Origin: Corallococcus soli
GTDB taxonomy: Bacteria > Myxococcota > Myxococcia > Myxococcales > Myxococcaceae
DNA: 64,000 bases
Reading direction: 5' to 3'
Assembly: GCF_014930455.1 (NCBI RefSeq)
Contig: NZ_JAAIYO010000005.1
Coordinates: 186,001 to 250,000 of the forward strand
This document shows positions 1 to 64,000 of this stretch, piece after piece. The notes under the pieces were generated by a model, which was not told the origin of the DNA, ran no database searches, and saw only the letters and a program-made list of their open reading frames with translations. Every line of letters starts with the position of its first letter. Within the stretch, counting starts at the first letter, position 1. The position numbers and the translations under genes were made by a program.

Positions 1-892
1 GGGCGCCCACGAGGCCGTCGTCGCCCATGCCGGTGAGCACCAGCGCCACGGCGTCCCGGCCCCACCCCACCGCCACGCTCTGGAAGAGCACGTCCACGGA
101 GGGGTGGTGCGGGGTGCCCAGCGGCTGGCGGTCCAGGCGCACCAGGTCCAGCGCCCCGCGCCGCTCCACCTTCAGGTGCATCCCCGCCTTCGCCAGCACC
201 ACGCGGCCCGGCACCAGCTCCAGCCCGTCGCGCGCCTCCACCACCTCCAGCGCGCTCTGCGTGTCCAGCCGCTTCGCCACCGCCTCCGTGTAGCCGGCGG
301 GGATGTGCAGCGCGAGCACCACCGGCGCCGGGAAGTCCCGGGGCAGCGACGACAACAGCCGCGTCAGCGCCTGCGGCCCGCCCGTGGACGTGCCCACCGC
401 GAGCAGCTTCGGGGACGCCCCGGTCCCCGTGCGCGCGGCGCGGACGGCGGCGTCCCGCGCCTCCTCCTGGACGTAGCGCGGCATGGCCCGGCCCGCGATG
501 CGCACCTTCTCCACCAGCTCCGCGCCCAGCTCGTAGAGCCGCTCGGTGGCGAGCGCCGTGGGCTTGTGCACCAGCTCCACCGCGCCCGCCTGGAGCGCGG
601 CCACCGCCAGCTCGCTGTCCGTGCCCGCGCTGCTCACCACCACCACGCGCGGCGCGTCCGGCATGCCCGCGAGCGCCTTGAGCAGGCCCAGCCCGTCCAG
701 CGCCGGCATCACCAGGTCCAGGGTGATGACGTCCGGCTTGAACTCCGCCACCCGTTCCAGCGCGTCCAGCCCGTCGCGCGCGGTGCCGACCACCTCCAGG
801 CCCTCCGCGTCCGACAGCACCTTGCGCAGCACCTTGCGCGCGAAGGCCGAGTCGTCCACCACCAGCACCCGCAGGGGCGCCGGCGGCGTCAT
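1..892 (-). CDS. cheB: CheB protein-glutamate methylesterase (3' end outside window)
   Basis: Response-regulator methylesterase that demethylates or deamidates chemoreceptor glutamates, giving adaptation in the chemosensory array. The N-terminal receiver (about residues 7-125) shows the acidic pair in VVDDS and the phospho-acceptor Asp59 in TLDLVMP. After a linker, the esterase domain begins with the nucleophile motif GTSTGGP (Ser169), followed by the ALHIPAGYT region with the catalytic His. The window edge falls just after the MGDDG motif that carries the catalytic Asp, so only the extreme C-terminus is missing. The ATG overlaps the cheR stop by 4 bp (ATGA), indicating translational coupling in the che operon. 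Identification is secure; which cognate output it serves is unknown. Confidence 0.95.
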   Translation of the reverse strand, partial: MTPPAPLRVLVVDDSAFARKVLRKVLSDAEGLEVVGTARDGLDALERVAEFKPDVITLDLVMPALDGLGLLKALAGMPDAPRVVVVSSAGTDSELAVAALQAGAVELVHKPTALATERLYELGAELVEKVRIAGRAMPRYVQEEARDAAVRAARTGTGASPKLLAVGTSTGGPQALTRLLSSLPRDFPAPVVLALHIPAGYTEAVAKRLDTQSALEVVEARDGLELVPGRVVLAKAGMHLKVERRGALDLVRLDRQPLGTPHHPSVDVLFQSVAVGWGRDAVALVLTGMGDDGLVGA

Positions 893-1710
893 GACCCTTC
901 CTTGAGATAGAAGAACGAGCCGCGCCGTTCCTCGCAGTGCAGCGCCGTGCCGAAACGCATCAGGGACTCCGACGTACCCACCAAGAGTTGCCCCCCCGGC
1001 TTGAGCACCCGGGTGAGGCCGTCCACCACGCGTCGCGCGGTGTCGTCCTGGAAGTAGATGAGCACGTTTCGGCAGAGGATGGCGTCAAAGCTCTCCGGCG
1101 CCGGGAAGTTCGCGGTGTCCAGCAGGTTCAGCGCCTTCCACTCCACCGCGGCCACCAGCTCCGGCCGCACGCGGGGGCGGCCCTCCACGACGTCCAGCCA
1201 GCGGCCCTCCACCCCCTTGGGCAGCGCGCGCAGGCAGCGCAGGTTGTACTCCCCCGTCCGCGCCCGCTCCAGCGCCCGGACGCTCAGGTCCGTGGCCAGG
1301 AGCGACACGTCCCCCAGCACGCCCTTCGCGTCCAGCATCATGGCCAGCGTGAGGGGCTCCTCGCCGGTGGCGCACGCCGCGCACCACACCCGGGGGCGCT
1401 TGCCGGCGCGGGCGGCGGGCACCAGCACCTCGTCCACCAGCACCTGGAGCGACGGGGCCTCGCGGAAGAAGTACGTCTCGTGGACGAGCAGCGAGTCCAC
1501 CAGCGCGTCCAGCGCCGCGTTCCCCCGCGGGTCGTAGCGGAGGAAGTAGTAGTAGTCGAGCAGCGAGTCGAAGCCCGCATCCAGCGCCCGCGACGACACC
1601 TTCTCCGCCAGCAGGTCCCGGTCCTCCGGGCCGTAGTGCAGCCCCGCGCGCTGCTCGATGAGCATCGCGAGGATGGTGAAGACCTGCGGGGACAGCGGCA
1701 GCGCGGTCAT
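889..1710 (-). CDS. cheR: CheR chemoreceptor methyltransferase
   Basis: S-adenosylmethionine-dependent methyltransferase that methylates receptor glutamates, antagonising CheB. It has 273 residues, normal for CheR. The N-terminal helical domain (about 1-80) precedes the Rossmann methyltransferase domain, with the SAM-binding motif CAACATGEEP near residue 110 and the family-typical ILCRNVLIYF segment near residue 215. No TPR extension is present, so this is the minimal form. It starts 13 bp after the HEAT-protein stop and overlaps cheB by 4 bp. It presumably acts on the soluble MCP encoded two genes upstream; that partnership is inferred from the operon. Confidence 0.95.
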   Translation of the reverse strand: MTALPLSPQVFTILAMLIEQRAGLHYGPEDRDLLAEKVSSRALDAGFDSLLDYYYFLRYDPRGNAALDALVDSLLVHETYFFREAPSLQVLVDEVLVPAARAGKRPRVWCAACATGEEPLTLAMMLDAKGVLGDVSLLATDLSVRALERARTGEYNLRCLRALPKGVEGRWLDVVEGRPRVRPELVAAVEWKALNLLDTANFPAPESFDAILCRNVLIYFQDDTARRVVDGLTRVLKPGGQLLVGTSESLMRFGTALHCEERRGSFFYLKEGS

Positions 1711-1723
1711 GGGCAGGGTGCTC

Positions 1724-4096
1724 TCAACGCCCCAGCGCCAGCAGGCAGGCCCTGCGCACGTCCGGGTCCTCGTCGCGATGGGCCGCCCGGTCCAGCGCCT
1801 CGCGCGCCTCCACCGTGCCCAGCGCCGCCACCGCGGGCGCGGACGCGCGCCGCCCCGCGGGGCTCGCTCCGGCCAGCGCCTGCATCAGCGCCGCCCGCGC
1901 GTCCGCCCGGCGCATCCTCGCGAGCGCCGCCACCAGCAGGGGCGCGGTCGCGTCATCCGCCACCTCCAGCGCGGCCAGCAACCCGGCGAGCCGCCCGTCC
2001 ACCGGCAGCGCCAGCGCGCCCACCACCTGCTCGCGCAGCATCACGTCACCCAGCAGCGACACCAGCGACTGCGTGGCGTGCTGCCCGGTGCGCGTGGCGA
2101 GGAAGCCCACCGCCGCGCTGCGCACGCTGTCGTCGCGGTCCCCGGCCGCCCGCAGGAGCGCGGGCAGCGTCTCCGGGGCGTCGTACTCCGCCACCGCCGA
2201 CAGGGCCACCAGCCGCGTGGCCGGGTCGTCCGAGTGCACCGCCTCCAGCAGGACGGGCAGCGCGTCCGGACGCCGGGCCACGCCCAGGCCCAGCAGGGCC
2301 GCGCGGCGCACGTCCACGTCCGTGGACGAGGCCGCCCGCCGCAGCGCCGCCATGGCGCTCTCCGTGTGCAGGTGCGCCAGCGCGTCCACCACCGCCACGC
2401 GCACCTGGCCCGCGTCGTCGTTGGCGAGCGCGACGATGGCGTCCGCGGCCGCCTCCTCGTTGAGCTTCCCCAGCGACTGGCACGCGTAGTAGCGCACCCA
2501 CGGGTCGCGGTCGTTCAACCCGCCCAGCAGCGTGGAGGTGATGCGCGCCTGCTTGTCCGTCTGGCCCAGCGCGCGCATCGCCGTGGCGCGCGTGCGCTCG
2601 GATTCGTGGCTGGCGGCGGACAGGAGCGCGTCCACCGCCCGGGGGTCGTCGATGAAGGGCAGGCCATAGATGGCCGCATCGCGCAGCCGCTCGTCCGGGT
2701 CCCGCATGGCCAGGAGCAGCGCGTCCAGGCCGCGCGGATAGCCGAAGTAGGCCACGATGCGCAGCGCCGCCCGGCGCTGGCGCGTGTCCGCCGAGCGCGC
2801 CGCCTCCAGCGCCAGCGCCTCCGTCGTCTCGCTGCCCAGCGACTGGATGGCGCCCACCGCCGCCTGCACCACGCGCGGGTCCTCGTCCGCCAGCCGCGCG
2901 AAGAGGGCCGTCACCGCGGACGTGTCACCGATGCGCGACAGCGTCTCCGCCGCCAGCGCGCGCACCATCGCGTCCCGGTCCTCCAGGCACAGGAGCACGT
3001 CCGGCACCGCCGCGGAGCGCTTGCCCACCAGCGGCAGCAGCACCCGGCGCCGGGTGCTGTCACCCTCGCGCAGCGCCTGGAGGATCTGCGCGTCCGCCTC
3101 CGCGCCCAGCTCCCCCAGCGCCGCCGCGGCCGCACGCGACACGCCCAGGTCCTGCGAGTCCAGCAGCTTCAGCAGGCCCGCCGCCGCGTCCGCGCCCCCC
3201 ACCCAGCCCAGCAGGCGCGCCAGCGAGGTCTTCTCCCCGGCGTCCGCACCGGCGATGACCTGGGCGAGCCTGCGCCCGATGGGGTGCACTTCCGTCGACG
3301 CGGAGCGCAGCACCGACGGCACCGTGCGCGCGCCGCCGAAGCGCGCCACCTGGGCGTCGTGGATCTCCACCAGCGCCACGGCCGCCACGCGCACCAGCGC
3401 GTCGTTGCCCCGCTGGAGCAGCCCCACGAGCGCGGGCACCGCGGCCTCCTGGCCGGTGCGGCCCAGGGCCCGGCAGGCCTCCAGGGCGTAGAACGGATCC
3501 GCCAGCAGCGCCATCAGCGCCGGCACCACCGTGGGGTCGCCCGAGCGGCCCAGCACGTCGATGGCGGGGAAGATGCGGAAGAAGTTGCCGCTGCCCAGCG
3601 ACGCCAGGAGCGCGTCCACCGCCGCGCCGCCGCCAATGCGGCCCAGCGCTTCGATGGCGGCCACCGCCACGTTGTCGTCCGAGTGCACCGTGAGCCGCGC
3701 CAGCAGCGGCACGGACTGGCGGCTGCGGCGGCGGCCCAGCACCTGGGCGGCGTCGCAGACGATGGCCGGGTTGGCGTCATCCCCCAGCGCCTCCACCGGC
3801 CCCTCCACGTCGCCGGAGGCGGCCACCAGCGCGTCCACCGCCGCGGCGATGCGCGCCTCGTTGTCCCGCCGCTGGGTCAGCACGTCGCACAGCGGCTGCA
3901 CCGCCGGGGTGCCCACGCGCGCGAGCGCGGACACCACGGCGCGGCGCACCGCCCAGGACGGCGCGTCCAGGCCGGCCACCAGCGCCGGCAGGCTGGAGGC
4001 GCCCCGGCGCGCCAGTTGCTCCACTTCCTCCACCCGCGCGCGGTCGTCCGCGGACAGCGTGAGGGGGTGTTGCCGCACGGTCGAATTCGTCGTCAC
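1724..4096 (-). CDS. HEAT/PBS-lyase repeat protein within che operon
   Basis: A 790-residue protein built almost entirely of about 30-residue alpha-helical HEAT-type repeats, visible as recurring units such as [26 protein letters not shown] and [15 protein letters not shown] from residue 40 to the C-terminus. No signal peptide, membrane segment or catalytic motif is seen. The GTG start overlaps the mcp stop by 4 bp (GTGA) and cheR follows after 13 bp, so it is an integral operon member. Such solenoids are protein-binding scaffolds; from memory the Che7 system of Myxococcus xanthus has a HEAT-repeat partner (Cpc7) that links a CheY to an output. A similar adaptor role between CheY and a non-flagellar target is inferred, not shown. 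Confidence 0.85.
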
Positions 4097-6636
4097 GCCT
4101 TCTGCTCCCGGGGGGAACGGGACGCGGCCGCGTCCTTGCCACCCAGCAGTCCGGTCAGGTGCGCCAGCCCCTCCACCTGCTCACCGTGAAGCCTGGCGAG
4201 CTGCCCCAGCCGGCCCGCCACCTCCTTCACCTCCTGGGCGGTGACGGACGTGGTGCGCGCCTGCTGAGCCGTGGTGACGGCGATCTCCCGCGAGCGGCCG
4301 CGCATCTCCTCCACGGAGCGGCCCAGCTGCTCCGTCACCGTCGCCTGCTCCTGCGCCACCTTGGCCACGGCCGCCACCCCCGTGGCCTGCTTCGTGGCCG
4401 ACGTGGCCAGCGCGGCCAGCGCCTCCGTCTGTTCGTCCAGCGCGCGCGACGTCGTCCTGGCCACCCGGCGCACCTCCTCCGCGCCGCGCACCAGCGTGTT
4501 CAGCGCCTGGGCCTGCTCCTCCGTGGCGCGCGTCACCTCCTGCGCGAGCTTCGCCACCTGGCGGGTGGCCACCTCGCCCTGCTTGAGGGCGCGGCCCTGC
4601 TCCACCATCGCGCGGGTGGACTGGACCACCTCCTTGCGCGCGCCGTCCATGGCGCGCGCCACCTCCTGCGCGGCCTTGGCCTGTTCGGCGATGCCGGTGA
4701 GCGCGCGCTGCGTGGAGGACGTCACCTCCTGCGCCACCGCGCCCAGCGCGGACACCTGCTGGCCCTGCGCCGCCACCGCGCCGCTCACGCCCTGCACCAG
4801 CTGCCGCATCTGCACCGCGCCCTTGGCCAGGTCCGTGGCCGCCGCGGCCTGCTCCTGCACCGCGCGCGACACCTTCTCCGCCACCTCCGCCAGCTGGGTG
4901 TTGGAGCGCACCGCTTCGCGCAGCGCCTTGGCCTGGTCCGCCGTGGCCTGCGTCGTCTGCCGCGCCATGCGCCGCATCTCCGTGCCGCCCTGGGCCAGCG
5001 CCTGCGCGGCCTGCGCCTGCTCCGTCGCGGACGCCGCGATGACGCGGCCCTGCTCGCTCACCTTGGCCGTGGCCTGGGCCAGCGACTGCACCGCCTGCAC
5101 CTGCTCCGCCGACGCGCGCGACGCCTCGCGCACGTTCTGGCCCAGCTCCTCCACGCCCTTGAGGATGGTGCCCAGGGCCTTCTCCGCGTCCCCGGCCAGC
5201 GCCGCGCCCTCGTCCGCCGCGCGCACGCCCTCCCCGGTGGCCACGGCCGCCTCGCGCGCCGTCGTCTGGAGGCCCCGGACAATCTTGGCCACGTCCGCGC
5301 TGGCCGCCGCCGCCCGGTCCGCCAGGGCGCGGATCTCCTCCGCCACCACCGCGAAGCCCCGGCCGTGCTCGCCCGCCCGCGCCGCCTCGATGCTGGCGTT
5401 GAGGGACAGGAGGTTCGTGCGGTCCGCGATGAGGTTGATGGTCTGCACGATGTCGCCAATCTCCTCGGCGCGCCGGCCCATCTCCTTCATCACCCCGGAC
5501 GACTCCACGATGGACTGACGGATGCGGCCAAAGCCGGTGATGGAGCGCGCCACCGTGGCGCCGCCCTCGCGCGCGCTGGTGCCCACGCGCTCCGCGGCCA
5601 GGCGCGCCTCCTCCGTCATCTGCGCCGCGCGGCGCGTGGAGGTCTCCAGTTGCGCGGACGCGGTGGCGCTGGTGGACGCCAGGCCGTTGATGCTGTCCGC
5701 GGCGCGGGCCACCGCCTGCGCGGAGCGCGCCAGCTGTTCGATGGTGGCCGCGTTGGCGTCCACCACGGCCGCGTTCTTCTCCGCCGTGGCGGCCACCTCC
5801 TCCACGCTGGCGGCCACCTCCTGCACGGTGGACGCGGTGGTGGAGGTGTGCGCCTCCAGGGTGCGCGCGTGGTCGGCCACGCCGCGCACGCTGCGCGCCA
5901 GCTCTTCAGTGGTGGAGGCCGTCTCCTCCACGCTGGAGGACATGATGGACGCGTCGCGCGACACCTCATGCAGCGTCCGCCCCAGGGACACCACGGAGCT
6001 GGACACCTGCGCCATGCGCTCGCCCACGCCCTGCGCGTCCGCGGACAGCCGGGTGATGCCCTTGGACATCTCCTCGATGGTGGCGGCCACCTCTTCCGTG
6101 GTGGCGGCGCTCGTCTGGTTGCGCGCGACCAGGTCCTCCACCGTGGCGTTCATCTCCTGCACGCTCGCGAGCAGCTCCTCGCTGGAGGCGGCCAGCTCCT
6201 CCGCGTTGGCGCTGACGCCCTTCACCGAGCGCGCCACCTCCTCCACCGTGGAGGCCGTCGCCTCCGACGACGCGGCCAGCACCGCGGCGTCCTTGCGCAC
6301 GCTGGTCACCGACGCGGAGACCTCCTGCATCGCGCCCGCGGTGGCCTCCGCCTCCAGTTGCACGCCCCGGGCGGATTCGGTCATCGCGCGCTGGCTGCGC
6401 ACCAGCGACTGCACCGCCGCGCTCGTCTCCTCCACCTGGGCGGCCACGGATTCGATGGCGGTGCGCACCTGCTCGCCCGACGCCGCCTGCTCGTTGCCCG
6501 CGGACGCCAGCCGCGACGCGAGCACCTCCGTGGACTGCACCAGGCCCGCGCTCTCCTCCACCTTGAGGGCGGTGCGCTCGGCGAGCGCGCGCGCGTCCTC
6601 CATGCGGGGGGCGGTGTTACCGTTGTCCGTCGACAT
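4093..6636 (-). CDS. Soluble methyl-accepting chemotaxis protein
   Basis: Chemoreceptor of 847 residues with no hydrophobic segment, so a cytoplasmic receptor. The signalling hairpin tip lies near residues 400-440, recognisable by [20 protein letters not shown] followed by [15 protein letters not shown], the CheA/CheW contact region. Both flanks are very long Ala/Glu/Val-rich coiled coil with repeating VEEVA and TEE heptads, and no recognisable ligand-binding domain is present on either side. The start overlaps the cheW stop by 20 bp. The input is therefore unclear: it may be sensed directly by the coiled coil or through a partner such as the HEAT protein, whose gene overlaps its stop codon. 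Confidence 0.92.
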
Positions 6637-7063
6637 CCGCGGTCTCCTCCCCCATCACCCGGGGGAAATCGATGAGCATCACCAGCCGCGGGCCCACCTG
6701 CGCCACGGCCTTCACGTAACCCTTCGCGCGCTCCACCACCATGGGCGGAGGCGGCTGGATGGTGCGCGGGTCCAACTTCACGACTTCGCGCGCGCTGTCC
6801 ACGAGCAACCCCACCGTGCGCTCGCCCAGCTGCCCCACCACCACCCGTGAATCCAGCGTGGCCGGGGTGGCCGGCAGCCCGAAGCGGGCGCGCGCGTCCA
6901 CCACCGGGATGACCCGGCCCCGCACCTGCACCAGCCCCGCCACGTGCGCGGGGGCCCCCGGCACCGGCGTGGCGCCGGTGAAGGACTCCATCTGCACCAC
7001 GTCCGCCGCGGGCATCGCGTACTCCGTCCCGTCCACCTTGAACAACACGTGCAGCACGCTCAT
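6617..7063 (-). CDS. cheW: CheW coupling protein
   Basis: Adaptor of 148 residues that links the receptor hairpin tip to the CheA P5 domain. The SH3-like CheW fold is visible in [20 protein letters not shown] at the N-terminus, the [18 protein letters not shown] core and the [11 protein letters not shown] strand. The ATG overlaps the cheA stop by 4 bp (ATGA). Its own stop lies 20 bp inside the mcp gene, so kinase, coupler and receptor are translationally coupled. Single-domain CheW of ordinary length; nothing unusual in the sequence. Confidence 0.95.
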
Positions 7064-9141
7064 GACGCCCACCCTCCCGACTGCGCGGCGCCCACCCCGC
7101 GGCCCACGCGGGCCGCGCCCAGCGCGCCCAGGTCCAGCACCAGCGTGGGCTGGCCATCCCCCAGGTCCGTGGCGCCCGCCACGCCCGGCACGCGCACCAG
7201 CGGGTCCTCCAGCGGCCGCAGGACGATCTCCTGCTGTCCCAGCAGCCGGTCCACCGCGAACGCCACGGGCTCCCCCCGCTGCCGCACGATGAGCGCCTTG
7301 GTGCCGCAGGCGCCCGCCGCCTGCGCGGGCGCCGTCCGCTCCAGCAGCCGCTCCAGCGACACCAGCGGCACCGCCGCGCCCCGCCGCTCCACCAGCCCCA
7401 GGCCGTCCGCGCCCGCGGGCCGCACCACCTTCAGCGCGTCCACGTCGATGAGCTCCTCCACCGTGCCCACGGCCACCGCGTACTTGAGGCCCGCGCATTC
7501 GAAGACGATGGCGTCCACCAGCGTCACCGTGAGCGGCACGCGCAGCGTGAAGGTGGTGCCCACGCCCTTGCGCGTCTCCATGCGCAGCTCGCCGCCCAGC
7601 TGCTCCACGACGATGCGCCGCACGATGTCCATCCCCATGCCCCGGCCACTGGTGCGCGTGGCCTCCTGGCGCGTGGACAGGCCGGGCCGGCACAGCAGGT
7701 CCAGCAGCCCGTCCGCCGACTCCGGCACGGGCGCGTTCGCGGCCTTCGCCACCGCCTTCGCGTCCACGCCCCGGCCGTCGTCGCGCAGGGTGATCTCCAA
7801 CTGGCCGCTGGAGCGCGCGTGGCAGCCCAGGCGCACCAGGCCCTCCGGGGGCTTGCCCGCGGACACCCGCTCCTCCGGCAGCTCCAGCGCATGGTCCACG
7901 GCGTTGCGCACCAGGTGCACCAGCGCCGGCATCAGCCGGTCCGCCACGGCCTTGTCCAGCTCCGCGTCGCCCACCTCCAGCTCCAGCCGCACCGCCTTGC
8001 CGGTGGTGCGCCGCAGCCCGCGCACCAGCAGGGGCAGCCGCTCCAGCACGTCCCCCATGCGCACCATGCGCAGGCGCAGGATGGCCGAGCGCAGGTCGCG
8101 CAGCTGCCGGCCGTTCTCCTGGAGGATGGTGGCCAGCTCGCGCGTGGGCGCGCCCGCCGCCGTGAGCGCCGCCACCGCGCGCGTCAGCCGGGAGCGGTTC
8201 ACCACGAGCGCCGCCAGCCACTCCATGGCCTCGTCCAGCCGCGACACCTCCACGCGCAGCAGGCCGCCGCCCCGGCGCACCTCCGGCTCCTCCAGCTCCT
8301 CCTCGAAGACGGGCGTCCCCAGGGCGCTGTCGGTGGGCACCGGCGCGGGCGACGCCGCGTCGGGCGCCACGGGCGCGGCCGCCGCCAGCGAGCGCACCGT
8401 GGCGGGGGCCCCGCCCACCACGTCCAGCAGCACCGCGTCCTCCGCGGAGGTGAGCAGCAGCAGCGCGAACGCCAGCGAGGCCCCGCCCGCCGCCGCGCCA
8501 GACAGGGGCAGCACCTTCACGATGTCGCCGTGCCTGGCCACGCCTTCGCGCACGGTGTTGATGTTGAGGCCCTTCGCGGCGCGCTCCGCGGAGGGCACGA
8601 AGTCCAGCCGCACCGCGCGCTGACCGTCCGCGAGCCCGCCCTCCAACTGCTCGCGCTCCGACGGCGCCAGCCGGGAGGCGAACGCGGCCTCCGCGTCCAG
8701 CACCACGGCGCGGGCCTTCCGGGGCGCCGCGTCCACCACCTGGGGGCCCAGCGCCTCCAGCCGCTCCAGCAGGTTCGCGGGCGCGGGCGAAGCGGGCTTT
8801 CCGGCGCCCAGCTGCCGCACCCGCTGCTCGATGGCGCGCAGGCCCTCCACCAGGGGCTCCACGCTGGACTCCGGCAGGCGACCGCCCGCCTGGTCCGCCA
8901 CCCGCAGGGAGGCCTCCATCCAGTGGGCCAGGGAGACGATGGGCTCCACGTCCACCATGGCGGACAGGCCCTTGATGGTGTGCAGGGCGCGGAACAGCTC
9001 CCGTACCGCGCGCGGCTGGAGCGCGCCCCGGCGCACGGCCTCCTCCACGGCGAGCAGGTCCCGCTGCGCGGACGCCAGCAATTCATCCACCTCCGCCAGG
9101 TAGGCGGGGAGGAACTCCGCGAACTCCCCGGGGGCCGTCAC
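7060..9141 (-). CDS. cheA: CheA chemotaxis histidine kinase
   Basis: Chemosensory kinase of 693 residues. The P1 phosphotransfer domain (about 1-110) carries the phosphorylatable His54 in ALHTIKG. Residues about 125-265 form a divergent segment where P2 would sit; it contains KVLPLSG and LLLTSAEDAVLLD but does not look like a textbook P2. P3 dimerisation begins near residue 295 (LLRVEVSRLDEAMEWLA), the P4 ATPase domain shows HLVRNAVDHALE, DDGRGVD and GRGMGMDIVR, and the C-terminal P5 CheW-like domain runs to the end. It overlaps cheY by 4 bp upstream and cheW by 4 bp downstream. It phosphorylates CheY and CheB of this operon. Confidence 0.96.
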   Translation of the reverse strand: MTAPGEFAEFLPAYLAEVDELLASAQRDLLAVEEAVRRGALQPRAVRELFRALHTIKGLSAMVDVEPIVSLAHWMEASLRVADQAGGRLPESSVEPLVEGLRAIEQRVRQLGAGKPASPAPANLLERLEALGPQVVDAAPRKARAVVLDAEAAFASRLAPSEREQLEGGLADGQRAVRLDFVPSAERAAKGLNINTVREGVARHGDIVKVLPLSGAAAGGASLAFALLLLTSAEDAVLLDVVGGAPATVRSLAAAAPVAPDAASPAPVPTDSALGTPVFEEELEEPEVRRGGGLLRVEVSRLDEAMEWLAALVVNRSRLTRAVAALTAAGAPTRELATILQENGRQLRDLRSAILRLRMVRMGDVLERLPLLVRGLRRTTGKAVRLELEVGDAELDKAVADRLMPALVHLVRNAVDHALELPEERVSAGKPPEGLVRLGCHARSSGQLEITLRDDGRGVDAKAVAKAANAPVPESADGLLDLLCRPGLSTRQEATRTSGRGMGMDIVRRIVVEQLGGELRMETRKGVGTTFTLRVPLTVTLVDAIVFECAGLKYAVAVGTVEELIDVDALKVVRPAGADGLGLVERRGAAVPLVSLERLLERTAPAQAAGACGTKALIVRQRGEPVAFAVDRLLGQQEIVLRPLEDPLVRVPGVAGATDLGDGQPTLVLDLGALGAARVGRGVGAAQSGGWAS

Positions 9142-9542
9142 CCGCGCGGCGCCTCGTCCAGGGCCTTGGCGGGGGCCTTCTCCAGGAGGGACCGGGCCGC
9201 GCCCTGGAGGGAGTCCGGGGTGAAGGGCTTGGTCATGAAGAGGCTCGCGCCCGCTTGCAGGGCACGCTCGCGGGAGGCTTCGTCGCCCCGCGTGGTGACG
9301 ATGATGATGGGCAGCGAGCGCAGCTGGTCCTGCCCGCGCACGAACTCCACGACCTCGATGCCGCCGATGTCCGGCATGTTGAGGTCCAGCACGAGCAGGT
9401 CATACGCCTTGAGCGTCAGCTGTTCGATTGCCTCCAGGCCGCTGGAGGCCTGCGTGAAGCGGCTGTCCGGATAGGGCCGCAGACACGCGACCACCATCTC
9501 TCGCATCACCTTGCTGTCATCAACGACGAGTACCTCGGGCAT
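9138..9542 (-). CDS. cheY: CheY single-domain response regulator
   Basis: First gene of the chemosensory operon, 134 residues. Receiver domain with the acidic pair Asp8/Asp9, phospho-acceptor Asp53 in VLDLNMP, Thr at TTRGDE and the conserved Lys105 in MTKPF. A short Ala-rich tail follows (about residues 121-134). AGGGGA lies 4 bp upstream of the ATG. It is the presumed diffusible output of CheA; since myxobacteria lack flagella, the target is more likely a motility, lipid or gene-expression effector than a flagellar switch. That target cannot be seen here, although the HEAT protein is a candidate partner. Confidence 0.93.
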   Translation of the reverse strand: MPEVLVVDDSKVMREMVVACLRPYPDSRFTQASSGLEAIEQLTLKAYDLLVLDLNMPDIGGIEVVEFVRGQDQLRSLPIIIVTTRGDEASRERALQAGASLFMTKPFTPDSLQGAARSLLEKAPAKALDEAPRG

Positions 9543-9741
9543 GGCGTCCCCTGGAAACGACCGACCAAGCTAGAACGATTCCGGGCGGCTGAAAGAAATG
9601 AGTCATCGGTCGTGGACCGAGCGTTCGCTTCTCCACGCACCCGCGCGTGGGTATGTCACGAAGTCGCGGGGAGGGCACGCGACGCGCGTACACCGTCAGG
9701 CCCCAGGCCGCCCCCCTCCCCTTCAATGGTCCTCCAGTACC
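9543..9741. promoter_or_regulatory. Divergent intergenic region between cheY and a hybrid kinase
   Basis: A 199-bp divergent spacer that must hold the promoters for the minus-strand che operon and the plus-strand receiver/PAS kinase. I see no convincing sigma-54 or housekeeping promoter match, and no hairpin or repeat. The only supporting signal is the AGGGGA ribosome-binding site before cheY. Confidence 0.4.
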
Positions 9742-11283
9742 ATGCGCCCACCCCCGCCGCCCCCCGACGCCTCGTTCCCCCGCCCCCCCAGCACCGCGTT
9801 CCCTGAAGGGGAGCCCGCACCGTGCGTCTGGGTGGTGGATGACAGCGCCAGCGAGGCGCGCTTCATCAAGACGGCCCTGGGCGCGGGCTTCCTGGTGGAC
9901 ACGTTCCCGGACGGCGCCGCGATGCTCGAACGCCTGCACAGCGGACGGGCCCCGGACGTGGTGGTGCTGGACTGGGAGATGCCCGGGATGTCCGGCCCGG
10001 AGGTCTGCCAGTTCCTGCGCGGCCAGCCGCAGACGCAGACCCTGCCGGTGCTGCTGCTCACCGCGCACGGCCGGCCGGAGGACCTGGTGCAGGGCCTGCG
10101 CGCGGGCGCCAACGACTACGTGGCCAAGCCCTTCCGCACGGAGGAGGTGCGCGCGCGGGTGAACGCGCTGGTGCGCGCCAAGCGGCTGGTGGACGCCGTG
10201 CGCAGGGCGGACCACGAGAAGGCGGAGGCGCTCGCGCAGTTGGATGCGCTCCTGACGTCCTCGCCCGTGGGCCTGTCCCTGATGGACCGGGAGCTGCGCT
10301 TCGTGCGCGTCAACGCGCGGATGGCGCGGATGGACGGGCTGCCCCTGGACGCCTACGTGGGGAGGACCTTCGCGGAGGTGCTGCCCCGGCTGGCGCCCCA
10401 GTTGGAGCCCGTCCTGCGCCGCGTGCTGGAGACGGGCGAGCCCGCCGAGGAGCTGGCCGTGTCCCTGGAGCGGCCGGGCATGGCCAGCGACGCGCACGTG
10501 ATGGTGAGCTACCACCCGGTGCGCACCCCCGGGGGCGAGGTGCTGGGCGTGGGGGCGGTGGTGGTGGACGTCACCCGGCACAAGCACTCGGAAGGGGAGC
10601 TGCGCGCCACCGCGGAGTTCCGCGAGCGCTTCCTGGGCATCGTCGGCCACGACCTGCGCAACCCCCTCAACGCCATCCGCATGGCGGCCAGCTTCCTCAT
10701 CGCCAGCGAACAGGTGCCCCCCGCGCTGGCGCGCACCGTGGGCCGCATCATCAGCAGCACGGACCGGATGACGCGGATGATCACCGAACTGCTGGACTTC
10801 ACCCGCAGCCGGCTGGGCGGCGGTATCCCCCTGACGCCGGGCGCGACGGACCTGGGACTGGTGGTGCGCCAGGTGGTGGAGGAGCTGGAGCTGGTGCACC
10901 CGAACCGCACCGTGCGCGTGGAGTCCACGGGACCGCTGGGCGGACAGTGGGACGCGGACCGGCTGGCGCAGGTCCTGAGCAACCTGCTGGGCAACGCGCT
11001 CCAGTACAGCCCGCCGGAGTCCACGGTGGTGGTGTCGCTCCAGGGCGGACCGGAGCAGGCCGTGGCGCGGGTGAGCAACCCGGGTCCCCCCATCCCCAAG
11101 GAGGAGCTGACCCTGCTCTTCCACCCCTTCCAGCGCGCGCAGACGGGCGCCCACGTCCCCTCCGGCCTGGGCCTGGGCCTCTTCATCTCCGACCAGATTG
11201 CCCGCAGCCACCGGGGGACCCTCACCGTGGAGTCGGGCCCGGAGCAGACGGTCTTCACCCTCACGCTGCCCCGGGGCGCATAG
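9742..11283 (+). CDS. Receiver-PAS-histidine kinase hybrid, soluble
   Basis: Cytoplasmic sensor kinase of 513 residues with no membrane segment. Order: Pro-rich leader (1-30), receiver domain with phospho-acceptor Asp77 in VVLDWEMPG and the KPF lysine, PAS domain (about 180-285, beginning LDALLTSSPVGLSLMD), HisKA with His303 in GIVGHDLRNPLNAI, and HATPase with LSNLLGNALQYS and GLGLGLF. An N-terminal receiver in front of a kinase suggests it is itself controlled by another kinase. The ATG is chosen because longer in-frame extensions encode low-complexity Arg/Pro sequence. It belongs to a paralogous set with the kinases at 12384, 31588 and 46511, which share the HDLRNPL box and the DLLDxTxxR signature. 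Confidence 0.9.
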   Translation: MRPPPPPPDASFPRPPSTAFPEGEPAPCVWVVDDSASEARFIKTALGAGFLVDTFPDGAAMLERLHSGRAPDVVVLDWEMPGMSGPEVCQFLRGQPQTQTLPVLLLTAHGRPEDLVQGLRAGANDYVAKPFRTEEVRARVNALVRAKRLVDAVRRADHEKAEALAQLDALLTSSPVGLSLMDRELRFVRVNARMARMDGLPLDAYVGRTFAEVLPRLAPQLEPVLRRVLETGEPAEELAVSLERPGMASDAHVMVSYHPVRTPGGEVLGVGAVVVDVTRHKHSEGELRATAEFRERFLGIVGHDLRNPLNAIRMAASFLIASEQVPPALARTVGRIISSTDRMTRMITELLDFTRSRLGGGIPLTPGATDLGLVVRQVVEELELVHPNRTVRVESTGPLGGQWDADRLAQVLSNLLGNALQYSPPESTVVVSLQGGPEQAVARVSNPGPPIPKEELTLLFHPFQRAQTGAHVPSGLGLGLFISDQIARSHRGTLTVESGPEQTVFTLTLPRGA

Positions 11284-11405
11284 GCCCCAAGGGCGCGGGG
11301 CCTCCCAAGGGTTCACCGGGTCATGCCCGCCCGCCCCCCCACCGCCCGAGCCCCGGGCGACATCCGGGATTGGAATTCCCCGGGGCCCTGCCCTAGCGTT
11401 GGCGC

Positions 11406-11786
11406 GTGTCCACCACGCAACACTCCGCCACCCTGCTGCTTGTCGAAAACAACCGGGACGTCCGCGAGGCGCTGAAGGAGATCCTGGAGTCGGAGGGCTA
11501 CCGGGTGCACACGGCGGTCAACGGTCAGGACGCGCTGAACGTCCTGGCGCGGCTGGAGTACATCCCGGGCCTCATCCTGCTGGACCTGGTGATGCCGGTG
11601 ATGGACGGGCACGCCTTCATCGAACACCTGCGGCGCACGGGGGCCCTGGACCTGACGCGGGTGCTGGTGCTGACGGCGCACCCCACCCTGCCGCTGCCGC
11701 ACGGGGTCTCCGGACGCCTGGGCAAGCCGGTGCGGCTGGAGGAGCTGCTGGACGCCATCGCCGTGCACGCCGCGCCGGCGGCGTGA
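11406..11786 (+). CDS. Single-domain response regulator with atypical acidic pocket
   Basis: Receiver-only protein of 126 residues, GTG start, 122 bp after the hybrid kinase and possibly co-transcribed. The phospho-acceptor Asp60 (LILLDLVMPVMDG), the Thr of LVLTAHP and the LGKPV lysine are all present. The usual two acidic residues of the metal pocket (VDDD) are replaced by Glu14-Asn15 in LLVENNRD, which should weaken Mg2+ binding and may change phosphorylation kinetics. No output domain, so it likely works as a phosphorelay intermediate or by protein binding. Converges with the neighbouring minus-strand receiver at 11814, which shares the LLDLxMPVMDGHxF stretch. Confidence 0.88.
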   Translation: MSTTQHSATLLLVENNRDVREALKEILESEGYRVHTAVNGQDALNVLARLEYIPGLILLDLVMPVMDGHAFIEHLRRTGALDLTRVLVLTAHPTLPLPHGVSGRLGKPVRLEELLDAIAVHAAPAA

Positions 11787-11813
11787 AGCGACCGTCCGCG
11801 CGCCGTCAGGCCG

Positions 11814-12191
11814 TCAGGTGGAGGGCTGGCAGTGCCGGGCCACCAGCCCCAGCAGCTCCGTGATGTCCACGGGCTTGCGCAGCAGCCCCACGGTGCCCGG
11901 GGGCGCCTTCGCGCTCGGGTGCGCGGTGAGCATCAGCACCGGCAGGTCCTTGAGCCGGACGTCGTCGCGCACGCGGTGGAGGAACTCGTGTCCGTCCATC
12001 ACCGGCATCATCAGGTCCAGCAGGATGAGGCACGGCGGCTGGATGTGGGCCAGCGCGTCCAGGGCCAGCTGGCCGTTGGCCGCCTGCACCACCGCGTAGT
12101 CCTCCATCTCCAGCAGCTCCGCCACCACCTCGCGCAGGTCCGGCTCGTCGTCGACGATGAGGATGGTGGAGCGAGGCGTTGTTCTCAACAC
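11814..12191 (-). CDS. Single-domain response regulator
   Basis: Receiver-only protein of 125 residues. Acidic pair Asp14/Asp15, phospho-acceptor Asp59 in LILLDLMMPVMDG, Thr in LMLTAHPS and Lys in LLRKPVDITEL are intact. No ATG lies upstream of the fold, so a GTG at 12191 (next codon TTG at 12188) is the likely start; no strong ribosome-binding site distinguishes them. It is read toward the plus-strand receiver ending at 11786 with only 27 bp between stops, and diverges from the large PAS kinase at 12384, a likely partner. It lacks an output domain, so it probably serves a phosphorelay. Confidence 0.85.
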   Translation of the reverse strand: MLRTTPRSTILIVDDEPDLREVVAELLEMEDYAVVQAANGQLALDALAHIQPPCLILLDLMMPVMDGHEFLHRVRDDVRLKDLPVLMLTAHPSAKAPPGTVGLLRKPVDITELLGLVARHCQPST

Positions 12192-12383
12192 GGAGGACAG
12201 CCTACGCAGGTCCCACGGGCACCGCCAGCAATGACGCCGCGCTGTGCATCGGCTCCGCTGCGTGCAACCCCGCAACACACGAAAGGGCGTCAGCCCCACG
12301 CCCGCCGTCTCCCCGCCTGAGAAAACGGGCGTCGGGCCGTTGCGCCCGGGGACGGCAGCCCCTACCCGTCCCCTGGCGTGCCC
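12192..12383. promoter_or_regulatory. Divergent spacer between receiver and PAS kinase
   Basis: A 192-bp divergent region expected to contain promoters for both flanking genes. No coding potential and no repeat or terminator is evident. I cannot assign a promoter with confidence. Confidence 0.35.
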
Positions 12384-15287
12384 ATGAACCTCATCGCCGA
12401 CCTCATTGAAGCGAACCTGGATGTGCTGGTGCGGCGCTTCGTCGAGGAGACGCGCGGCCGGGAGAGCAGCCAGGGCCTGAAGCCGTCGGAGATCATCACC
12501 ACGCTGCCGGAGTACCTGCGCGTGGTGGCGGCCATCTGCCGGCATGGCCCCACGCCGGAGCACCTGGAGACCCGAACGCGCCTGGAGGAGGCGCACATCA
12601 ACCTGCGCCTGCGGGTGGGCGCCACGCAGGAGGACGCGACGGATGAGTACACCCTCCTGGGCCAGCTCATCCCCCGGCTCTGGGACGACCTGCGGGACGC
12701 GGAGCGGCCCGCCGCCCGGGACCTCCAGTGCCTCTTCCACCAGTTGGAGGAGGCGATGGACCACGTCGTGCTCCTCTTCTCCGGCTATTCGCTGGAGGAC
12801 CGCCAGCGGGAGAAGCGCTTCCTGCGCCAGTTGGACGCGCTGGCGCCCCGGAGCCTGGAGGCGCACGAGGACGCGCACGCGCGGCTGAAGCCGCTGGTCG
12901 ACGTCGTCGTCCGCGCGCTGGAGGCCGCCGGGGCGGAGCTGTTCCTGGTGGACGACGGGGGCGTGATGATGGTCGCCGTCGCGGACGCGGGGCAGGGCGT
13001 GACGCCCGCGGGGCGCCGCCAGGTGGACTCGCGGGGCCCGTCCTTCCTGGGGCGGGTGGCCCGCTCGGAGGAGCCGCTCGTGCTCGCCCAGGCGCACGGG
13101 CTGGCGGAGGCGGAGCGCGAGGGGTTGCATGCGGAGGGCTGGAGCACCCTGCTGGGCCTGCGCCTGTGGCCCCACGGCGAGCTGATGGGCGTGCTGTGCG
13201 TGGGCTTCGCGGAGGCCCGTCCGGTGCCGCCGCAGACCAAGCGCTTCCTGGAGACGCTGGTGGAGTACCTCTCCGGCATCCTGGACCGGGCCCTGCTGCT
13301 GGGGAGGCTCAACGCGGCCCACCGGCGGCTGGAGACGTCGGAGACGCGCTACCGGCTGGCGAGCCAGGCCTCCTCTGATTCCGTCTGGGATTGGGACCTG
13401 ACCACGCAGGAGGTGACCTGGAGCGGGGGCGTGCAGGACCTGCTCGGCTTCGCGCCGAAGGAGACGGGGGGAACGGCGTCCTGGTGGGTGGGGCGCATCC
13501 ACCCGGAGGACCGCGAGCGCGTGGAGCACGGCATCCACGCGGTCATCCAGGGCACGCAGGCGCGCTGGCAGGACACGTACCGGTTCCAGGACCGCCAGGG
13601 TGGCTACGTGCGCGTGCTGGACACGGGCGTCGTCACGCGCGACGCGCAGGGCCGGGGCGTGCGGATGGTGGGCGCCATGCAGGACATCACCGACCGGTGG
13701 GAGACGGAGACCGGGCGCGAGCGGCTGCTCCAGGAGGCCCAGACGGCGCGCGTCCAGGCGGACCGGGAGCTCAGCCGCCTCAACACGCTGCTGCACCAGG
13801 CGCCCGTCGCGCTCGCCATCCTCCAGGGCCCCGCGCACGTCGTGGAGCTGGCCAACCCGCGCATCTGTGAGCTCTGGGGTCGCACGCTCCCGCGGATGCT
13901 GCACCGCCCGGTGATGGAGGCGCTGCCGGAGGTGCGGGGCCAGGGCCTGCTGGAGCTGCTGGACCAGGTGTTCACGACGGGCAGCCCCTTCGTGGGCAAC
14001 GAGGTGCCCGTGAGCCTGGCGCGGGCGCCAGGAGGCGCGCTGGAGGACGTGTACTTCAACTTCGTCTACCAGCCGCTGCTGGGGACGGAAGGCGACGTCG
14101 AGGGCATCCTCGTCGTCGCCACCGACGTCACCGACGGGGTGCGGGCCCGGCAGCGGACGGAGGCGCTGGCGGCCACGCTGCACGCCAGCGAGGAGCGGCT
14201 GCGGCTGGCGCTGGACGCGGTGGACATGGGCAGCTGGGACGTCAATCCCCTGACGGGAGAGTCGTCCTGGGACGCGCGTTTCCGCGCGATGCTGGGACTG
14301 CCTGAGCACGGGGAGGTGTCGCTCGCGGAGGCCATGCAGTTCGTCCACGAGGAGGACCGGGCGAAGGTGGAGCAGGCGATGGCGGAGGCCAACATGCCGG
14401 GGGGCAGCGGGGAGTACGCGTGCGACTACCGCGTGAGGCTCCCTGGCGGGGACGGCGCGAAGGAGCGGTGGCTGTCCGGGCGCGGGCAGGTCCACTTCAG
14501 GCCGGACGGGCGGCCCGCGCGCTTCGTGGGCACGGCGCTGGACGTGACGGAGCGCAGGCGCGCGGAGGCGACGGCGCGGCAGCGCGCGGACTTCGAGCAG
14601 TACCTGGTGGGCATCGTGTCCCACGACCTGCGCAACCCCCTCAACGCCATCGTGCTGGGCACCACGTCGCTGCTGCGGCGCGATGAGCTGAACGAGCGCG
14701 CCACCAAGGCCGTCCTGCGCATCCAGGCCTCCGCGGAGCGGGCGGTGCGGATGATCCGCGACCTGCTCGACTTCACCCAGGCGCGGCTGGGCGGGGGCAT
14801 CCCGGTGCAGTGCCAGGACCTGGACCTGACCGCGCTGGCGCGGCAGGTGGCGGAGGAGGTGCAGGTGAACTTCCCCGAGCGCGACCTCCAGACGGCCACG
14901 GCGGGGCGGGAGGCGCGCGGCTGCTGGGATCCAGACCGCATCGCGCAGGTGCTCACCAACCTGCTGGGCAACGCGCTGAAGTACTCACCGGAGGGCACGC
15001 CGGTGACGTTGCGCGTCCAGGACACGCCCCGGGACGCCATCCTGGAGGTCCACAACCAGGGAGACCCCATCCCGCCGGAGCTGCTCCGCCGCCTCTTCCA
15101 GCCGATGCAGCGCGGCGTGCCGGGCATGGACCGCACGACGCGCAGCGTGGGGCTGGGGCTCTACATCGTGCAGAACATCGTCCAGGCGCACGGCGGCACC
15201 ATCGACGTGACGTCCACGAAGGAGGCGGGGACGACCTTCACGGTGAGGCTGCCCCACGACAGGATGGGGCAGGCGGCCAGGGGGTAG
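12384..15287 (+). CDS. Multi-PAS/GAF soluble histidine kinase
   Basis: Large cytoplasmic sensor kinase of 967 residues. The N-terminal about 130 residues (NLIADLIEANLDVLVRRF onward) resemble the RsbRD-type helical sensory domain; a GAF-like domain follows (about 165-305), then three PAS domains (about 320-440, 465-590, 600-725), HisKA with His747 in GIVSHDLRNPLNAI, and HATPase (LTNLLGNALKYS, GLGLYIV). No membrane segment. The first PAS has the WWVGRIHPEDR signature shared with PAS domains of the kinases at 31588 and 46511. An in-frame GTG lies 6 bp upstream (12378); the ATG is preferred. The GAF plus three PAS domains imply several cofactor or ligand inputs converging on one kinase. Confidence 0.9.
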   Translation: MNLIADLIEANLDVLVRRFVEETRGRESSQGLKPSEIITTLPEYLRVVAAICRHGPTPEHLETRTRLEEAHINLRLRVGATQEDATDEYTLLGQLIPRLWDDLRDAERPAARDLQCLFHQLEEAMDHVVLLFSGYSLEDRQREKRFLRQLDALAPRSLEAHEDAHARLKPLVDVVVRALEAAGAELFLVDDGGVMMVAVADAGQGVTPAGRRQVDSRGPSFLGRVARSEEPLVLAQAHGLAEAEREGLHAEGWSTLLGLRLWPHGELMGVLCVGFAEARPVPPQTKRFLETLVEYLSGILDRALLLGRLNAAHRRLETSETRYRLASQASSDSVWDWDLTTQEVTWSGGVQDLLGFAPKETGGTASWWVGRIHPEDRERVEHGIHAVIQGTQARWQDTYRFQDRQGGYVRVLDTGVVTRDAQGRGVRMVGAMQDITDRWETETGRERLLQEAQTARVQADRELSRLNTLLHQAPVALAILQGPAHVVELANPRICELWGRTLPRMLHRPVMEALPEVRGQGLLELLDQVFTTGSPFVGNEVPVSLARAPGGALEDVYFNFVYQPLLGTEGDVEGILVVATDVTDGVRARQRTEALAATLHASEERLRLALDAVDMGSWDVNPLTGESSWDARFRAMLGLPEHGEVSLAEAMQFVHEEDRAKVEQAMAEANMPGGSGEYACDYRVRLPGGDGAKERWLSGRGQVHFRPDGRPARFVGTALDVTERRRAEATARQRADFEQYLVGIVSHDLRNPLNAIVLGTTSLLRRDELNERATKAVLRIQASAERAVRMIRDLLDFTQARLGGGIPVQCQDLDLTALARQVAEEVQVNFPERDLQTATAGREARGCWDPDRIAQVLTNLLGNALKYSPEGTPVTLRVQDTPRDAILEVHNQGDPIPPELLRRLFQPMQRGVPGMDRTTRSVGLGLYIVQNIVQAHGGTIDVTSTKEAGTTFTVRLPHDRMGQAARG

Positions 15288-15381
15288 GGCCTTGTCCGGG
15301 CCGCCCCAGGCCCCCGGCAGCCGGCCGAGCACGCGGGGCCGGGCCGCGTCCCGCCCGGACGGCGAGTGCCTACGCTTGGGC

Positions 15382-16065
15382 ATGGCCATGCATTCGCCGT
15401 TGGAGGACACGACAGCCAGTCCCTGGGTGGACGTGACGGTGCCGGTGCGCGACGGGATGGTGCACTGGCCGGACAACCCGCCCATCCAGGTGCGCCCCCA
15501 CCTGGACCTGGCGAAGGGGGATGCGGCCAACGTGTCGCACCTGTCGCTGGGCGTGCACTCAGGCACCCACGTGGACGCGCCCGTGCACTTCATCCCGGGG
15601 GGCCTGGGCGTGGACGCGCTGCCGCTCGACCGGCTCCTGGGGGACGTGCGGGTGCTGGCGCTGCCCGGGGGGCCGGCCATCACGGCGGAGGCGCTGCGGG
15701 AGCACGCGCCGCGACGGGGTGAGCGATTGCTGTTCAAGACAGCCAATTCCCGGGGCCGCTGGGACGCGTCCGACTTCCAGCCGGGCTTCACGTACCTGTC
15801 GAGCGACGGGGCGCGCTTCCTGGTGGAGGCGGGGGTGCGCACGGTGGGCATCGACTACCTGTCCATCGCCGGCATGGAGGAGGGGGAGCTGACGCACCGG
15901 CTCCTGCTGGAGGCGGGGGTGTGCATCATTGAAGGGCTGGACCTGACGCGGGTGGAGCCCGGCCCGCACGAGATGGTGTGTCTGCCTTTGCGACTCGCGA
16001 ACGGGGACGGGGCTCCGGCGCGGGTGCTCCTGCGCTCACGGACGTCCCCGCCGACGAATGGATGA
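15382..16065 (+). CDS. Cyclase-family metal-dependent hydrolase
   Basis: Protein of 227 residues of the cyclase / kynurenine-formamidase family (metal-dependent amide or ester hydrolases). The diagnostic metal-binding motif HSGTHVDAPVHF is at about residues 57-68, and the IDYLSI and C-terminal EGLDL strands fit the fold. No signal peptide, so cytoplasmic. A second ATG lies two codons downstream; either may be used. Substrate cannot be told from sequence: isatin hydrolases, formamidases and others share the motif. Its stop is followed after 13 bp by the ribosome-binding site and damaged start of a dehydrogenase relic, which probably once formed an operon with it. Confidence 0.85.
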   Translation: MAMHSPLEDTTASPWVDVTVPVRDGMVHWPDNPPIQVRPHLDLAKGDAANVSHLSLGVHSGTHVDAPVHFIPGGLGVDALPLDRLLGDVRVLALPGGPAITAEALREHAPRRGERLLFKTANSRGRWDASDFQPGFTYLSSDGARFLVEAGVRTVGIDYLSIAGMEEGELTHRLLLEAGVCIIEGLDLTRVEPGPHEMVCLPLRLANGDGAPARVLLRSRTSPPTNG

Positions 16066-16078
16066 ACAGGAGAGCCAC

Positions 16079-16337
16079 CATAGAAAGCCGTCGCCGTGTT
16101 CCCCGGCACCCGCGAGGTGCGCATCATCGACCAGCCCCAGCCCCCGGTGGTGAAGGGGACGGGGTGCTCTTGCGGGTGCGGGAGGTGGGCATCTGCGGCA
16201 CGGACCGGGAGATCGCCGCGTTCGAGTACGGCGCCCCGCCCCCGGGCGAGGACCACCTGGTCATCGGACACGAGGCGCTGGGGATGTTGCTGCACCGCAC
16301 GGGCATCAAGGAAGTGGTGCGGCTGGCGTGGAACTGA
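16079..16337 (+). pseudogene. Glucose/polyol dehydrogenase (MDR family) relic
   Basis: Remnant of a zinc-type medium-chain dehydrogenase of the glucose 1-dehydrogenase kind. The family N-terminus is recognisable as KAVAVFPGTREVRIIDQP, then LRVREVGICGTDREI and GEDHLVIGHEALG, the last holding the Zn-site GHE. Three lesions are visible. The start reads ATAGAAA where ATGAAA is expected, behind an intact AGGAGA ribosome-binding site. The frame shifts in the GGGG run near 16155-16158, consistent with loss of one G. After GHEALG roughly 270 residues are missing and a short tail GIKEVVRLAWN leads to a stop. The two single-base lesions could be sequencing errors but the deletion could not. Confidence 0.75.
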
Positions 16338-16343
16338 GGGCGC

Positions 16344-16673
16344 TCACGTAGGAGCGGCTTCGGGCGCGGTGAGGGGGTAGAGCGTCCGGAGCTGGATGCG
16401 GTGATGGTAGGCCGCGAGATACGGCTTGCCGTCAATCAGGATGGCGACCTGACGGGGAGGCTCGGGCTGCTCGCGAAGCCAGGCTTCCGCCTCCTCGCGG
16501 GTGGAGAACGCGGCCACGGGGGTGGCTGCCTTTTCCCACATGTCTCGCAAGTAGAACTTGAGGATGGGACTGGAGAGCAGCCTGCGGGTCTTCAGCTCTG
16601 GTAGGTCCATCACGTAGAAGTACTCGCCCGCGACCAGCACGGACGCCCGGTCTGGCACCGGGGACTGCGCCAT
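16344..16673 (-). CDS. Hypothetical protein, second half of a TGA-split tandem-repeat gene
   Basis: Protein of 109 residues without signal peptide or membrane segment; no named family. The C-terminal half carries AAFSTREEAEAWLREQPEPP followed by a strand VAILIDGKPYLAAYHHR. The same pattern is found in the preceding ORF (FAAFDTRAEADA) continuing across its TGA stop into LMAQSPVP and VLVAGEYFYV of this one. The two ORFs are in the same frame, and the TGA sits exactly where the repeat has Trp (AEAW). The ATG is preceded by an in-frame TTG directly after the stop. It may now be translated by reinitiation, or be half of a broken gene. It is at the end of the DUF2381/kinase gene string. Confidence 0.6.
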   Translation of the reverse strand: MAQSPVPDRASVLVAGEYFYVMDLPELKTRRLLSSPILKFYLRDMWEKAATPVAAFSTREEAEAWLREQPEPPRQVAILIDGKPYLAAYHHRIQLRTLYPLTAPEAAPT

Positions 16674-16676
16674 CAA

Positions 16677-16907
16677 TCACGCGTCCGCTTCCGCCCGGGT
16701 GTCGAAGGCAGCGAACACGAACGGGGGTTCTTCTTCCTCGATGCCCTGGCGGTATGCCCGGAAGGCCTGGGATTGGCCCATGGCATGGATGAACTGGAGC
16801 GCGTCAACCGCCGCCAGCAGTCGCTCCTTGTCCTCCTCGGATTGGGAGTCCCCGATGAGCCGCCCCAGCAGTTCCTGCGGCTCAAAGGACAGATTCTCGT
16901 GTTTCAA
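16677..16907 (-). CDS. Hypothetical protein, first half of a TGA-split tandem-repeat gene
   Basis: Protein of 76 residues, TTG start preceded by GGGGG, ending AAFDTRAEADA then TGA. Predicted to be mainly helical in the first 55 residues (ELLGRLIGDSQSEEDKERLL). I do not recognise a named family, but small proteins with a 'T-x-E-E-A-x-x-W-L' segment recur in myxobacterial accessory regions. It appears to be the N-terminal repeat of an originally longer protein; the downstream ORF continues in the same frame after the TGA. Lies 37 bp after the pseudokinase stop, on the same strand. Confidence 0.55.
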   Translation of the reverse strand: MKHENLSFEPQELLGRLIGDSQSEEDKERLLAAVDALQFIHAMGQSQAFRAYRQGIEEEEPPFVFAAFDTRAEADA

Positions 16908-16944
16908 GGTATGGCCCCCATCACGACCGTCTCATGGGCGCTGT

Positions 16945-18108
16945 TCACACCACCGGCGTCGGCAGGTGCAGCACGCTGCCGCGCGGGAAGGCTCCCACGT
17001 CCTTCTGGAACGCATTCAGCAACGGGGCCGTGCCCGCGAGCGCCTTCTGGAACTCCGCCGCCGCCTCGGGGCCACCGTAGTGCCCGCCCAGCTCCGTGGC
17101 GCGAGCCTGGAGATCCGCCTCCACCTCCTCAGCCGTCGCGTAGCGCTCCGCGGGGTCGCGCTGGAGCAGGCGGTGGAGGATGGCGCGCAGGGCCGGTGAC
17201 AACCGGAACATCAACGACTCGATGTCCTCGGGCCGGTACGCGGCGGCATGCGTGACGATGTTGCCGTAGTCTTCCGTGAACCGCCCCGCCTGCTCCGCCA
17301 CCATCATCCCCTGAAACACCCGCTGCCCATCCGCTTCCGTCAGCCGCGCCTCCAGGTCCCCCATCAGCGCACGCGGGAGGCTGTAGAGGTGCAGGCTCGT
17401 CGCCAGCTCCAGCAGCATGAGCCCCAGCGAGAACAGGTCCGAGCGCGCATCCGCGGCCTCGCCGAACAACACCTCCGGAGCACCGTAGAACGCCTGTCCA
17501 TGCGGACGCGTGATGCTGGACGGCACCCTACCCGGCAGCCGTGAGAAGGCATCTCCCAGGTCCGTGAGCACCAACGTCCCGTCCGGCGTGAACCGCAGGC
17601 CCTGCGGATGCAGGTCGCGGTGCACGAAGCCCAATGGCAGACCCCGCTCATCCGCGTGCCCATGCAGGAACGCAAGCAGGGACGCCAACTGGAGCCCTAC
17701 GTGCAACAGGAAGGCTTCGGAGTACGCATGCACATACACCAGCGGCAGCAACGACACGTCATCCAACGTGTAGCCGGGGACATGCTCCCATTCGAGGTAC
17801 AGGACGCCCGCCGCTTCATGCCCGCCGTTCAGCCGGGCGATGCGCGGGTGCTGAAACAACCGCGCGAGCTTGACCGTCTCCTGCATCCGCACGCGAGGGT
17901 CTCGCAGGCCCGACACCCGCCGCCCATCCAGGGGCAGCGCCTGGAGGAACACCGGCACGGGTTCACGCCCGGGCTGCCGCCGGATGGCGATGAGCTGCTG
18001 CTCCCCGTGGCTGCTTCGCCGCAACACCCGCACCAGCTCGAAGGACCTGGAGCCCGTCTTGAACAGCACTTCGGGAGGGGGAGGATTCACCGTCCTGGAA
18101 GGACTCAT
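16945..18108 (-). CDS. Probable Ser/Thr pseudokinase
   Basis: Protein of 387 residues with a eukaryotic-type protein kinase fold but degraded catalytic positions. The catalytic loop reads HRDLHPQG (His163-Arg164-Asp165), keeping HRD but replacing the metal-binding Asn by Gly. The DFG motif is DLG (Asp183). The beta-3 lysine is replaced by Arg in LIAIRRQ, and the glycine loop (VLRRSSHGEQ) lacks the GxGxxG pattern. GAPEVLFGEAADARSDLFSLG matches the APE and alpha-F region. It has no membrane segment. The ATG at 18108 is chosen because AAGGAG lies 10 bp upstream; an upstream in-frame ATG at 18147 has no such site. It follows the TM kinase gene and may act as its allosteric partner or as a scaffold. 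Confidence 0.75.
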   Translation of the reverse strand: MSPSRTVNPPPPEVLFKTGSRSFELVRVLRRSSHGEQQLIAIRRQPGREPVPVFLQALPLDGRRVSGLRDPRVRMQETVKLARLFQHPRIARLNGGHEAAGVLYLEWEHVPGYTLDDVSLLPLVYVHAYSEAFLLHVGLQLASLLAFLHGHADERGLPLGFVHRDLHPQGLRFTPDGTLVLTDLGDAFSRLPGRVPSSITRPHGQAFYGAPEVLFGEAADARSDLFSLGLMLLELATSLHLYSLPRALMGDLEARLTEADGQRVFQGMMVAEQAGRFTEDYGNIVTHAAAYRPEDIESLMFRLSPALRAILHRLLQRDPAERYATAEEVEADLQARATELGGHYGGPEAAAEFQKALAGTAPLLNAFQKDVGAFPRGSVLHLPTPVV

Positions 18109-18252
18109 GCCGTGCGGGCTCCTTGCCATCCACGCGGACTCAGGCATCCGGGGAGAACAAGGGCAAACTACCCTCTACGTTACCTGGGAGTGGAGGACCC
18201 AGCGGGTCCTATTAGGTTAATTTCAAGACCCGGCGCGTTCCACCAGTACGAC
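18109..18252. promoter_or_regulatory. Spacer with short hairpin between kinase and pseudokinase genes
   Basis: A 144-bp gap between two same-strand genes. It contains a perfect 6-bp stem with 3-nt loop (GGACCC-AGC-GGGTCC, 18195-18209) flanked by an unusually AT-rich TATTAGGTTAATTT. There is no T-tract on either strand, so it is not a clear terminator; it may mark a promoter or operator for the pseudokinase gene. Confidence 0.3.
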
Positions 18253-20169
18253 TCATGGGAAGGCGTGCACGACACGGTAGGCCCAGGTGCGTGGCATCCT
18301 GACCGCGCCAGCCTTGGAGCCCGGAAGCCACTCCCCGCCATCAAGGTTGCCATAGACGAGGCACACCGGGATGACGCGTCGGTCCGGCAGCTCCGCCCGG
18401 GTGTAGCGGCCCGTCACCCTGCCTCCGCCCGTCCAGAGCTGTCCATACAGGCGGGTGCCCGTGGGCAGGTCCCCATAGCTTTCAACGGTGAGGCTGACAA
18501 TGGGGCCATCGCGGACGATGAGCTCTTCCGAGTTGTTGCCCGGTTGATTGATGTCCGTGAGGATGCTGGCGCTGCCGGTCTCATTCATGGAGAGCTTGCG
18601 CATGGCCTCCAACGCCCCTTCGGGGCAGCGGGTCGGGTCGGGTCGGATCTGCGCTCCCGCGCAGGCGGTGAAGGCCACGGCGCCGGCGGCCAGGGTGCAC
18701 CGCTTGAGCTTCCCGAGCGCCCCCGCGCGCACCGGGGAGGAGTTGACGGCCGCCTGCCGCGGCGCACGAAGGGTCATGTCTTCTTTCTCCTGCTGGAACA
18801 GGGCGGGTGGAAGAGCCTCCCCCGCCAGAGGCGCACGAGCTTGGTACGGCCCGGGGGACGGCGCCATTTGCTGGACGCCCGGCACCGGGGCCACGACGCC
18901 CGGGACATGCTCCAGACGCCAGGAAGCGAGCCCCGCGAGGAGCAACCCCGCCAGCAGCACGGGAACCACGGCCCACCTCAGCGGATGCGAACGCCAACCG
19001 CCCCCACGCGCGGCACGGAACGCCCGGGCTTCGACCTCCGCCACCTTCGCCGGGTCGCGTTGGCGCAGCTCCCGCACCTCACGCAGCCGGTGGACCTCTT
19101 CCACGTGCCTCGCCCGCGCCTCCCGCAGGGCGACCTCCTGCCCCGGCATCACGGGGCCCTTCGCCTCCGCCGCCTCCAGCGTCGTGCGCGAACCACTGGA
19201 CGTCCTCTCGCGCCAGCCGAACAAGGGGGCCTCCCACGCCGCGTCAGCGACCGCCAGCGCTCGGCGCACCTCCCGGGCCACGGAGGCCGTGCCCTCGGGA
19301 CGCTGTTCGGGCGCGAAGGCCAGCAGCCGCAGGATGATGGACTCCAGCAGCGTCGGCACACGCGGGTTGAGGTCCTTCAAGGATCCCAGGCCCTGGGACA
19401 CCAGGGGCTCGATGGGCACGAGCCACGGCAGCGCGGGATACTGGTCCACCAGCAGGCGGTAGAAGGTGACTCCGACCGCGTACATCTCATCCGCCACCGA
19501 GTAGGTGTAGGGCTCCAGGGCCCCGGGCCGGCGCTCCGCCGACGCCCGCCACCGGAGGAGCTGGGGGCTGTAGTAGCGCGGACTGCCCGGCGGAAGCCTG
19601 GCGGTCTGGGTGAGGGTGGGCGCCCCCGCGTACCAACCCGCGCCCCAGTCCAACAGCTTCACCTTGCCGTCGAGGGTGACCTGGACGTTGTCGCCCTTGA
19701 AGTCCCGGTGCATGGCGCCCCGCGCGTGCGCGGCCGCCAGCGCCTCCAGCACCTGCGCCAGCAACAGCGCCACCTGACGCGCCGTGGGGTTGCGAGCCAG
19801 GGCCCACTCGTAGAGCGACTCACCCTCCACGTACTCCATCACCAGATAGGGGTGCTCCACCGGCCCCAGCCGCCAGATGCCGTGCGTGATCAGACGCACC
19901 ACGGCCCGGTGTCGTACGCGGGCCAGCAGCGCCGCCTCCCGCGCGAACCACCGCTCCCCGGGACGCCGCGACAACTTCAACGCATACAGCCGCCCGCGCG
20001 CGCGTCCCGCCCTGCGCACCGAATAAGTGGTGCCATAGCCTCCTGCCCCCAGGCGCCCCACCACCTCCCAGCGCTCCACCCGGGTGCCCGGCGGCAACCA
20101 CTCCGCGGACAAGAGGACGTGCCCTGCCCCCAGCCCGAAGCGACCGGCTTCCAGCGAATCACGGCTCAC
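18253..20169 (-). CDS. Transmembrane Ser/Thr protein kinase with extracytoplasmic domain
   Basis: Protein of 638 residues. The kinase domain (about 30-300) has an intact glycine loop (GAGGYG), Lys65 in YALKL, alpha-C Glu78, HRDFKGDN (His154, Asp156, Asn161) and DWG in place of DFG (Asp174). One membrane segment (WAVVPVLLAGLLLAGLASW, near 395-415) separates it from a Pro-rich linker and a C-terminal domain (about 480-638, including SEELIVRDGPIVSLTVESYG) predicted to face the periplasm and belonging to no family I can name. The GTG start overlaps the DUF2381 stop by 4 bp (GTGA) with GGAGGG 9 bp upstream. DUF2381/kinase pairs recur in myxobacteria; a secreted-sensor plus receptor-kinase pathway is inferred. 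Confidence 0.85.
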   Translation of the reverse strand: MSRDSLEAGRFGLGAGHVLLSAEWLPPGTRVERWEVVGRLGAGGYGTTYSVRRAGRARGRLYALKLSRRPGERWFAREAALLARVRHRAVVRLITHGIWRLGPVEHPYLVMEYVEGESLYEWALARNPTARQVALLLAQVLEALAAAHARGAMHRDFKGDNVQVTLDGKVKLLDWGAGWYAGAPTLTQTARLPPGSPRYYSPQLLRWRASAERRPGALEPYTYSVADEMYAVGVTFYRLLVDQYPALPWLVPIEPLVSQGLGSLKDLNPRVPTLLESIILRLLAFAPEQRPEGTASVAREVRRALAVADAAWEAPLFGWRERTSSGSRTTLEAAEAKGPVMPGQEVALREARARHVEEVHRLREVRELRQRDPAKVAEVEARAFRAARGGGWRSHPLRWAVVPVLLAGLLLAGLASWRLEHVPGVVAPVPGVQQMAPSPGPYQARAPLAGEALPPALFQQEKEDMTLRAPRQAAVNSSPVRAGALGKLKRCTLAAGAVAFTACAGAQIRPDPTRCPEGALEAMRKLSMNETGSASILTDINQPGNNSEELIVRDGPIVSLTVESYGDLPTGTRLYGQLWTGGGRVTGRYTRAELPDRRVIPVCLVYGNLDGGEWLPGSKAGAVRMPRTWAYRVVHAFP

Positions 20170-21098
20170 AGGGACAATCCCTCCCACCGCACGGCGCGGT
20201 CGCCCTCCTGGTTCCAGGCCTCCATCAGGTAACGGGCGCCCGGCGCCAAGCCCTTCGGCATGTGCCACTCCACCACGACCTTTCCGCGCATTCCTGGCGT
20301 CAGGCGGGCTTCCAGCATCCGCACGGGTGCCTCCAGGACGACGCGGCCTGGCTTCCCGTCCGCCTCCAAAAGGGTCAGCCGCGCCACGCCCGGCACCCAG
20401 GGGGCTGCCTCCAGGGCATTGCCCAGGGTGAACGCCAGCACCCGGGTCGTGAGGTGGCGGTAGAGCACGGTGCTCCCCATGACCTCCAGCCCTGGTCCGT
20501 TGAGGGCCTTGGTCGGCCGTTCGAACGACACCGCCTCTGGCCCCAACGCACCGATGAGCACCGCGCCCCCCAGGCCGGTCTGGGCGCACTGTGCCCGCAG
20601 GAGCGCGAAGCCCGCCTCCGTGGCGGCGCACTGGCCCCGGAGCAGGGCCAGCTCCTCGCCCAGGGCTTCAGGGGACAGGGCGTGGCGGGAGACCTCCACC
20701 AGGGTGTCCACCTCCTTCGGATCCGTGACGAGCAGGAACGTCACCTGCCGGGGCGCGTCCTCGCCCGCGAAGCGCGCCGTGACGAGCGGCCGGGCGGAGT
20801 CGGGCATGGCCACGGACGGGCGCAGCACCATCACGCCCGGGTACACCTTCACCTGGGCGAACAGGGGCGCCAGCGCCTTCGTGTCCACGGAGGACGGCAG
20901 GATGTCATCGTTGAACACGACGGTGGTGACCACGCCGGGAGCGACGCGCAGCAGGTGGAGCGTCGTGGCCTCGTCGGCCCGGACCACGAGCCGGCGCTCC
21001 TGATGGACGCGCCGGTCCGGAGCCCCCGCCCGCGCCGGAGCCGCCGCGACCAGCGCCATCACCAGCATTGGCAAGACAACCGCACGGGATGCGAACAC
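20166..21098 (-). CDS. DUF2381 family exported protein
   Basis: Protein of 310 residues with a signal peptide (MFASRAVVLPMLVMALVAAAPARA). The body follows the DUF2381 pattern: RRLVV near the N-terminus, a beta-rich segment with TVVFNDDILP, VTFLLVTDPKEVDTLVEV, a short helical linker with paired Cys in RGQCAATEAGFALLRAQC, and a C-terminal beta domain ending in VVEWHMPKGLAPGARYLMEAWNQEG. Function of the family is unknown; it is confined largely to Myxococcota. The GTG at 21098 is supported by GGAGG 8 bp upstream; a longer frame exists to 21119. Overlaps the transmembrane kinase by 4 bp, so the two products are made together and probably meet at the periplasmic face of the inner membrane. Confidence 0.85.
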   Translation of the reverse strand: MFASRAVVLPMLVMALVAAAPARAGAPDRRVHQERRLVVRADEATTLHLLRVAPGVVTTVVFNDDILPSSVDTKALAPLFAQVKVYPGVMVLRPSVAMPDSARPLVTARFAGEDAPRQVTFLLVTDPKEVDTLVEVSRHALSPEALGEELALLRGQCAATEAGFALLRAQCAQTGLGGAVLIGALGPEAVSFERPTKALNGPGLEVMGSTVLYRHLTTRVLAFTLGNALEAAPWVPGVARLTLLEADGKPGRVVLEAPVRMLEARLTPGMRGKVVVEWHMPKGLAPGARYLMEAWNQEGDRAVRWEGLSL

Positions 21099-21178
21099 GC
21101 AGGCAACCTCCAGCGTCACACCCTACCAGAAGGGAGTGACGTGGCGGGGTGCCATGGAGGGCCGTGCCACGAAGCGCT

Positions 21179-21760
21179 TCAGGGGATGATTTCTGGAGAC
21201 GCGGTGAAAAGCGCGTGGAACAGCGTCGTCTCCGGAGGCGCCTTCCACTCCACGAACAACGGCACTGGCCGGTGCGCGCTCTCCCAGGGCAACAGCCGGG
21301 CCCCGAACTCCGCTTCGATGGCGCTGCCAATCACTTGAGCAGGCGTCAGGAGGGACTCGGGGCAATGCTCGAATCGCACCTCCGCGCTGCGCATCCCCCC
21401 GCGCTCCCGCTTCTTCCGCACGGCATAGACGACATAGACAGGCGCCAGGATGCTGACGCACCCAACAGCAATCCACCGTGCCAGGGGTGCCGTCCCATCT
21501 TCGGGCGGGTAGGCAATACAGCGGAAACACGGCACGGTCGTCGGGGCCGTTCCATCACCCACCACGAAGCCGGGCAACTGGCGCTCCAGTGTCTCCAGGA
21601 AGGCGTGCCACCGCCCGATCTTCGGCAGCTCCTGCGCCCAGAGTGCCGCCAACCTTCCAGCCTCTGGACTCAATTCCTGTCGGAGATAGTAATCATCATC
21701 CGTTCGCCAATACCGCCTGGCTACCTCCAACAATTGATCCCCAGTCAATGACGTCACCAT
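21179..21760 (-). CDS. Hypothetical single-pass membrane protein
   Basis: Protein of 193 residues with one hydrophobic segment in the middle (WIAVGCVSILAPVYVVYAV, about residues 95-113) followed by KKRERGG, which suggests the C-terminal half is cytoplasmic and the N-terminal half periplasmic. Cys-Phe-Arg-Cys (CFRC) lies about 17 residues before the membrane segment. No named family is recognised. ATG chosen for the GGGGA 6 bp upstream. It lies 80 bp before the DUF2381 gene on the same strand and is the likely first gene of the DUF2381/kinase cluster. Confidence 0.65.
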   Translation of the reverse strand: MVTSLTGDQLLEVARRYWRTDDDYYLRQELSPEAGRLAALWAQELPKIGRWHAFLETLERQLPGFVVGDGTAPTTVPCFRCIAYPPEDGTAPLARWIAVGCVSILAPVYVVYAVRKKRERGGMRSAEVRFEHCPESLLTPAQVIGSAIEAEFGARLLPWESAHRPVPLFVEWKAPPETTLFHALFTASPEIIP

Positions 21761-22070
21761 TCGCTTCCCCTCAAAGCAGGTAGTCGCCAAATTGGACGGG
21801 TGGAGCCTTCGACTGACACTTCCTTGTCATTTGCGCTCCTTCGATGGAAGCAGCGATAAATGGCATCTATGACAATCGTTGTCGAAGAGCCCGAGCATCC
21901 CCCACAGGAGCAGGCAAGGAACCACGCTCAAGCAGCCCCGCCGTCTGCTCTCATCCGATGTTGAGCGGCCTCTGGCACTTCGCACCTCTCTCAATGGATG
22001 CACCCATGATCATATCGGGACCTCCGAGCGCCCATGCCGTCGTCCAACTCATGTGATTGCGGCAAGTCTG

Positions 22071-22102
22071 GCCCCCAACAGTTGGGGGCACGGGAAGTGC
22101 CC
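22071..22102. repeat. Two overlapping inverted repeats
   Basis: A perfect dyad GCCCCCAAC-A-GTTGGGGGC (22071-22089) overlaps a second hairpin GGGCAC-GGGAA-GTGCCC (22086-22102). There is no T-tract. The pair could form alternative structures or be the tip of a small palindromic element. Confidence 0.55.
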
Positions 22103-22278
22103 ACCCAGGGGCCCTCCCGCACTTCATGTGGATTCGCCGCGAGGAGGTCCCTGGTGAATGAGGAGCGCTGCCGCGCATTCCGGTCCCGCTGCCCCACGGC
22201 GAGCGGCCCTCCCCCGTGCGCTCGACGGTTCGCGGGACCTGCCTGGAGGATGCGCCTCGGCGGTTGGCACATGGCTCG

Positions 22279-22303
22279 AACCTGTCCGACTGTCGGACAA
22301 GTT
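22279..22303. repeat. Near-perfect palindrome AACCTGTCCGAC-T-GTCGGACAAGTT
   Basis: Twelve-base arms matching at 11 positions around a single T. Because it is palindromic, both strands read the same short peptide RTCPTVGQV. It lies in a gene-poor stretch about 80 bp upstream of a truncated toxin-like gene. A repetitive extragenic palindrome or a protein-binding dyad are both possible. Confidence 0.55.
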
Positions 22304-22382
22304 CTGGTAAGCAGCGGCTGGCGGGGCGTCCCCATGGACTCCGTTACTGTCGTGCCCATCTCGAATCTGGGCTCCACGCCAA

Positions 22383-22970
22383 GTGCAAGAGAGCCCCCAG
22401 GCGGCAACCTCCAGCGTCGCCATCAAAGAAGCGCTGGATGCATATGAACTCCGCCACTCCTACCCCGAAGAAGCAGGGACCTCACGAGGAACGAAGGTGG
22501 CAACCCGGGAATCTGAAGCACAACACAAGCCCGAGTCGAAGCCCGAGCCGGCGGGGCAGGACTGGTTTCCCCCAGCACCATCCGAATCACCGGAGCGCGA
22601 GCGCCACCCCGAGTGCAGGCCCGTCCCGGTGCGACATCTGGGCGGCAACGAGCCACACAATGAATGCGCTGACAAGATTCCCAACAACAGCTTCCCTGAC
22701 TGGGATGTGCTCGTCAATGGGAAGAACTTCGACGGGCTGGTACTCATCACTCGCACGCTGTGGGATGTCAAGACGGATGACTTTGAAAAACAGCCGCCAC
22801 GGCCTCAAAGGTTCTTTGTCAGGATGAAGCTGCCTGAGCTGAGGCGCGAAGCCAGGCTCGCAAGGGACTGCGGGTACAACTTCGTCATTGGAGTGCGAAG
22901 CGCCGCGCACAAAGCCGTGCTGTTCGACGAAGACCCCACCCTGAAATTTGTCATCATGGATTGGTGTTGA
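22383..22970 (+). CDS. DUF6310-type protein, apparently N-terminally truncated
   Basis: Predicted 195 residues with GTG start and no ribosome-binding site. After VAIKEALDAYELR there is a Glu/Pro/Lys-rich linker, then a conserved-looking domain (about 75-195) with HLGGNEPHNECADKIP, DVLVNGKNFDGL, LWDVKTDDFEK, NFVIGVRSAAHKA and a C-terminal MDWC. From memory this is the C-terminal domain of myxobacterial DUF6310 proteins, which normally carry a lipoprotein/membrane N-terminal half; here that half is absent and coding similarity begins at VAIKEALDA. The WDVKTD motif resembles a nuclease D/ExK core, so a toxin role is plausible but inferred. The next gene starts 1 bp after its stop and looks like its immunity partner. 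Confidence 0.55.
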   Translation: MQESPQAATSSVAIKEALDAYELRHSYPEEAGTSRGTKVATRESEAQHKPESKPEPAGQDWFPPAPSESPERERHPECRPVPVRHLGGNEPHNECADKIPNNSFPDWDVLVNGKNFDGLVLITRTLWDVKTDDFEKQPPRPQRFFVRMKLPELRREARLARDCGYNFVIGVRSAAHKAVLFDEDPTLKFVIMDWC

Positions 22971-22971
22971 A

Positions 22972-23730
22972 ATGACGGCCGCTCATAGAACCCTCATCAT
23001 TATCGCCCACGCGCCCGCGCTCCAGAACAATGACGACCGCCCGACCGCGGTTGTCCATGCAATGGAACGTGCGCTGCCTGGCTTGCGCTTGGGGTGGACG
23101 ATGTCCGAAAAGGAAGACCTCATCGCATTGCCTCAACGCGACGAGTGGGTCGCGGCCAACATGGCAAATGGAGGGTTTCCGTTCCTCTGCAACGATGATG
23201 ATAACCATCTTGTGACGGTTGCTGGACTGGAAAACCCAAACGGTCTTGCCGCAGGGAGCCCGCCGCATCTTGAAATCCATGCGGACCTGCCACTCGACGC
23301 GGTCAGCATCGCGGAGGCTGTCGATGTGCTTGCAGGTTTAGCGGAGGGCGCTCGCGCGGTATGGGGGCATGCGACGCCGAGCGGTTATGGTGGGATCGTG
23401 GCGCAACAGTTCCGCCACCCCGGCGATGAGTTGCACGTTCCGCCCCTCGGACTGCCGTCGCTCAAGCTCCCGTGGAACAGGTCCACACCTGAGATTCCGC
23501 ACTTTCTCGGGTGGCTGAACTACTGGTCTGCCGCTGCCGCGCAGGCCATCGGGTTCCCGGACCCACTCCGTGACGCCGCGCTGCTTTCACGGGCACGGCG
23601 CACGGCAACGGGCGGGTGGGTCGTGCAGCTCACCGATGCGCCGCTCGCTCTGGACAACCCTGCCCACCTGGACGCGCTCCAGCGGGCCTATGAGCGGTTC
23701 CCGGAGATCGGTGGACGCGCACCGCCTTGA
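22972..23730 (+). CDS. DUF5953-type putative immunity protein
   Basis: Soluble 252-residue protein without signal peptide. It resembles, from memory, the DUF5953 family found directly after DUF6310 genes in Myxococcaceae. Recognisable stretches are LTLIIIAHAP-like at the N-terminus (TLIIIAHAPALQ), FPFLCNDDDNHLVTVAGLENP and the C-terminal WVVQLTDAPLALDNPAHLDALQRAY. Position immediately after a toxin-like gene, with a 1-bp gap, supports an immunity or antitoxin role; no catalytic motif is seen. If the upstream gene is dead, this would be an orphan immunity gene that still protects against kin carrying the toxin. Confidence 0.6.
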   Translation: MTAAHRTLIIIAHAPALQNNDDRPTAVVHAMERALPGLRLGWTMSEKEDLIALPQRDEWVAANMANGGFPFLCNDDDNHLVTVAGLENPNGLAAGSPPHLEIHADLPLDAVSIAEAVDVLAGLAEGARAVWGHATPSGYGGIVAQQFRHPGDELHVPPLGLPSLKLPWNRSTPEIPHFLGWLNYWSAAAAQAIGFPDPLRDAALLSRARRTATGGWVVQLTDAPLALDNPAHLDALQRAYERFPEIGGRAPP

Positions 23731-23797
23731 CCTCGACCAGGAGGCTTGGGACGCGGCTCAAGCCGTAGGAGAGAGACCCACTGCGCGGGCGTCCACG

Positions 23798-24418
23798 ATG
23801 GTCGCCTCCCATTCGGGAGGTCATGCACCATTGCTCCAACCGTACAGATTGGCCCTCGCGCTTACGCTCGTGCCCGTCTCGGGAGCTGCTGCGGGGGCTG
23901 AGACGGCCACAGGGGCACGCGTTGGCCGTAAGCGCTCCGTGACCATCGCCAGCACGCCCGCCGAACCGCGGCCCATCGTCCATGTCGCGGCGGACGCCCG
24001 GACGGTATTCCTGTTCTCTGCGCCGATCCAGCGGAAGACCCTCACCTTCGCCGAATCCCTGATCCATGTCCTGGATGCGGGCGAGCGGTCGATCATTGTT
24101 CAGCCCGTGGCCAATCTCACTGACGGCGAGCGGCAGGCGATCGGGGTCTTCTTCGCTGACGGCCGAGCATCCACCCGGGCCGCCTTCGTGCTCGTGACAG
24201 ACCCGAGCGACGTTGACGCACTGATTGACGTGCAGCGCCCGGAGCCTCCAAACACGGTCTGTCAGCCTTCAGATCATGCACCGGCGCCGAAGCCGGAAGA
24301 CCTCGTGCTGCGTGGCTACGCAGACCTGAAGCATCCCCTCATTTTCGATTTCCCCTCGGAGCTTGCTCCCTCGGCTGCCCATGGGTTCTCCGAGGAGAAC
24401 CTTCAAGTGAGGGGATAG
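23798..24418 (+). CDS. DUF2381 family protein, C-terminally truncated
   Basis: Predicted 206 residues: a hydrophobic leader (LALALTLVPVSGAAAGAE), then the N-terminal DUF2381 pattern RKRSVTIAS, VHVAADARTVFLFSAPI, ERSIIVQPVANLTDGERQAIGVFF and AAFVLVTDPSDVDALIDVQ. These align in order with the intact DUF2381 protein at 20166. After VCQ the family's linker and C-terminal beta domain are missing, replaced by about 55 unrelated residues to the stop. No kinase gene follows. The ATG has only a distant AGGAGAG (26 bp), so the start is uncertain. Probably a decaying paralog stranded beside the toxin genes. Confidence 0.55.
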   Translation: MVASHSGGHAPLLQPYRLALALTLVPVSGAAAGAETATGARVGRKRSVTIASTPAEPRPIVHVAADARTVFLFSAPIQRKTLTFAESLIHVLDAGERSIIVQPVANLTDGERQAIGVFFADGRASTRAAFVLVTDPSDVDALIDVQRPEPPNTVCQPSDHAPAPKPEDLVLRGYADLKHPLIFDFPSELAPSAAHGFSEENLQVRG

Positions 24419-24498
24419 CTCAGGGTGAGCCCTGGGGTACCTGCATCCACAAACCAGCCGCCTCCACGAAGGTTTCCATTGGGTAGCAGCCTGGAATC

Positions 24499-25251
24499 TC
24501 AGACCGTAGTGAGCGGCATGAGCCCAGCTCGGTCCAGCAGATCTCGCACGCGCCGCGTCAGCGCCACATGGTCCGGGTTGGCTACCGAGAAGCGCTCGGG
24601 GGTGAGGACGATCAGCGTGCCTTTGTCCTCGACCTGCTTGATGCGGACTGGAGCTGGGAGCGGCGGCACCGTGCCCCGCTGACGCGCGAGGTACGTCACC
24701 CAGCCAGGCCACACGCCGGCCTTGCCGTCCAGTTCCCGATGCGTGTGGGACATGGCCACCGCCCAATCAGGTTCCCAGGCCAGCGCCATGCTGCGCACCA
24801 CCTCGGCCAGCACGGTTGCCGTGAGGATTCGCTCCGCGTTCTCCCCCTTGGCCGGTAGCGACAGGACGCACGAATTGGCAATGCTGAATTCGGCGTAGCT
24901 TCCGCATTTCATATTGACGGACGCGAAGTCCTGGCCGGCTCCATCGTTGTATGCCCCAACGCGAAAGCCCAGATCTTCGATAGGCGGCCCGCCGGGCTCC
25001 CGGTTCACGCCGCGCCGGAATGCTTCCGTCAACGCAGGGAGGGAAGGCGGCATGAGCGGGGTCTTGCGCCCCTTGCCGCGCGGTTTGGGAATCTTGTTCC
25101 AATGCGCCAGCAGGGGGTCACAAGCGGCCAGCAAGTTGAGAAAGGCCTCCGCTCGATGGGCGCACTCCTCGGGGGACTCCTTGCGAGGTCCCCAGTAGGC
25201 GCCAGCGTGGTAGGAGTCAGGATGGAGCGCAGGTGTGGGCTGAGTGGTCAT
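24499..25251 (-). CDS. Imm52 family immunity protein
   Basis: Soluble protein of 250 residues matching the Imm52 pattern: YHAGAYWGPRKESPEECA near the N-terminus, a central block GAYNDGAGQDFASVNMKCGSY, and WPGWVTYLARQRG with a C-terminal ERFSVANPDHVALTRRVRDLL. Imm52 proteins are the known immunity partners of Tox-REase-5 toxins, and the gene directly upstream encodes one. The ATG lies 12 bp after the toxin stop; an in-frame GTG at 25260 is an alternative. It presumably binds the nuclease domain in the cytoplasm to protect the producer and its kin. Confidence 0.8.
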   Translation of the reverse strand: MTTQPTPALHPDSYHAGAYWGPRKESPEECAHRAEAFLNLLAACDPLLAHWNKIPKPRGKGRKTPLMPPSLPALTEAFRRGVNREPGGPPIEDLGFRVGAYNDGAGQDFASVNMKCGSYAEFSIANSCVLSLPAKGENAERILTATVLAEVVRSMALAWEPDWAVAMSHTHRELDGKAGVWPGWVTYLARQRGTVPPLPAPVRIKQVEDKGTLIVLTPERFSVANPDHVALTRRVRDLLDRAGLMPLTTV

Positions 25252-25263
25252 AACGCGCACTTG

Positions 25264-26895
25264 TCAGCGTACCAAGGAGCGGGCCGGGGTGTGGATGACG
25301 GTGATTTCAGTGAAGCCCCTATTCTCAAGCAGCTTCCGCATCCCATTGGCTGCATGCATCTCGGCGACGTGCCATTCGATGCGGATGCCCAGGCCCTGGA
25401 CGATACGGCGCTGCCGCTCGGCTTGATCCGCGAGGTCTTGGAGCTTGCCTGACGCCTCAAACCAACTCTTGGGGTCGAAGTTGTCCTCGAAGAATTCAGC
25501 GTAGCCGGGTCCCTTGGCCTCCAGCAGCACTCCCTCTTCGAAACCGTCGAACTTCACGCCACCAGCCTTCGTGCTCGTGCCACCGACCCAATACGCTTCA
25601 TCCGCCGAATGCCCGGTGATCTGCTCCTGATAGCGTCGGGCACGCGTGGACATCGACTCCTTCACGGGCCCCCACTGCCCAGGCCCCTGGGAAGGGGCCC
25701 CTCCCTTCGAGGCCGTGTTCGCCCGCTGAAGAATGATGGCCGCCCCAGGCCCGCCGCTCAGTGCCGCCGCCGCGCGCCCTGCTGGCACCGCGATGCGCTC
25801 GAACGCCAACGCGCCTTCCGCCGACAGCGAGAGCACAGGCACCGAGACTTCCGCGCCCACCGCCATCGCCTTCAGCGTCCGTGTCGTGGCTGACGCTGCG
25901 CCCCCGGTGATGAGCAGGCCCGTCGTCAGCCGCGACACCTCGCGGATCTGCTCGCCACGCGTCATGGACTGGAAGCGCTCCCAGTACACGGGCGATGACG
26001 TGATGAGGGCCACCACTCCCGCTGGCAGGCGGCTCAGTCCCGCGACGCTGTCCACGGGATGGGTGAGCAACTGTCCCAGCGCGTGGTACAGCTCCACGAA
26101 GGCGTCCTCGGCTCCATCCAGGGTGCGGCTGATGACGTCCGCGTCGTCGTACACTTCCGCCATTGGGCGCCAGTCCGCCGCTTGGAGCTGCGCGTCCACG
26201 GTCCGGAAGACGCCGCCCTTGCCGCTGTAGAAGCGGCCCAGCTCGAAGCCATGCGCGCGGAAGGCGCCGTCCTTCCATTCAACCGTTGCCGCCTTCTGCT
26301 GGGTCCGTCCGGTGAGTGCCCACGCCAGATAGCCATCCGGTCGCAGCACCGCGATCTGCTCCCGGGAGAAGCGCTCCACCCGACGCAACAACTCCTCCCG
26401 TGTGACTTCGCCCCCCTCCAGCACCTCGCGCAGGATGAAGCCCGCTGCCATGCGAGGCGGGAAGTTGCCCAGCGTGACGGGCTTCCCCGAGAGCACGGCC
26501 AGCAGCCGCGCGGCATGCGTGGGCGTCAGCACTCCACCCAGGGGGCGCTCATCCCGCGCCTCCAGCCCCGCGTTCGTCAGCAACAGCTCCCAGCCGTCCG
26601 GTTGCACGTCGTCAGGGTTCGCGACGTCCGCCATCTCCACCGCGTTGACGGGGCTCGCCCCCGTCACGACTTCGCGCACGGCCTTGCGGCGGTACAGGGG
26701 CGGCGCTTCCTCACGAGGCGTGACACCCGGCACCGGGGCGGATGCACGCGGCGCCTCGTCGTTCGACGCGCGCGCCCCAGGGGAATCCGTGGCCGTGCGG
26801 GACGTGTAGTTCAGCGTCCTTCCGGGCCCGGCAGGCAACGAGGCGCAGCCGGTGAAGAGGAGGGCCACGCACCCGAGCAGGACGTCAGCGCGCAT
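25264..26895 (-). CDS. Lipoprotein polymorphic toxin with Tox-REase-5 domain
   Basis: Protein of 543 residues. The N-terminus is a lipoprotein signal with Cys17 in LLFTGCAS. A long central region (about 60-410) has several hydrophobic stretches (VDSVAGLSRLPAGVVALITS, TTGLLITGGAASATT, AAALSGGPGAAIIL). The C-terminal domain (about 418-543) matches restriction-endonuclease-fold toxin 5, with Asp450, Glu459 and Lys461 in FDGFEEGVLLEAKGPG forming a PD-(D/E)xK core and WHVAEMHAANGMRKLL near the end. It starts 11 bp inside the upstream outer-membrane gene and is followed by its Imm52 partner. By analogy with SitA toxins, lipidation would allow cell-to-cell transfer by outer-membrane exchange; that route is inferred. 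Confidence 0.82.
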   Translation of the reverse strand: MRADVLLGCVALLFTGCASLPAGPGRTLNYTSRTATDSPGARASNDEAPRASAPVPGVTPREEAPPLYRRKAVREVVTGASPVNAVEMADVANPDDVQPDGWELLLTNAGLEARDERPLGGVLTPTHAARLLAVLSGKPVTLGNFPPRMAAGFILREVLEGGEVTREELLRRVERFSREQIAVLRPDGYLAWALTGRTQQKAATVEWKDGAFRAHGFELGRFYSGKGGVFRTVDAQLQAADWRPMAEVYDDADVISRTLDGAEDAFVELYHALGQLLTHPVDSVAGLSRLPAGVVALITSSPVYWERFQSMTRGEQIREVSRLTTGLLITGGAASATTRTLKAMAVGAEVSVPVLSLSAEGALAFERIAVPAGRAAAALSGGPGAAIILQRANTASKGGAPSQGPGQWGPVKESMSTRARRYQEQITGHSADEAYWVGGTSTKAGGVKFDGFEEGVLLEAKGPGYAEFFEDNFDPKSWFEASGKLQDLADQAERQRRIVQGLGIRIEWHVAEMHAANGMRKLLENRGFTEITVIHTPARSLVR

Positions 26896-28207
26896 CGTCC
26901 ACTCCCAAGCCCACCGAAGCGAAGGCACCTGGACGCAGCGTCCCGTCTCCTTCGGGGAACAGCAGCGTGCCGCCCGTGGCCACCGCGTAGAGCTTCCCCG
27001 CCGCGATTCGCCAGCGCGCTTCCGCCACGCCCAGGTAGCGCGCCCCGGGTTGGCCCAGGCCCACGCCCAGCCCCTTCACCGCCACTTCCAGGTTGCGCTC
27101 CAGGAGCTGCACCGCCACGCGCCCGTCCACGTCCAGGCGGCCCCAGGAGAAGGCCTCCACGCTCAGCGACAGCATCAAGTGCCGTTGCAGTCCGCGATAG
27201 CCCACGGCATCCCAGCCCACGCGGGCCTCGCCCTGGAGCGAGTACCCGTCCGGGAAGCGAATGGAGGTCAGTGGCACACCCTCCAGGCCCACTGCCTGGA
27301 AGCGCGCCAGTTCGTAGTCCGAACCGAAGAAGCCCTGCCGGAAGCCACCGTGCTGCCTGCGCGCCTCCAGCCGCAGCGATACGTCCCGCGTCGGCGTCAC
27401 CGAATCCGCGCCCACGCCCAGCACCGCGCCCCAGGCGCCTCCGACGCCCGGCCGTCCTCCCCAGCCTGCCAAGAGGTGCGCTTCCAGGCCCGGGCGCCTG
27501 AGCACCACCGCCGTTGCGTCCAGGTGCGCCAGCGTCACGGACAGCGCATTCCCTCCGAATCGTCCCCAGTCATGCACGGCGGAGACAGCGAGCGTGTATC
27601 GCCCCGGCATGTGACCGGCTCCGAGGAGAACGCGCCCCACATCCAGCGCGACCTCCGCTCCCATCAGCCGCGCGCCCAGCACATCCGAAGCGAAGGCCTC
27701 CGTGTAGAGCGGCCCGACGGTGCCCGTGAGCAAGCCGCCCGCCGGGTGGTAGTCCGGATTCGTTCGGTTGGAGTAGCGGCGCACCAGATGCGCCGACAGC
27801 AGGCTGTAGTCCTCCAAGGCGCCCAGCCACACGCCCACGGGCGCCGCGTCCGAGCCCAACTTGAGGCCGCGCACGAGCTGGCCCCAGTCGGAGAGACGGT
27901 CCCAGTCCTCGCGTCGCACGCGGCCCGCGCCGCCCCACGCTCGCAGTCGGACGGGGGCGCCCAGGTTGAGCCCGAATTCCGGACCGCCATCCAGGATGAG
28001 CGTGGGCTCCAACTGAACGAAGCCTTCAGCCCTACCGCGGCCCGAGCGTGGCAGAAGCGCGAGCGTCGCCACCTCCAGCCGAGCCAGTGAAGACCAGGAG
28101 CGGGTTGGCGCCTTGGGCGCAGCGGCCTCGGATTCTGACGACGCCGTGGCCTCCCCCCGCATGGGAAGGAGCCATAGCCAAAGCACCGCCCACCAGCGGT
28201 TACCCAT
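26885..28207 (-). CDS. Predicted outer-membrane beta-barrel protein upstream of toxin
   Basis: Protein of 440 residues with a short N-terminal hydrophobic leader (WWAVLWLWLLP). The remainder is a succession of amphipathic strands rich in Gly, Tyr, Trp and alternating residues (for example EGFVQLEPTLILDGGPEFGL, GLQRHLMLSLSVEAFSW, KLYAVATGGTLLF), consistent with a beta-barrel. No named family. GGAGG lies 8 bp before the ATG. The stop lies inside the toxin gene (11 bp overlap), so barrel, toxin and Imm52 form one operon. A role in surface display, delivery or reception of the toxin is inferred, comparable to the accessory gene of sit loci. Confidence 0.6.
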   Translation of the reverse strand: MGNRWWAVLWLWLLPMRGEATASSESEAAAPKAPTRSWSSLARLEVATLALLPRSGRGRAEGFVQLEPTLILDGGPEFGLNLGAPVRLRAWGGAGRVRREDWDRLSDWGQLVRGLKLGSDAAPVGVWLGALEDYSLLSAHLVRRYSNRTNPDYHPAGGLLTGTVGPLYTEAFASDVLGARLMGAEVALDVGRVLLGAGHMPGRYTLAVSAVHDWGRFGGNALSVTLAHLDATAVVLRRPGLEAHLLAGWGGRPGVGGAWGAVLGVGADSVTPTRDVSLRLEARRQHGGFRQGFFGSDYELARFQAVGLEGVPLTSIRFPDGYSLQGEARVGWDAVGYRGLQRHLMLSLSVEAFSWGRLDVDGRVAVQLLERNLEVAVKGLGVGLGQPGARYLGVAEARWRIAAGKLYAVATGGTLLFPEGDGTLRPGAFASVGLGVDDAR

Positions 28208-28530
28208 CGCTCGCGCCTCCTGGTTGCACTCTGGTGCGGCGTGCAGAGCCCGGTCGTAACCGCCCGGTCCGGCAAGTCATCCGAACCGGGCGACGCATGC
28301 CCCCGAGGGCATGTCAGAAGGCGAGAATCAGGATTTCAGACTGTTGGCGGCCGACTCCCAGCCCGGCGCACGCGCCGGGGCCTGGCACTGTCGTCACCTC
28401 GTCCGGGTGGGACGTGTCGAGCATGGGCACGGCAATCCCGCCCTCATCGTCCGGCACCGTCGCCCAGCAAGGCCTCGGGCGCGGCACAGAGGACTTCACC
28501 TTGAGGCAGGGGAAAGGACGTCGCCACGCG
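28208..28530. other. Intergenic region without a convincing gene
   Basis: About 320 bp upstream of the barrel/toxin operon, so it should contain that operon's promoter. A small hairpin GCATGCC-CCCGA-GGCATG occurs near 28298-28315. A 61-codon minus-strand frame at 28314-28499 has no ribosome-binding site and no recognisable product. Confidence 0.4.
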
Positions 28531-28620
28531 CCCCGGCGCTCATCGTTTCAGAAGACCTCAAGGGGGCATTGGAGCAGGCCAGGGCCACGGGGACGAAATG
28601 CACCGGGGCGTGGATCCCCC
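28531..28620 (+). pseudogene. Imm11 family immunity gene relic (3' fragment)
   Basis: About 30 codons read PALIVSEDLKGALEQARATG, nearly the same as VALIVSEDLKTALEQTGATG at the C-terminus of the intact Imm11 protein at 57653-58225. No further similarity is found 5' of it, there is no start codon, and the natural stop is lost. It is the 3' stump of an immunity gene left by deletion or replacement next to the toxin operon. Confidence 0.65.
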
Positions 28621-28701
28621 CGCAACCTTTCCGCCGCCCCCGGGTTCATCCCAGAAACCTCGCGGAGGCCACGGCCTCCGCCACCACCCCGGGATGCCCC
28701 C

Positions 28702-28944
28702 ATGCGTCGCTCCATCGTCGTCGCCGTCGCCACCGTCGCCTTCCTGCTCGGCGGCGCCGCCAACCAAGCCCATGCCGAACGCCAGCCGCGCATGCGCGAC
28801 GCGCTGGCCCACCTGGAGAGCGCGCTGTCGGACCTGCGCGCCGCCAGCGGGGACAAGGGCGGACACCGCGCGCAGGCCATCCGCCTCACGGAGCAGGCCA
28901 TCACCTCCGTGCGCGATGGCATCCAGTTCGACAACCGGCACTGA
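28702..28944 (+). CDS. Small exported helical protein
   Basis: 80-residue protein with a clear Sec signal peptide (MRRSIVVAVATVAFLLGGAANQAHA, cleavage after AHA). The mature 55 residues form one or two amphipathic helices: RMRDALAHLESALSDLRAAS and HRAQAIRLTEQAITSVRDGI. Similar short 'M-x-x-A-L-x-x-L-x-x-A' periplasmic proteins occur widely in Gram-negatives, but I cannot name a function. It lies 12 bp from the convergent stop of the PAS hybrid kinase. Signal peptide and codon use make it a believable gene. Confidence 0.7.
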   Translation: MRRSIVVAVATVAFLLGGAANQAHAERQPRMRDALAHLESALSDLRAASGDKGGHRAQAIRLTEQAITSVRDGIQFDNRH

Positions 28945-28956
28945 AACGCCCGCGCC

Positions 28957-31404
28957 TCACCCGCGCTCGAGCATGTCCCGGATGCGCGTGGCCAGCGACT
29001 CCATCGCGAAGGGCTTGGTCATCATCGCCATGCCCGGCTCCAGGAACCCGGACGCCATCGCCGCGTTCTCCGCGTAGCCCGTCATGAACAACACCTTCAG
29101 CCCCGGACGCGCGGCCCGCCCCGCGTCCGCCAACTGCCGTCCGTTCAACCCCGGCAACCCCATGTCCGTCACCAGCAGGTCCAGCCTCGGCGCGCTCCGC
29201 AGCAGCCGCAGGCCCTCCGTCCCGTCGCTCGCCTCCAGCGTGCGGTAGCCCAGCTCCCGCAGCACCTCCACGATGAGCGCCCGGATGACCTCCTCGTCCT
29301 CCACCACCAGCACCGTCTCCCCGGCCTCCGACACGTGCGCGTCCGTGAGCCCCCGGGGCGCCTGCGAGTCCTCCGGCGTGCCCTCCCCCACGTAGCGCGG
29401 CAGGTACAGCCGCACCGTCGTCCCCTGCCCGGGCTCGCTGTACAACTGCACGGCGCCCTCCGACTGGCGCGCGAAGCCGTAGATCATCGACAGGCCCAGG
29501 CCCGTGCCCTGCCCCAGCGGCTTCGTGGTGAAGAACGGATCAAACGCCCGCTCCAGCACCTCCGGCGACATCCCCGTCCCCGTGTCGCTCACGCTCACGC
29601 ACACGTACTGCCCCGGCGACAACTCCCTGCGCCGCGCCGCGTACGCCGCGTCCAGGTGCGCGTTGCCCGTCTCCACCGTGAGCTTCCCCCCGTGCGGCAT
29701 CGCATCCCGGGCGTTGATGGCCAGGTTGAGCAGCGCCGTCTCCAGTTGGTTCGGGTCGCACTTCGTGAGCCACAGCCCACCGGCCAGCACCAGCTCCAGC
29801 CGCATCTGCTCCCCCAGCGTGCGACGCAGCAGGTCCTCCATGGAGGCCACCAGCGGGTTCACCTTCACCGGCTTGGGGTCCAGGGGCTGCATGCGCGAGA
29901 ACGCCAGCAGCCGGTGCGTCAGCGCGGCGGCCCGCTGCGAAGCCCCCATCGCGCTGATGACGAACCGCTCCAGCTCCGACGTGCGTCCCTGGCGCAGGCG
30001 CTTCTGCAACAACCCCAGCGACCCCACGATGCCCTGGAGCAGGTTGTTGAAGTCGTGCGCGATGCCGCCCGTGAGCTGCCCCACCGCCTCCATCTTCTGC
30101 GACTGCCGCAGCGCGGACTCCGCGGCCGTCAGCGCCTCGCGGGCCTCGCGCTCCTCCGTGACGTCCCGGCCCACCGCCATCAACACCGCCTTGCCGGACT
30201 CCACCACCGACCACGAAATCCACCGCCACCGCCCGTCCTTGTGCCGGTAGCGGTTGTCCTGGTGGCGCGGCATCCCCGCGTCCCCCAGCTCCTCCACGTA
30301 CCGCGTGGACTCCTTCAGGTCGTCCGGGTGGATGAAGTGCTGCACCGGCGTCCCCACCAGCTCCGCCTCCGTCCACCCCAGCATCCGCTCCCACGCGGGG
30401 TTGGCCGCGATGATGCGTCCGTCCACCTTCGCGTCCACCACGACCATCAGGTCATGGCTGAGCCGCCACATCAGGTCCCGCTCGGCGGTGCGCTCAGCAA
30501 CGCGCGCCTCCAGCGTCTCGTTGAGCGCCCGCAGCCGCGCCTCCGCCTGCTTGCGTCGGGTGATTTCGCGCGTCGTGCCCATCACCCGCACCAGGCGGCC
30601 CTCCGGACCGGCGATGGGCTGCCCCTGCACCGACACCCAGTGCACCGACCCGTCCGGCCACACCACGCGGTAGTCGATGTCGTAGTCCACCTGCTCCGCG
30701 AGCGTGCGCGCGAAGGCCGCCCGCATCCGTCCCAGGTCCTCCGGATGGATGGTGGCCTCCAGGTCGTCGAAGCTGAAGGGCCCCTCCGGGCCGCGGCCGA
30801 AGTTCGCCCGGCACGTCGCGGACGCGCCGAGCGTCATCGTCGCCAGGTCCAGCTCCCACGCGCCCAGCTTCCCCGCCCTGAGCGTGAACTCCAGCCGCGC
30901 CTCGCCGTCGCGCAGCTGGCGCTCCCCCTCCACGCGCGCCGTCGTCTCGCGCACCACCGCGAGCCCTCCCAGGATGCGGCCCGTCCCGTCCCGCGCGGGG
31001 CTGTAGTCCAGGTCCATCCAGACGCGCTCGGGCACACCGTGGCGCGTGAGGACCCGCGGCGCGTCCCGGTACGACACCGCGCCCCCGGAGAACACCGTCG
31101 TCAGCGCGTGGCGGTGGAAGTCCGCCATCTCCGGCCAGCCCTCCACCGCGGGCCGCCCCAGCATCCCCGGGTGCAGGCCCCCCGCGACGACCGCGAACGC
31201 GTCGTTGTAGAGCAGCACGCCCTGGGCGCCCCACAGCAGCAGCATGGGCACCGGCGACGAGAGCACCAGGCCCAGCGTCGTCCGCAAGGCGTCAGGCCAC
31301 GTCCCCGGTGGGCCCAGGGGCGTCCCCGCCCAGTCGAACGCGCGGATCCGGGCGCGCAGCTCGCCCTCGCCTAACAGGAAGTCGGGATGCGCGGCGGGGA
31401 TCAT
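28957..31404 (-). CDS. PAS hybrid histidine kinase with C-terminal receiver
   Basis: Soluble hybrid kinase of 815 residues. The N-terminal about 150 residues form a PAS-like domain (MLLLWGAQGVLLYNDAF), followed by two further PAS domains (about 165-290 and 310-425; IHPEDLGRM, HFIHPDDLKES), HisKA with His450 in GGIAHDFNNLLQGI, HATPase (NLAINARDAMP, GTGLGLSMIYGF) and a receiver with phospho-acceptor Asp747 in LLVTDMGLPG and the MTKPF lysine. The HDFNN box differs from the HDLRNP box of the other kinases here, so it is a different subfamily. Start uncertain: GGAGG abuts the ATG at 31404, and an in-frame GTG at 31449 is possible. Confidence 0.88.
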   Translation of the reverse strand: MIPAAHPDFLLGEGELRARIRAFDWAGTPLGPPGTWPDALRTTLGLVLSSPVPMLLLWGAQGVLLYNDAFAVVAGGLHPGMLGRPAVEGWPEMADFHRHALTTVFSGGAVSYRDAPRVLTRHGVPERVWMDLDYSPARDGTGRILGGLAVVRETTARVEGERQLRDGEARLEFTLRAGKLGAWELDLATMTLGASATCRANFGRGPEGPFSFDDLEATIHPEDLGRMRAAFARTLAEQVDYDIDYRVVWPDGSVHWVSVQGQPIAGPEGRLVRVMGTTREITRRKQAEARLRALNETLEARVAERTAERDLMWRLSHDLMVVVDAKVDGRIIAANPAWERMLGWTEAELVGTPVQHFIHPDDLKESTRYVEELGDAGMPRHQDNRYRHKDGRWRWISWSVVESGKAVLMAVGRDVTEEREAREALTAAESALRQSQKMEAVGQLTGGIAHDFNNLLQGIVGSLGLLQKRLRQGRTSELERFVISAMGASQRAAALTHRLLAFSRMQPLDPKPVKVNPLVASMEDLLRRTLGEQMRLELVLAGGLWLTKCDPNQLETALLNLAINARDAMPHGGKLTVETGNAHLDAAYAARRRELSPGQYVCVSVSDTGTGMSPEVLERAFDPFFTTKPLGQGTGLGLSMIYGFARQSEGAVQLYSEPGQGTTVRLYLPRYVGEGTPEDSQAPRGLTDAHVSEAGETVLVVEDEEVIRALIVEVLRELGYRTLEASDGTEGLRLLRSAPRLDLLVTDMGLPGLNGRQLADAGRAARPGLKVLFMTGYAENAAMASGFLEPGMAMMTKPFAMESLATRIRDMLERG

Positions 31405-31587
31405 CCTCCGGACGCTAACGTCGTGCCCCGGCGCGCTCCATCCCGTCACCGGCCCGCGTGGAATTCCCGCTCGCGAGCGGACATCCGTCCCTGCCGTCCC
31501 TCATGCTCGGTTGCCCTGGGAACAGCCTCCAGGCCTCGCATCCCCCTGGACACGCCGGGCCCCGGCCATTAGGCAGCTTCCTCTCCC
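31405..31587. promoter_or_regulatory. Divergent spacer between two kinase genes
   Basis: A 183-bp divergent region that should contain promoters for both flanking kinases. No coding potential, terminator or strong palindrome is seen. Confidence 0.35.
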
Positions 31588-33213
31588 TTGAGCCCCTTCC
31601 CTCCACCTTCAGCGCGGTTCGCCCCCAGCCCCCCCGTGGTGTGGCTGCTTGAAGACTCCCCCCTGGAAGCCCAGGTGACGCAGGCCGCGCTCGCGGCGTC
31701 GTGTGACGTCCGGTGGTTCAGCGACGGCGCCACCCTGGTGGAGGCCCTGGGCTTCCACGCGGCGCCCGACGTGATGGTGCTCGACCGCGAGACGCCGGGG
31801 CTCACGGGGCTGGAGGTGTGCCGCTTCCTGCGCGCCACGCCCGTCACGGCCCAGATGCCCGTGCTGCTGCTGACGTCCCACCAGCGCCCCGAGGACGTCG
31901 CGGAGGGGCTGGACGCGGGCGCCAATGACTACGCCTTCAAGCCCTTCCGGCCCTCGGAGCTCGTCGCCCGCGTCCACGGGCTGGCGCGCTGGGGCGCGCG
32001 CCAGCGGCAGAACGCGCAGGAGGTCGCGGCGAAGCTGGAGCACGCCCGCCAGGACCTGTCCATCGCCCGGAGCACGCTGGAGGAGGTCCGCTCCGCGGAG
32101 GCCCGCGCCTGGCGGAGCGACCAGCGCTTCCGGCTGGCCGCGCGCGCCACCCGGGACGCCATCTGGGAATGGGATCCAGAGACGGACAGCCTGGACTGGA
32201 GCGGCAGCACCCAGGTCGTGCTGGGGACCCCCAGCGCGGGCCGAATCTCACGCGAGGCGTGGTGGCGCGAGCGCATCCACCCGGACGACCTGGCGACGGT
32301 GCGCCGGAGCTTCCGGGAGGCCATCGAGGGTTCAGAGGAGACGTGGCAGAGCGCCCACCGCTTCCTCGGCGCGGAGGGCACGTGGCTGGACGTGGAGGAG
32401 CGGGCCTTCATCGTCCGGGACAGCCGGGGGCACGCCGTGCAGGTGGTGGGGGCGCTGCAGGACGTCACCCTGCGCAGGCACCAGGAAGCGGAGGCGCGCA
32501 AGCGCGGCGACTTCGAACGACAGCTCATCGGCATCGTGAGCCACGACCTGAGAAACCCGCTGGCCGCCGTCCACCTGTCCGCCAACCTGCTGCTGCGGCG
32601 CCAGGGCCTCACCGACGTGCAGCAGAAGCAGGTGCACCGCATCATCGTGTCCACCGAACGGGCCGTGCGGATGGTGCGCGACCTGCTGGACTTCACCCAG
32701 GTGCGCCAGGGCAGCCTGGTGCTGAACCCCCGCGACATGGACTTCCACGCCGTGGTGGAGGCCGCCGTCGAGGAGGCCCAGGTCGCCGCCCCGGGCCGCG
32801 CCCTCGCGCTGTCCGTCAGCGGCGACGGCCGGGGAACCTGGGACGCGGACCGGCTGTCCCAGGTGGTGGGCAACCTGCTGGGCAACGCGCTGACCTACGG
32901 CGACCCTGACCAGCCCGTCCGGGTCCGCAGCCACGCGCAGCCGGATGGAGTCGTGCTGGAGGTGCACAACGCCGGCCTCCCCATCCCCGCCCACCTGCTG
33001 CCCCGCCTCTTCGAACCCCTGGAGCGCGGCGCCGCGCAACAGGAGCGCCGGGCGGACCGGAGCATCGGCCTGGGGCTCTTCATCGTGCGGCAGATGGTGC
33101 GCGCCCACGGCGGCACGGTGACGGCGCGCTCCTCGGAGGAGGCGGGCACCACCTTCACGGTGCTGCTGCCGCGCCTGCCCCCCGCTTCACCGCCAGGACC
33201 ACGGCCTGGATGA
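31588..33213 (+). CDS. Receiver-PAS-histidine kinase hybrid, soluble
   Basis: Sensor kinase of 541 residues. Receiver with phospho-acceptor Asp66 (VMVLDRETPGL) and FKPF lysine; coiled linker; PAS domain (about 172-290, WWRERIHPDDL); HisKA with His319 in GIVSHDLRNPLAAV; HATPase with VGNLLGNALTYG and GLGLFIV. A stop codon 18 bp upstream leaves TTG 31588 as the first usable start; two GTG codons at 31636 and 31639, just before the receiver, are alternatives. It is a paralog of the kinase at 9742 with the same domain order. Its 3' end overlaps the convergent receiver gene at 33155 by 59 bp. Confidence 0.88.
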   Translation: MSPFPPPSARFAPSPPVVWLLEDSPLEAQVTQAALAASCDVRWFSDGATLVEALGFHAAPDVMVLDRETPGLTGLEVCRFLRATPVTAQMPVLLLTSHQRPEDVAEGLDAGANDYAFKPFRPSELVARVHGLARWGARQRQNAQEVAAKLEHARQDLSIARSTLEEVRSAEARAWRSDQRFRLAARATRDAIWEWDPETDSLDWSGSTQVVLGTPSAGRISREAWWRERIHPDDLATVRRSFREAIEGSEETWQSAHRFLGAEGTWLDVEERAFIVRDSRGHAVQVVGALQDVTLRRHQEAEARKRGDFERQLIGIVSHDLRNPLAAVHLSANLLLRRQGLTDVQQKQVHRIIVSTERAVRMVRDLLDFTQVRQGSLVLNPRDMDFHAVVEAAVEEAQVAAPGRALALSVSGDGRGTWDADRLSQVVGNLLGNALTYGDPDQPVRVRSHAQPDGVVLEVHNAGLPIPAHLLPRLFEPLERGAAQQERRADRSIGLGLFIVRQMVRAHGGTVTARSSEEAGTTFTVLLPRLPPASPPGPRPG

Positions 33214-33574
33214 ACTGCTGGATGTCATAGGGTTTCAACAGCAACTCGATGACGTCCGGCCCGGTGTACTCCCGCGCGCCCTCGCGGTTGGTGGTGGTGA
33301 GCACGAAGGGGATGCCGGCGACCGACGGTGACGCGGCGAGCTTCTGGAACGCGTGCCAGCTCAGGTCGAACGGCACGCTGATGTCGTAGACGATGACCGA
33401 GGGATGGGCCTCCCGCACCAGCGTGGCGAAGTCCAACGGCCCCCGGACGACGTCCTGCACCCGGGCCCCCTTCGTCTGGAAGCCCGCGTCATCCAGCAGC
33501 GCCTCCAGGGCCTCGATGAGGTCCTCACTTCCGTTCAGCACCAGGACGGTCGGCCTTTTCCCCATGGAGGACAA
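33155..33574 (-). CDS. Degenerate single-domain receiver
   Basis: Protein of 139 residues with a receiver fold. The acidic pocket is weakened (VLVLNGSEDL instead of VDDD), but a candidate phospho-acceptor Asp is kept in VIVYDISVP, as are the Thr-rich VLTTTN and the LLKPYD lysine. No output domain. A TTG start at 33574 has GGAGG 7 bp upstream, better than the ATG at 33565. The stop lies within the convergent kinase gene, 59 bp past its stop codon, so the two transcripts must be antisense to each other at their ends. Confidence 0.75.
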   Translation of the reverse strand: MSSMGKRPTVLVLNGSEDLIEALEALLDDAGFQTKGARVQDVVRGPLDFATLVREAHPSVIVYDISVPFDLSWHAFQKLAASPSVAGIPFVLTTTNREGAREYTGPDVIELLLKPYDIQQFIQAVVLAVKRGAGAAAAP

Positions 33575-33652
33575 ACTGCTTCCTCCCGCCGGGAACAGGA
33601 GGGGCCACTCCCCGGGCTGTCGGCGAGCGGACAGAGGCCCGGGTGCCTGGCC

Positions 33653-35623
33653 TCAGGCCCGGAGCGCGGGCGGCCCCGAGCGGGGCAGGTGCACGCTGAA
33701 GGTGGCGCCCTGGCCCTGCGTGCTCGTCACGGCCACCTGCCCCCCGTGGGCCTCCACGATGCGGTGCAGCCGGTACAGCCCCAGGCCCAGGCCGCCGTAG
33801 TTGCGCGTGGGCACCGCGCGCTCGAAGCGGCGGAACAGCCCCTCCACCCGGTCCGGCGCGATGCCGATGCCATGGTCGCGCACCCGCAGCAGCGCCGTGT
33901 CCGCGTCGCCCTGGACCTCCAGCTCCACCGGCTTGCCCGGGCCGAACTTCACCGCGTTGACGAGCAGGTGCGTCACCACCTGGCCCAGCCGCAGGGCGTC
34001 CCAGCGGCCCACCATGGGCGTGGCCTCGCGCAGCACCAGCCGGCACCCGGCGCGCGTCGCCGCTTCCTCGGTGCGCACCATCACGTCGCGCACCACCTGC
34101 GTCAGGTCCACGTCGACCAGGTTCAACCGGGGCGCGTGGCTCTGCAGCTGCGACACGTCCAGCAGCCCCTCCACCAGGTCCGCCAGCCGTTGCACCTGTC
34201 GGTCCGCCGCCACCAGCGCGCGCTCCAGCCGCTCCGGCTCCACCTGGCGTGAGTGCTTGAGCGCCGCCGCCGTGCCCTGCACCCGCAGGCGCAGCGCGGC
34301 CAGGGGCGTGCGCAGCTCGTGCGCGGCCACGGCCAGGAACTCGTCGCGCACGCGCACCGCTTCGCGCGTCTCGCGGTACAGCCGCAGTTGCTCCGTCACG
34401 TCGCCGATGATGCCCGCCATGCGCTGGGGCCGTCCGTGCGCGTCGCGGAGCGCCCGGCCCCGGCTCACGCACGAACGGTAGGCCCCGTCCGCGTGCCGCA
34501 GGCGGAAGGACACGTCATAGAGCGTGCCCTGCTCCAGGTGCTGGGTGAGCGCGCTGGCCACCTCGCCCCGGTCCTCCGGGTGCACCCGCGCGAGGAACGC
34601 GTCGAGCGTGCCCGCGAAGTCCTCCGGCTTGAGCCCCAGCATCTCCAGCAGGCGCGGGCTCCAGTACAGCGACTGGCCGCGCACGTCCCAATCCCACACG
34701 CCGTCGTAGGAGCCGGACACCACCAGCCGGTAGCGCTCCTCGCTGTCGCGCGCGTCGCGCTCGGCCTGCTCCAGCAGCCCTACGCGCCGCTCCAGCTGCC
34801 GCACCATCCCGTACAGGTGCGGCTCCGTGGACAGCTCGCCGGGCACGGGCGCGGGCAGCGGCCCTCCGGCGTGGGCTTCGCGCAGCAGCAGCGCCACGAC
34901 CTCGTCGTTGCCCTGGCTGCGCCGCACGAAGCCATTGGCCCCCACGTTGGCCGCCATGCGCAGGTCCAGCTCGTCCGGCGCGGTGGCGTGCGTGAGGATG
35001 ACGGGCACGCGCGCGAGCCGGGCATCCTGGCGCAGCGCCAGGCACAGCCGGAAGCCGTCCAGGCGCGGCATCAGCACGTCCGCCACGACGATGTCCGGAG
35101 AGCGCCGCCGCGCCAGCTCCAGCGCGCCCGCCCCGTCCTCCGCCGCCATCACCTCGAAGTGGAACGGGGCCAGGGACAGCTGCAGCAGCTTGCGGAAGAC
35201 CGGATCATCCTCCGTCACCAGCACCTTCAAGGGGCGGGAAGGTTCGACGTCCACCCCGGCCGCCGGCAGGCCCTGGCGCACCGCCTCCAGCCTCGCGCCC
35301 AGCGAATGGGTGGGGCTGACGAAGCCCGCCACCGGCACGCCCAGCCGTCCCAGCGCCTCCCGCTCCGCGACCGGGGCCTCCACCCAGAGGGCCGCGCCCG
35401 CCTCCGCCAGCGCCTCGCGCAGCACCCCCGCCTGCCCTCCCAGGGCGGTGAGCACCCCGGCCGGCATCAGCACCAGGTGGACGGGCGGCGCTTCGCGCAG
35501 GGCAAGCGTCAGCGCCTCCAGGCCCACCGCCAGCAGCACCCGCCACCCCTGGCTCTGGAAGGCCAGATACAGCAACTCCCGGTGGGGCCCGGGGGCTTCG
35601 ACCAGCAGCAGGGTGGGCTTCAT
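33653..35623 (-). CDS. Double-receiver PAS histidine kinase, soluble
   Basis: Protein of 656 residues without membrane segments. Residues 1-120 have a receiver-like fold with no phospho-acceptor Asp (VHLVLMPAGVLTAL where xxDxxMP is expected), a pseudo-receiver. A complete receiver follows (about 132-250) with EDD and Asp182 in VVADVLMPRLDG. Then a PAS domain (about 295-415, FLARVHPEDRGE), HisKA with His435 in AVAAHELRTPLAAL, and HATPase (VTHLLVNAVKFG, GLGLGLYRL). The HELRTPL box is the classical HisKA type, unlike HDLRNPL in neighbours. It diverges from the Fur gene and ends 78 bp from the receiver at 33574, which is transcribed in the same direction and may be its partner. Confidence 0.88.
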   Translation of the reverse strand: MKPTLLLVEAPGPHRELLYLAFQSQGWRVLLAVGLEALTLALREAPPVHLVLMPAGVLTALGGQAGVLREALAEAGAALWVEAPVAEREALGRLGVPVAGFVSPTHSLGARLEAVRQGLPAAGVDVEPSRPLKVLVTEDDPVFRKLLQLSLAPFHFEVMAAEDGAGALELARRRSPDIVVADVLMPRLDGFRLCLALRQDARLARVPVILTHATAPDELDLRMAANVGANGFVRRSQGNDEVVALLLREAHAGGPLPAPVPGELSTEPHLYGMVRQLERRVGLLEQAERDARDSEERYRLVVSGSYDGVWDWDVRGQSLYWSPRLLEMLGLKPEDFAGTLDAFLARVHPEDRGEVASALTQHLEQGTLYDVSFRLRHADGAYRSCVSRGRALRDAHGRPQRMAGIIGDVTEQLRLYRETREAVRVRDEFLAVAAHELRTPLAALRLRVQGTAAALKHSRQVEPERLERALVAADRQVQRLADLVEGLLDVSQLQSHAPRLNLVDVDLTQVVRDVMVRTEEAATRAGCRLVLREATPMVGRWDALRLGQVVTHLLVNAVKFGPGKPVELEVQGDADTALLRVRDHGIGIAPDRVEGLFRRFERAVPTRNYGGLGLGLYRLHRIVEAHGGQVAVTSTQGQGATFSVHLPRSGPPALRA

Positions 35624-35984
35624 CAGAGGGGAGGGGGCGGGACGGACGGGCGCGGACGACGGGTCGTTCTGGATGGTGGGACCCAGGGGCCCACGACCAG
35701 GATGAAGGAAAGCCGCAGTGTGGGGATGAGGCGCACCGAGTCAAGGCAACCGTGCGGAAGTGTTGGAAGCTGGAAGCCCCCACGGCTGCCCTGCACCAGC
35801 GCGAGAAGGCGCACGCGCAAGCAGGGCCCCGCCGCACGCCCTGACCGCCACGGGCGCATGCGGGCGCACGCGGGCCGCCGGGCGGAGCGGCCGCCATGAC
35901 GCGACACAGCTACAACCGGGCTACAGGTACACTTCGCTTGCGGTGACCGGGACGTGGCACGTCGGCTGTGTTATTCGACCAGAC
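35624..35984. other. Divergent intergenic region, no gene seen
   Basis: About 360 bp between a kinase gene and the Fur-family gene, without convincing coding sequence. It should hold both promoters. TGGCAC occurs at 35955-35960, but no matching -12 element follows, so I do not call a sigma-54 promoter. No Fur-box-like dyad is obvious. Confidence 0.4.
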
Positions 35985-36437
35985 ATGGGTGCCAAGAAAA
36001 TCTCGGCGCAGGAGAAGCTGACCGGGTTCCAGGACCGGATTCGCGCCGCGGGGCTGCGCAGCACCGCGCCCCGCGTGGCCGTGCTGCGCAAGCTGGAGAC
36101 CGCCACCGCGCCGATGAGCCACGCGGACCTGGTGGAGGAGCTGGGCGGCGAGGGCTACGACCGCGTCACCATCTACCGCAACCTCACCGACCTGACCGAA
36201 GCGGGCCTCGTCGTGAGGGCCGACCTGGGCGACCACGTCTGGCGCTTCGAGCTCAAGCGCGCCGGCGGCACCGAGCACACCAACAACCACCCCCACTTCA
36301 CCTGCACCGACTGCGGCACCGTCGCCTGCCTCCCGGAGGAGTCCGTGCGCCTGACCACCGCCCGGGGCGTCCCCCGCGCCGTGTCCCAGCGCGCCGTGGA
36401 AGTGCAGCTGCGCGGCCTCTGCGACCGCTGCGAGTAG
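35985..36437 (+). CDS. Fur family metalloregulator
   Basis: 150-residue transcription factor of the Fur/PerR/Zur superfamily. The N-terminal winged helix (about 12-85) includes LRSTAPRVAVLRKL and the recognition helix region DRVTIYRNLTDLTEAGLV. The C-terminal dimerisation domain has regulatory-metal ligands around His98, His102 and His104 and two structural zinc pairs, Cys107/Cys110 (CTDC) and Cys146/Cys149 (CDRC). Cys pairs in both positions are typical of Fur-family structural Zn sites. Which metal or peroxide it senses cannot be told from these motifs. No metal-transport gene is adjacent, so its targets are elsewhere. Confidence 0.9.
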   Translation: MGAKKISAQEKLTGFQDRIRAAGLRSTAPRVAVLRKLETATAPMSHADLVEELGGEGYDRVTIYRNLTDLTEAGLVVRADLGDHVWRFELKRAGGTEHTNNHPHFTCTDCGTVACLPEESVRLTTARGVPRAVSQRAVEVQLRGLCDRCE

Positions 36438-36525
36438 CCCCCTCCCCTGCGGCCGGCCATGGGGGCGTCCGCCCTCCGTGTGCTCACCGGTAGGCATAAA
36501 CCTACATTGCCGCTTCCCCTCCCCC

Positions 36526-36537
36526 GTACCCGGGTAC
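36526..36537. promoter_or_regulatory. Perfect 12-bp palindrome GTACCCGGGTAC
   Basis: Perfect dyad 87 bp upstream of the receiver gene at 36624 and 89 bp downstream of the Fur-family stop. A second, imperfect dyad TAGG-CATAAA-CCTA lies at 36491-36504. Both are candidates for a regulator-binding site in the receiver promoter; no regulator is assigned. Confidence 0.35.
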
Positions 36538-36623
36538 AGATTGTTTCGGGCGAGGGTAGGAGGCCCGCTGTCCCGGCTCGGGGGACGGCCCGGGGCGCTC
36601 CCTGGGCTCGCAGGGGGAACGGG

Positions 36624-37001
36624 ATGGAAGCGCATCACACGCTGCTGGTCGTCGACGACGACATGGACATCCGGGATGCACTCCAGGACGTGCTGGAGCT
36701 GGAGGGGTACGCCGTGCAGCTGGCGGCGGATGGCCTGGAGGCCCTGGAGCGACTGCGTTCCTCGGAGCCCCGGCCGCAGCTCATCCTGCTGGATTTGATG
36801 ATGCCCCGCATGGACGGCGTCGCCTTCCGCGAGGCGCTGCGCAACGAGCGGGCCTGTTCGGACATCCCGGTGCTGGTGGCCAGCGCGGAGCTGGACCTGC
36901 GCAGCACGGCGGATGGGATGGACGTGGCGGGCTACCTGCGAAAGCCGCTGGACCTGCCCGCCCTGCTGACCACCGTGAAGCGCCTGTGCCTGCCCGCCTG
37001 A
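36624..37001 (+). CDS. Single-domain response regulator
   Basis: Receiver-only protein of 125 residues. Acidic pocket Asp11-Asp13, phospho-acceptor Asp57 in LILLDLMMPRMDG, and Lys107 in YLRKPLD are intact; the usual Thr/Ser position reads LVASAE. GGGGG lies upstream of the ATG at a suitable distance. It resembles the receiver at 11814 (shared LVVDDDxDIRD-like start and LLDLMMP). No adjacent kinase is on the same strand, so it is an orphan receiver, probably fed by one of the hybrid kinases. Confidence 0.88.
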   Translation: MEAHHTLLVVDDDMDIRDALQDVLELEGYAVQLAADGLEALERLRSSEPRPQLILLDLMMPRMDGVAFREALRNERACSDIPVLVASAELDLRSTADGMDVAGYLRKPLDLPALLTTVKRLCLPA

Positions 37002-37148
37002 GGGTTCCAGGTCGCCTGCCTGCCCTCCAGGAAGGCAGGCGGCGCTGACGCAGGGAGCCAGTTGGCGTGGGAACAGGGCCGCCCCACCCTTTTGGGCAGA
37101 CGCGGTCCACACGGACGCGAACCACACGCAGACAAAGGGAGCGGGACC

Positions 37149-37637
37149 ATGAAGAAGCTCATCGTCGCGGCAGTGATGTGCGTGGGAACGGCCGCTTTCG
37201 CGCAGAGCCCCACCGGGACGCCGTCCAACCCGGCGCCCAGCGCGCCGAGTGACCAGCAGCTCAAGGGTCCGACCACGGGCGTGGAGGCCCAGGAGGTGGG
37301 CCCCGCCATCGGTGACACCGCCAAGAAGGTGGTGGGCGCGGACGACAAGTCCAAGGCCGTCGCCGCGGGCACCTGGAAGATGAAGGACGCGTACAGCCTG
37401 TCCGGCACCGTCAGCAACCAGGACGATGACGACGTGACCATCGCGCGCACCGGCAACCTGCCGGCGGTGCAGTTGGACGTGCGCGACCAGACCGTCATCA
37501 CGCTGGACGGCAAGACCGTGAAGGCGAACGAGCTGCCGGAGGGCGCCAGCGTGCGCGCGAAGTTCCAGTTGGATGGCGACGACTCCGTGGCCCTGGAGCT
37601 GAAGGCCACGTCGCCCAAGGGCGCGCCGAAGAAGTAA
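37149..37637 (+). CDS. Exported hypothetical protein with small beta domain
   Basis: 162 residues with Sec signal peptide MKKLIVAAVMCVGTAAFA and cleavage before QSP. A disordered Pro/Ser/Gly-rich stretch (20-70) is followed by a compact beta domain (about 80-155): AYSLSGTVSNQDDDDVTIAR, VQLDVRDQTVITLDGKTVKANEL, SVRAKFQLDGDDSVALELKA. This pattern resembles small OB-fold periplasmic domains such as BOF or DUF5666, but the match is not strong enough to name. AAAGGGAG precedes the ATG. It stands alone and is followed by a strong intrinsic terminator. Confidence 0.75.
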   Translation: MKKLIVAAVMCVGTAAFAQSPTGTPSNPAPSAPSDQQLKGPTTGVEAQEVGPAIGDTAKKVVGADDKSKAVAAGTWKMKDAYSLSGTVSNQDDDDVTIARTGNLPAVQLDVRDQTVITLDGKTVKANELPEGASVRAKFQLDGDDSVALELKATSPKGAPKK

Positions 37638-37664
37638 CGCGCGCGACACCCACCGTGCTTCACG

Positions 37665-37708
37665 GCCGGGCCCGCCTCCCACCAGGGACGCGGGCCCGGC
37701 ATTTTTTT
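37665..37708 (+). terminator. Rho-independent terminator
   Basis: Perfect 11-bp GC-rich stem GCCGGGCCCGC / GCGGGCCCGGC with a 14-nt loop, followed by ATTTTTTT at 37701-37708. It lies 28 bp after the stop of the exported protein gene and is by far the clearest intrinsic terminator in the window. Confidence 0.92.
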
Positions 37709-37851
37709 CATCCCGTCCCTACTGCCCAGACAGGGCACCCGGGGTGCCCGTCTGGGAAGGGAATTGCCCTCTTCAGGGTGGGCCGTGAGCGGAACACCCG
37801 TGCTCCAGGGCAGGTACGCCGCTTGCTTAGGGGACACGCGGGGAGATCACG

Positions 37852-39396
37852 GTGAATCGACGACTGCTGGGCGTGTGTGTTGGGGCGATGGTGATGTCGG
37901 CGTGGGGTTGCGGTGGGGCGGACGGGCCCACGACCCCGGTGGATGACTCGGACAACATCGACCCCCGACCAGGGATTGATGCGGGGACCGACGCGGGGAC
38001 GGAGGCCGACGCAGGCACGGATCCCGAACCCGACGGGGGCACGGATGCGGGCACCGGCGGCGGCACGGATGCGGGCACGGATGCCGGCACCGACGCGGGG
38101 ACGGACGCGGGCACCGACGGCGGGGTGGACCCGGGCCCCGTGACGGACCGGTGGCCCACGGACCCCGTGACGAACTACTCGGAGCGCTACGGCATCGGGC
38201 GGGTGCAGTCGGTGGGCCTGGACCAGGGCAAGAACCTCTGGGTGCTGGATGGCAGCCGCATCGGCGTGGTGCGCGCGGACACGCAGCAGCTCGTCTGGGT
38301 GTCGGGGGCCGTGGGGCAGGCGGCCGCGGGCGGCAACTCCACCGTCATCTGCGGCGGCGCCGCGGGGCGGGCCTACGTGGGCTACAGCGCGGAGGACCTC
38401 CAGCCGGATCCGGAGTTCCCCGGCCTGCACACCAACTTCATCGTCACCAGACAGCCGTGCGACTACCAGGTGGGTGACGAAAACACGTGCTACCCGTTCA
38501 GCCCGCGCCGCCTCCAGCTCTACAAGGCCGGTGACGTGGACGCGGTGAAGCTGGACGCCAGCGGCCAGGTCACCTTCGAGGAGCACATCAACCAGTCGGT
38601 GCGCCACTCCGGGGGCGGCAACGCGGTGCAGACGGGCCCGCGCGTCGTCGAGGGCGTCAGCCTGGGCATCCGCAACAGCAACGACCACCGCTTCGACGAG
38701 GACCGCAGCATGCTCAGCTGCGTGTCGGTGATGCGCGGCCCGAACAAGGGCGACGTCTACGTGGGCAGCAACCACGGCGTCACGCGCATCCGCGGCCTCC
38801 AGTACAACGCGCACCGGCACCCGGTGTGGTTCGACGCGCGCGGCTCGCAGTACGCGGGCTACACCTACGGCCTGGGCATCGCGCAGGACGGCGACGTGCT
38901 GATGGCCAACGACTGGACCTTCGGCATGGTGAGCCCGTCGCCCCGCCTGGGTGACTGGGACAACACCGACACGACCATCAACCCGTCCAAGGTGAAGTCC
39001 TCGTACCTGCCGGAGCTCAACTCGCAGGCGGAGTTCGACTACTGGCGCGGCTTCCAGCAGACGACGGACGGCGCCTACTACCTGGGCAGCAAGTCGCTGG
39101 GCCTGTGGAAGATGGAGCTCACCTCCGCCACCAGCCCCACGCAGAAGGGCACGCGCATCGGCGCGGAGGTGGAGGCGCTCAACGCCATCAACTCGCTGGC
39201 GGCCACCAACGACGGCTCGCTCTTCATCGCCACCAACTCCGGCGGCCTGTACCGGCTGACGCCCGCCAAGACGCTGGAGAAGGTGGCCAGCGTGCGCGCC
39301 AACCGCGTCCTCCAGCTCGTCTACGACCCGTCGGTGACGCCCGGCATGCTGCTGGTGCTCACCAACGACGGGCTCACGGTGCTGCGCGGCCACTAG
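37852..39396 (+). CDS. Repeat-linker lipoprotein with predicted propeller-like domain
   Basis: 514 residues, GTG start behind GGGGAG. A lipoprotein signal (GAMVMSAWGCGG, Cys20) is followed by an Asp/Ala/Gly/Thr repeat linker (residues 41-95) and a large folded domain. The latter has recurring blade-like segments: VQSVGLDQGKNLWVLDGSRI, GPNKGDVYVGSNHGVTRI, YGLGIAQDGDVLMANDW, INSLAATNDGSLFIATNSGG and VLQLVYDPSVTPGMLLVLTN. These suggest a six- or seven-bladed beta-propeller of the kind used for binding or scaffolding at the cell surface. No catalytic motif is visible. Myxobacterial lipoproteins commonly have such Thr/Asp/Gly linkers; partner unknown. Confidence 0.78.
   Translation: MNRRLLGVCVGAMVMSAWGCGGADGPTTPVDDSDNIDPRPGIDAGTDAGTEADAGTDPEPDGGTDAGTGGGTDAGTDAGTDAGTDAGTDGGVDPGPVTDRWPTDPVTNYSERYGIGRVQSVGLDQGKNLWVLDGSRIGVVRADTQQLVWVSGAVGQAAAGGNSTVICGGAAGRAYVGYSAEDLQPDPEFPGLHTNFIVTRQPCDYQVGDENTCYPFSPRRLQLYKAGDVDAVKLDASGQVTFEEHINQSVRHSGGGNAVQTGPRVVEGVSLGIRNSNDHRFDEDRSMLSCVSVMRGPNKGDVYVGSNHGVTRIRGLQYNAHRHPVWFDARGSQYAGYTYGLGIAQDGDVLMANDWTFGMVSPSPRLGDWDNTDTTINPSKVKSSYLPELNSQAEFDYWRGFQQTTDGAYYLGSKSLGLWKMELTSATSPTQKGTRIGAEVEALNAINSLAATNDGSLFIATNSGGLYRLTPAKTLEKVASVRANRVLQLVYDPSVTPGMLLVLTNDGLTVLRGH
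37972..38124 (+). repeat. In-gene 12-bp degenerate tandem repeats (DAGT linker)
   Basis: Coding repeat of units like GCGGGCACGGAT, translating as repeated DAGT/DGGT. It forms the flexible linker of the lipoprotein at 37852. Such runs expand and contract by slippage, so length should vary between strains. Confidence 0.85.
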
Positions 39397-39736
39397 GCAA
39401 GCGCGGCCCGCCCCGCGGGCACACGGAGATTGAAGCCGCACTGAAGACCCCTCGGCGCGCCGTCCTGGCGCCGCGGGGTCGCCGCGCATCCGGGCGGCCT
39501 TCGCGGACGCGGGTCCCACCTGTAAGCCAGGGGCGGCGCATGTGGCACGGAGAGACAGCGGGGCCTACCCGCCTGGAGGCCAGGAGGAGGCTGGAAATGT
39601 TCCGTCAGGCGGCCCGGTTCTGATTCCACCCCGCGCTGGCCGCAAGGGGAACAGGCGGGCCGGAGCCCCTGCCCTTACGGCGATCCGGTCCGCTCTCTAC
39701 AATCGCCCCCTCGTCTCGCTGGAGGAATCCGAACGC
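39397..39736. other. Intergenic region with a long imperfect hairpin
   Basis: About 340 bp without a convincing gene. A hairpin pairs GACCCC-T-CGGCGC with GCGCCG-C-GGGGTC (39446-39480). It lacks a T-tract, so termination is only possible, not evident. The 3' part contains the GGAGGA ribosome-binding site of the next gene. Confidence 0.45.
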
Positions 39737-40651
39737 ATGCGCCTGAGACTCGCCCGCCGCCGTCACGCCGCTGGTGCCTCCGCCTCCCTCGCCCAGGCCG
39801 AAGTGCTGGAGCTGGAGCCGCACGGCCGCAACGAGCTCCTGGCGCGAGGCCCGGATCCCTTCCGCCCCGACCGCCGGCTGCGCTGGCGCGACCACTTCGT
39901 GCTCACCGAGCACCTGCTCCAGTTGAACGGCATCTGCCCGGAGCATGACGGCCTGCGGATTGCCCAGCTGTCGGACGTGCACGTGGGCCAGGCGACGTCG
40001 GACGTGCGGATCCGCCGCGCGGTGGCCGCGGTGAACGCGGCGGCGCCGGACCTGGTGTTCCTCACGGGCGACTACGTCACGCACAGCCCCAAGCCGCTGC
40101 CGCGCGTGCGCGAGCTGCTCAAGGGGCTGGAGGGCCGCGTCTTCGTGGTGATGGGCAACCACGACCACTGGGTGGACGTGCGCTACCTGCGCGCGGGCTT
40201 CGAGGACCTGGGCTACACGGTGCTCCAGAACGAGCACCGGGTGGTGCACGTGAAGGGCGCCCCGGTGACGGTGCTGGGCATCGACGACGGCCTGACGCGC
40301 AAGGATGACGTGGAGGCCACCTTCCGGGGGGCGCCCACGTCGGGCACGCGGCTGGTGCTGGCCCACACGCCGCCCACCGTGGAGAAGCTGCCGTCGCACG
40401 CGGGGCTGGTGCAGTTCTCCGGGCACACGCACGGCGGGCAGTTCATCGTGCGCGGCCTCACGGAGGCGCTCTTCCGCCGCGCGGGCCAGCCGTACATCCG
40501 GGGCCACTACCGCGTGAACGGCAACCACCTGTACGTGAACCAGGGGCTGGGCTTCGGCTTCGGCGGCCCGTACCTGCGCCGGGGCAGCACGCCGGAGGTC
40601 GCCTTCTTCACCCTGCGCAACCCCGCGGCGGCCCACGTCGGCGCGCCCTGA
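39737..40651 (+). CDS. Calcineurin-like metallophosphoesterase
   Basis: 304-residue soluble phosphoesterase of the YkuE/Icc-like class. The metal-binding motifs appear in order: LSDVHVG (DxH), LTGDYV (GD), MGNHDHW (GNHD), a His in LAHTPP and SGHTHGG (GHxH). No signal peptide or membrane segment, unlike the paralog at 54852, which shares the LSDVHVG and SGHTHGGQ motifs. GGAGGA lies 10 bp before the ATG. Substrate is unknown: relatives act on phospholipid headgroups, UDP-diacylglucosamine or cyclic nucleotides. Confidence 0.88.
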   Translation: MRLRLARRRHAAGASASLAQAEVLELEPHGRNELLARGPDPFRPDRRLRWRDHFVLTEHLLQLNGICPEHDGLRIAQLSDVHVGQATSDVRIRRAVAAVNAAAPDLVFLTGDYVTHSPKPLPRVRELLKGLEGRVFVVMGNHDHWVDVRYLRAGFEDLGYTVLQNEHRVVHVKGAPVTVLGIDDGLTRKDDVEATFRGAPTSGTRLVLAHTPPTVEKLPSHAGLVQFSGHTHGGQFIVRGLTEALFRRAGQPYIRGHYRVNGNHLYVNQGLGFGFGGPYLRRGSTPEVAFFTLRNPAAAHVGAP

Positions 40652-40739
40652 GCCGCGCCCGGGCCTCCCCTGAAGCACCCAGGCCCCTCGCGCCCAGGTC
40701 GGGAGCGGGGGGCCTTCGCACGTCCGCCGTCCGGGGACC

Positions 40740-41177
40740 TCAGCGCAGCGGCGTGCCCAGCTTCACGCCCCCGAGCGACGCCTCGCGCTTCTTGCGCGAC
40801 AGGCTGAAGGGGCCGGGCCCGTAATAGACGATGAGCAGCGCGCCCCCCGCCATGGAGAGGTTCTTCATGAAGTGGATGAGGTTGTTCTGCGCCTGCACCG
40901 GGTCCTCCATCCGCCAGAAGGGGTGGACCATGAAGGCGGCGGCCAGCAGGAAGACGGTGAGCATGGCCGCGCCCAGCCGGGCGAACACGCCCAGCAGCAC
41001 GCACAGGCCGCCCACCACCAGCACCCCGCCGGACACCAGCACCGCCAGCCTCGGGTCCGGCACGCCGGACGCCTGCGCGTAGGCCGTCAGGGCCTGGAGC
41101 TGGAAGAAGTGATTGAGGCCGCTGGTGATGAAGATGACCGAGAACAGCAGCCGTCCCAGCGGCGCGAGCAACCCCAT
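40740..41177 (-). CDS. DoxX family membrane protein
   Basis: 145-residue integral membrane protein with four predicted helices: LGRLLFSVIFITSGLNHF, LAVLVSGGVLVVGGLCVLLGVF, LGAAMLTVFLLAAAFMV and LSMAGGALLIVYYGPGP. The GLNHF in helix 1 and the overall size fit the DoxX/DoxD family, whose members are linked to quinone or thiol redox chemistry in some bacteria. GGAGG lies 6 bp before the ATG. It is monocistronic and diverges from the redox-associated operon at 41397, which may be meaningful. Confidence 0.82.
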   Translation of the reverse strand: MGLLAPLGRLLFSVIFITSGLNHFFQLQALTAYAQASGVPDPRLAVLVSGGVLVVGGLCVLLGVFARLGAAMLTVFLLAAAFMVHPFWRMEDPVQAQNNLIHFMKNLSMAGGALLIVYYGPGPFSLSRKKREASLGGVKLGTPLR

Positions 41178-41396
41178 GGATGACCTCCGTGCGTCCAGCC
41201 TCTCCCCCCTCAACGCGGACGGGCCGGTGTCATTCTCTACTTGTGCACGGATGCGCGGGAGCACAGCCAGCCCCCGCCCTCCTGGCCGCCCGGCTTGACT
41301 GGCGGACAGTCGGTGCGTCTCCCGTCCGACGCACCGGCGGGCTGCGACAACTCGCCGCATTTGCCCGGGACGCGGGGACGTTAGGGTGCCCACGCC

Positions 41397-42290
41397 TTGA
41401 GAACCCCGAACCTGCTGCTTGCCGCCGTGTGCGCCGCGCTCCTCACCCCCGCCTCCGGGGCGTGGGCGTGCGCGAGCTGCGCGTGCGGGGACCCCACGCT
41501 CACCTCCATGGGGGGCGAGCAGCCTTTCGAGGGGCGCCTGCGGCTGTCCACCATGCTGCGCGCGTGGGGGCACACGGAGGGCCAGCAGAACCTGGACGCG
41601 CAGCGGCTGCGCGAGCTGCGCATGGACGTGGCGGTGGCGTACGCGCCCCGGCCCTGGCTGGTGCTGGCGGTGAACCTGCCGCTCCAGGCCCGCGAGGTGC
41701 GGGACGTGAGCCTCGCGCGCGAGCGCGGCTGGGGGCTGGGCGACGTGGACGTGAGCGCGAAGGCGTTCGTGTGGAGGGACAGGGACTTCTCGCCGGACAA
41801 CCTCCTGAGCGTGGTGGGCGGGGTGAAGCTGCCCACGGGCCCCCGGCTGGCCGCGCGGGACGGCACGGCGCTGGGGTTGGATGCGCAGCCGGGCAGCGGC
41901 TCCGTGGACCCCATGGGAGGGCTGGCGTGGCAGGGCTTCCGCGGCTCGTGGTCCTTCATGGCCAGCGTCCTGGGCTTCCTGCCCACGCGCGGGCGCGAGG
42001 ACTTCCGGCTGGGCGCGTCCGTGCGCACGTCGGTGGGCGCGCAGTACCAGCCCTCCACGCGCTGGGCGGTGCGCCTGGGATTGGACAGCCGGGCGGAGCG
42101 CGCGGCGGACACCGCCGGCGTGTCGGAGGAGTACGGCGGGGGCTTCATCGCCTACGTGTCACCGGACGTGCTCTTCAGCCCGGGCATGGACGTGGTGGTG
42201 CAGGCCGGGGTGCGCATCCCGGTCGTCAACCAGCTGCGCCGGGTGTCATCCACGCCCATCGCGCAGCTCTCGCTCGCGTACGACCTGTGA
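41397..42290 (+). CDS. Predicted outer-membrane barrel with Cys-rich N-terminus
   Basis: 297 residues, TTG start. Signal peptide (LLLAAVCAALLTPASGAWA) is followed immediately by CASCACGDPTL, a three-Cys motif at the mature N-terminus that could bind a metal. The remainder alternates strands typical of an outer-membrane barrel of the transporter-like type (LRLSTMLRAWGHTEG, MDVAVAYAPRPWLVLAVNLPL, VVVQAGVRIPVVNQL, PIAQLSLAYDL). First gene of an overlapping operon with a lipoprotein and a RegB/RegA pair (TGATG overlap downstream). A link to metal handling in a redox-controlled respiratory system is inferred from the motif and context. Confidence 0.65.
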   Translation: MRTPNLLLAAVCAALLTPASGAWACASCACGDPTLTSMGGEQPFEGRLRLSTMLRAWGHTEGQQNLDAQRLRELRMDVAVAYAPRPWLVLAVNLPLQAREVRDVSLARERGWGLGDVDVSAKAFVWRDRDFSPDNLLSVVGGVKLPTGPRLAARDGTALGLDAQPGSGSVDPMGGLAWQGFRGSWSFMASVLGFLPTRGREDFRLGASVRTSVGAQYQPSTRWAVRLGLDSRAERAADTAGVSEEYGGGFIAYVSPDVLFSPGMDVVVQAGVRIPVVNQLRRVSSTPIAQLSLAYDL

Positions 42291-43045
42291 TGACCCCGTC
42301 CTCTCGCTTCATGTCTGGCATTGTCCTGCTCGGGGCCCTGGGCGGCCTGGGCGCGTGTGGTGAGCGGCTGGAGGGCGTGCACGTCACGCTGGGGCTCGAA
42401 CACCGGGCCACCTCCCACGGCGTGGAGGCCTCCGGCGGTGGCCGCAGCCTCACCCGGGCGGATGGACAGACGCTCACGCTGACGCGCGGCTACGTGACGC
42501 TGGGCAGCGTGGAGCTGAAGCCGTGCGAGGACGCCCTGGGCTGGCGCCTGCTGCGGGCGCTGTCTCCCGTTGGCACCGCGCACGCGCACTCGGTGGGGTC
42601 GCCGCGGCTGCTGGGCACGCCGCACGTCAGCGGGCTGGAGCGGCCGGACGGAAACGTGCTGACGCTGGGCACCCTGCGGCCCGCGCCGGGACGCTACTGC
42701 CGGGCGCGGCTCACCTTCGAGCCGGCGGACGCGGACGCGGAGGGGCTGCCGGGCGCGGACAGCGGCGTGGACATGGTGGGGCGCACGCTGTGGCTGGAGG
42801 GAACGCGGGTGCCGGCGGGCGGAGGCGAGCCCCAGCCCTTCCGCCTGGTCACGTCCAACATCGCGTCGGTGGAGGTGGTGCTGGACGGGCTGACCCTGTC
42901 GGAGGAGGAGCCCTCCGCCGAGCGCACCTTCGCGCTCGCCTGGGATACGTGGCTGGCGAACGTGGACCTGGAGTCACAGGGGGCCGCGGCGGCGGTGCTG
43001 GACACGGTGGCCCGCTCCGTGGCGATGTCCTCCGTCACGCCATGA
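42290..43045 (+). CDS. Lipoprotein in redox-sensor operon
   Basis: 251 residues, lipoprotein signal ending in GLGAC (Cys23). The mature region is beta-rich: LTLTRGYVTLGSVELKPCED, a His-containing AHAHS, VLTLGTLRPAPGRYCRARLTFEPAD, and FRLVTSNIASVEVVLDGLTL. No named family is certain; the layout recalls periplasmic metal-binding partner proteins with a 'GRYxxxRLTF' strand. The ATG overlaps the barrel stop (TGATG) and the stop overlaps the RegB start by 4 bp (ATGA). It is probably anchored to the periplasmic face of the outer membrane beside the barrel encoded upstream. Confidence 0.65.
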   Translation: MTPSSRFMSGIVLLGALGGLGACGERLEGVHVTLGLEHRATSHGVEASGGGRSLTRADGQTLTLTRGYVTLGSVELKPCEDALGWRLLRALSPVGTAHAHSVGSPRLLGTPHVSGLERPDGNVLTLGTLRPAPGRYCRARLTFEPADADAEGLPGADSGVDMVGRTLWLEGTRVPAGGGEPQPFRLVTSNIASVEVVLDGLTLSEEEPSAERTFALAWDTWLANVDLESQGAAAAVLDTVARSVAMSSVTP

Positions 43046-44358
43046 CGCCCCCGCCGTCCGCTTCGCCACCATCCGCTGAACCTTCGCCCCGGGCGCACAT
43101 CAACCTGGTGTGGCTGCTCAGGCTGCGCTGGGGCGTGCTCGTCGGGCAGGCGGTGCTGGTGGCGGTGGCGGCGTGGGGCCTGAAGCTGGCGCTGCCGGTG
43201 ACGGCGCTGGTGGCGCTGCTCGTGGTGGAGGCGCTGACGAACGCGGCGGTGCGAGCGGGCCTGTCGCGGGCGCGCCCGGTGGCGGAGGCCGCCATCTTCG
43301 GGCTGATGCTCTGGGACACGGTGGTGCTCACGGGGCTGCTCGCGCTGAGCGGCGGGACGCACAACCCCTTCACGGCGCTGTACCTGGTGAACGTGGCGCT
43401 GGGCACGGTGCTGCTGCCCGCGCGCCGGACGTGGGCCATGCTGGCGTTCACGCTGCTGGCGTTCGGTTCGCTGTTCGTGTTGCAGGACGTGACGCTGCCG
43501 GGGATTGCGCGGCCGGACCACGCGGAGCTGATGCGGCTGCACCTGAGCGGCATGTGGGTGGCGTTCGCGGTGGCGGCGGGCTTCATCGTGTACTTCATCC
43601 AGCGCGTGACGCGGGCCCTGGCGGAGCGTGAGCAGGAGTTGGCGCAGACGCGGGCGCGCCATGCGCGGCAGGAGAAGGTGGCCTCGCTGGCGACGCTGGC
43701 GGCGGGCGCGGCGCACGAGCTGTCCACGCCGCTGTCCACCATCGCAGTGGTGGCGAAGGAGCTGGAGCGGGCGCTGGCCACGTCGAGCACCTCCGAGTCG
43801 GCGCGCGAGGACCTGCGGCTCATCCGCCAGCAGGTGGACCGGTGCCGCGACGTGCTGGTGCAGATGTCCGCGGACGCGGGCCAGACGACGGGCGAGCCCT
43901 TCCACGCCGTCCCGCTGGAGCGGCTGGTGGAGGAGACGCTGGCGGAGCTGTCCGGCCGCGAGCGCGTGCGGGTGGAGCTGCCGGAGGCGCTGAAGGCGCA
44001 CCGGGTGCACGGGCCGCCAAGGGCGCTGGCGCGGGTGCTGCGGGGGCTGGTGAAGAACGCGCTGCAGGCCACGCCGGGCAACGGGCCGGTGGCCCTGAGC
44101 GCGAGGGCGGAGGGCACGGGCGCGCGCCTGGAGGTGCGCGATACGGGCATGGGCATGCCGGACGCGGTGCTGGCGCGGGCCGGTGAGCCCTTCTTCACGA
44201 CGAAGGCACCGGGCGAGGGCATGGGGCTGGGGTTGTTCCTGGCGCGCACCCTGGCGGAGCAGCTGGGCGGGTCGCTGGAGCTGCGCTCGAAGGCGGGGGA
44301 AGGCACGACGGTGGGGTTGAGCCTGCCGGCCGCGAGCGCCCAGGAGGTGGCGGCGTGA
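43042..44358 (+). CDS. regB: RegB/PrrB/ActS-type redox histidine kinase
   Basis: 438-residue membrane kinase. Six predicted helices occupy about 20-190. The RegB quinone-site motif GGTHNPF is at residues 104-110, His225 lies in GAAHELSTPLSTI, and a Cys at residue 268 (VDRCRDVL) is at the position of the redox-active Cys of RegB. HATPase motifs VKNALQATPG and GMGLGLFLAR follow. RegB kinases read the ubiquinone pool and oxygen tension and phosphorylate RegA. All diagnostic residues are present, so redox sensing is expected. It overlaps the lipoprotein by 4 bp and regA by 4 bp. Confidence 0.9.
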   Translation: MTPPPSASPPSAEPSPRAHINLVWLLRLRWGVLVGQAVLVAVAAWGLKLALPVTALVALLVVEALTNAAVRAGLSRARPVAEAAIFGLMLWDTVVLTGLLALSGGTHNPFTALYLVNVALGTVLLPARRTWAMLAFTLLAFGSLFVLQDVTLPGIARPDHAELMRLHLSGMWVAFAVAAGFIVYFIQRVTRALAEREQELAQTRARHARQEKVASLATLAAGAAHELSTPLSTIAVVAKELERALATSSTSESAREDLRLIRQQVDRCRDVLVQMSADAGQTTGEPFHAVPLERLVEETLAELSGRERVRVELPEALKAHRVHGPPRALARVLRGLVKNALQATPGNGPVALSARAEGTGARLEVRDTGMGMPDAVLARAGEPFFTTKAPGEGMGLGLFLARTLAEQLGGSLELRSKAGEGTTVGLSLPAASAQEVAA

Positions 44359-44912
44359 GCACGACCGTGGTGGATCAGCGCCCCAGCCTGCTGCTGGTGG
44401 ACGACGACGCGACGTTGCGCGAGCGGCTGGCGAGGGCCTTCCGCGAGCGCGGCTGGGACGTGACGACGGCGGGCCACCACGAGGAGGCCATGGCGGCGGC
44501 CGGGCGCGAGTCGCCCGAGTACGCGGTGGTGGACCTGCGGATGCCGGGGCACAGCGGGCTGGAGCTGGTGAGGGACCTGCTGGCGGTGGACGCGTCCACG
44601 CGCATCATCGTGCTGACGGGGTACGGCAGCATCTCCACGACGGTGGACGCCATCCGGCTGGGGGCGGTGAACTACCTGCCGAAGCCCGCGGACGCGGACG
44701 ACATCCTGGCCGCGTTCGCCAGGGCGGCGGAGGAGCCGTCCGTGGCGGCGCCGGAGACGCTCCAGGCGCCGTCCCTTGCGCGGGCGGAGTGGGAGCACAT
44801 CCACCGGGTACTCGCGGACAGCGCGGGCAACATCTCCGAAGCCGCGCGCAAGCTGGGCATCCACCGGCGCTCACTCCAGCGCAAGCTGCAGAAGTATCCG
44901 CCGTCGCGCTGA
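44355..44912 (+). CDS. regA: RegA/PrrA/ActR-type redox response regulator
   Basis: 185 residues, GTG start overlapping the regB stop (GTGA) with AGGAGG upstream. Receiver domain with Asp60 (VVDLRMPGHSG) and Lys110 (YLPKPAD), then a Fis-type HTH (about 140-185) with the hallmark NISEAARKLGIHRRSLQRKL, nearly invariant in RegA/PrrA/ActR. It normally controls respiratory chain, carbon or nitrogen metabolism genes according to redox state. Linkage to the barrel and lipoprotein genes suggests those are among its targets or serve its sensor; no binding site was identified. Confidence 0.92.
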   Translation: MSTTVVDQRPSLLLVDDDATLRERLARAFRERGWDVTTAGHHEEAMAAAGRESPEYAVVDLRMPGHSGLELVRDLLAVDASTRIIVLTGYGSISTTVDAIRLGAVNYLPKPADADDILAAFARAAEEPSVAAPETLQAPSLARAEWEHIHRVLADSAGNISEAARKLGIHRRSLQRKLQKYPPSR

Positions 44913-45368
44913 AGCCCAGGCCGCTCTAGCGCCACGCCTCACCATCACGGTCAGCGTCGAGAAGCCGGGCCTCTACGCGACGCACCCGGCGTTCCGCGCC
45001 ATCCTCTCCAACACGCTCCCACCCGCAGGTGACCCAGGCCGCCAAGGACTTCCTCGACCCTGTCCTGGGGAAGGCCCCCGTCGCGACCTGGACCCCGCAG
45101 ACCTGGCGCTGGCATCCCTGACACAGGGTTGATGAACGCTAACGATACTCGGAGCTCGTCCATGGCAACGGCGTCATCATGGTGGGCTCCCTCCACAAGA
45201 GCTTCACCAATGCGAGCCCCAAGATCCGCCCGGCTCACCCCGTCCGCCATGGCATGGATGGCCTGGCCACCGTCGGGATGATCGGTCGTAGGCAGAGGGA
45301 CCTCGTCACGCGCGCTCCGGCCCGCGCCGCGCGGCCCCTCCCCGAATAGACACACACGTCCCCTGCGA
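44913..45368. other. Region of decayed coding fragments
   Basis: About 455 bp with no intact gene. Two short stretches look protein-like: TITVSVEKPGLYATHPAFRA (44940-45000, plus strand) and RYSELVHGNGVIMVGS (from 45143, plus strand). The second resembles a strand-turn-strand of the glyoxalase/VOC superfamily. They are in different frames with stops between them. Most likely one or two plus-strand genes lost by indels and deletion; identity is tentative. Confidence 0.35.
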
Positions 45369-46316
45369 TTACTTGCAGGGCCCGCAGTCCGCCGCGCAGC
45401 TGTCCGGCGTGTTGCTGGTGCCGCACTTCTCCGTGAGCTGACAGACGTTGTCGCCGCAGCGGTAGATGTCCTGGGGCAGCATGCGCGTGGTGATGGGACG
45501 GTACGTCACGCCGTTGTACGTGCAGCGCGTGTAGTAGGTCCGCGTGGAGTCCAGCGTGCAGTAGTACCGGCACGCGCCCACGTGCTTCATCGGCGTGCAC
45601 GCCGTCGTCTCGCTCCAGGACGACAGGCCGCAGGTGCGCACCGTGCTCTCGTCGTAGTCCAGGTACGCTCCGTCATTGGCCGCGAACGTGCCCTCGCCCG
45701 TGAAGAGGTTGCCGAAGAAGCACGCCTCGGGCTCGGCGTAGGTGTTCAGCTCGTCCGGCGTGTACGGCACCGTCCCGCCCACCGAGTCCCGCCCCAGCAC
45801 GGAGATATCCACGTGCACGCCGTACTTGTTCGCGTGCGCCGCCAGGCACGCGCTCACCACCTGCTGCTCCGCCACCGTCGCCGGCGCGCCCCCCGCCCAC
45901 CCCGGCGCCAATCCCAGACTCCCCTTCCACGTGTAGTTTGCCCCCGTCGTGGGCGACTGGTACGTCAACTGCTTCCCCGCCGCCATCGAGCACTGCACCA
46001 CGTAGCGCATCACCATGTCCGCCGACGCGGGATCCGCCGTGAACCAGGTGCGGAACCCATTCGTGGACAGGCCATTCGTCGACAGGCCATTCGTGGACAA
46101 GCCATTCGTCGACAGGCCATTCGTGGACAAGCCATTCGTCGACAGGCCATTCGTCGACAAGCCATTGGTGGAGATGAGCTCCTGCGCGGACTGCCCCGGG
46201 GCGTCCGCCAGCCCGTCCGTCACCGGCGCGCCACACCCCGTCAGCGCGGTGGCCAGCAACATGAACATCCAGCGAGAAGACGAGAATGAGGGGATGCGAG
46301 GGGGACTGACGTGCAT
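45369..46316 (-). CDS. Lipoprotein with eight STNG pentapeptide repeats
   Basis: 315 residues with lipoprotein signal (MLLATALTGCG, Cys28). Residues 48-87 are eight consecutive (L/I)STNG repeats, followed by FRTWFTADPASADMVMRYVV and a Cys-rich globular domain (about 95-315). The last 25 residues form a compact motif CGDNVCQLTEKCGTSNTPDS-CAADCGPC with six Cys, a pattern found at the end of many myxobacterial secreted proteins. No enzyme motif is seen. The repeats probably form an extended linker or beta-solenoid turn between the membrane anchor and the domain. Function unknown. Confidence 0.75.
   Translation of the reverse strand: MHVSPPRIPSFSSSRWMFMLLATALTGCGAPVTDGLADAPGQSAQELISTNGLSTNGLSTNGLSTNGLSTNGLSTNGLSTNGLSTNGFRTWFTADPASADMVMRYVVQCSMAAGKQLTYQSPTTGANYTWKGSLGLAPGWAGGAPATVAEQQVVSACLAAHANKYGVHVDISVLGRDSVGGTVPYTPDELNTYAEPEACFFGNLFTGEGTFAANDGAYLDYDESTVRTCGLSSWSETTACTPMKHVGACRYYCTLDSTRTYYTRCTYNGVTYRPITTRMLPQDIYRCGDNVCQLTEKCGTSNTPDSCAADCGPCK
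46056..46175 (-). repeat. Eight 15-bp coding tandem repeats (STNG)
   Basis: Eight head-to-tail units of GCCATTCGTSGACAR (plus-strand view), near identical; units alternate between GTCGAC and GTGGAC. Low divergence points to recent expansion or ongoing homogenisation. Spacing is exactly one codon-quintet, so copy changes keep the frame. Confidence 0.92.
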
Positions 46317-46510
46317 GGGGACTGCCTCCGCGTGGGTGGCCGCATGAGCCGCACGGCCTGATCAACCGGTAAACGCGCCTCAGCGAAGCGAGCAGGGCCC
46401 CTGCACTCCCGACCCATCCCCTTCGGTCCTTCGCCCAACACGCAGTGCGTGTGACAAAGGACGCTCACCCATTCACCGCATGGCGGTGAACGCTCACCCC
46501 TTCCAAAAGC
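46317..46510. other. Spacer upstream of STNG lipoprotein
   Basis: About 190 bp between two minus-strand genes; expected promoter of the STNG lipoprotein. Nothing else seen. Confidence 0.35.
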
Positions 46511-48103
46511 TCAGGCGGTTCGCGTGCGACCTCGCGACGTCTTCACCTTCGCCTTGGGACGCGGCGGCCGGGGCAGCTTCACCGTGAACGTGGTGCCGTC
46601 CTTCAGTGACGAGGCCACCTCCACGGTGCCCCCGTGCGCCTGGACGATCTCCTTCACGATGAACAGCCCCAATCCCAACCCCGCATTGCGCCTGCTCTGT
46701 TCCCGCTCCCCGTCACCTTGTCGGAAGGGGTCGAAGAGCCGCTCGCGCAGGTCCTCCGGAATGGGCGTGCCGGGGTTCTGCACCTCCAGCACCTGGTGCT
46801 CGCCCTTCGCCCAGCAGCGCAGGAACACCGGCGCCTCCGGCGTCCCGTGCTCCAGCGCGTTGCCCACCAGGTTGCTCAACACCTGCGCCAGCCGCTCTGA
46901 ATCCCAATCGCCTTCGGCCTTGCCGTCCACGTCCACGGCGATGGCCCGCTCCGGGTACGCCGCCGACAGTTCGTCCACCACCTGCTGACACACCACCCCC
47001 AGGTCCGTGGGGCCCTTGCGCAGGGGGATGCCGCCGGCCAGCCGCGCCCGCGTCAGGTCCAGCAGGTCGGCAATCATGTTGCCCATGCGCGTCGCGGAGG
47101 ACTCGATGCGCTGCGCGTGCTGCCGGTGCTGCTCCGGCGTGCACTCCAGCGGACCGCGCCGCTTCTGCGCCCGCGCCGACAGCACGATGGCGTTGAGGGG
47201 GTTGCGCAGGTCATGCCCCAGGATGCCGATGAAGCGCTCGCGGAAGCGCGCCTCCTCCACCATCGACGCCAGCTCGCGCGTGCGCTCGGTGACGTCCATC
47301 ATCGAACCAATCATCCGCACCGGGCGCCCCTCGTCGTCGCGCGCCAGCACGCCGCGGTCCAGCACGTGCGCCCAACTACCGTCCGCGCGCTGGAAGCGGT
47401 ACTCGTCCTTCCACACGTCACCGGTGGACGCGACGAAGTCCACCAGCTTGTCCACCACCCGCTCGCGGTCCTCGTCGTGCACACGCGCGCCCCACCAGCC
47501 CAGCTGGTGGTCCAGCACCGCGGTGGCGTGGCCGAACGCATCCCCCGTCCCCGGGTCCCACCGCACGCGGTCGGTGGCGAAGTGCCAGTCCCACAGCACG
47601 TCGTGCGTGGCCCGCGTCGCCAGCCGGTAGCGCTCCTCCGCCTCGCGCAGCGCGCTCACCGTCTGCTCCGTGCGCGCCAGCGCCTCCTCCACCTCGCGCC
47701 GGGCGTTGCGCTCCCGGGCCGCCTGCTGCGCGTCCGACGCCCGCCCCTCGTCCCGGGGCAACAGCCACAGCGCCAGCCCCTCGCCATGGCGCACCACCAC
47801 GTACTGGCGCCCCGCCGCGTCCCCCGGCACCTGGCCCACGTGCGGCACGCCGCGCAGCAGCACCCGCGCGCACGCCGCCACGTCCACCAGCGCCACGCCC
47901 TCCAGCGTCCACAGGGACAGGTGCCGGCCCAGCTCCAACGAGCGCACCCAGCCCTCGGCCGGGACGTTCATCGACGTCCAACGGAAGTCGAGCACCTCGC
48001 CCGTTTCCCCATGCAAGGGCTCCAGGAGGACGCAGGGCGTCTCATTGTCGGCGGGCAGCTCCCACGCCGAGGCCATTCCCGGCCCCCAGGACAAACCCAT
48101 CAT
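46511..48103 (-). CDS. PAS histidine kinase, soluble
   Basis: 530-residue cytoplasmic kinase. The first about 120 residues form an unassigned sensory domain (CVLLEPLHGETGEVLDFRW, a PAS-like start), followed by a coiled linker, a PAS domain (about 160-280; WWGARVHDEDRERV), HisKA with His297 in GILGHDLRNPLNAI and HATPase (LSNLVGNALEHG, GLGLGLFIVKEIV). C-terminal basic tail KAKVKTSRGRTR. It shares the HDLRNPLNAI box and the DLTRARLAGGIPL segment with the kinases at 9742 and 12384. It lacks a receiver, so output must go through a free receiver elsewhere. Confidence 0.9.
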   Translation of the reverse strand: MMGLSWGPGMASAWELPADNETPCVLLEPLHGETGEVLDFRWTSMNVPAEGWVRSLELGRHLSLWTLEGVALVDVAACARVLLRGVPHVGQVPGDAAGRQYVVVRHGEGLALWLLPRDEGRASDAQQAARERNARREVEEALARTEQTVSALREAEERYRLATRATHDVLWDWHFATDRVRWDPGTGDAFGHATAVLDHQLGWWGARVHDEDRERVVDKLVDFVASTGDVWKDEYRFQRADGSWAHVLDRGVLARDDEGRPVRMIGSMMDVTERTRELASMVEEARFRERFIGILGHDLRNPLNAIVLSARAQKRRGPLECTPEQHRQHAQRIESSATRMGNMIADLLDLTRARLAGGIPLRKGPTDLGVVCQQVVDELSAAYPERAIAVDVDGKAEGDWDSERLAQVLSNLVGNALEHGTPEAPVFLRCWAKGEHQVLEVQNPGTPIPEDLRERLFDPFRQGDGEREQSRRNAGLGLGLFIVKEIVQAHGGTVEVASSLKDGTTFTVKLPRPPRPKAKVKTSRGRTRTA

Positions 48104-48286
48104 CGTGCTCCCCCCGACGCTTCGGGCCTCTCCCCCACCCTCGGCGACAGTGCCAGGCAGGCAGGAAAAACCCGCGTCTCACGGAATACTGACACAAAAG
48201 GCCACTTTTGGATCAGCCCCTGGGTGCAGGGTGGGCGAAGAACTGCTCACCCCTGAGCATTCACCCTACCCGCCAGGGAGGTTGCG
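48104..48286. promoter_or_regulatory. Spacer with AT-rich dyad CAAAAG-GCCA-CTTTTG
   Basis: 183 bp between the TonB-dependent receptor and PAS kinase genes (both minus strand). A 6-bp dyad with 4-nt loop at 48195-48210 is strikingly AT-rich for this genome. It could be a weak terminator of the receptor gene or an operator about 95 bp upstream of the kinase; neither is certain. Confidence 0.35.
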
Positions 48287-51200
48287 TCAGTAGCGGCCCT
48301 TGACCCCGATGATGGGCAGGGCGATGGGCAACCCCACGGAACTCTTGGTCAAGGGCTGCCGGCTGGCGCCGCCGCCCTCGTAGTCGAAGCCCAGGGTCTC
48401 CTGGTTGAGGGTGACGTTGAGCATGTCCAGGTAGGCCTCCAGGGTGAAGGTCTCGTAGGCCCAGGCCTTGGACAGGCGCACGTCGAAGCGGAAGAAGGGC
48501 GGCAGCCGGTCCACCTGGTCCCTGGACACGCGGACCCACGCGGGGCGGCCGTCGCGGTCGGTGCCCTCGCGCATCGTCTGGCTTCCCAGGTTGTCGTACT
48601 CGGGGCGTCCGGTGTTGAAGTGGAGCACGCCTCCCAGGGTGATGTTGTTAGAGAACTTGTGGCTGACCACCAGGTTCAGGATGTGTGTCTGGTCGAAGGC
48701 GAAGGGCAGGTTGGCCTTGTCCTCGGAGACGACCTCCCCCCGGGCGTCGTAGCGGAAGAAGGTGCTGCTGCGCGTGCTGCGCTGGAGGCTGTAGGAGAGC
48801 CACCCGAACCAGTTGTTCCCCAGCGGGTAGCGGATGAGCACCTCCAGGCCATACGCCAGGCCGTGGCTTTCGAAGTCCGGCAGGTCCCAGTCGTCGCGGC
48901 TGACGGGCGGGTCGTCCACGGTGATCTGCCGGGCGCGCACCCGGCGAAAGCCGTTCTGGGTGATGCCGCCCGGCCCCGTCGGCTCGTCCGGTTCGGCCGG
49001 CCCGCCGATGCCCACGTCGCCAATGCCCTCGTCGGAGAAGGGCGTGAGCTCGATGGTGCGCAGCATGGGGTTCAAATAGAGGTCCAGCCCCACCTCCCAC
49101 TTGCCGAAGGGCTTCCACTCCGCGCCCACGGACATCTGCACGCCCTCCTGGAGGCCCAACACCAGGCTGCCCACGTCCACCACCGGCAGGCTGATGAGGG
49201 TGGTGGGCGGCTGGTGGAAGATGCCCGCGCCGCCCTTGAGCGTGACGGTGTCGGTGAGCTTGTGGCGCACCGTGAGGCGCGGCTCGATGACCTTGTGGTC
49301 GAAGCCGCCGGACAGGTGGTAGCTGTCCAGGCGCAGCCCGGGCACCACCGTCCACTTCTCATCCGGCGTCCACACCGCCTCCGCGTAGGTGCCGGCGAAG
49401 GTGGCCAGCGCCACGGGCGCGTGGATGCTGTCCTCCGGCACCTCCTCGCCGTCCTCCAGGCTGAGGATGTCCACGATGGCGCGCTTGTGGTCCACGTCCG
49501 CGCCCGTGCGCAACAGCAGACGCTCCGTCAAGGGGACGCTGTAGCCCACGCGGGCGGACAGCGTGCTCTGGTCGATGTGGATTTCATTGCCGCTGTCCGG
49601 ACCGCGCGACACGACGGCGAAGCGGTCCAGGCCCCACGTCCCGCCCACCTCGAACTCGCCCTTGCCCAGCGGGTGGCGGCCCCGCAGGTCCACGCGGTGG
49701 AAGAGGATGGACTGCAGCGCGGTGTCGCCCTCCGCGTCCTGCGACTGTGAACCGAAGGTGTCCGACGAGCCAAAGGCGAACAGCCGCAGCTTGCCCTGGC
49801 CCACGTCCTGCTCCACGCGCCCCTGGTAGTCCCAGAAGTCGAGCACCACCTTGGGGTTGCTGCGGCCCGGCGGCGCCGGGTCCTGGAGGGCGTTGGCCGC
49901 CAGCGCGATGATCCACGGCGTATAGGAATAGCGGCCCGCGAGGCTGACGTTGGTGCCGGTGGACTTGAAGGGCGTCTCAATGAAGAAGCCCGCGTTGATG
50001 AAGTCCGCGTAGGCGCTGCCGTGCACGCGGTCGTCGCGCGGCCGGGTGAGGCGCCCGTCGATGGCGCCGCCCATCAGCCGGCCGTACTGCGGCGGCGGCG
50101 TGCCCGGATAGAAGTCGATGGCGTCCAGGAAGTCCGGGTGGATGACCGCGGGGCCCAGGAACAGGTGGAAGAGGATGGGGATGCGGATGCCATCCAGGAA
50201 GTAGCCCGTGGACGCCGGCTGGCTGCCGCGCACCACCGGGTAGGCCACGCCGGACAGCATGCTGCCCACGCCCGGCAGCAGCATGACGACGCGGAAGGGG
50301 TCGCCCATGGTGCCGGGCACCTCGCGCAGCTCCGCGTCGCGCAGGGTGATGCGGCTGACCTCGGTGCGCTCGCGGTCGCCGCGCACCACCGTCTCGTAGG
50401 GGTTCAGGACCAGCGGCTCCAGGCCGTAGACGACCTCCAGCGACTCGGTGCCCTTCAGGGCCTCGCGGTACAGGCCGGGCTTGTGGCCCGGGGCGAAGAC
50501 GCGCACCGCCTGCCCGCCGGTGGGAAAGCGCGCCTCGAAGCGGCCGTGCTCGTCCGTCTGCACCGGGGAGTCCGGCGCGGCGTCCGACACCAGCGTGGCG
50601 CCGATGAGCGGCGCGCGGTTGCCCTTGGCGCGCACCAGCCCCTTGAGGGTGATGGGGCCCTGGGGCTTGTAGCCAACGGAGCCCGGCGTCCCGCCGTCCT
50701 CGCCGGCGGCCACCGACACGGGGGCCTCGAAGCGGTATTCGAAGAACAGGCGCACCGCGACGGGCTTGCCCTCCATCAGCGCCGGGGAGAAGCGCAGCAG
50801 GGGCGCCGCGTGCAGCGCCGCCTCGTCCAGCAGCGGGTGCACGCCCTCCACCAGCGTGGCAGTGTCCACCTCGCCCGCCTCGTCCACCAGCAGCTCCAGC
50901 TTCACCGTGCCCGCCACGGCCTCGCCCACGAGCCTGGGCGGGTACGGCGCGGGGGAGTCCCCCACGAGCGCGGGGGGCACGAAGGCGGCCAGCGCGGGCC
51001 CGCCGTCCGGGGCGGCCCCCGCCTCCACCGCCCAGCCCGCGTCGGTGCGCTGGAGCTCCGCCTCCTTCGCCACCGTGCCCGCGCCGCCGTCCGCGCCGTC
51101 CGGTGACGCGCCCTGCCCTTCGGTCCACGGCGCGTCCATGCCCCGGGGGCCGGAGCCCGGGGTGAGGTTCTCCTCCGTGACGGGCAGGCCCGCGTCCAGC

Positions 51201-51349
51201 GTGTCGCCCAGGCGCTCACTGCCGGGGCGCTCCTCCTGCGCGCCGCCAGCGGGTGGCCCCGCGCGCGCGGGCAGGGACGGCAGCAGGAAGGCCAGCACCA
51301 GCGCCACCCACCCGATGCGCCAGGTCTCGCTCCTCTTTCCTACGGTCAT
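48287..51349 (-). CDS. TonB C-terminal domain fused to TonB-dependent receptor
   Basis: 1020 residues with a signal peptide (IGWVALVLAFLLPSLPARA). After a disordered region (about 35-125), residues about 130-205 match a TonB C-terminal domain (YPPRLVGEAVAGTVKLELLV, then LLRFSPALMEGKPVAVRLFF). Next is a carboxypeptidase-regulatory-like beta domain (TLKGLVRAKGNRAPLIGATL), then a plug domain (LREVPGTMGDPFRVVMLLPG, YFLDGIRIPILFHLFLGPAV) and an outer-membrane barrel ending VGLPIALPIIGVKGRY. A receptor carrying its own TonB-like module might contact another receptor or bypass a separate TonB. Substrate unknown; the plug is of the short 'TonB-box-poor' myxobacterial type. ATG chosen for the signal peptide. 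Confidence 0.85.
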   Translation of the reverse strand: MTVGKRSETWRIGWVALVLAFLLPSLPARAGPPAGGAQEERPGSERLGDTLDAGLPVTEENLTPGSGPRGMDAPWTEGQGASPDGADGGAGTVAKEAELQRTDAGWAVEAGAAPDGGPALAAFVPPALVGDSPAPYPPRLVGEAVAGTVKLELLVDEAGEVDTATLVEGVHPLLDEAALHAAPLLRFSPALMEGKPVAVRLFFEYRFEAPVSVAAGEDGGTPGSVGYKPQGPITLKGLVRAKGNRAPLIGATLVSDAAPDSPVQTDEHGRFEARFPTGGQAVRVFAPGHKPGLYREALKGTESLEVVYGLEPLVLNPYETVVRGDRERTEVSRITLRDAELREVPGTMGDPFRVVMLLPGVGSMLSGVAYPVVRGSQPASTGYFLDGIRIPILFHLFLGPAVIHPDFLDAIDFYPGTPPPQYGRLMGGAIDGRLTRPRDDRVHGSAYADFINAGFFIETPFKSTGTNVSLAGRYSYTPWIIALAANALQDPAPPGRSNPKVVLDFWDYQGRVEQDVGQGKLRLFAFGSSDTFGSQSQDAEGDTALQSILFHRVDLRGRHPLGKGEFEVGGTWGLDRFAVVSRGPDSGNEIHIDQSTLSARVGYSVPLTERLLLRTGADVDHKRAIVDILSLEDGEEVPEDSIHAPVALATFAGTYAEAVWTPDEKWTVVPGLRLDSYHLSGGFDHKVIEPRLTVRHKLTDTVTLKGGAGIFHQPPTTLISLPVVDVGSLVLGLQEGVQMSVGAEWKPFGKWEVGLDLYLNPMLRTIELTPFSDEGIGDVGIGGPAEPDEPTGPGGITQNGFRRVRARQITVDDPPVSRDDWDLPDFESHGLAYGLEVLIRYPLGNNWFGWLSYSLQRSTRSSTFFRYDARGEVVSEDKANLPFAFDQTHILNLVVSHKFSNNITLGGVLHFNTGRPEYDNLGSQTMREGTDRDGRPAWVRVSRDQVDRLPPFFRFDVRLSKAWAYETFTLEAYLDMLNVTLNQETLGFDYEGGGASRQPLTKSSVGLPIALPIIGVKGRY

Positions 51350-51728
51350 GTGCGGTGGAGCTCGTCGTACGTGGAGTCGGTTCCCGGCCAGCGCCCATGA
51401 GGCCAGGGGATGCACGCCATGACAAGCGCCCGTCCGTGATCGCCGCGAATCCATTGGCTCGTCGGTTCGCGGCATTCCGCGCATCCTTCCGTTGGCGGAC
51501 AGTCGTCCCGGGGCTCCCGTCTCGCCGTGGATGCCCGCCCCCGCCCTCCGGACGGGACGCCCCATTTCGGAGCAATCCCCACCCTCCAGGAAGTCGTCCC
51601 TTTCCCGATCCCTGGACCCGTCCCATGACCCGCCCCCGACCACCGAGGCCGCCGCCGCGCGTCACGAGCCCGGCACGCGGGCGTCGCGGGGACGGGGTGT
51701 CGCGCGCCCGAGCCTCGGAGTCCCGGCC
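51350..51728. other. Divergent intergenic region
   Basis: About 380 bp between the receptor fusion and an exported Ig-like protein. No convincing gene; frames on both strands are low-complexity Arg/Pro/Ser. Expected to hold both promoters. Confidence 0.4.
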
Positions 51729-52127
51729 ATGATTCCCCCGCCGTCCCTGCGCTATCTGCCCCATGGCGTGTTCGCGTCCCTGCTGCTGGGACTGGTGCTG
51801 ATGCCGCTGCTGTTCCCGCCGTCGCTCGCGCGGGCGGGGAACCCCGGGCCGGACACGTTCATCGACGAGGGCCCCCCTGGCGCCACGACGTCGCGCGAGG
51901 CCCGCTTCGTCTTCACCGCCACGACGCTGAAGCCCGTGTTCTGGTGCTCGCTCGACGGCAGCCTCTACATCCCTTGTGAGTCCCCCTGGCGCCTGAAGGA
52001 CCTGGGCGTGGGCGAGCACACCCTGGACGTGTACGCGGTGGACGTGAACACCACGCACCGCGACCCCACCCCCTCCGGCTGGGTCTGGCGGGTGACGGCG
52101 CCCGGGCCCGCCCCGGCCGCGCGCTAA
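51729..52127 (+). CDS. Exported single Ig-like domain protein
   Basis: 132 residues with signal peptide (GVFASLLLGLVLMPLLFPPSLARA). The mature part is one beta-sandwich repeat of the type found in large bacterial adhesins: DTFIDEGPPGATTSREARFVF, FWCSLDGSLYIPCESPW with a paired Cys, LGVGEHTLDVYAVDVNTTHRDPTPSGWVWRV. The usual repeat is embedded in long surface proteins; here it occurs alone, so it may be a small secreted binding protein. The stop overlaps the convergent XRE gene by 4 bp. Confidence 0.75.
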   Translation: MIPPPSLRYLPHGVFASLLLGLVLMPLLFPPSLARAGNPGPDTFIDEGPPGATTSREARFVFTATTLKPVFWCSLDGSLYIPCESPWRLKDLGVGEHTLDVYAVDVNTTHRDPTPSGWVWRVTAPGPAPAAR

Positions 52128-52597
52128 CGGCGCGTCGGCAGGATGGCGCTGGCCACCAGGCTCATCAGCTTGAGCTGGGGGCGCGGCAGCCGGCGCAGGG
52201 AGCGCAGCAGGCGGCGCATCTCCGGCAGGTCGTCCTTGTCCGTGGAGTCCTCTTCCCACAGCCCCGCGCCCGCCGCCGCCGCCACCGCCAGCCCCAGCGA
52301 CGCGTCCGCGGACAACTGCAGCGCCAGGCACAGCCGGAACAGCGTGGGGACGCTGGGCATCATCTTGCCCCGCTCCAGCCGGCCGTAGACCTCCGACGCG
52401 ATGCCGACACGGTCCGCCACATCCGCCTGCGTCAGTCCGGCCCGCAGCCGCGCGGCCCGGGCCGCCGCGCCCACACTGACCGCCAGCTTGCGCTCCAACT
52501 GCCGCCGCGACAGCGCGGCGGCGGAGGCGGGCGCCAGGGAGCGCTTCTTGCGGGCGCGGCCAGAAGCGAGAGGACCTCGGGGGTGGGTTTTCACCAC
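52124..52597 (-). CDS. XRE-family transcriptional regulator
   Basis: 157 residues. A basic N-terminal tail (1-40, RARKKRS) is followed by a classical helix-turn-helix (about 43-97): AARLRAGLTQADVADRVGIASEVYGRLERGKMMPSVPTLFRLC. The C-terminal 45 residues are acidic then basic helices (WEEDSTDKDDLPEMRRLLRSL). No metallopeptidase or sensor domain. Start: GTG 52597 with AAGG upstream is preferred; an ATG at 52654 would add 19 residues. A perfect AT-rich palindrome at 52673-52684 is a candidate autoregulatory operator. Confidence 0.8.
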   Translation of the reverse strand: MVKTHPRGPLASGRARKKRSLAPASAAALSRRQLERKLAVSVGAAARAARLRAGLTQADVADRVGIASEVYGRLERGKMMPSVPTLFRLCLALQLSADASLGLAVAAAAGAGLWEEDSTDKDDLPEMRRLLRSLRRLPRPQLKLMSLVASAILPTRR

Positions 52598-52672
52598 ATC
52601 AACCTTGCACGTGACGTCCGGCGGGGTGGCCCCAGGCTCGCGGCCCCTCTGCATCCGGAACGGTTCATGCGC

Positions 52673-52684
52673 GGTTATATAACC
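52673..52684. promoter_or_regulatory. Palindrome GGTTATATAACC, candidate operator/promoter
   Basis: Perfect 12-bp dyad with a TATATA core, 76 bp upstream of the XRE start and standing out in very GC-rich DNA. A related CCTATATG occurs at 52709-52716. Position and symmetry fit an operator overlapping a -10 element for the XRE gene; binding is inferred. Confidence 0.45.
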
Positions 52685-52895
52685 CAGCACGTCACCCGGG
52701 CCCATTCCTATATGACAGGTAGTCCCCGCAATCCCCCGCCCGCAGGGAGAACCGCGTCTCCTGCCCCATCGGCGCACATCCACCGACATGCGGACGGGGC
52801 GTCGCGACGGGGCTGACGGGATTGTCCGCGCGGGGATGCCCCGGGTTGCGCCCCCGGGACGTGGGGGCCGCGTCGGCGCCATGGCGCCCGGACGC

Positions 52896-53504
52896 TCAAC
52901 CCTCGGAGGTGGCCACGCGTTCCCAGCCGGTGGGGTAGTGCGTGACGAGCCCGTGGGCGTCGGTGTCCACCTCCCCGACGAAGGCGCCCCCGGAGCTCTC
53001 GTAGCGGTAGAGCGACGACGACAGCCGGGTGTAGCGCTGCTCCAGCCGCTCCAGGGTCAGGTCCGGCAGGCGCACCCACGCGGCCGTCACGTCCCGGGCC
53101 TGGCCCACCTCCAGCCCCAGCCGGCGGATGGGCAGGGTGTTGGTGGACGGGGTGACGCTCAGGTCCACGTCCACGCACCCGCGCAGCTCCGGCAGCTCGC
53201 GGCCGTCGCGCCACCAGCGCTGGTGGTCATCCACCTGGAGCACCAGCGTGCGCCGCGTGCCGCCCTGGTGCAGCACCAGCCGCGCCTCGCGCGTGTGCCA
53301 GTCCGGATCACACGCCACGGTGTAGCGCACGAGCAGCGGCAGCCCTTCGCTCACCAGCACCACGGTGCCCGTGAGCAGGGGGCCCACGTCGGACTCCCAC
53401 AGCTCGCAGTGCTCCGTCCCCGGGGACTCCAGGCGGAGCCACGTCACGGCTTGCAGGCAGCGACCCTCGGGCGTGCCCCCGGGCCGGGAGGCAGGCGGCG
53501 TCAT
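52896..53504 (-). CDS. Putative glycolipid-binding family protein
   Basis: 202 residues, soluble, no signal. Matches the putative glycolipid-binding family (PF06475 type): an N-terminal VTWLRLESPGTEHCEL, ARLVLHQGGTRRTLVLQVD, GCVDVDLSVTPSTNTLPIRRL, and the diagnostic C-terminus YRYESSGGAFVGEVDTDAHG followed by LVTHYPTGWERV. Ligand in vivo is unknown. GGAGG lies 8 bp before the ATG, and the gene starts 16 bp after the HExxH protein stop, so it is last in a three-gene operon. Confidence 0.82.
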   Translation of the reverse strand: MTPPASRPGGTPEGRCLQAVTWLRLESPGTEHCELWESDVGPLLTGTVVLVSEGLPLLVRYTVACDPDWHTREARLVLHQGGTRRTLVLQVDDHQRWWRDGRELPELRGCVDVDLSVTPSTNTLPIRRLGLEVGQARDVTAAWVRLPDLTLERLEQRYTRLSSSLYRYESSGGAFVGEVDTDAHGLVTHYPTGWERVATSEG

Positions 53505-53520
53505 GGGCGGGGCCTCCGGC

Positions 53521-54330
53521 TCACGGCGCGCCCCGTCCGGCGTAGAGGCAGTCCAGCGCCTCGTCCAGCAGGCACAGGGCGGCGTCGCTCCACCCGCGCA
53601 GCCGCTGCTGGGGGGTGGGCCGGCCCACGTGGGGGATGAGCTGCGCGTCGGCGGCGTCCTCGATGAACTGGGCCTGCTGCTCCGCGTTCAGCTCCGCCCA
53701 CCGGCGGTGGCCCACGGCCTTGCGCCAGTCGTAGCCGTCCCCCAGGTACTGCGCCGCCAGCGCGCCGCTCAGGTAGCCCGTGCCGCCGTGCTGGTGCTGC
53801 CACACGTGCGTCAGCTCGTGCACCAGCAGCCGGAAGCCCACCGCGCCGTAGCCAGGGGGGATGAAGAGGATGTCGCCGTGGGCGAACGCGCGGCCCGGCA
53901 GGCCCAGCAGGCCCAGGGCGCCTTCCTTCACGCGCACGCAGCGGAAGTCCAGGCTGTCGCCGAAGATGGGCTTGAGCCGCGTCACCTCCGCGTCCGTCAG
54001 CCGGCGGCCCACCGGCTCCAGGCCGGACATCACCTGCACGGCGCTGAGCACGCGCCCGCCCACCATCAGCACCAGGTCCATGGGCACCTGCGCCGCGCGG
54101 AACAGGCCCCGCTTGAGCTGGGGCAGGCCCTCCCGCGAGCGGCCCGTCGCGCAGCGTGCCATGCCGCCGGCCAGCAGCATCAGCGCCACGTACGCGCTGC
54201 GCGCGGCGCCCGCGGACGCCCCGGCGATGCCGGTGAAGAGCCCATGGCCCGCGTCCGCGACCCGCTCGGTCAGCGGCGCGAAGCGGGTGTCACGGACAGC
54301 CTGTCGATTCAGCGAGGTGGGAGACCCCAA
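53521..54330 (-). CDS. DUF4157-like HExxH protein
   Basis: 269 residues from TTG 54330 (GGAG 7 bp upstream; GTG 54360 is an alternative). A central segment LTDAEVTRLKPIFGDSLDF, then FIPPGYGAVGFRLLVHELTHVWQHQHGG, carries the zinc-protease motif HELTH (His171, Glu172, His175). This combination is typical of DUF4157-like domains found in secreted toxins and phage or contractile-injection cargo, here in a cytoplasmic-looking stand-alone form. The N-terminal 60 residues contain one hydrophobic helix (AGAARSAYVALMLLAGGMA). The start overlaps the upstream degenerate receiver gene by 41 bp. Substrate unknown. Confidence 0.72.
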   Translation of the reverse strand: MGSPTSLNRQAVRDTRFAPLTERVADAGHGLFTGIAGASAGAARSAYVALMLLAGGMARCATGRSREGLPQLKRGLFRAAQVPMDLVLMVGGRVLSAVQVMSGLEPVGRRLTDAEVTRLKPIFGDSLDFRCVRVKEGALGLLGLPGRAFAHGDILFIPPGYGAVGFRLLVHELTHVWQHQHGGTGYLSGALAAQYLGDGYDWRKAVGHRRWAELNAEQQAQFIEDAADAQLIPHVGRPTPQQRLRGWSDAALCLLDEALDCLYAGRGAP

Positions 54331-54808
54331 GGACCAGCTCCAGGAGCGAACGCAACTCACCGGAGCGCCAGGGCCGGCCGAGTGCGAAGTGGGAATGGCT
54401 GGAGGCCCGGAAGGTGGCGCTGGCTTCAGGGCGGAAACCGGAGGACAGGAGGATGCGCGGACCGCTGAAGCCCCGGTCCACCAGACGGCAGAGGAAATCG
54501 CTCACGACGCGGCGATCCGCGTCGAGGTCCAGCACCAGCCCATCCACGTCCACACCCATGTCCAACCGCCGGTCCGCCGACGTTGCCCCCAGCGCCGCCA
54601 CCACGCGGCACCCCTCCCCCACTTCCCTCGCTACCGCCAACCGTACCTCGGGCGACTCGGAGACCACCAACAGCACCGGCTCCGCCGACGCCGGCCGGGC
54701 CGCCGGGACCGCCGTCAGCTTCCCGCGCCGTGCACCCGGGGCTGCGGGCGCCGTGGGGCGGGAGAAAGCGAATTCCGGGACAAGGAGGGAAGACGGTGCG
54801 ATGGACAC
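54290..54808 (-). CDS. Degenerate receiver-like protein
   Basis: 172 residues, GTG start. After a Pro/Ala-rich leader (1-42) there is a receiver-like fold: VLLVVSESPEVRLAVAREVG (the acidic pair replaced by Ser-Glu-Ser), VDGLVLDLDADRRVV with an Asp at the phospho-acceptor position, ILLSSGF and HFALGRPW where TKPF-like Lys is replaced by Arg. Missing acidic pocket and Lys mean it is unlikely to be phosphorylated in the usual way. First gene of the operon with the HExxH protein and the glycolipid-binding protein. Confidence 0.65.
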   Translation of the reverse strand: MSIAPSSLLVPEFAFSRPTAPAAPGARRGKLTAVPAARPASAEPVLLVVSESPEVRLAVAREVGEGCRVVAALGATSADRRLDMGVDVDGLVLDLDADRRVVSDFLCRLVDRGFSGPRILLSSGFRPEASATFRASSHSHFALGRPWRSGELRSLLELVLGVSHLAESTGCP

Positions 54809-54851
54809 GTCCTCACAGTAAACAGCAATATCGGAAATATCAAGCTTGGCT

Positions 54852-56081
54852 TCAATCTCCGGCAGACCGGGATGCGGAGACCAGCGTGAGGGCGGCGATC
54901 TCCGGGGCGGGGCCCAGGCGCAGCGGGGGTCCCCAGTAGCCGGTGCCGCGGTGCGTATAGACCCGGGTGCCGGCCACGGTGGCCAGGCCCTTCACGACGG
55001 GCTGCTGGAGCTTCACGAAGAACATGAAGGGGAAGATCTGCCCGCCGTGGGTGTGTCCGGACAGCTGGAGGTCCACGCGCAGCCCCTCCAGGGACAGGGC
55101 GGTGCGCGGCTGGTGGGCCAGCAGCAGGCGGGGCACGTCGGGCGGGGCGCCCGCGAGCGCGAGGTCGGGGCGGCTGGCGAGCGGGGCGTCGATGTGGCCC
55201 GCGTCATGGTCGGTGACGCCGGCCACGACGAGCCGGGCGCCGTCGCGCTCCACCACGCGGTGCTCGTTGTTGAGGACGGTGAGGCCCAGCCGGGCCACCT
55301 CCGCAATCCAGTCACGGGCGCCGTGGTAGAATTCGTGGTTTCCGGTGACGTAGTAGACGCCCAGCTTCGCCTTGAGGCCGGCGAGCGGCGCCACCTGGTC
55401 GCGCAGCTGCGCCACGGTGCCGTCCACCAGGTCGCCCGTGACGGCGATGAGGTCCGGCTCCAGGGCGTTCACCTGGTCCACCACGCGCTGGAGCCACACC
55501 CCGTCCAGGGTGGGGCCCACGTGGACGTCGGAGAGCTGCACCACGCGCAGGCCGTCCAGTCCCGGGCCCAGGCCCTGGACGGGCACGGTGGTGCGCTCCA
55601 CCTTCGCGCGGCCGCGCGCGGTGACGAAGGCGAACGCGACCGCGGGCACCACGGTGCCCAGCACGGCCGCCGCGCGGCCCCGGGCCAGGGCGTGCATGTC
55701 CGTGACGGCGCCGGAGAGGGACAGCGCGCCCGCGATGACGTCGGAGGCCAGGACGGCCGTCAGGAAGATGCCGAAGGCCCCCAGCCACACGTAGCCGCCC
55801 CACTGGAGGGCGCGGGAGAGGCCGGTGGGCTGCTCGTGGCGGGAGACGCGGAACCCGGCCAGCAGCAGGAGGAAGCAGAGGGCCAGCAGGCCCCACCCCA
55901 GGCCAGTCCAGGGGGCGGGCCAGCCGGGGGACGTGAAGAGGCGCAGGCCGATGTAGACGTGCAGGGCGACGGGGAGGGCCAGGCCCAGCAGCAGGGACAG
56001 CATCCACCGCCAGCCCGGGGCGCGGGAGGGGCGCCGCCGGGTTCGCGCTGAAGTAGCTTCCGAGGACACGTCCGTCGACAC
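54852..56081 (-). CDS. Membrane-anchored metallophosphoesterase
   Basis: 409 residues, GTG start with GGAAGG 8 bp upstream. The N-terminal half contains four or five hydrophobic helices (MLSLLLGLALPVALHVYIGL, LGWGLLALCFLLLLAGF, GGYVWLGAFGIFLTAVL, AAAVLGTVVPAVAFAF). The C-terminal half is a calcineurin-like phosphoesterase of the YkuE class with LSDVHVG, VTGDLVDG, TGNHEFYHG and SGHTHGGQ. The catalytic domain is predicted to follow the last membrane helix. Similar proteins in other bacteria are putative lipid-headgroup phosphatases. A soluble paralog lies at 39737. Confidence 0.87.
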   Translation of the reverse strand: MSTDVSSEATSARTRRRPSRAPGWRWMLSLLLGLALPVALHVYIGLRLFTSPGWPAPWTGLGWGLLALCFLLLLAGFRVSRHEQPTGLSRALQWGGYVWLGAFGIFLTAVLASDVIAGALSLSGAVTDMHALARGRAAAVLGTVVPAVAFAFVTARGRAKVERTTVPVQGLGPGLDGLRVVQLSDVHVGPTLDGVWLQRVVDQVNALEPDLIAVTGDLVDGTVAQLRDQVAPLAGLKAKLGVYYVTGNHEFYHGARDWIAEVARLGLTVLNNEHRVVERDGARLVVAGVTDHDAGHIDAPLASRPDLALAGAPPDVPRLLLAHQPRTALSLEGLRVDLQLSGHTHGGQIFPFMFFVKLQQPVVKGLATVAGTRVYTHRGTGYWGPPLRLGPAPEIAALTLVSASRSAGD

Positions 56082-56305
56082 GCGCGCCACCTTCCGCCCC
56101 GGACATCCACCTGGGGCGCCTTCGAGCGCGGGAAGATAACGGGCGCCCCCACGCCGCGCCCGGCAACCCCTCCAGGGGAACAAGGGCGCCCTGCCCCGCC
56201 GCGCCTGGTCCTCTTGCCCCAACGGGGCCGGAAGGCACCTGGGAACGCGGGCACGGCTTCGCGGATAGCGTGCGGACAGAAGCTGGTCGCGACCGCGAGG
56301 CGGGC
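56082..56305. promoter_or_regulatory. Divergent spacer upstream of SitA5 toxin gene
   Basis: 224 bp divergent region expected to carry promoters for the phosphoesterase and the toxin operon. GAGG lies 5 bp before the toxin ATG. No repeat or hairpin stands out. Confidence 0.35.
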
Positions 56306-57643
56306 ATGAGGCGATGGGAGTGGGCGCTGTTGTTGGGGTTGCTCGTGTCGGGCTGCGCGACGACGCGGGTCGTGAAGCTGGAGACGGATGACGGCAACCG
56401 GGAGGTCGTCACGCCGCGCGAGGACGTGGACGCTTCGCTCGCCGCGACCCGGTTGGAGGACGAGGAGTTCAAGCGTGCGGTGCGGGCGCTGGCCCGGGAG
56501 GTGCGACCTTCCACTCGGCCCATGAGGGACGCCCGGGAGCTGTTCGGCCTGCCGGAGCGCAGTGGCCTGTACGGGTTCCAGGAGCGGACCCGGCGGATTT
56601 ATCCCCTGGGCGAACAGGAGGCGCGTGACCTGCACCTGCTGGATGCATCCGACGACCTGACCCGCGGCTACAAGCACTGGTGCGCCAGCCGCCGGAGACA
56701 GGCGGGAGACTGTCTGCGATTGCTGGAAGAGGGACCGTTGCTGGGGAGCGACGGTCGCTATGCGCTGGCGATGGCGGTCGCGATGGATTCGGTGTGGCGC
56801 GAGACCTCCGACGCATTGAAGGACATGGCCCATCCGCAGGCGGTGATGGCCATGATGACCTCCACCGTGACGATGTACCTGTTGCTCTGGGCGCTGCCGG
56901 AGCCGCTGTCCAAGGGGCTCGCCGCCCTGATGACCGCGACCGCCATCGCGTACCTGGGAGTGGACACGGTGTGGCGCATCCTCGACGGGTGGGTGGCGCT
57001 GGTGCGACAGGTGGATCACTCCACCACGTTCGTGCAGGTGCGCGACGCGGGTGAGGCGTACGGAAAGGTGCTGGGAGAAAACGCCGCGCGCGTCTTCGTC
57101 ATGGTGGCCGCCGCCGCACTGGGAAACACGGCGGGGCTCGCCGCGAGGACCCAGGGGCTGCCGGGCTCAGCGCCGGCCGCGCTCGCGGTGGAGACCCAGG
57201 CGGGTTTTCGGTACGTGGCCATGGGGAGCATCCGCTCCGTAGCGATGACCGCCGACGGGTTCACCATCGCGCTCGCACCCAACGCGGTCGCGATGTCCTC
57301 CCGGTCCGGACCGCCGCAGAAACATCACCTGGCCACCCTCCGCAACGAGAAGTCCTCGAAGAACGGAGGGCCCTGGACGCCGCTCTTCCGCAGGCTCTTC
57401 AAGAAGGCCGGGATGGACTTGAAGGATCCCGAAAACATCGTCGAGGTCCATGGCCATCGAGGTCCACACCCGCGCGAGTACCATGAAGCCGTGATGAGAC
57501 GGTTGAGTGAGGCGACAGAAGGCTGTCGGACACTCGTGCAATGTCGCGAGGTCCTGACCCATGCACTCCAGGAGCTTGCTCGGGAAGCCAACATGCCGGG
57601 CTCCGTTCTCAATAGACTCCTGACGTCCCGAAAGGGAGGCTAG
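56306..57643 (+). CDS. SitA5-family lipoprotein toxin with AHH nuclease domain
   Basis: 445 residues. Lipoprotein signal with Cys17 (LLVSGCATT). The delivery region has the family-typical segments RELFGLPERSGLYGFQE, GDCLRLLEEGPLLGSDGRYA, hydrophobic stretches AVMAMMTSTVTMYLLLWALP and AALMTATAIAYLGVDTVW, and ALGNTAGLAARTQGLPGSA. The C-terminal domain is an AHH-type nuclease (HNH/EndoVII superfamily) with His340-His341 in QKHHLATL, His382 and His384 in VHGHRG, and His393 in EYH. SitA toxins are delivered between myxobacterial cells by TraAB-dependent outer-membrane exchange. The family match is from memory of SitA5 sequences. The immunity gene follows after 9 bp. Confidence 0.8.
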   Translation: MRRWEWALLLGLLVSGCATTRVVKLETDDGNREVVTPREDVDASLAATRLEDEEFKRAVRALAREVRPSTRPMRDARELFGLPERSGLYGFQERTRRIYPLGEQEARDLHLLDASDDLTRGYKHWCASRRRQAGDCLRLLEEGPLLGSDGRYALAMAVAMDSVWRETSDALKDMAHPQAVMAMMTSTVTMYLLLWALPEPLSKGLAALMTATAIAYLGVDTVWRILDGWVALVRQVDHSTTFVQVRDAGEAYGKVLGENAARVFVMVAAAALGNTAGLAARTQGLPGSAPAALAVETQAGFRYVAMGSIRSVAMTADGFTIALAPNAVAMSSRSGPPQKHHLATLRNEKSSKNGGPWTPLFRRLFKKAGMDLKDPENIVEVHGHRGPHPREYHEAVMRRLSEATEGCRTLVQCREVLTHALQELAREANMPGSVLNRLLTSRKGG

Positions 57644-57652
57644 GAACCACTC

Positions 57653-58225
57653 ATGGCTGCTCGATTCTTCGACCTCTCGGAGGATGTCCAGGAAGGGAAC
57701 TGGTTCCTGGAAGATCCCGTCGACATGAACTCCGTGGAGGTCGAGGTCGATCCCTGGATGTTCAGAGCCGGGAAACCCATTCAAATGCCAGAGCGGCTCC
57801 GGGTTCCCATCGGCGAACCTGGACGGTCTCGGGACTTCTCACTGGCGGGCATCGGGCTGACCCCCATCGTCCACGTCAAGCTCGCGACCGTCCTCGCGGA
57901 GCGTGCCGCCGACGACGTGCAACTCCTCCCGGTCGACATTCCCGGTCAGCCCGACCAATACGTCCTCGTGGTCGCCACGAAGACCCTCCGCTGCATTGAT
58001 GAAAAGGCCTCCGAGGAGGTCCTCTTCTGGGAGCCCAGACACAACAAGCCTGAGAAGCTCGGGCAGTACCGCTCCGTGTACGGCATGCGCATCGACCCAT
58101 CGAAGGTCGGCGCGACCCAGCTCTTCCGTCCCTGGGGATGGCGGGTCGCGCTCATCGTCTCCGAAGACCTCAAGACCGCGCTGGAACAAACGGGCGCCAC
58201 CGGCATGCACTTCACCGAGGTCTGA
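57653..58225 (+). CDS. Imm11 family immunity protein
   Basis: 190 residues, soluble, no signal. Resembles the Imm11 (DUF1629-type) family: RFFDLSEDVQEGNWFLEDP at the N-terminus, a central VHVKLATVLAERAADDVQLLP-like segment, and the C-terminal LFRPWGWRVALIVSEDLKTA followed by LEQTGATG. AGGA lies 8 bp before the ATG. Placed directly after a SitA5/AHH toxin, it is the predicted cytoplasmic antidote for that nuclease. Its C-terminus is nearly repeated in the relic at 28531. Confidence 0.8.
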   Translation: MAARFFDLSEDVQEGNWFLEDPVDMNSVEVEVDPWMFRAGKPIQMPERLRVPIGEPGRSRDFSLAGIGLTPIVHVKLATVLAERAADDVQLLPVDIPGQPDQYVLVVATKTLRCIDEKASEEVLFWEPRHNKPEKLGQYRSVYGMRIDPSKVGATQLFRPWGWRVALIVSEDLKTALEQTGATGMHFTEV

Positions 58226-58259
58226 ACCGGAGCTTACGGTCCAGACCCAGCCCGCGCGC

Positions 58260-60611
58260 TCAGCGCCGGGCGCGGCGGCGGGCCAGCGCGGCCAGTCCCA
58301 CCAGGGCCCAGAGACCGAGCATCCCCGCGGGCGCCGCGCCGCAACCGCAGCCCACGTCCAGGTCGGTGGGGCCACGCACCTGGAAGCCCACCTCCGGCGA
58401 GCGCAGGCCGGCTTCGCCCTGGGCCGTCACCACCTGCGCGACGATGCGGTGCGCGCCTGTCGCCAGCGCCACGTCGGCGCCCACCTGGTGACGGAAGACG
58501 CCCTCCGCGTCGGTGGTGACCGTGGCCAGCGCGACACCATCCAGCTCCAGGCGGATGGACGCGCCGGGCAGCGCCACGCCCGCGAACTCCGGCGTGGGGT
58601 CCACGCTCGCGTCCTGCGCGGGCACGACCATCATGGGCATGGACGGATCCGCGGTGCCCGCGTCGGTGCCCGTTCCGCCGTCCGGTCCCGCCACCACGAC
58701 CTCGAAGGTCACGACGTCGGAGAACGGCCCGTCCTCGCCCGCCTCGTTGTGCGCGTGGACGCTGACCTTGTGCGCGCCCACCGACAACGGCGCGGACTCC
58801 GGCACCTGGTAGCCAAAACGTCCGAGCAGATCCACCGGCACGATGTTGTCCGGCCCGTCGTCGATGACGACGCCCACGGAGATGCCATTGCTCGATGTGC
58901 CAGCGAACAGCGGCGTAGGCCCCACGGTGGCGCCATTCATGGGCACCACCAGCACGGCGATGTCCACGACACCGCCATCCGCGAGCACCACCTGCGGCGT
59001 GGTGAAGCGCACCGGCTCAGACATGAGGCTGGCCACGCCGAGCGACTCCGCCCACGCGGTGACCTGGTGCGCGCCCGCCGTCAGCGGCGCCACCGGTACC
59101 ACGGCGAACACGCCGTCGGCCCCCGGCACCACCATGCCAATCTCCCGTCCATCCACGAGGACGTGGACGATGGGCCCATCCGTGCCCGCCTTGCCTTCGA
59201 TGCGCGGGCGCGTGGTGGTGGACACCTCGCCCCCCACGGGCAGGGTGATGACGGGCTGGAGCGGCGCCTGGAAGATCTGCTCGATGTACTGCACGGTCCC
59301 CACCGACGTGCCCGCGTCGGAACCGACAGGCCCCGCGCCATGCGAACCTGCGGACGTGAACCCGGACTGGCCGGGGGTGCCCGCGCTCACGTTGGACTCA
59401 CAGCGGGTCGACGCCTCAGCGCCCTGGAGCAGCACGCGGCCGCCCGCGCCACCACCACCCGGCCCCAGGGGCTGGTCGCTCACCTTCGTGTCGCCGCCCG
59501 CGCCGCCGCGCGCCTCCACCCTCCCGCACGCCAGCAGGTCCCCCGAGCGCAGCAGCACCGCGCCGCCCGCGCCGCCGCCGCCCGCGCCGTCGGTGCCCGC
59601 GGTGTTGGCCGCGAGGCCCGACGCGCTGATGACGCCCTTGCCCTGGAACGTGAAGGCCCGGATGAACACCACGCCGCCGCCCTGCCCACCGCTGGTGCCG
59701 TCGGTGCCCGTGCCCTCACCCGCGCCCCCCCCTCCACCGAACGTGAAGCGATCAAAGATGGAGTAGCTCAGCGGCGCCCCGCCCAGACCGCCCTCGACGC
59801 GCGAGCCATCCGCGCCCGAGGAGCGACCGCCATTGCCACCGATGCCGCCGTGTCCACCGCCGCCGCCGCCCGCCTGGAGGCAATTGCCCCCTCCGCCGCC
59901 ATTGGCCAGGTTGCCGCGGCCGGTGACGCTCTTGCTCCCGGACGCCCTCCCCGCCACGCCCTCGCCGCGCTCGGAGCCACCCAGCGCGGGGGACAGGTCC
60001 AGACCGGTGCAGCCCTTGAGCCCCGCGTGGGCCTGGTAGGCGCCCCCCAGGAACCCGGCGCCGTCCGCGTCGATGCGGCCTTCATTGACGACCTTGCCCG
60101 TCACCAGCATCGCGAGGATGCCGCCGGACTTTCCATCCCAGGGCTTCACGGACAGCCGCGCGTCCGCCTCGATGCTCACGTCGGTGAACTCGCTCACGCG
60201 CAGCACCTGGGTGCGCGCCGCGGGGTAGGAGAAGCGCAGGGGTTGGGTCAGCGTGAGCGTGCCGGAGGTGGCGTCCACGGACACCACGCGCGCCAGCTCC
60301 CAGCGGCCGGGGCCGGTCGTGGGCACCACCACGGGCTTCGTGTTGCCGGGCTCGGGCAGGGGCAACAGGCCCAGGGTCTGGTGGACCATCACCAGGTCGC
60401 CCTCCGCGACCTCAAGGCCGGGCGCCGACAGCTCGGTCCTGCCCTCGGTCGCGGCCAGCCGCAGGGGCGCGGAGGAGCCGATGACGACGGCGCTGCCGGC
60501 GGCGACGGTCAGCGCGCCATCCTGGCCAGAGCCCAGTCCAAAGGAGTCCGGCTCCGCGCGCGCGACCGGCGCCAGGAGCAATCCAACGATGAGGGCCAGG
60601 ATGATCCGCAT
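58260..60611 (-). CDS. Gly-rich surface protein with Ig-like domains and MYXO-CTERM tail
   Basis: 783 residues with signal peptide (MRIILALIVGLLLAPVARA). Residues about 20-430 are a Gly-rich region with GGGGGNCLQAGGGGGGHGG-like runs between beta strands, followed by three Ig-like repeats (about 440-750; for example IEGKAGTDGPIVHVLVDGRE, LFAGTSSNGISVGVVID, EFAGVALPGASIRLELDG). It ends in a MYXO-CTERM tail (VGCGCGAAP, a hydrophobic helix and RRRARR), the myxobacterial sorting signal that leads to surface anchoring. The layout recalls the gliding-motility protein AgmC; I would call it AgmC-like only tentatively. Confidence 0.75.
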   Translation of the reverse strand: MRIILALIVGLLLAPVARAEPDSFGLGSGQDGALTVAAGSAVVIGSSAPLRLAATEGRTELSAPGLEVAEGDLVMVHQTLGLLPLPEPGNTKPVVVPTTGPGRWELARVVSVDATSGTLTLTQPLRFSYPAARTQVLRVSEFTDVSIEADARLSVKPWDGKSGGILAMLVTGKVVNEGRIDADGAGFLGGAYQAHAGLKGCTGLDLSPALGGSERGEGVAGRASGSKSVTGRGNLANGGGGGNCLQAGGGGGGHGGIGGNGGRSSGADGSRVEGGLGGAPLSYSIFDRFTFGGGGGAGEGTGTDGTSGGQGGGVVFIRAFTFQGKGVISASGLAANTAGTDGAGGGGAGGAVLLRSGDLLACGRVEARGGAGGDTKVSDQPLGPGGGGAGGRVLLQGAEASTRCESNVSAGTPGQSGFTSAGSHGAGPVGSDAGTSVGTVQYIEQIFQAPLQPVITLPVGGEVSTTTRPRIEGKAGTDGPIVHVLVDGREIGMVVPGADGVFAVVPVAPLTAGAHQVTAWAESLGVASLMSEPVRFTTPQVVLADGGVVDIAVLVVPMNGATVGPTPLFAGTSSNGISVGVVIDDGPDNIVPVDLLGRFGYQVPESAPLSVGAHKVSVHAHNEAGEDGPFSDVVTFEVVVAGPDGGTGTDAGTADPSMPMMVVPAQDASVDPTPEFAGVALPGASIRLELDGVALATVTTDAEGVFRHQVGADVALATGAHRIVAQVVTAQGEAGLRSPEVGFQVRGPTDLDVGCGCGAAPAGMLGLWALVGLAALARRRARR

Positions 60612-60668
60612 GCCCCCATGGTGCCCCAGCGGGCCGCCGGGGTCGAGCGTGTCCCACCCATCCCGCCT

Positions 60669-61169
60669 TCAGCCCCGGGGCACCAGGTCCGCGAGCGCGC
60701 GGGCGTTGACGGGCGCGAAGAAGGGCTGCCGCAGCAGCCGGCCCAGGGCGCGGCGCTCCACGCACAGCAACTGGAGGGAATCCTCCCATTCGCCCAGCAC
60801 GGCCACCGCGCGCACGTCGGCAGCGTCGCGGTACAGGTCGTTGAGGTTGTGCACGAGCGCGGCCCCGTCCTCCACCTCCCACCGCTCCGTGACGTCCCCG
60901 GCCGCGACGTGCAGCTCCAGCGCGGGGCGCTCGCGCACGTCCACGACCTTCAGCCGCCGGGCCGCGCCCCCCATGGCCGCGGTGAGCGGGCCCATCAGCT
61001 CGTCCGGCCGGACGCCGTACCCCACGGTGAGTCCGCCCACGAGCAGCCCCGCCTCGCAAAGGCGCAGCAGCGACACGTGGGGCGGCTCCCCCCGGGGCAG
61101 CAGCCCGGCAGCGGCGGCGGGGTCCTTGAGCAGCCGCTCGCGGTCGAGCGCATCCAACAGGGAGGCCAT
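60669..61169 (-). CDS. Hypothetical protein in methyltransferase-cupin operon
   Basis: 166 residues, soluble, no signal or membrane segment. No family recognised. Visible elements: HVSLLRLCEAGLLVGGLTVG near the N-terminus, ERPALELHVAAGDVTERWEV, and VHNLNDLYRDAADVRAVAVL then EWEDSLQLLCVERRALGRLL. The gene starts 15 bp after the cupin stop on the same strand and is third in the operon. The MASL ATG is the only clear start. Confidence 0.7.
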   Translation of the reverse strand: MASLLDALDRERLLKDPAAAAGLLPRGEPPHVSLLRLCEAGLLVGGLTVGYGVRPDELMGPLTAAMGGAARRLKVVDVRERPALELHVAAGDVTERWEVEDGAALVHNLNDLYRDAADVRAVAVLGEWEDSLQLLCVERRALGRLLRQPFFAPVNARALADLVPRG

Positions 61170-61184
61170 GGGGCGCGAAGCCTA

Positions 61185-61691
61185 TCAGGGCTCCTCGCCG
61201 TCCCAGTAATCCACCGACGCGGCCAGCGGCAGGTAGGCCAGCAGCGTGCGCGCGGCCTTGTCACCGCCGGGCGCGGCGCCCGCCATGACGCCCACCTTCT
61301 TCGAGTCCGGATACACGAGCACGTCCGGCTCCTCCATGGTGGAGAAGCACAGGTAGCGCAGCGGCTCCGCCCCGTCGTTGAGGAGCTGGTGCGCGCACTC
61401 CGCGCCGGGGGGCAGCGCGACATAGTCCCCCGCGCGCAGGGGCACGACGTCCGGACCGATGCGCAGCGAGCCCGTGCCAGCCAGCACGTAGACGGCCTCT
61501 TCGTTGGCCAGGTGGTAGTGCGCGGGCCACGAGCGGCGGCCCGGAGGCAGCTCCACGAGGCTGCACCCGAGCTTGCGCCCCTGCGCGGCGGCGCCCAGTT
61601 GCTTGCGCTTGAGCGCCACGCGGGTGCCGTGGGCGACCTCGGTCCAGGGGACGTCTTCGGTGTGGACGACGTGGGGATGCGATGGGGACAT
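61185..61691 (-). CDS. Cupin domain protein
   Basis: 168 residues with one beta-barrel cupin domain. Metal-binding motif 1 is HYHLANEEAVYVLAGTGSLRI (His, His, Glu ligands) and motif 2 includes GDYVALPPGAECAHQLLND with the second His. The C-terminus VDYWDGE is typical of a widespread cupin family of unknown substrate. GGAGG lies 6 bp before the ATG, and the gene starts 18 bp after the methyltransferase stop. It is probably a sugar- or small-molecule-binding or isomerase-type enzyme; substrate is unknown. Confidence 0.85.
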   Translation of the reverse strand: MSPSHPHVVHTEDVPWTEVAHGTRVALKRKQLGAAAQGRKLGCSLVELPPGRRSWPAHYHLANEEAVYVLAGTGSLRIGPDVVPLRAGDYVALPPGAECAHQLLNDGAEPLRYLCFSTMEEPDVLVYPDSKKVGVMAGAAPGGDKAARTLLAYLPLAASVDYWDGEEP

Positions 61692-61709
61692 GGCGGGCCT
61701 CCAGGTTGT

Positions 61710-62489
61710 TCAGGGGCGCTCGGCGACGAGCGCGAACACACGGTGGGGAACGGACAGCGGCTCCACGGGGAAGCGCTCCGCGAGGAGCGCGCCCAGCGCG
61801 GCATCGAAGCGGGCCACCTCCTTGGACGGAAGCAGGGCGCCAATGCGGGCGTTGGCGCGGATGCGCCCGCGCCACGCTTCGTGGGTGTACGGCGTGGGGG
61901 AGTCGAAGGTGAAGGACGTCACCGCCTGGAAGCCCGCGAGGGCCACGTCGCGGAACCACTCCGGATAGACCCCCACGCCATGGCCGAAGCGGTCGATGTC
62001 CAGGTTGTCCCGAGGGCTGAAGCCTTCCATCAGGGCCTCGGTGGCCTCCACCACGTTGCCGGGCAGGGACAGCCAGTCGAAGCAGGCGATGATCAACCGC
62101 CCGCCGGGCCGCAACAGCCGGAGCACCTCGCGCGCGGCGACGGGCCGGTTGAACCAATGCCAGCACTGGCCAGCGAACACGCGGTCGAAGGACCCCGACG
62201 GCAGGCCCGTCTCCTCCGCGCTGGCGACACGGAAGTCCACCGTGAGGCCATCGTCGCGCGCGAGCCGCCGGGCGGCGTCCAACTGCGGCGCGGACACATC
62301 CAGCGCGGTGACGTCCATGCCACGCCGGGCGAGTCCCCGGGCGATGGTGCCAGTGCCCGTGCCCAGGTCCAACGCGCTCAGTCCGGACCGCAGCACGCCG
62401 TCCTGTTCCAGCCGGGTGAAGAAGGCGTCCGGGAATCCCGCCCGGTATTTCGCGTAGTCCGACGACGTGCGTCCAAAGTCCACGGCCAT
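61710..62489 (-). CDS. Class I SAM-dependent methyltransferase
   Basis: 259 residues. SAM-binding motif I is ALDLGTGTGTIARGL (about residue 38-52), motif II ALDVSAPQLDAARRLA, and post-motif FAGQCWHWFNRPVAAREVLR, which characterises the 'methyltransferase 11/25' type acting on small molecules. No signal peptide. GGGGAG lies 6 bp before the ATG. First gene of a three-gene operon with cupin and hypothetical genes; diverges from the citrate synthase gene. Substrate unknown. Confidence 0.88.
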   Translation of the reverse strand: MAVDFGRTSSDYAKYRAGFPDAFFTRLEQDGVLRSGLSALDLGTGTGTIARGLARRGMDVTALDVSAPQLDAARRLARDDGLTVDFRVASAEETGLPSGSFDRVFAGQCWHWFNRPVAAREVLRLLRPGGRLIIACFDWLSLPGNVVEATEALMEGFSPRDNLDIDRFGHGVGVYPEWFRDVALAGFQAVTSFTFDSPTPYTHEAWRGRIRANARIGALLPSKEVARFDAALGALLAERFPVEPLSVPHRVFALVAERP

Positions 62490-62583
62490 GGTCGCTCCCC
62501 GCTGAAGGCCTCGCGCCAGACGGGTTCGACTCGACAAGATGTCCAGTCGAGTCGAGACTCCACGTCCGGGAGGCACGAGAACC
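62490..62583. promoter_or_regulatory. Short divergent spacer with inverted repeat
   Basis: 94 bp between two divergent genes. It contains GACTCGACAAGATG and TCCAGTCGAGTCGAGACTC near 62527-62561, an inverted/direct repeat cluster around GTCGAGTCGA (near-palindromic CTCGAC units). This could bind a regulator shared by both genes, possibly the HTH domain of the adjacent citrate synthase. Confidence 0.4.
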
Positions 62584-63981
62584 ATGGTGCGTCGCAGCGG
62601 GGGTCGTTCTCAATCTCGATTCGACCATCCACCTGAGGAGGAGCTGCTGCGCGCGGAGGAGGCGGCGGCCCTCCTGGGCGTGAAGCGGGCGACGCTCTAC
62701 ACGTACGTGAGCCGGGGGCTCGTGCGGTGCGTGCCGGAGAAGGGGACGAAGGAGAACCGCTACCTGCGCGCGGACCTGGAGCGCCTGAAGACCCGCCATG
62801 ACGCGAGGGCCGGACACGCGGCGGTGGCGTCAGGAGCGCTGCGCTGGGGCGAGCCGGTCATCGACTCCTCGGTGTCGAGGATCGACGAGCGGGGGCTCCA
62901 GTACCGGGGACACGACGCGGTGGCCCTGGCCACCGGAGGGCACCTCTTCGAGGACGTGGCGGAGCTGCTGTGGACAGGGCACCTGCCGTCCGTGTCCACG
63001 CCGTGGCCCTTCTCGGAGGGGGGTCTGACCCGGGGAGCGTCAGCGCTGTCTGCCTTTGAGCGCTCGGACCCGTCGCAAGGAACGCGAAGGGGCTCCGGCC
63101 CGAAGCCACGAGGGGCGCCACTGCTGACACCCTCCGCGCTGGCCGCGCTGCTGCCCCGGGACACGCCACCGCTGTCCGTGCTGGCCGCGCTGGTGCCCCT
63201 GCTGGCCGCGAGCGACGAGGGCCGCTTCGCCGCGCCCGTGGAGCAGGAGCAGGCGCGGGCCCGCCGCATCATCCGCCAGATGGGCGCCTGGGTCTGCGTG
63301 ACGCAGGCCCCGGGGCGCGTGTCCCGGGCCTTGAAGGAAGACACGGTGGCCGCGTCGCTGGCCACCGCCTGGGATTCAAAGGTGAAGCGCGCGCCAGAGC
63401 TGCTCAACCGCGCGTTGATCCTCTGCGCGGACCACGAGCTGAACACCTCCACCTTCGCCGCGAGGGTGACGGCCTCCTCGGGAGCGGACCTGTACGCGAG
63501 CCTGAGCGCGGCGCTGGCGGCCGTCTCCGGCCACAAGCACGGCGGCTCCTGCGACCGCGTGGAGGCCCTGCTCACGGAGGTGGGCCGGCCCGAGCGCGCC
63601 GCCCAGGTGGTGCACGGCCGCCTGCGCCGGGGTGAAGCCGTGACGGGCTTCGGCCATCGCCTCTACCCCCAAGGGGACCCGCGCACGCCGCCGCTGGTGG
63701 AGGCCGCGTTGAGCGTGAGGCCCGAATCCCTCCGCGTGAAGGTGGCCCGCGCCGTGATGGACACCATGCGCGACGCCGGCCATCCCCCTCCGGCGATGGA
63801 CTTCGGCCTGGTGATGCTGGCGGACGCCCTGGGCCTGCCGCCGGGCGCGGGCACCCTGCTGTTCGGCCTGGGCCGCACCGCGGGCTGGGTGGCGCACATC
63901 CTGGAGCAGCGCGAACAGGGCCACCTGCTCCGTCCCCGCGCGCGCTACGTGGAGCCTTCGCAGTCGCCCGCCGCGAAGTAG
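62584..63981 (+). CDS. Citrate synthase family protein with N-terminal DNA-binding domain
   Basis: 465 residues. Residues about 20-70 form an excisionase/MerR-type HTH (LLRAEEAAALLGVKRATLYT, YVSRGLVRC), followed by a citrate synthase fold with the catalytic triad: His284 in CADHELNTSTF, His319 in GHKHGG and Asp406 in MDFGL, plus GFGHRLYP (His358). All active-site residues are intact, so condensation of an acyl-CoA with an oxo-acid is expected, though citrate synthase versus methylcitrate synthase cannot be told. About 50 residues of Arg/Ser/Pro-rich sequence (about 135-185) interrupt the N-terminal half. GGGAGG lies 10 bp before the ATG. Fused HTH suggests it may also regulate transcription. 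Confidence 0.88.
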   Translation: MVRRSGGRSQSRFDHPPEEELLRAEEAAALLGVKRATLYTYVSRGLVRCVPEKGTKENRYLRADLERLKTRHDARAGHAAVASGALRWGEPVIDSSVSRIDERGLQYRGHDAVALATGGHLFEDVAELLWTGHLPSVSTPWPFSEGGLTRGASALSAFERSDPSQGTRRGSGPKPRGAPLLTPSALAALLPRDTPPLSVLAALVPLLAASDEGRFAAPVEQEQARARRIIRQMGAWVCVTQAPGRVSRALKEDTVAASLATAWDSKVKRAPELLNRALILCADHELNTSTFAARVTASSGADLYASLSAALAAVSGHKHGGSCDRVEALLTEVGRPERAAQVVHGRLRRGEAVTGFGHRLYPQGDPRTPPLVEAALSVRPESLRVKVARAVMDTMRDAGHPPPAMDFGLVMLADALGLPPGAGTLLFGLGRTAGWVAHILEQREQGHLLRPRARYVEPSQSPAAK

Positions 63982-64000
63982 GCGCCGGCACGCCGGTGTC

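Follow-up and report, generated by a model that had tools for sequence, protein, structure and literature searches.

A DUF2381 protein and a transmembrane kinase of Corallococcus soli: a probable trans-envelope kinase unit related to type IV secretion core proteins

We analyzed a 64,000-nucleotide stretch of the Corallococcus soli genome (contig NZ_JAAIYO010000005.1, positions 186,001 to 250,000), referred to here as the window; coordinates count from its first letter. Within it, a minus-strand cluster encodes a DUF2381 protein, a transmembrane Ser/Thr kinase and a kinase-fold protein. The features are as follows.

20166–21119, minus strand: DUF2381 gene (PF09544/TIGR02268; PF09544 9.5e-78), export signal by eye, C-terminal half a predicted beta-sandwich
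18253–20169, minus strand: transmembrane Ser/Thr kinase, 638 aa (PF00069 8.5e-25), with kinase, one transmembrane segment, linker and putative VirB10/TrbI-like C-terminal domain
19264–20088, minus strand: kinase domain with HRD (HRDFKGDN) and DFG-type (DWG) motifs
18925–18981, minus strand: transmembrane segment of the kinase (Kyte-Doolittle 2.03)
18787–18791, minus strand: Shine-Dalgarno-like AGGAG inside the kinase gene, the nested start 9 nt on
18253–18777, minus strand: proposed nested in-frame lipoprotein gene, ATG at 18777, 174 aa
18661–18663, minus strand: lipobox Cys (AFTAC)
18256–18663, minus strand: putative VirB10/TrbI-like domain, as kinase ectodomain or mature lipoprotein
16945–18147, minus strand: kinase-fold third gene, likely a pseudokinase (PF00069 7.7e-16), HRDxK Lys and catalytic Asn missing
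21179–21790, minus strand: flanking gene for a one-helix 203-aa protein
16344–16676, minus strand: flanking 110-aa ORF, no family
23882–24268, plus strand: second DUF2381 gene, truncated (profile 4–133), behind a DUF6310-DUF5953 pair

The kinase gene begins with a GTG at position 20169 that shares 4 bp (GTGA) with the end of the DUF2381 gene, just as an earlier note on this DNA had read it. The line-up proposed there, of a one-helix protein, a DUF2381 protein, a transmembrane kinase and a kinase-fold protein, is real on the minus strand. However, we rejected the 203-aa and 110-aa neighbors as regular members of the unit because they recur too little: elsewhere among the loci searched there are 4 frames related to the 203-aa protein, of which two belong to close relatives of the window (L043 and L044), and 6 frames at 5 loci related to the 110-aa ORF, which has no Pfam family at E 0.1. 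No ectodomain frame lies beside the truncated DUF2381 gene at 23882–24268.

A neighborhood survey of DUF2381 genes had been set beforehand as a test of the cluster. Of 140 DUF2381 frames, 129 were taken as full-length and 11, with a profile span of at most 200, were dropped as fragments. In genome G033, with 39 DUF2381 matches, 20 regions were sampled, and in G034 2 of 9; a number of weak or fragmentary matches, in G018 and G037 among others, lie outside the survey. Matches per surveyed genome reached 39, fragments included. A kinase frame adjoins DUF2381 in 94/129 cases (96 counting two split genes, L117 and L159), with the fusion downstream in 53 and upstream in 41; among the 53 with the fusion downstream, 29 allow a 4-bp NTGA overlap. 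The kinase ectodomain is found in a same-strand frame within 400 bp of DUF2381 in 125/129 cases, kinase-fused or stand-alone, and 31/129 have it alongside without a kinase, as a lipoprotein. This linkage is far above chance, and the ectodomain, fused to a kinase or as a lone lipoprotein, is the near-invariant partner of DUF2381. Around 92 kinase-ectodomain fusions we counted 57 full-length kinase-fold third genes within 1.6 kb; the putative pseudokinase is common, not constant. The cluster passed this test, which supports the earlier note's proposal of an undescribed envelope signaling unit, and our literature searches turned up no account of this putative trans-envelope kinase unit.

Judged by motif, the fused kinases are intact eukaryotic-like Ser/Thr kinases: the HRD Asp is kept in 91 of the 92, the DFG Asp in 91 and the catalytic Asn in 90 (L123, broken and misaligned, was left out of this set and of our alignment A2). 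The third gene is likely a pseudokinase that has lost residues for catalysis, as the HRDxK Lys is lost in 57/57, the Asn in 46 and the HRD Asp in 22. The claim that the window's kinase-fold protein has damaged catalytic residues holds for the HRDxK Lys and the catalytic Asn, but not for the HRD and DFG Asp (HRDLHPQG and DLG, by eye); since both Asp are kept, some activity is conceivable.

The kinase gene also appears to contain a second gene. On inspection of the sequences, the lipobox column is Cys in 92/92 fused copies (again without L123) and 40/40 stand-alone copies; members of alignment A2 were chosen to hold this Cys, present in 132 of 133 aligned frames. Ahead of the outer domain, 73/92 fused genes carry a Shine-Dalgarno-like site and an in-frame ATG, GTG or TTG, against 36.2/92 expected after synonymous shuffling and 119/649 and 52/280 control windows, and 19/92 have no clear signal. 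In the codon test, whose protein pattern matched 60/92 genes, Val at the start position was GTG in 41/41 (background 59%) and Glu at the Shine-Dalgarno site was GAA in 43/50 (background 22%). Nine cases were not NTG starts (4 CTT, 2 CTG and 3 Ile; the window, L064, L074, L083, L124, L125, L092, L091 and L070), and by eye the pattern had missed a nearby ATG or GTG in each. The fused genes are related and not independent, hence we also thinned the sample: after stronger thinning 15/25 carried the signal (10.2 expected, reached in 4/200 shuffles), and after further thinning 8/12 (4.0 expected, 1/200). The invariant Cys, the exclusive GTG and the GAA bias, held across diverged paralogues, argue that selection still acts on the nucleotide sequence. 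Together with the start signals, they suggest that one kinase gene probably yields the ectodomain in two forms, kinase-tethered and as a free lipoprotein.

Where this ectodomain may have come from is suggested by type IV secretion (T4SS) loci. VirB4 occurs in 15 loci from more distant Myxococcota that share this DUF2381/kinase type (3 of them supplied the VirB4 profile), and in 0/129 stand-alone loci, window included (mostly 12-kb stretches). Fourteen of the 15 have, on the same strand, a DUF2381-type gene and a kinase that continues into a long C-terminal part, the DUF2381-type match being weak in L205 and L206; in the remaining locus, L229, the sequence ends inside the kinase. The VirB10-like proteins of these clusters and of a Myxococcus plasmid have an intact Ser/Thr kinase on the cytoplasmic side. 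In L201 a single protein passes the TrbI cut-off of 35 with 36.0 bits and matches Pkinase at 1.5e-36. A profile built from four such kinase-TrbI C-termini matches 11/12 other T4SS-type kinases tested, missing L206, and the kinase of the Myxococcus plasmid NZ_CP123279.1 at 1.1e-34 (whole-protein scores in both cases); TrbI itself does not match the plasmid kinase at E 0.1, and only TraM, at 0.059, does. Eight of the 14 TrbI places in the genome search lie outside the kinase type counted here: six high-scoring canonical ones, G193 and one in G126.

The DUF2381-type gene lies just before the VirB10-like gene in VirB4 clusters such as L201, L204, L223–L225, L227 and L230–L233 and on plasmid NZ_CP123279.1, and one gene separates the two in L203. 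L204 and the plasmid share the order TraE-like, DUF2381-type, kinase (TraE-like matches of 0.0078 and 0.011, below the Pfam cut-off), which is the traE-traK-traB order of the F plasmid. In 13/15 T4SS-type kinases the best transmembrane segment lies 304–335 residues from the C-terminus, and the linker holds 7–17 Pro. Most have one such segment; L205 and L206 deviate, and L232 has further hydrophobic segments. The window's kinase has, by sequence-based topology, a kinase, one transmembrane segment, a linker and a C-terminal domain. By gene content, stand-alone units, the window's included, retain only the VirB9/VirB10-like pair.

Profile comparisons by hhalign connect the ectodomain to VirB10 in steps: 96% (4.6e-9) for the ectodomain against kinase-TrbI, 93% (2.8e-7) for kinase-TrbI against canonical VirB10 and 67% (5.3e-5) for the ectodomain against canonical VirB10. 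PF03743 (TrbI) is matched by 3/56 ectodomain relatives (best 8.9e-5). At E 0.1 the window's own domain does not match TrbI, nor do the window's DUF2381 and kinase match any T4SS family of Pfam, and its genome (G000) has 0 matches to canonical VirB10 (PF03743) or VirB9 (PF03524) at E 0.001. The four-sequence profile of kinase-TrbI C-termini found 0/5 canonical VirB10 at E 10, so the link from kinase-TrbI to VirB10 is carried by the Pfam TrbI scores and hhalign. Our ectodomain structure model (6 sequences; pLDDT 46.3) was too poor for a fold search, and a PDB sequence-profile search gave two matches, neither of weight. On these comparisons, a VirB10/TrbI-like identity and VirB10 ancestry of the ectodomain are fairly well supported.

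For DUF2381 the signals are fainter. TraK_C reaches the Pfam cut-off, alone or with neighboring matches, inside three Corallococcus DUF2381 genes, and across genomes it is matched in 6/189 at E 0.001 and above cut-off in 2. Profile searches gave TraK_C at 6.2e-4 and DotH at 1.1e-3, with unrelated families nearly as good (best 0.0026), and the VirB9-slot proteins of the T4SS loci match CagX (0.017) and DUF4138 (4e-5) weakly. We rejected CagX-family VirB9 as the closest relative, as hhalign against six of them was not significant (0.9% for DUF2381 and 1.7% for the T4SS-locus set); the F-type TraK link appears better, on few members. We modeled DUF2381 from 7 close sequences; mean pLDDT was 55.2, and the well-modeled part is confined to residues 174–294 in the C-terminal half. 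Foldseek and VIA-align listed NPC2, archaellum FlaF/FlaG, GH2, potassium-channel and other Ig-like domains; VirB9 was absent among the best 50 fold matches listed for this model, good in its C-terminal half only. A PDB sequence-profile search returned mainly coiled-coil chance matches. Gene position and the relatives' weak family matches lead us to call DUF2381 VirB9/TraK-like, with moderate support for VirB9 ancestry.

We see in this unit a probable stand-alone trans-envelope kinase derived from the T4SS outer-membrane core. DUF2381 would be a VirB9/TraK-like subunit exported to the periplasm or outer membrane, and the kinase a VirB10/TraB-like bitopic protein with a cytoplasmic Ser/Thr kinase, one transmembrane helix, a periplasmic linker and a TrbI-like C-terminal domain that would dock on DUF2381. 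From the internal ribosome-binding site and start, a free lipoprotein copy of that domain may be made; given both forms, DUF2381 and lipoprotein could build a mixed outer-membrane assembly in which some VirB10-like subunits are kinase-tethered. A change in the assembly could then pass through the bridging kinase and modulate its activity, a relay we liken to canonical VirB10, described as a link between inner membrane and core complex with a presumed part in signal relay (PMC12857230). We would assign the kinase-fold third gene a scaffolding or regulatory role.

The earlier note had cast DUF2381 as a secreted sensor or ligand, the kinase as its receptor and the pseudokinase as an allosteric partner; DUF2381 would then be a family apart, and the receptor an ordinary one whose ectodomain is unrelated. 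The gene overlap, the export signal and the intact kinase would suit these roles, yet the ectodomain stands beside DUF2381 with no kinase at all in 31/129, and the pair occupies the VirB9/VirB10 positions in VirB4-bearing clusters. VirB9/TraK-like and VirB10/TrbI-like roles fit better, and we regard the earlier assignment as quite improbable. The second hydrophobic segment of the kinase might instead be a second transmembrane helix, placing the C-terminal domain of the fused kinase in the cytoplasm. It is kept in fused kinases and exceeds the transmembrane threshold in some copies; against this, it ends in the lipobox Cys in 92/92, the domain has a lipoprotein signal when it stands alone, T4SS-type kinases mostly have one transmembrane segment, and Cys 13 and Cys 101 of the ectodomain, invariant in 56 aligned sequences, fit an oxidizing compartment, all of which makes a second helix highly improbable. 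The nested start signals could also be relics of an old gene fusion or ribosome-pausing sites, with the full-length kinase the sole product. The 19 genes with no clear signal and its weakening on thinning would suit such relics, but the Cys, GTG and GAA patterns across diverged paralogues speak for selection that continues, and we find relics distinctly unlikely.

A further reading comes from the surroundings. Relatives of the window's toxin/immunity genes occur in 35/131 loci (only the window's families were sought): at 22/53 DUF2381 genes with the kinase downstream, 11/41 with it upstream and 0/31 with a stand-alone lipoprotein, or 33/94 kinase-linked versus 0/31 (Fisher 2.7e-5). In ten closed genomes, with DUF2381 fragments mostly left out, 9/64 cases have DUF5953 no more than 6 kb from a DUF2381 gene (1.6 expected), and for Imm52 this is 8/50 (1.1 expected). 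The units could be accessory parts of SitA-like lipoprotein toxin/immunity islands, with DUF2381 and the lipoprotein delivering or receiving toxins and the kinase reporting attack or contact. Most loci, however, have no such gene among the families sought, and gene order and strand vary; units and toxin genes may have insertion hot spots in common. Because some toxin genes directly follow DUF2381 (L098, L112), we considered whether DUF2381 is SitB; we set this aside because this accessory protein is reported as having no homology detectable by HMMER/HHpred (PMC5562445), which also speaks against the island reading. As a rival to a T4SS-derived kinase unit it seems unlikely, and a toxin-island role may be a function of the T4SS-derived complex and not an alternative to it.

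If the unit does derive from the T4SS core, it is tempting to speculate on its history. A T4SS with a kinase-VirB10 may have shed its VirB9-VirB10 pair, giving rise to a large receptor family that forms mixed assemblies from one frame by internal initiation and that dropped the kinase in one lineage; we hold this tentatively, at somewhat below even chances. The ancestral kinase-bearing VirB10 perhaps sensed mating contact, and the ratio of translation starts would set the number of kinases per outer-membrane ring.

The T4SS outer-membrane core consists of VirB7, VirB9 and VirB10 (TraV, TraK and TraB in F). Like it, the unit pairs an exported VirB9-like with a bitopic VirB10-like protein from adjacent genes and includes a lipoprotein. 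Unlike it, the cytoplasmic part of its VirB10-like protein is a full Ser/Thr kinase, the lipoprotein would be the VirB10-like domain itself and not a VirB7, and stand-alone units have no VirB4 nearby (0/129) and no TrbI or CagX match in the window's own genome at E 0.001. Bacterial receptor Ser/Thr kinases such as the PASTA kinase PknB share the cytoplasmic eukaryotic-like kinase, single transmembrane segment and extracytoplasmic domain; in the unit, by contrast, the outer domain is TrbI-like, nearly always accompanied by DUF2381 and encoded in free lipoprotein form as well. CheA, with its long and short forms, exemplifies a gene with an in-frame internal start, and the kinase gene resembles it in having two predicted products, one frame and an internal ribosome-binding site, whereas a lipoprotein signal peptide would take the short product of the kinase gene to another compartment. 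Myxococcus SitBAI cassettes likewise involve lipoproteins, and related toxin genes are often close to the unit, which itself has no toxin domain; DUF2381 is a Pfam family, unlike SitB, whose homology is reportedly undetectable (PMC5562445).

With this reading, DUF2381, a family of unknown function, would gain a concrete identity and a partner, and trans-envelope receptors a new build, from secretion core proteins. T4SS clusters with a kinase as their VirB10-like protein could open the question of how VirB10 relays signals to kinase assays. From the nested start one would expect a single gene to supply two compartments with a product each, something that would escape standard annotation. Ser/Thr kinases are unusually numerous in myxobacteria, and the unit could explain part of this excess.

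The earlier note had described a minus-strand line-up of a DUF2381 gene, a transmembrane kinase and a kinase-fold gene, with the kinase start overlapping the DUF2381 stop. All three are present at 16.9-21.1 kb of the window, and the overlapping GTG is confirmed.

20166-21119, minus strand: DUF2381, part of the 16.9-21.1 kb unit
GTG at 20169, overlapping the DUF2381 stop, minus strand: transmembrane Ser/Thr kinase
within the 16.9-21.1 kb unit, minus strand: kinase-fold third gene

DUF2381 was detected in 69 of the 96 Myxococcaceae genomes (the family) and 78 of the 195 Myxococcota genomes (the phylum) searched; 14 control genomes gave no match. The window's own genome holds 12 matches, and the highest load in one genome is 39. 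Five of the seven relatives in named genomes lie on Corallococcus contigs, with identity of up to 90%.

The earlier note took the kinase for the receptor of DUF2381 and asked how often a kinase gene overlaps by 4 bp. We surveyed DUF2381 regions from the window's own genome and ten closed genomes, plus four regions of three others, by searching stop-to-stop frames with profiles made from the window's proteins; 129 of the 140 DUF2381 frames were full length. A fusion of kinase and ectodomain (the C-terminal outer domain of the window's kinase) is the downstream same-strand neighbour of 53 of these genes and the adjacent upstream same-strand neighbour of 38. A stand-alone ectodomain lies downstream, adjacent and on the same strand, in 31, and a split-frame ectodomain upstream in three. 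Three more have a kinase frame without an ectodomain frame of the window type beside them (L078, L079 and L072, a broken gene), and only one, L128, has neither neighbour. A kinase is therefore adjacent in 94 of 129 cases, but the ectodomain in 125, so that the ectodomain, not the kinase, is DUF2381's constant partner. Among the 53 downstream kinases, 29 allow a 4-bp overlap with DUF2381.

A profile search of nine genomes returned 103 ectodomain matches. Among 13 copies away from listed DUF2381 genes, chosen by eye, four are kinase fusions. Three of these (L243, L245, L247) adjoin a gene that encodes just DUF2381's C-terminal half (in L243 at 24 bits, below the Pfam cut-off), which suggests that this half contacts the kinase ectodomain; none was found beside the fourth, L241. 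A more divergent copy occurs in all nine genomes (L244 6564-13001; L242, L246, L248-L253), and in L244, the one case scanned, it comes after tamB and tamA homologues.

No Pfam family covers the ectodomain. Its stand-alone form starts with a lipoprotein-type signal, and all 56 aligned mature ectodomains, picked to begin at the lipobox Cys, share Cys 13 and Cys 101. TrbI (VirB10 family) is matched by three of the 56 (best 8.9e-5) and TraM of conjugative transposons by two (best 0.0036). Of 61 DUF2381 members, five match TraK_C (best 6.2e-4) and four DotH/IcmK (best 1.1e-3), which we take to be VirB9-type families; because unrelated families reach 0.0026-0.006 in the same scan, these matches by themselves hint only weakly that DUF2381 is VirB9-type. 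Searching 189 genomes for TraK_C gave three places above cut-off, alone or with neighbours, all within Corallococcus DUF2381 genes.

Searching 97 genomes for TrbI gave 14 places, six of them in kinase C-termini (L198, L201, L203, L204, L205, L206). Two pass the Pfam cut-off unaided (L201 of genome G130, L203 of G108), and L198 of G127 passes with its neighbouring matches. By direct scan, the L201 kinase combines TrbI (36.0 bits, cut-off 35) and Pkinase (1.5e-36) in one protein; the G127 kinase (scanned as L078) and L204 fall below, at 31.3 and 28.4. All six adjoin DUF2381 or a diverged DUF2381, in L203 one gene away. The diverged copies match partially at 9.5e-6 (L205) and at 5.4e-4 (L206), and the L204 gene matches a profile from this analysis at 1.1e-12, without a Pfam DUF2381 match. 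In G108, the proteins in this VirB9 slot weakly match CagX (L204, N-terminal part, 0.017) and DUF4138 (L203, 4e-5).

With a VirB4 profile made from L078, L201 and L204, VirB4 is recognised in 15 distant loci, these sources included; among the 131 survey loci the profile matches only L078, and thus none of the 129 stand-alone loci. In 11 loci VirB4 is 2.9-5.0 kb upstream of the kinase frame; in L205 and L206 it is downstream. Between VirB4 and DUF2381 are genes without assignment and, in L204, also a TraE-like gene (0.0078, below cut-off). Built from the C-termini of four kinases (L198, L201, L203, L204), a further profile recovers 11 of the remaining 12 T4SS-type kinases, each with a whole-protein E of at most 5e-7, and misses L206. 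Of 16 T4SS-type kinases, 15 keep an intact HRD...N motif. In 13 of 15 the layout is that of VirB10: the best transmembrane segment is 304-335 residues away from the C-terminus, and a Pro-rich linker comes after it; L205 and L206 differ.

The same four-sequence profile finds the kinase of a plasmid. Of 72,556 records searched with two queries, this one alone was hit by either at E 0.01.

NZ_CP123279.1 53519-62760 (L256): T4SS-type cluster, Myxococcus sp. MxC21-1 plasmid

The annotated order is TraC family protein, three hypothetical proteins, DUF2381 family protein and protein kinase. TraC is VirB4, and the third hypothetical protein, before DUF2381, is weakly TraE-like (0.011). TrbI is not matched by this kinase at E 0.1, but the C-terminus shares 38.9% identity with the L201 one (4e-28). 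Outside the cluster, the plasmid also has a coupling-protein-like gene (PF02534, 1.2e-7). It is typed non-mobilizable and carries VirB4 (TraC), TraE-like, DUF2381, kinase and coupling-protein-like genes. The paper naming MxC21-1 (PMC11705834) mentions none of the terms type IV, conjug, kinase and DUF2381.

In hhalign comparisons, the ectodomain scores 96% against the T4SS-type kinase C-termini, these 93% against five canonical VirB10, and the ectodomain 67% against canonical VirB10. DUF2381 scores 99.9% against the DUF2381-type set of T4SS loci; six CagX-family VirB9 are not significant against either (0.9% and 1.7%), nor are four control cross-pairs. A fold search weighs neither for nor against a VirB9 identity of DUF2381, whose model is reliable in the C-terminal half only; no VirB9 is among the 50 matches listed. 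On an unrooted tree of 74 DUF2381 sequences (15 T4SS, 20 DUF2381-then-kinase, 25 kinase-then-DUF2381, 14 stand-alone lipoprotein), the four arrangements need three changes, the minimum, versus an average of 40.2 for shuffled labels. Two groups have 100/100 support and T4SS 89/91, the window's own arrangement only 77/63. Taken together, the unit is probably a trans-envelope kinase derived from a T4SS outer-membrane core. Our confidence is slightly lowered because the four-sequence profile finds none of the five canonical VirB10 directly at E 10.

The lipobox Cys, behind a second hydrophobic segment, is retained in 92 of 92 fused kinases, and 73 have a start codon and Shine-Dalgarno-like site upstream of it (in the window, an ATG at 18777, 9 nt behind AGGAG), compared with 119 of 649 kinase-domain and 52 of 280 linker windows. 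Synonymous shuffling leaves the signal in 36.2 of 92 (maximum 44 in 100). Among 47 low-similarity representatives it occurs in 32 versus 16.6 by shuffling (reached in 0/200 shuffles), and under stricter thinning in 15 of 25 versus 10.2 (4/200) and 8 of 12 versus 4.0 (1/200). Codon choice was compared in 60 genes where a K-E/D then V/L/M/I pattern marks the site: Val is GTG in 41/41 (background 1255/2129), Leu is TTG in 9/15 (391/2786) and Glu is GAA in 43/50 (392/1781). Since no stop separates kinase and lipoprotein in the 92 frames, yet internal signals persist, both the full-length kinase and the predicted lipoprotein product seem to be under selection.

Literature searches, largely beyond whose reach were subscription papers, found no paper on DUF2381/TIGR02268 and, among the papers listed for nested genes, nothing on the DUF2381/kinase system; matches for Myxococcus with VirB10 and kinase, or for a VirB10-kinase domain fusion, were irrelevant by title and abstract.

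The window also carries toxin/immunity genes resembling SitA-type cassettes.

22383-26928: toxin/immunity genes (DUF6310 + DUF5953 pair, Imm52, Tox-REase-5 protein)
24499-25260: Imm52
25264-26928: lipoprotein-like protein (by eye) with Tox-REase-5 C-terminus

A shortened DUF2381 at 23882-24268 sits directly behind DUF6310-DUF5953, an order matching L072, L128, L067 and L106; this piece is likely what is left of a toxin-linked unit. In L098 (6355-8709) and L112 (6258-10923), DUF2381 is followed immediately, on its own strand, by genes for a Tox-REase-5 toxin and Imm52.

According to a 2025 T4SS review (PMC12857230), whose main text has no word starting with "kinase", the core complex has an outer layer built of VirB7 and the C-terminal domains of VirB9 and VirB10, and VirB10, the only known subunit linking this complex to the inner membrane, apparently coordinates signal responses. 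In the unit described here, DUF2381 and the lipoprotein would form a reduced outer-membrane assembly, whose state the kinase form would report to the cytoplasm. Relatives of the window's toxin/immunity genes lie near 33 of 94 kinase units versus 0 of 31 lipoprotein-only units, so that contact or attack is a candidate for the signal that the kinase units sense.
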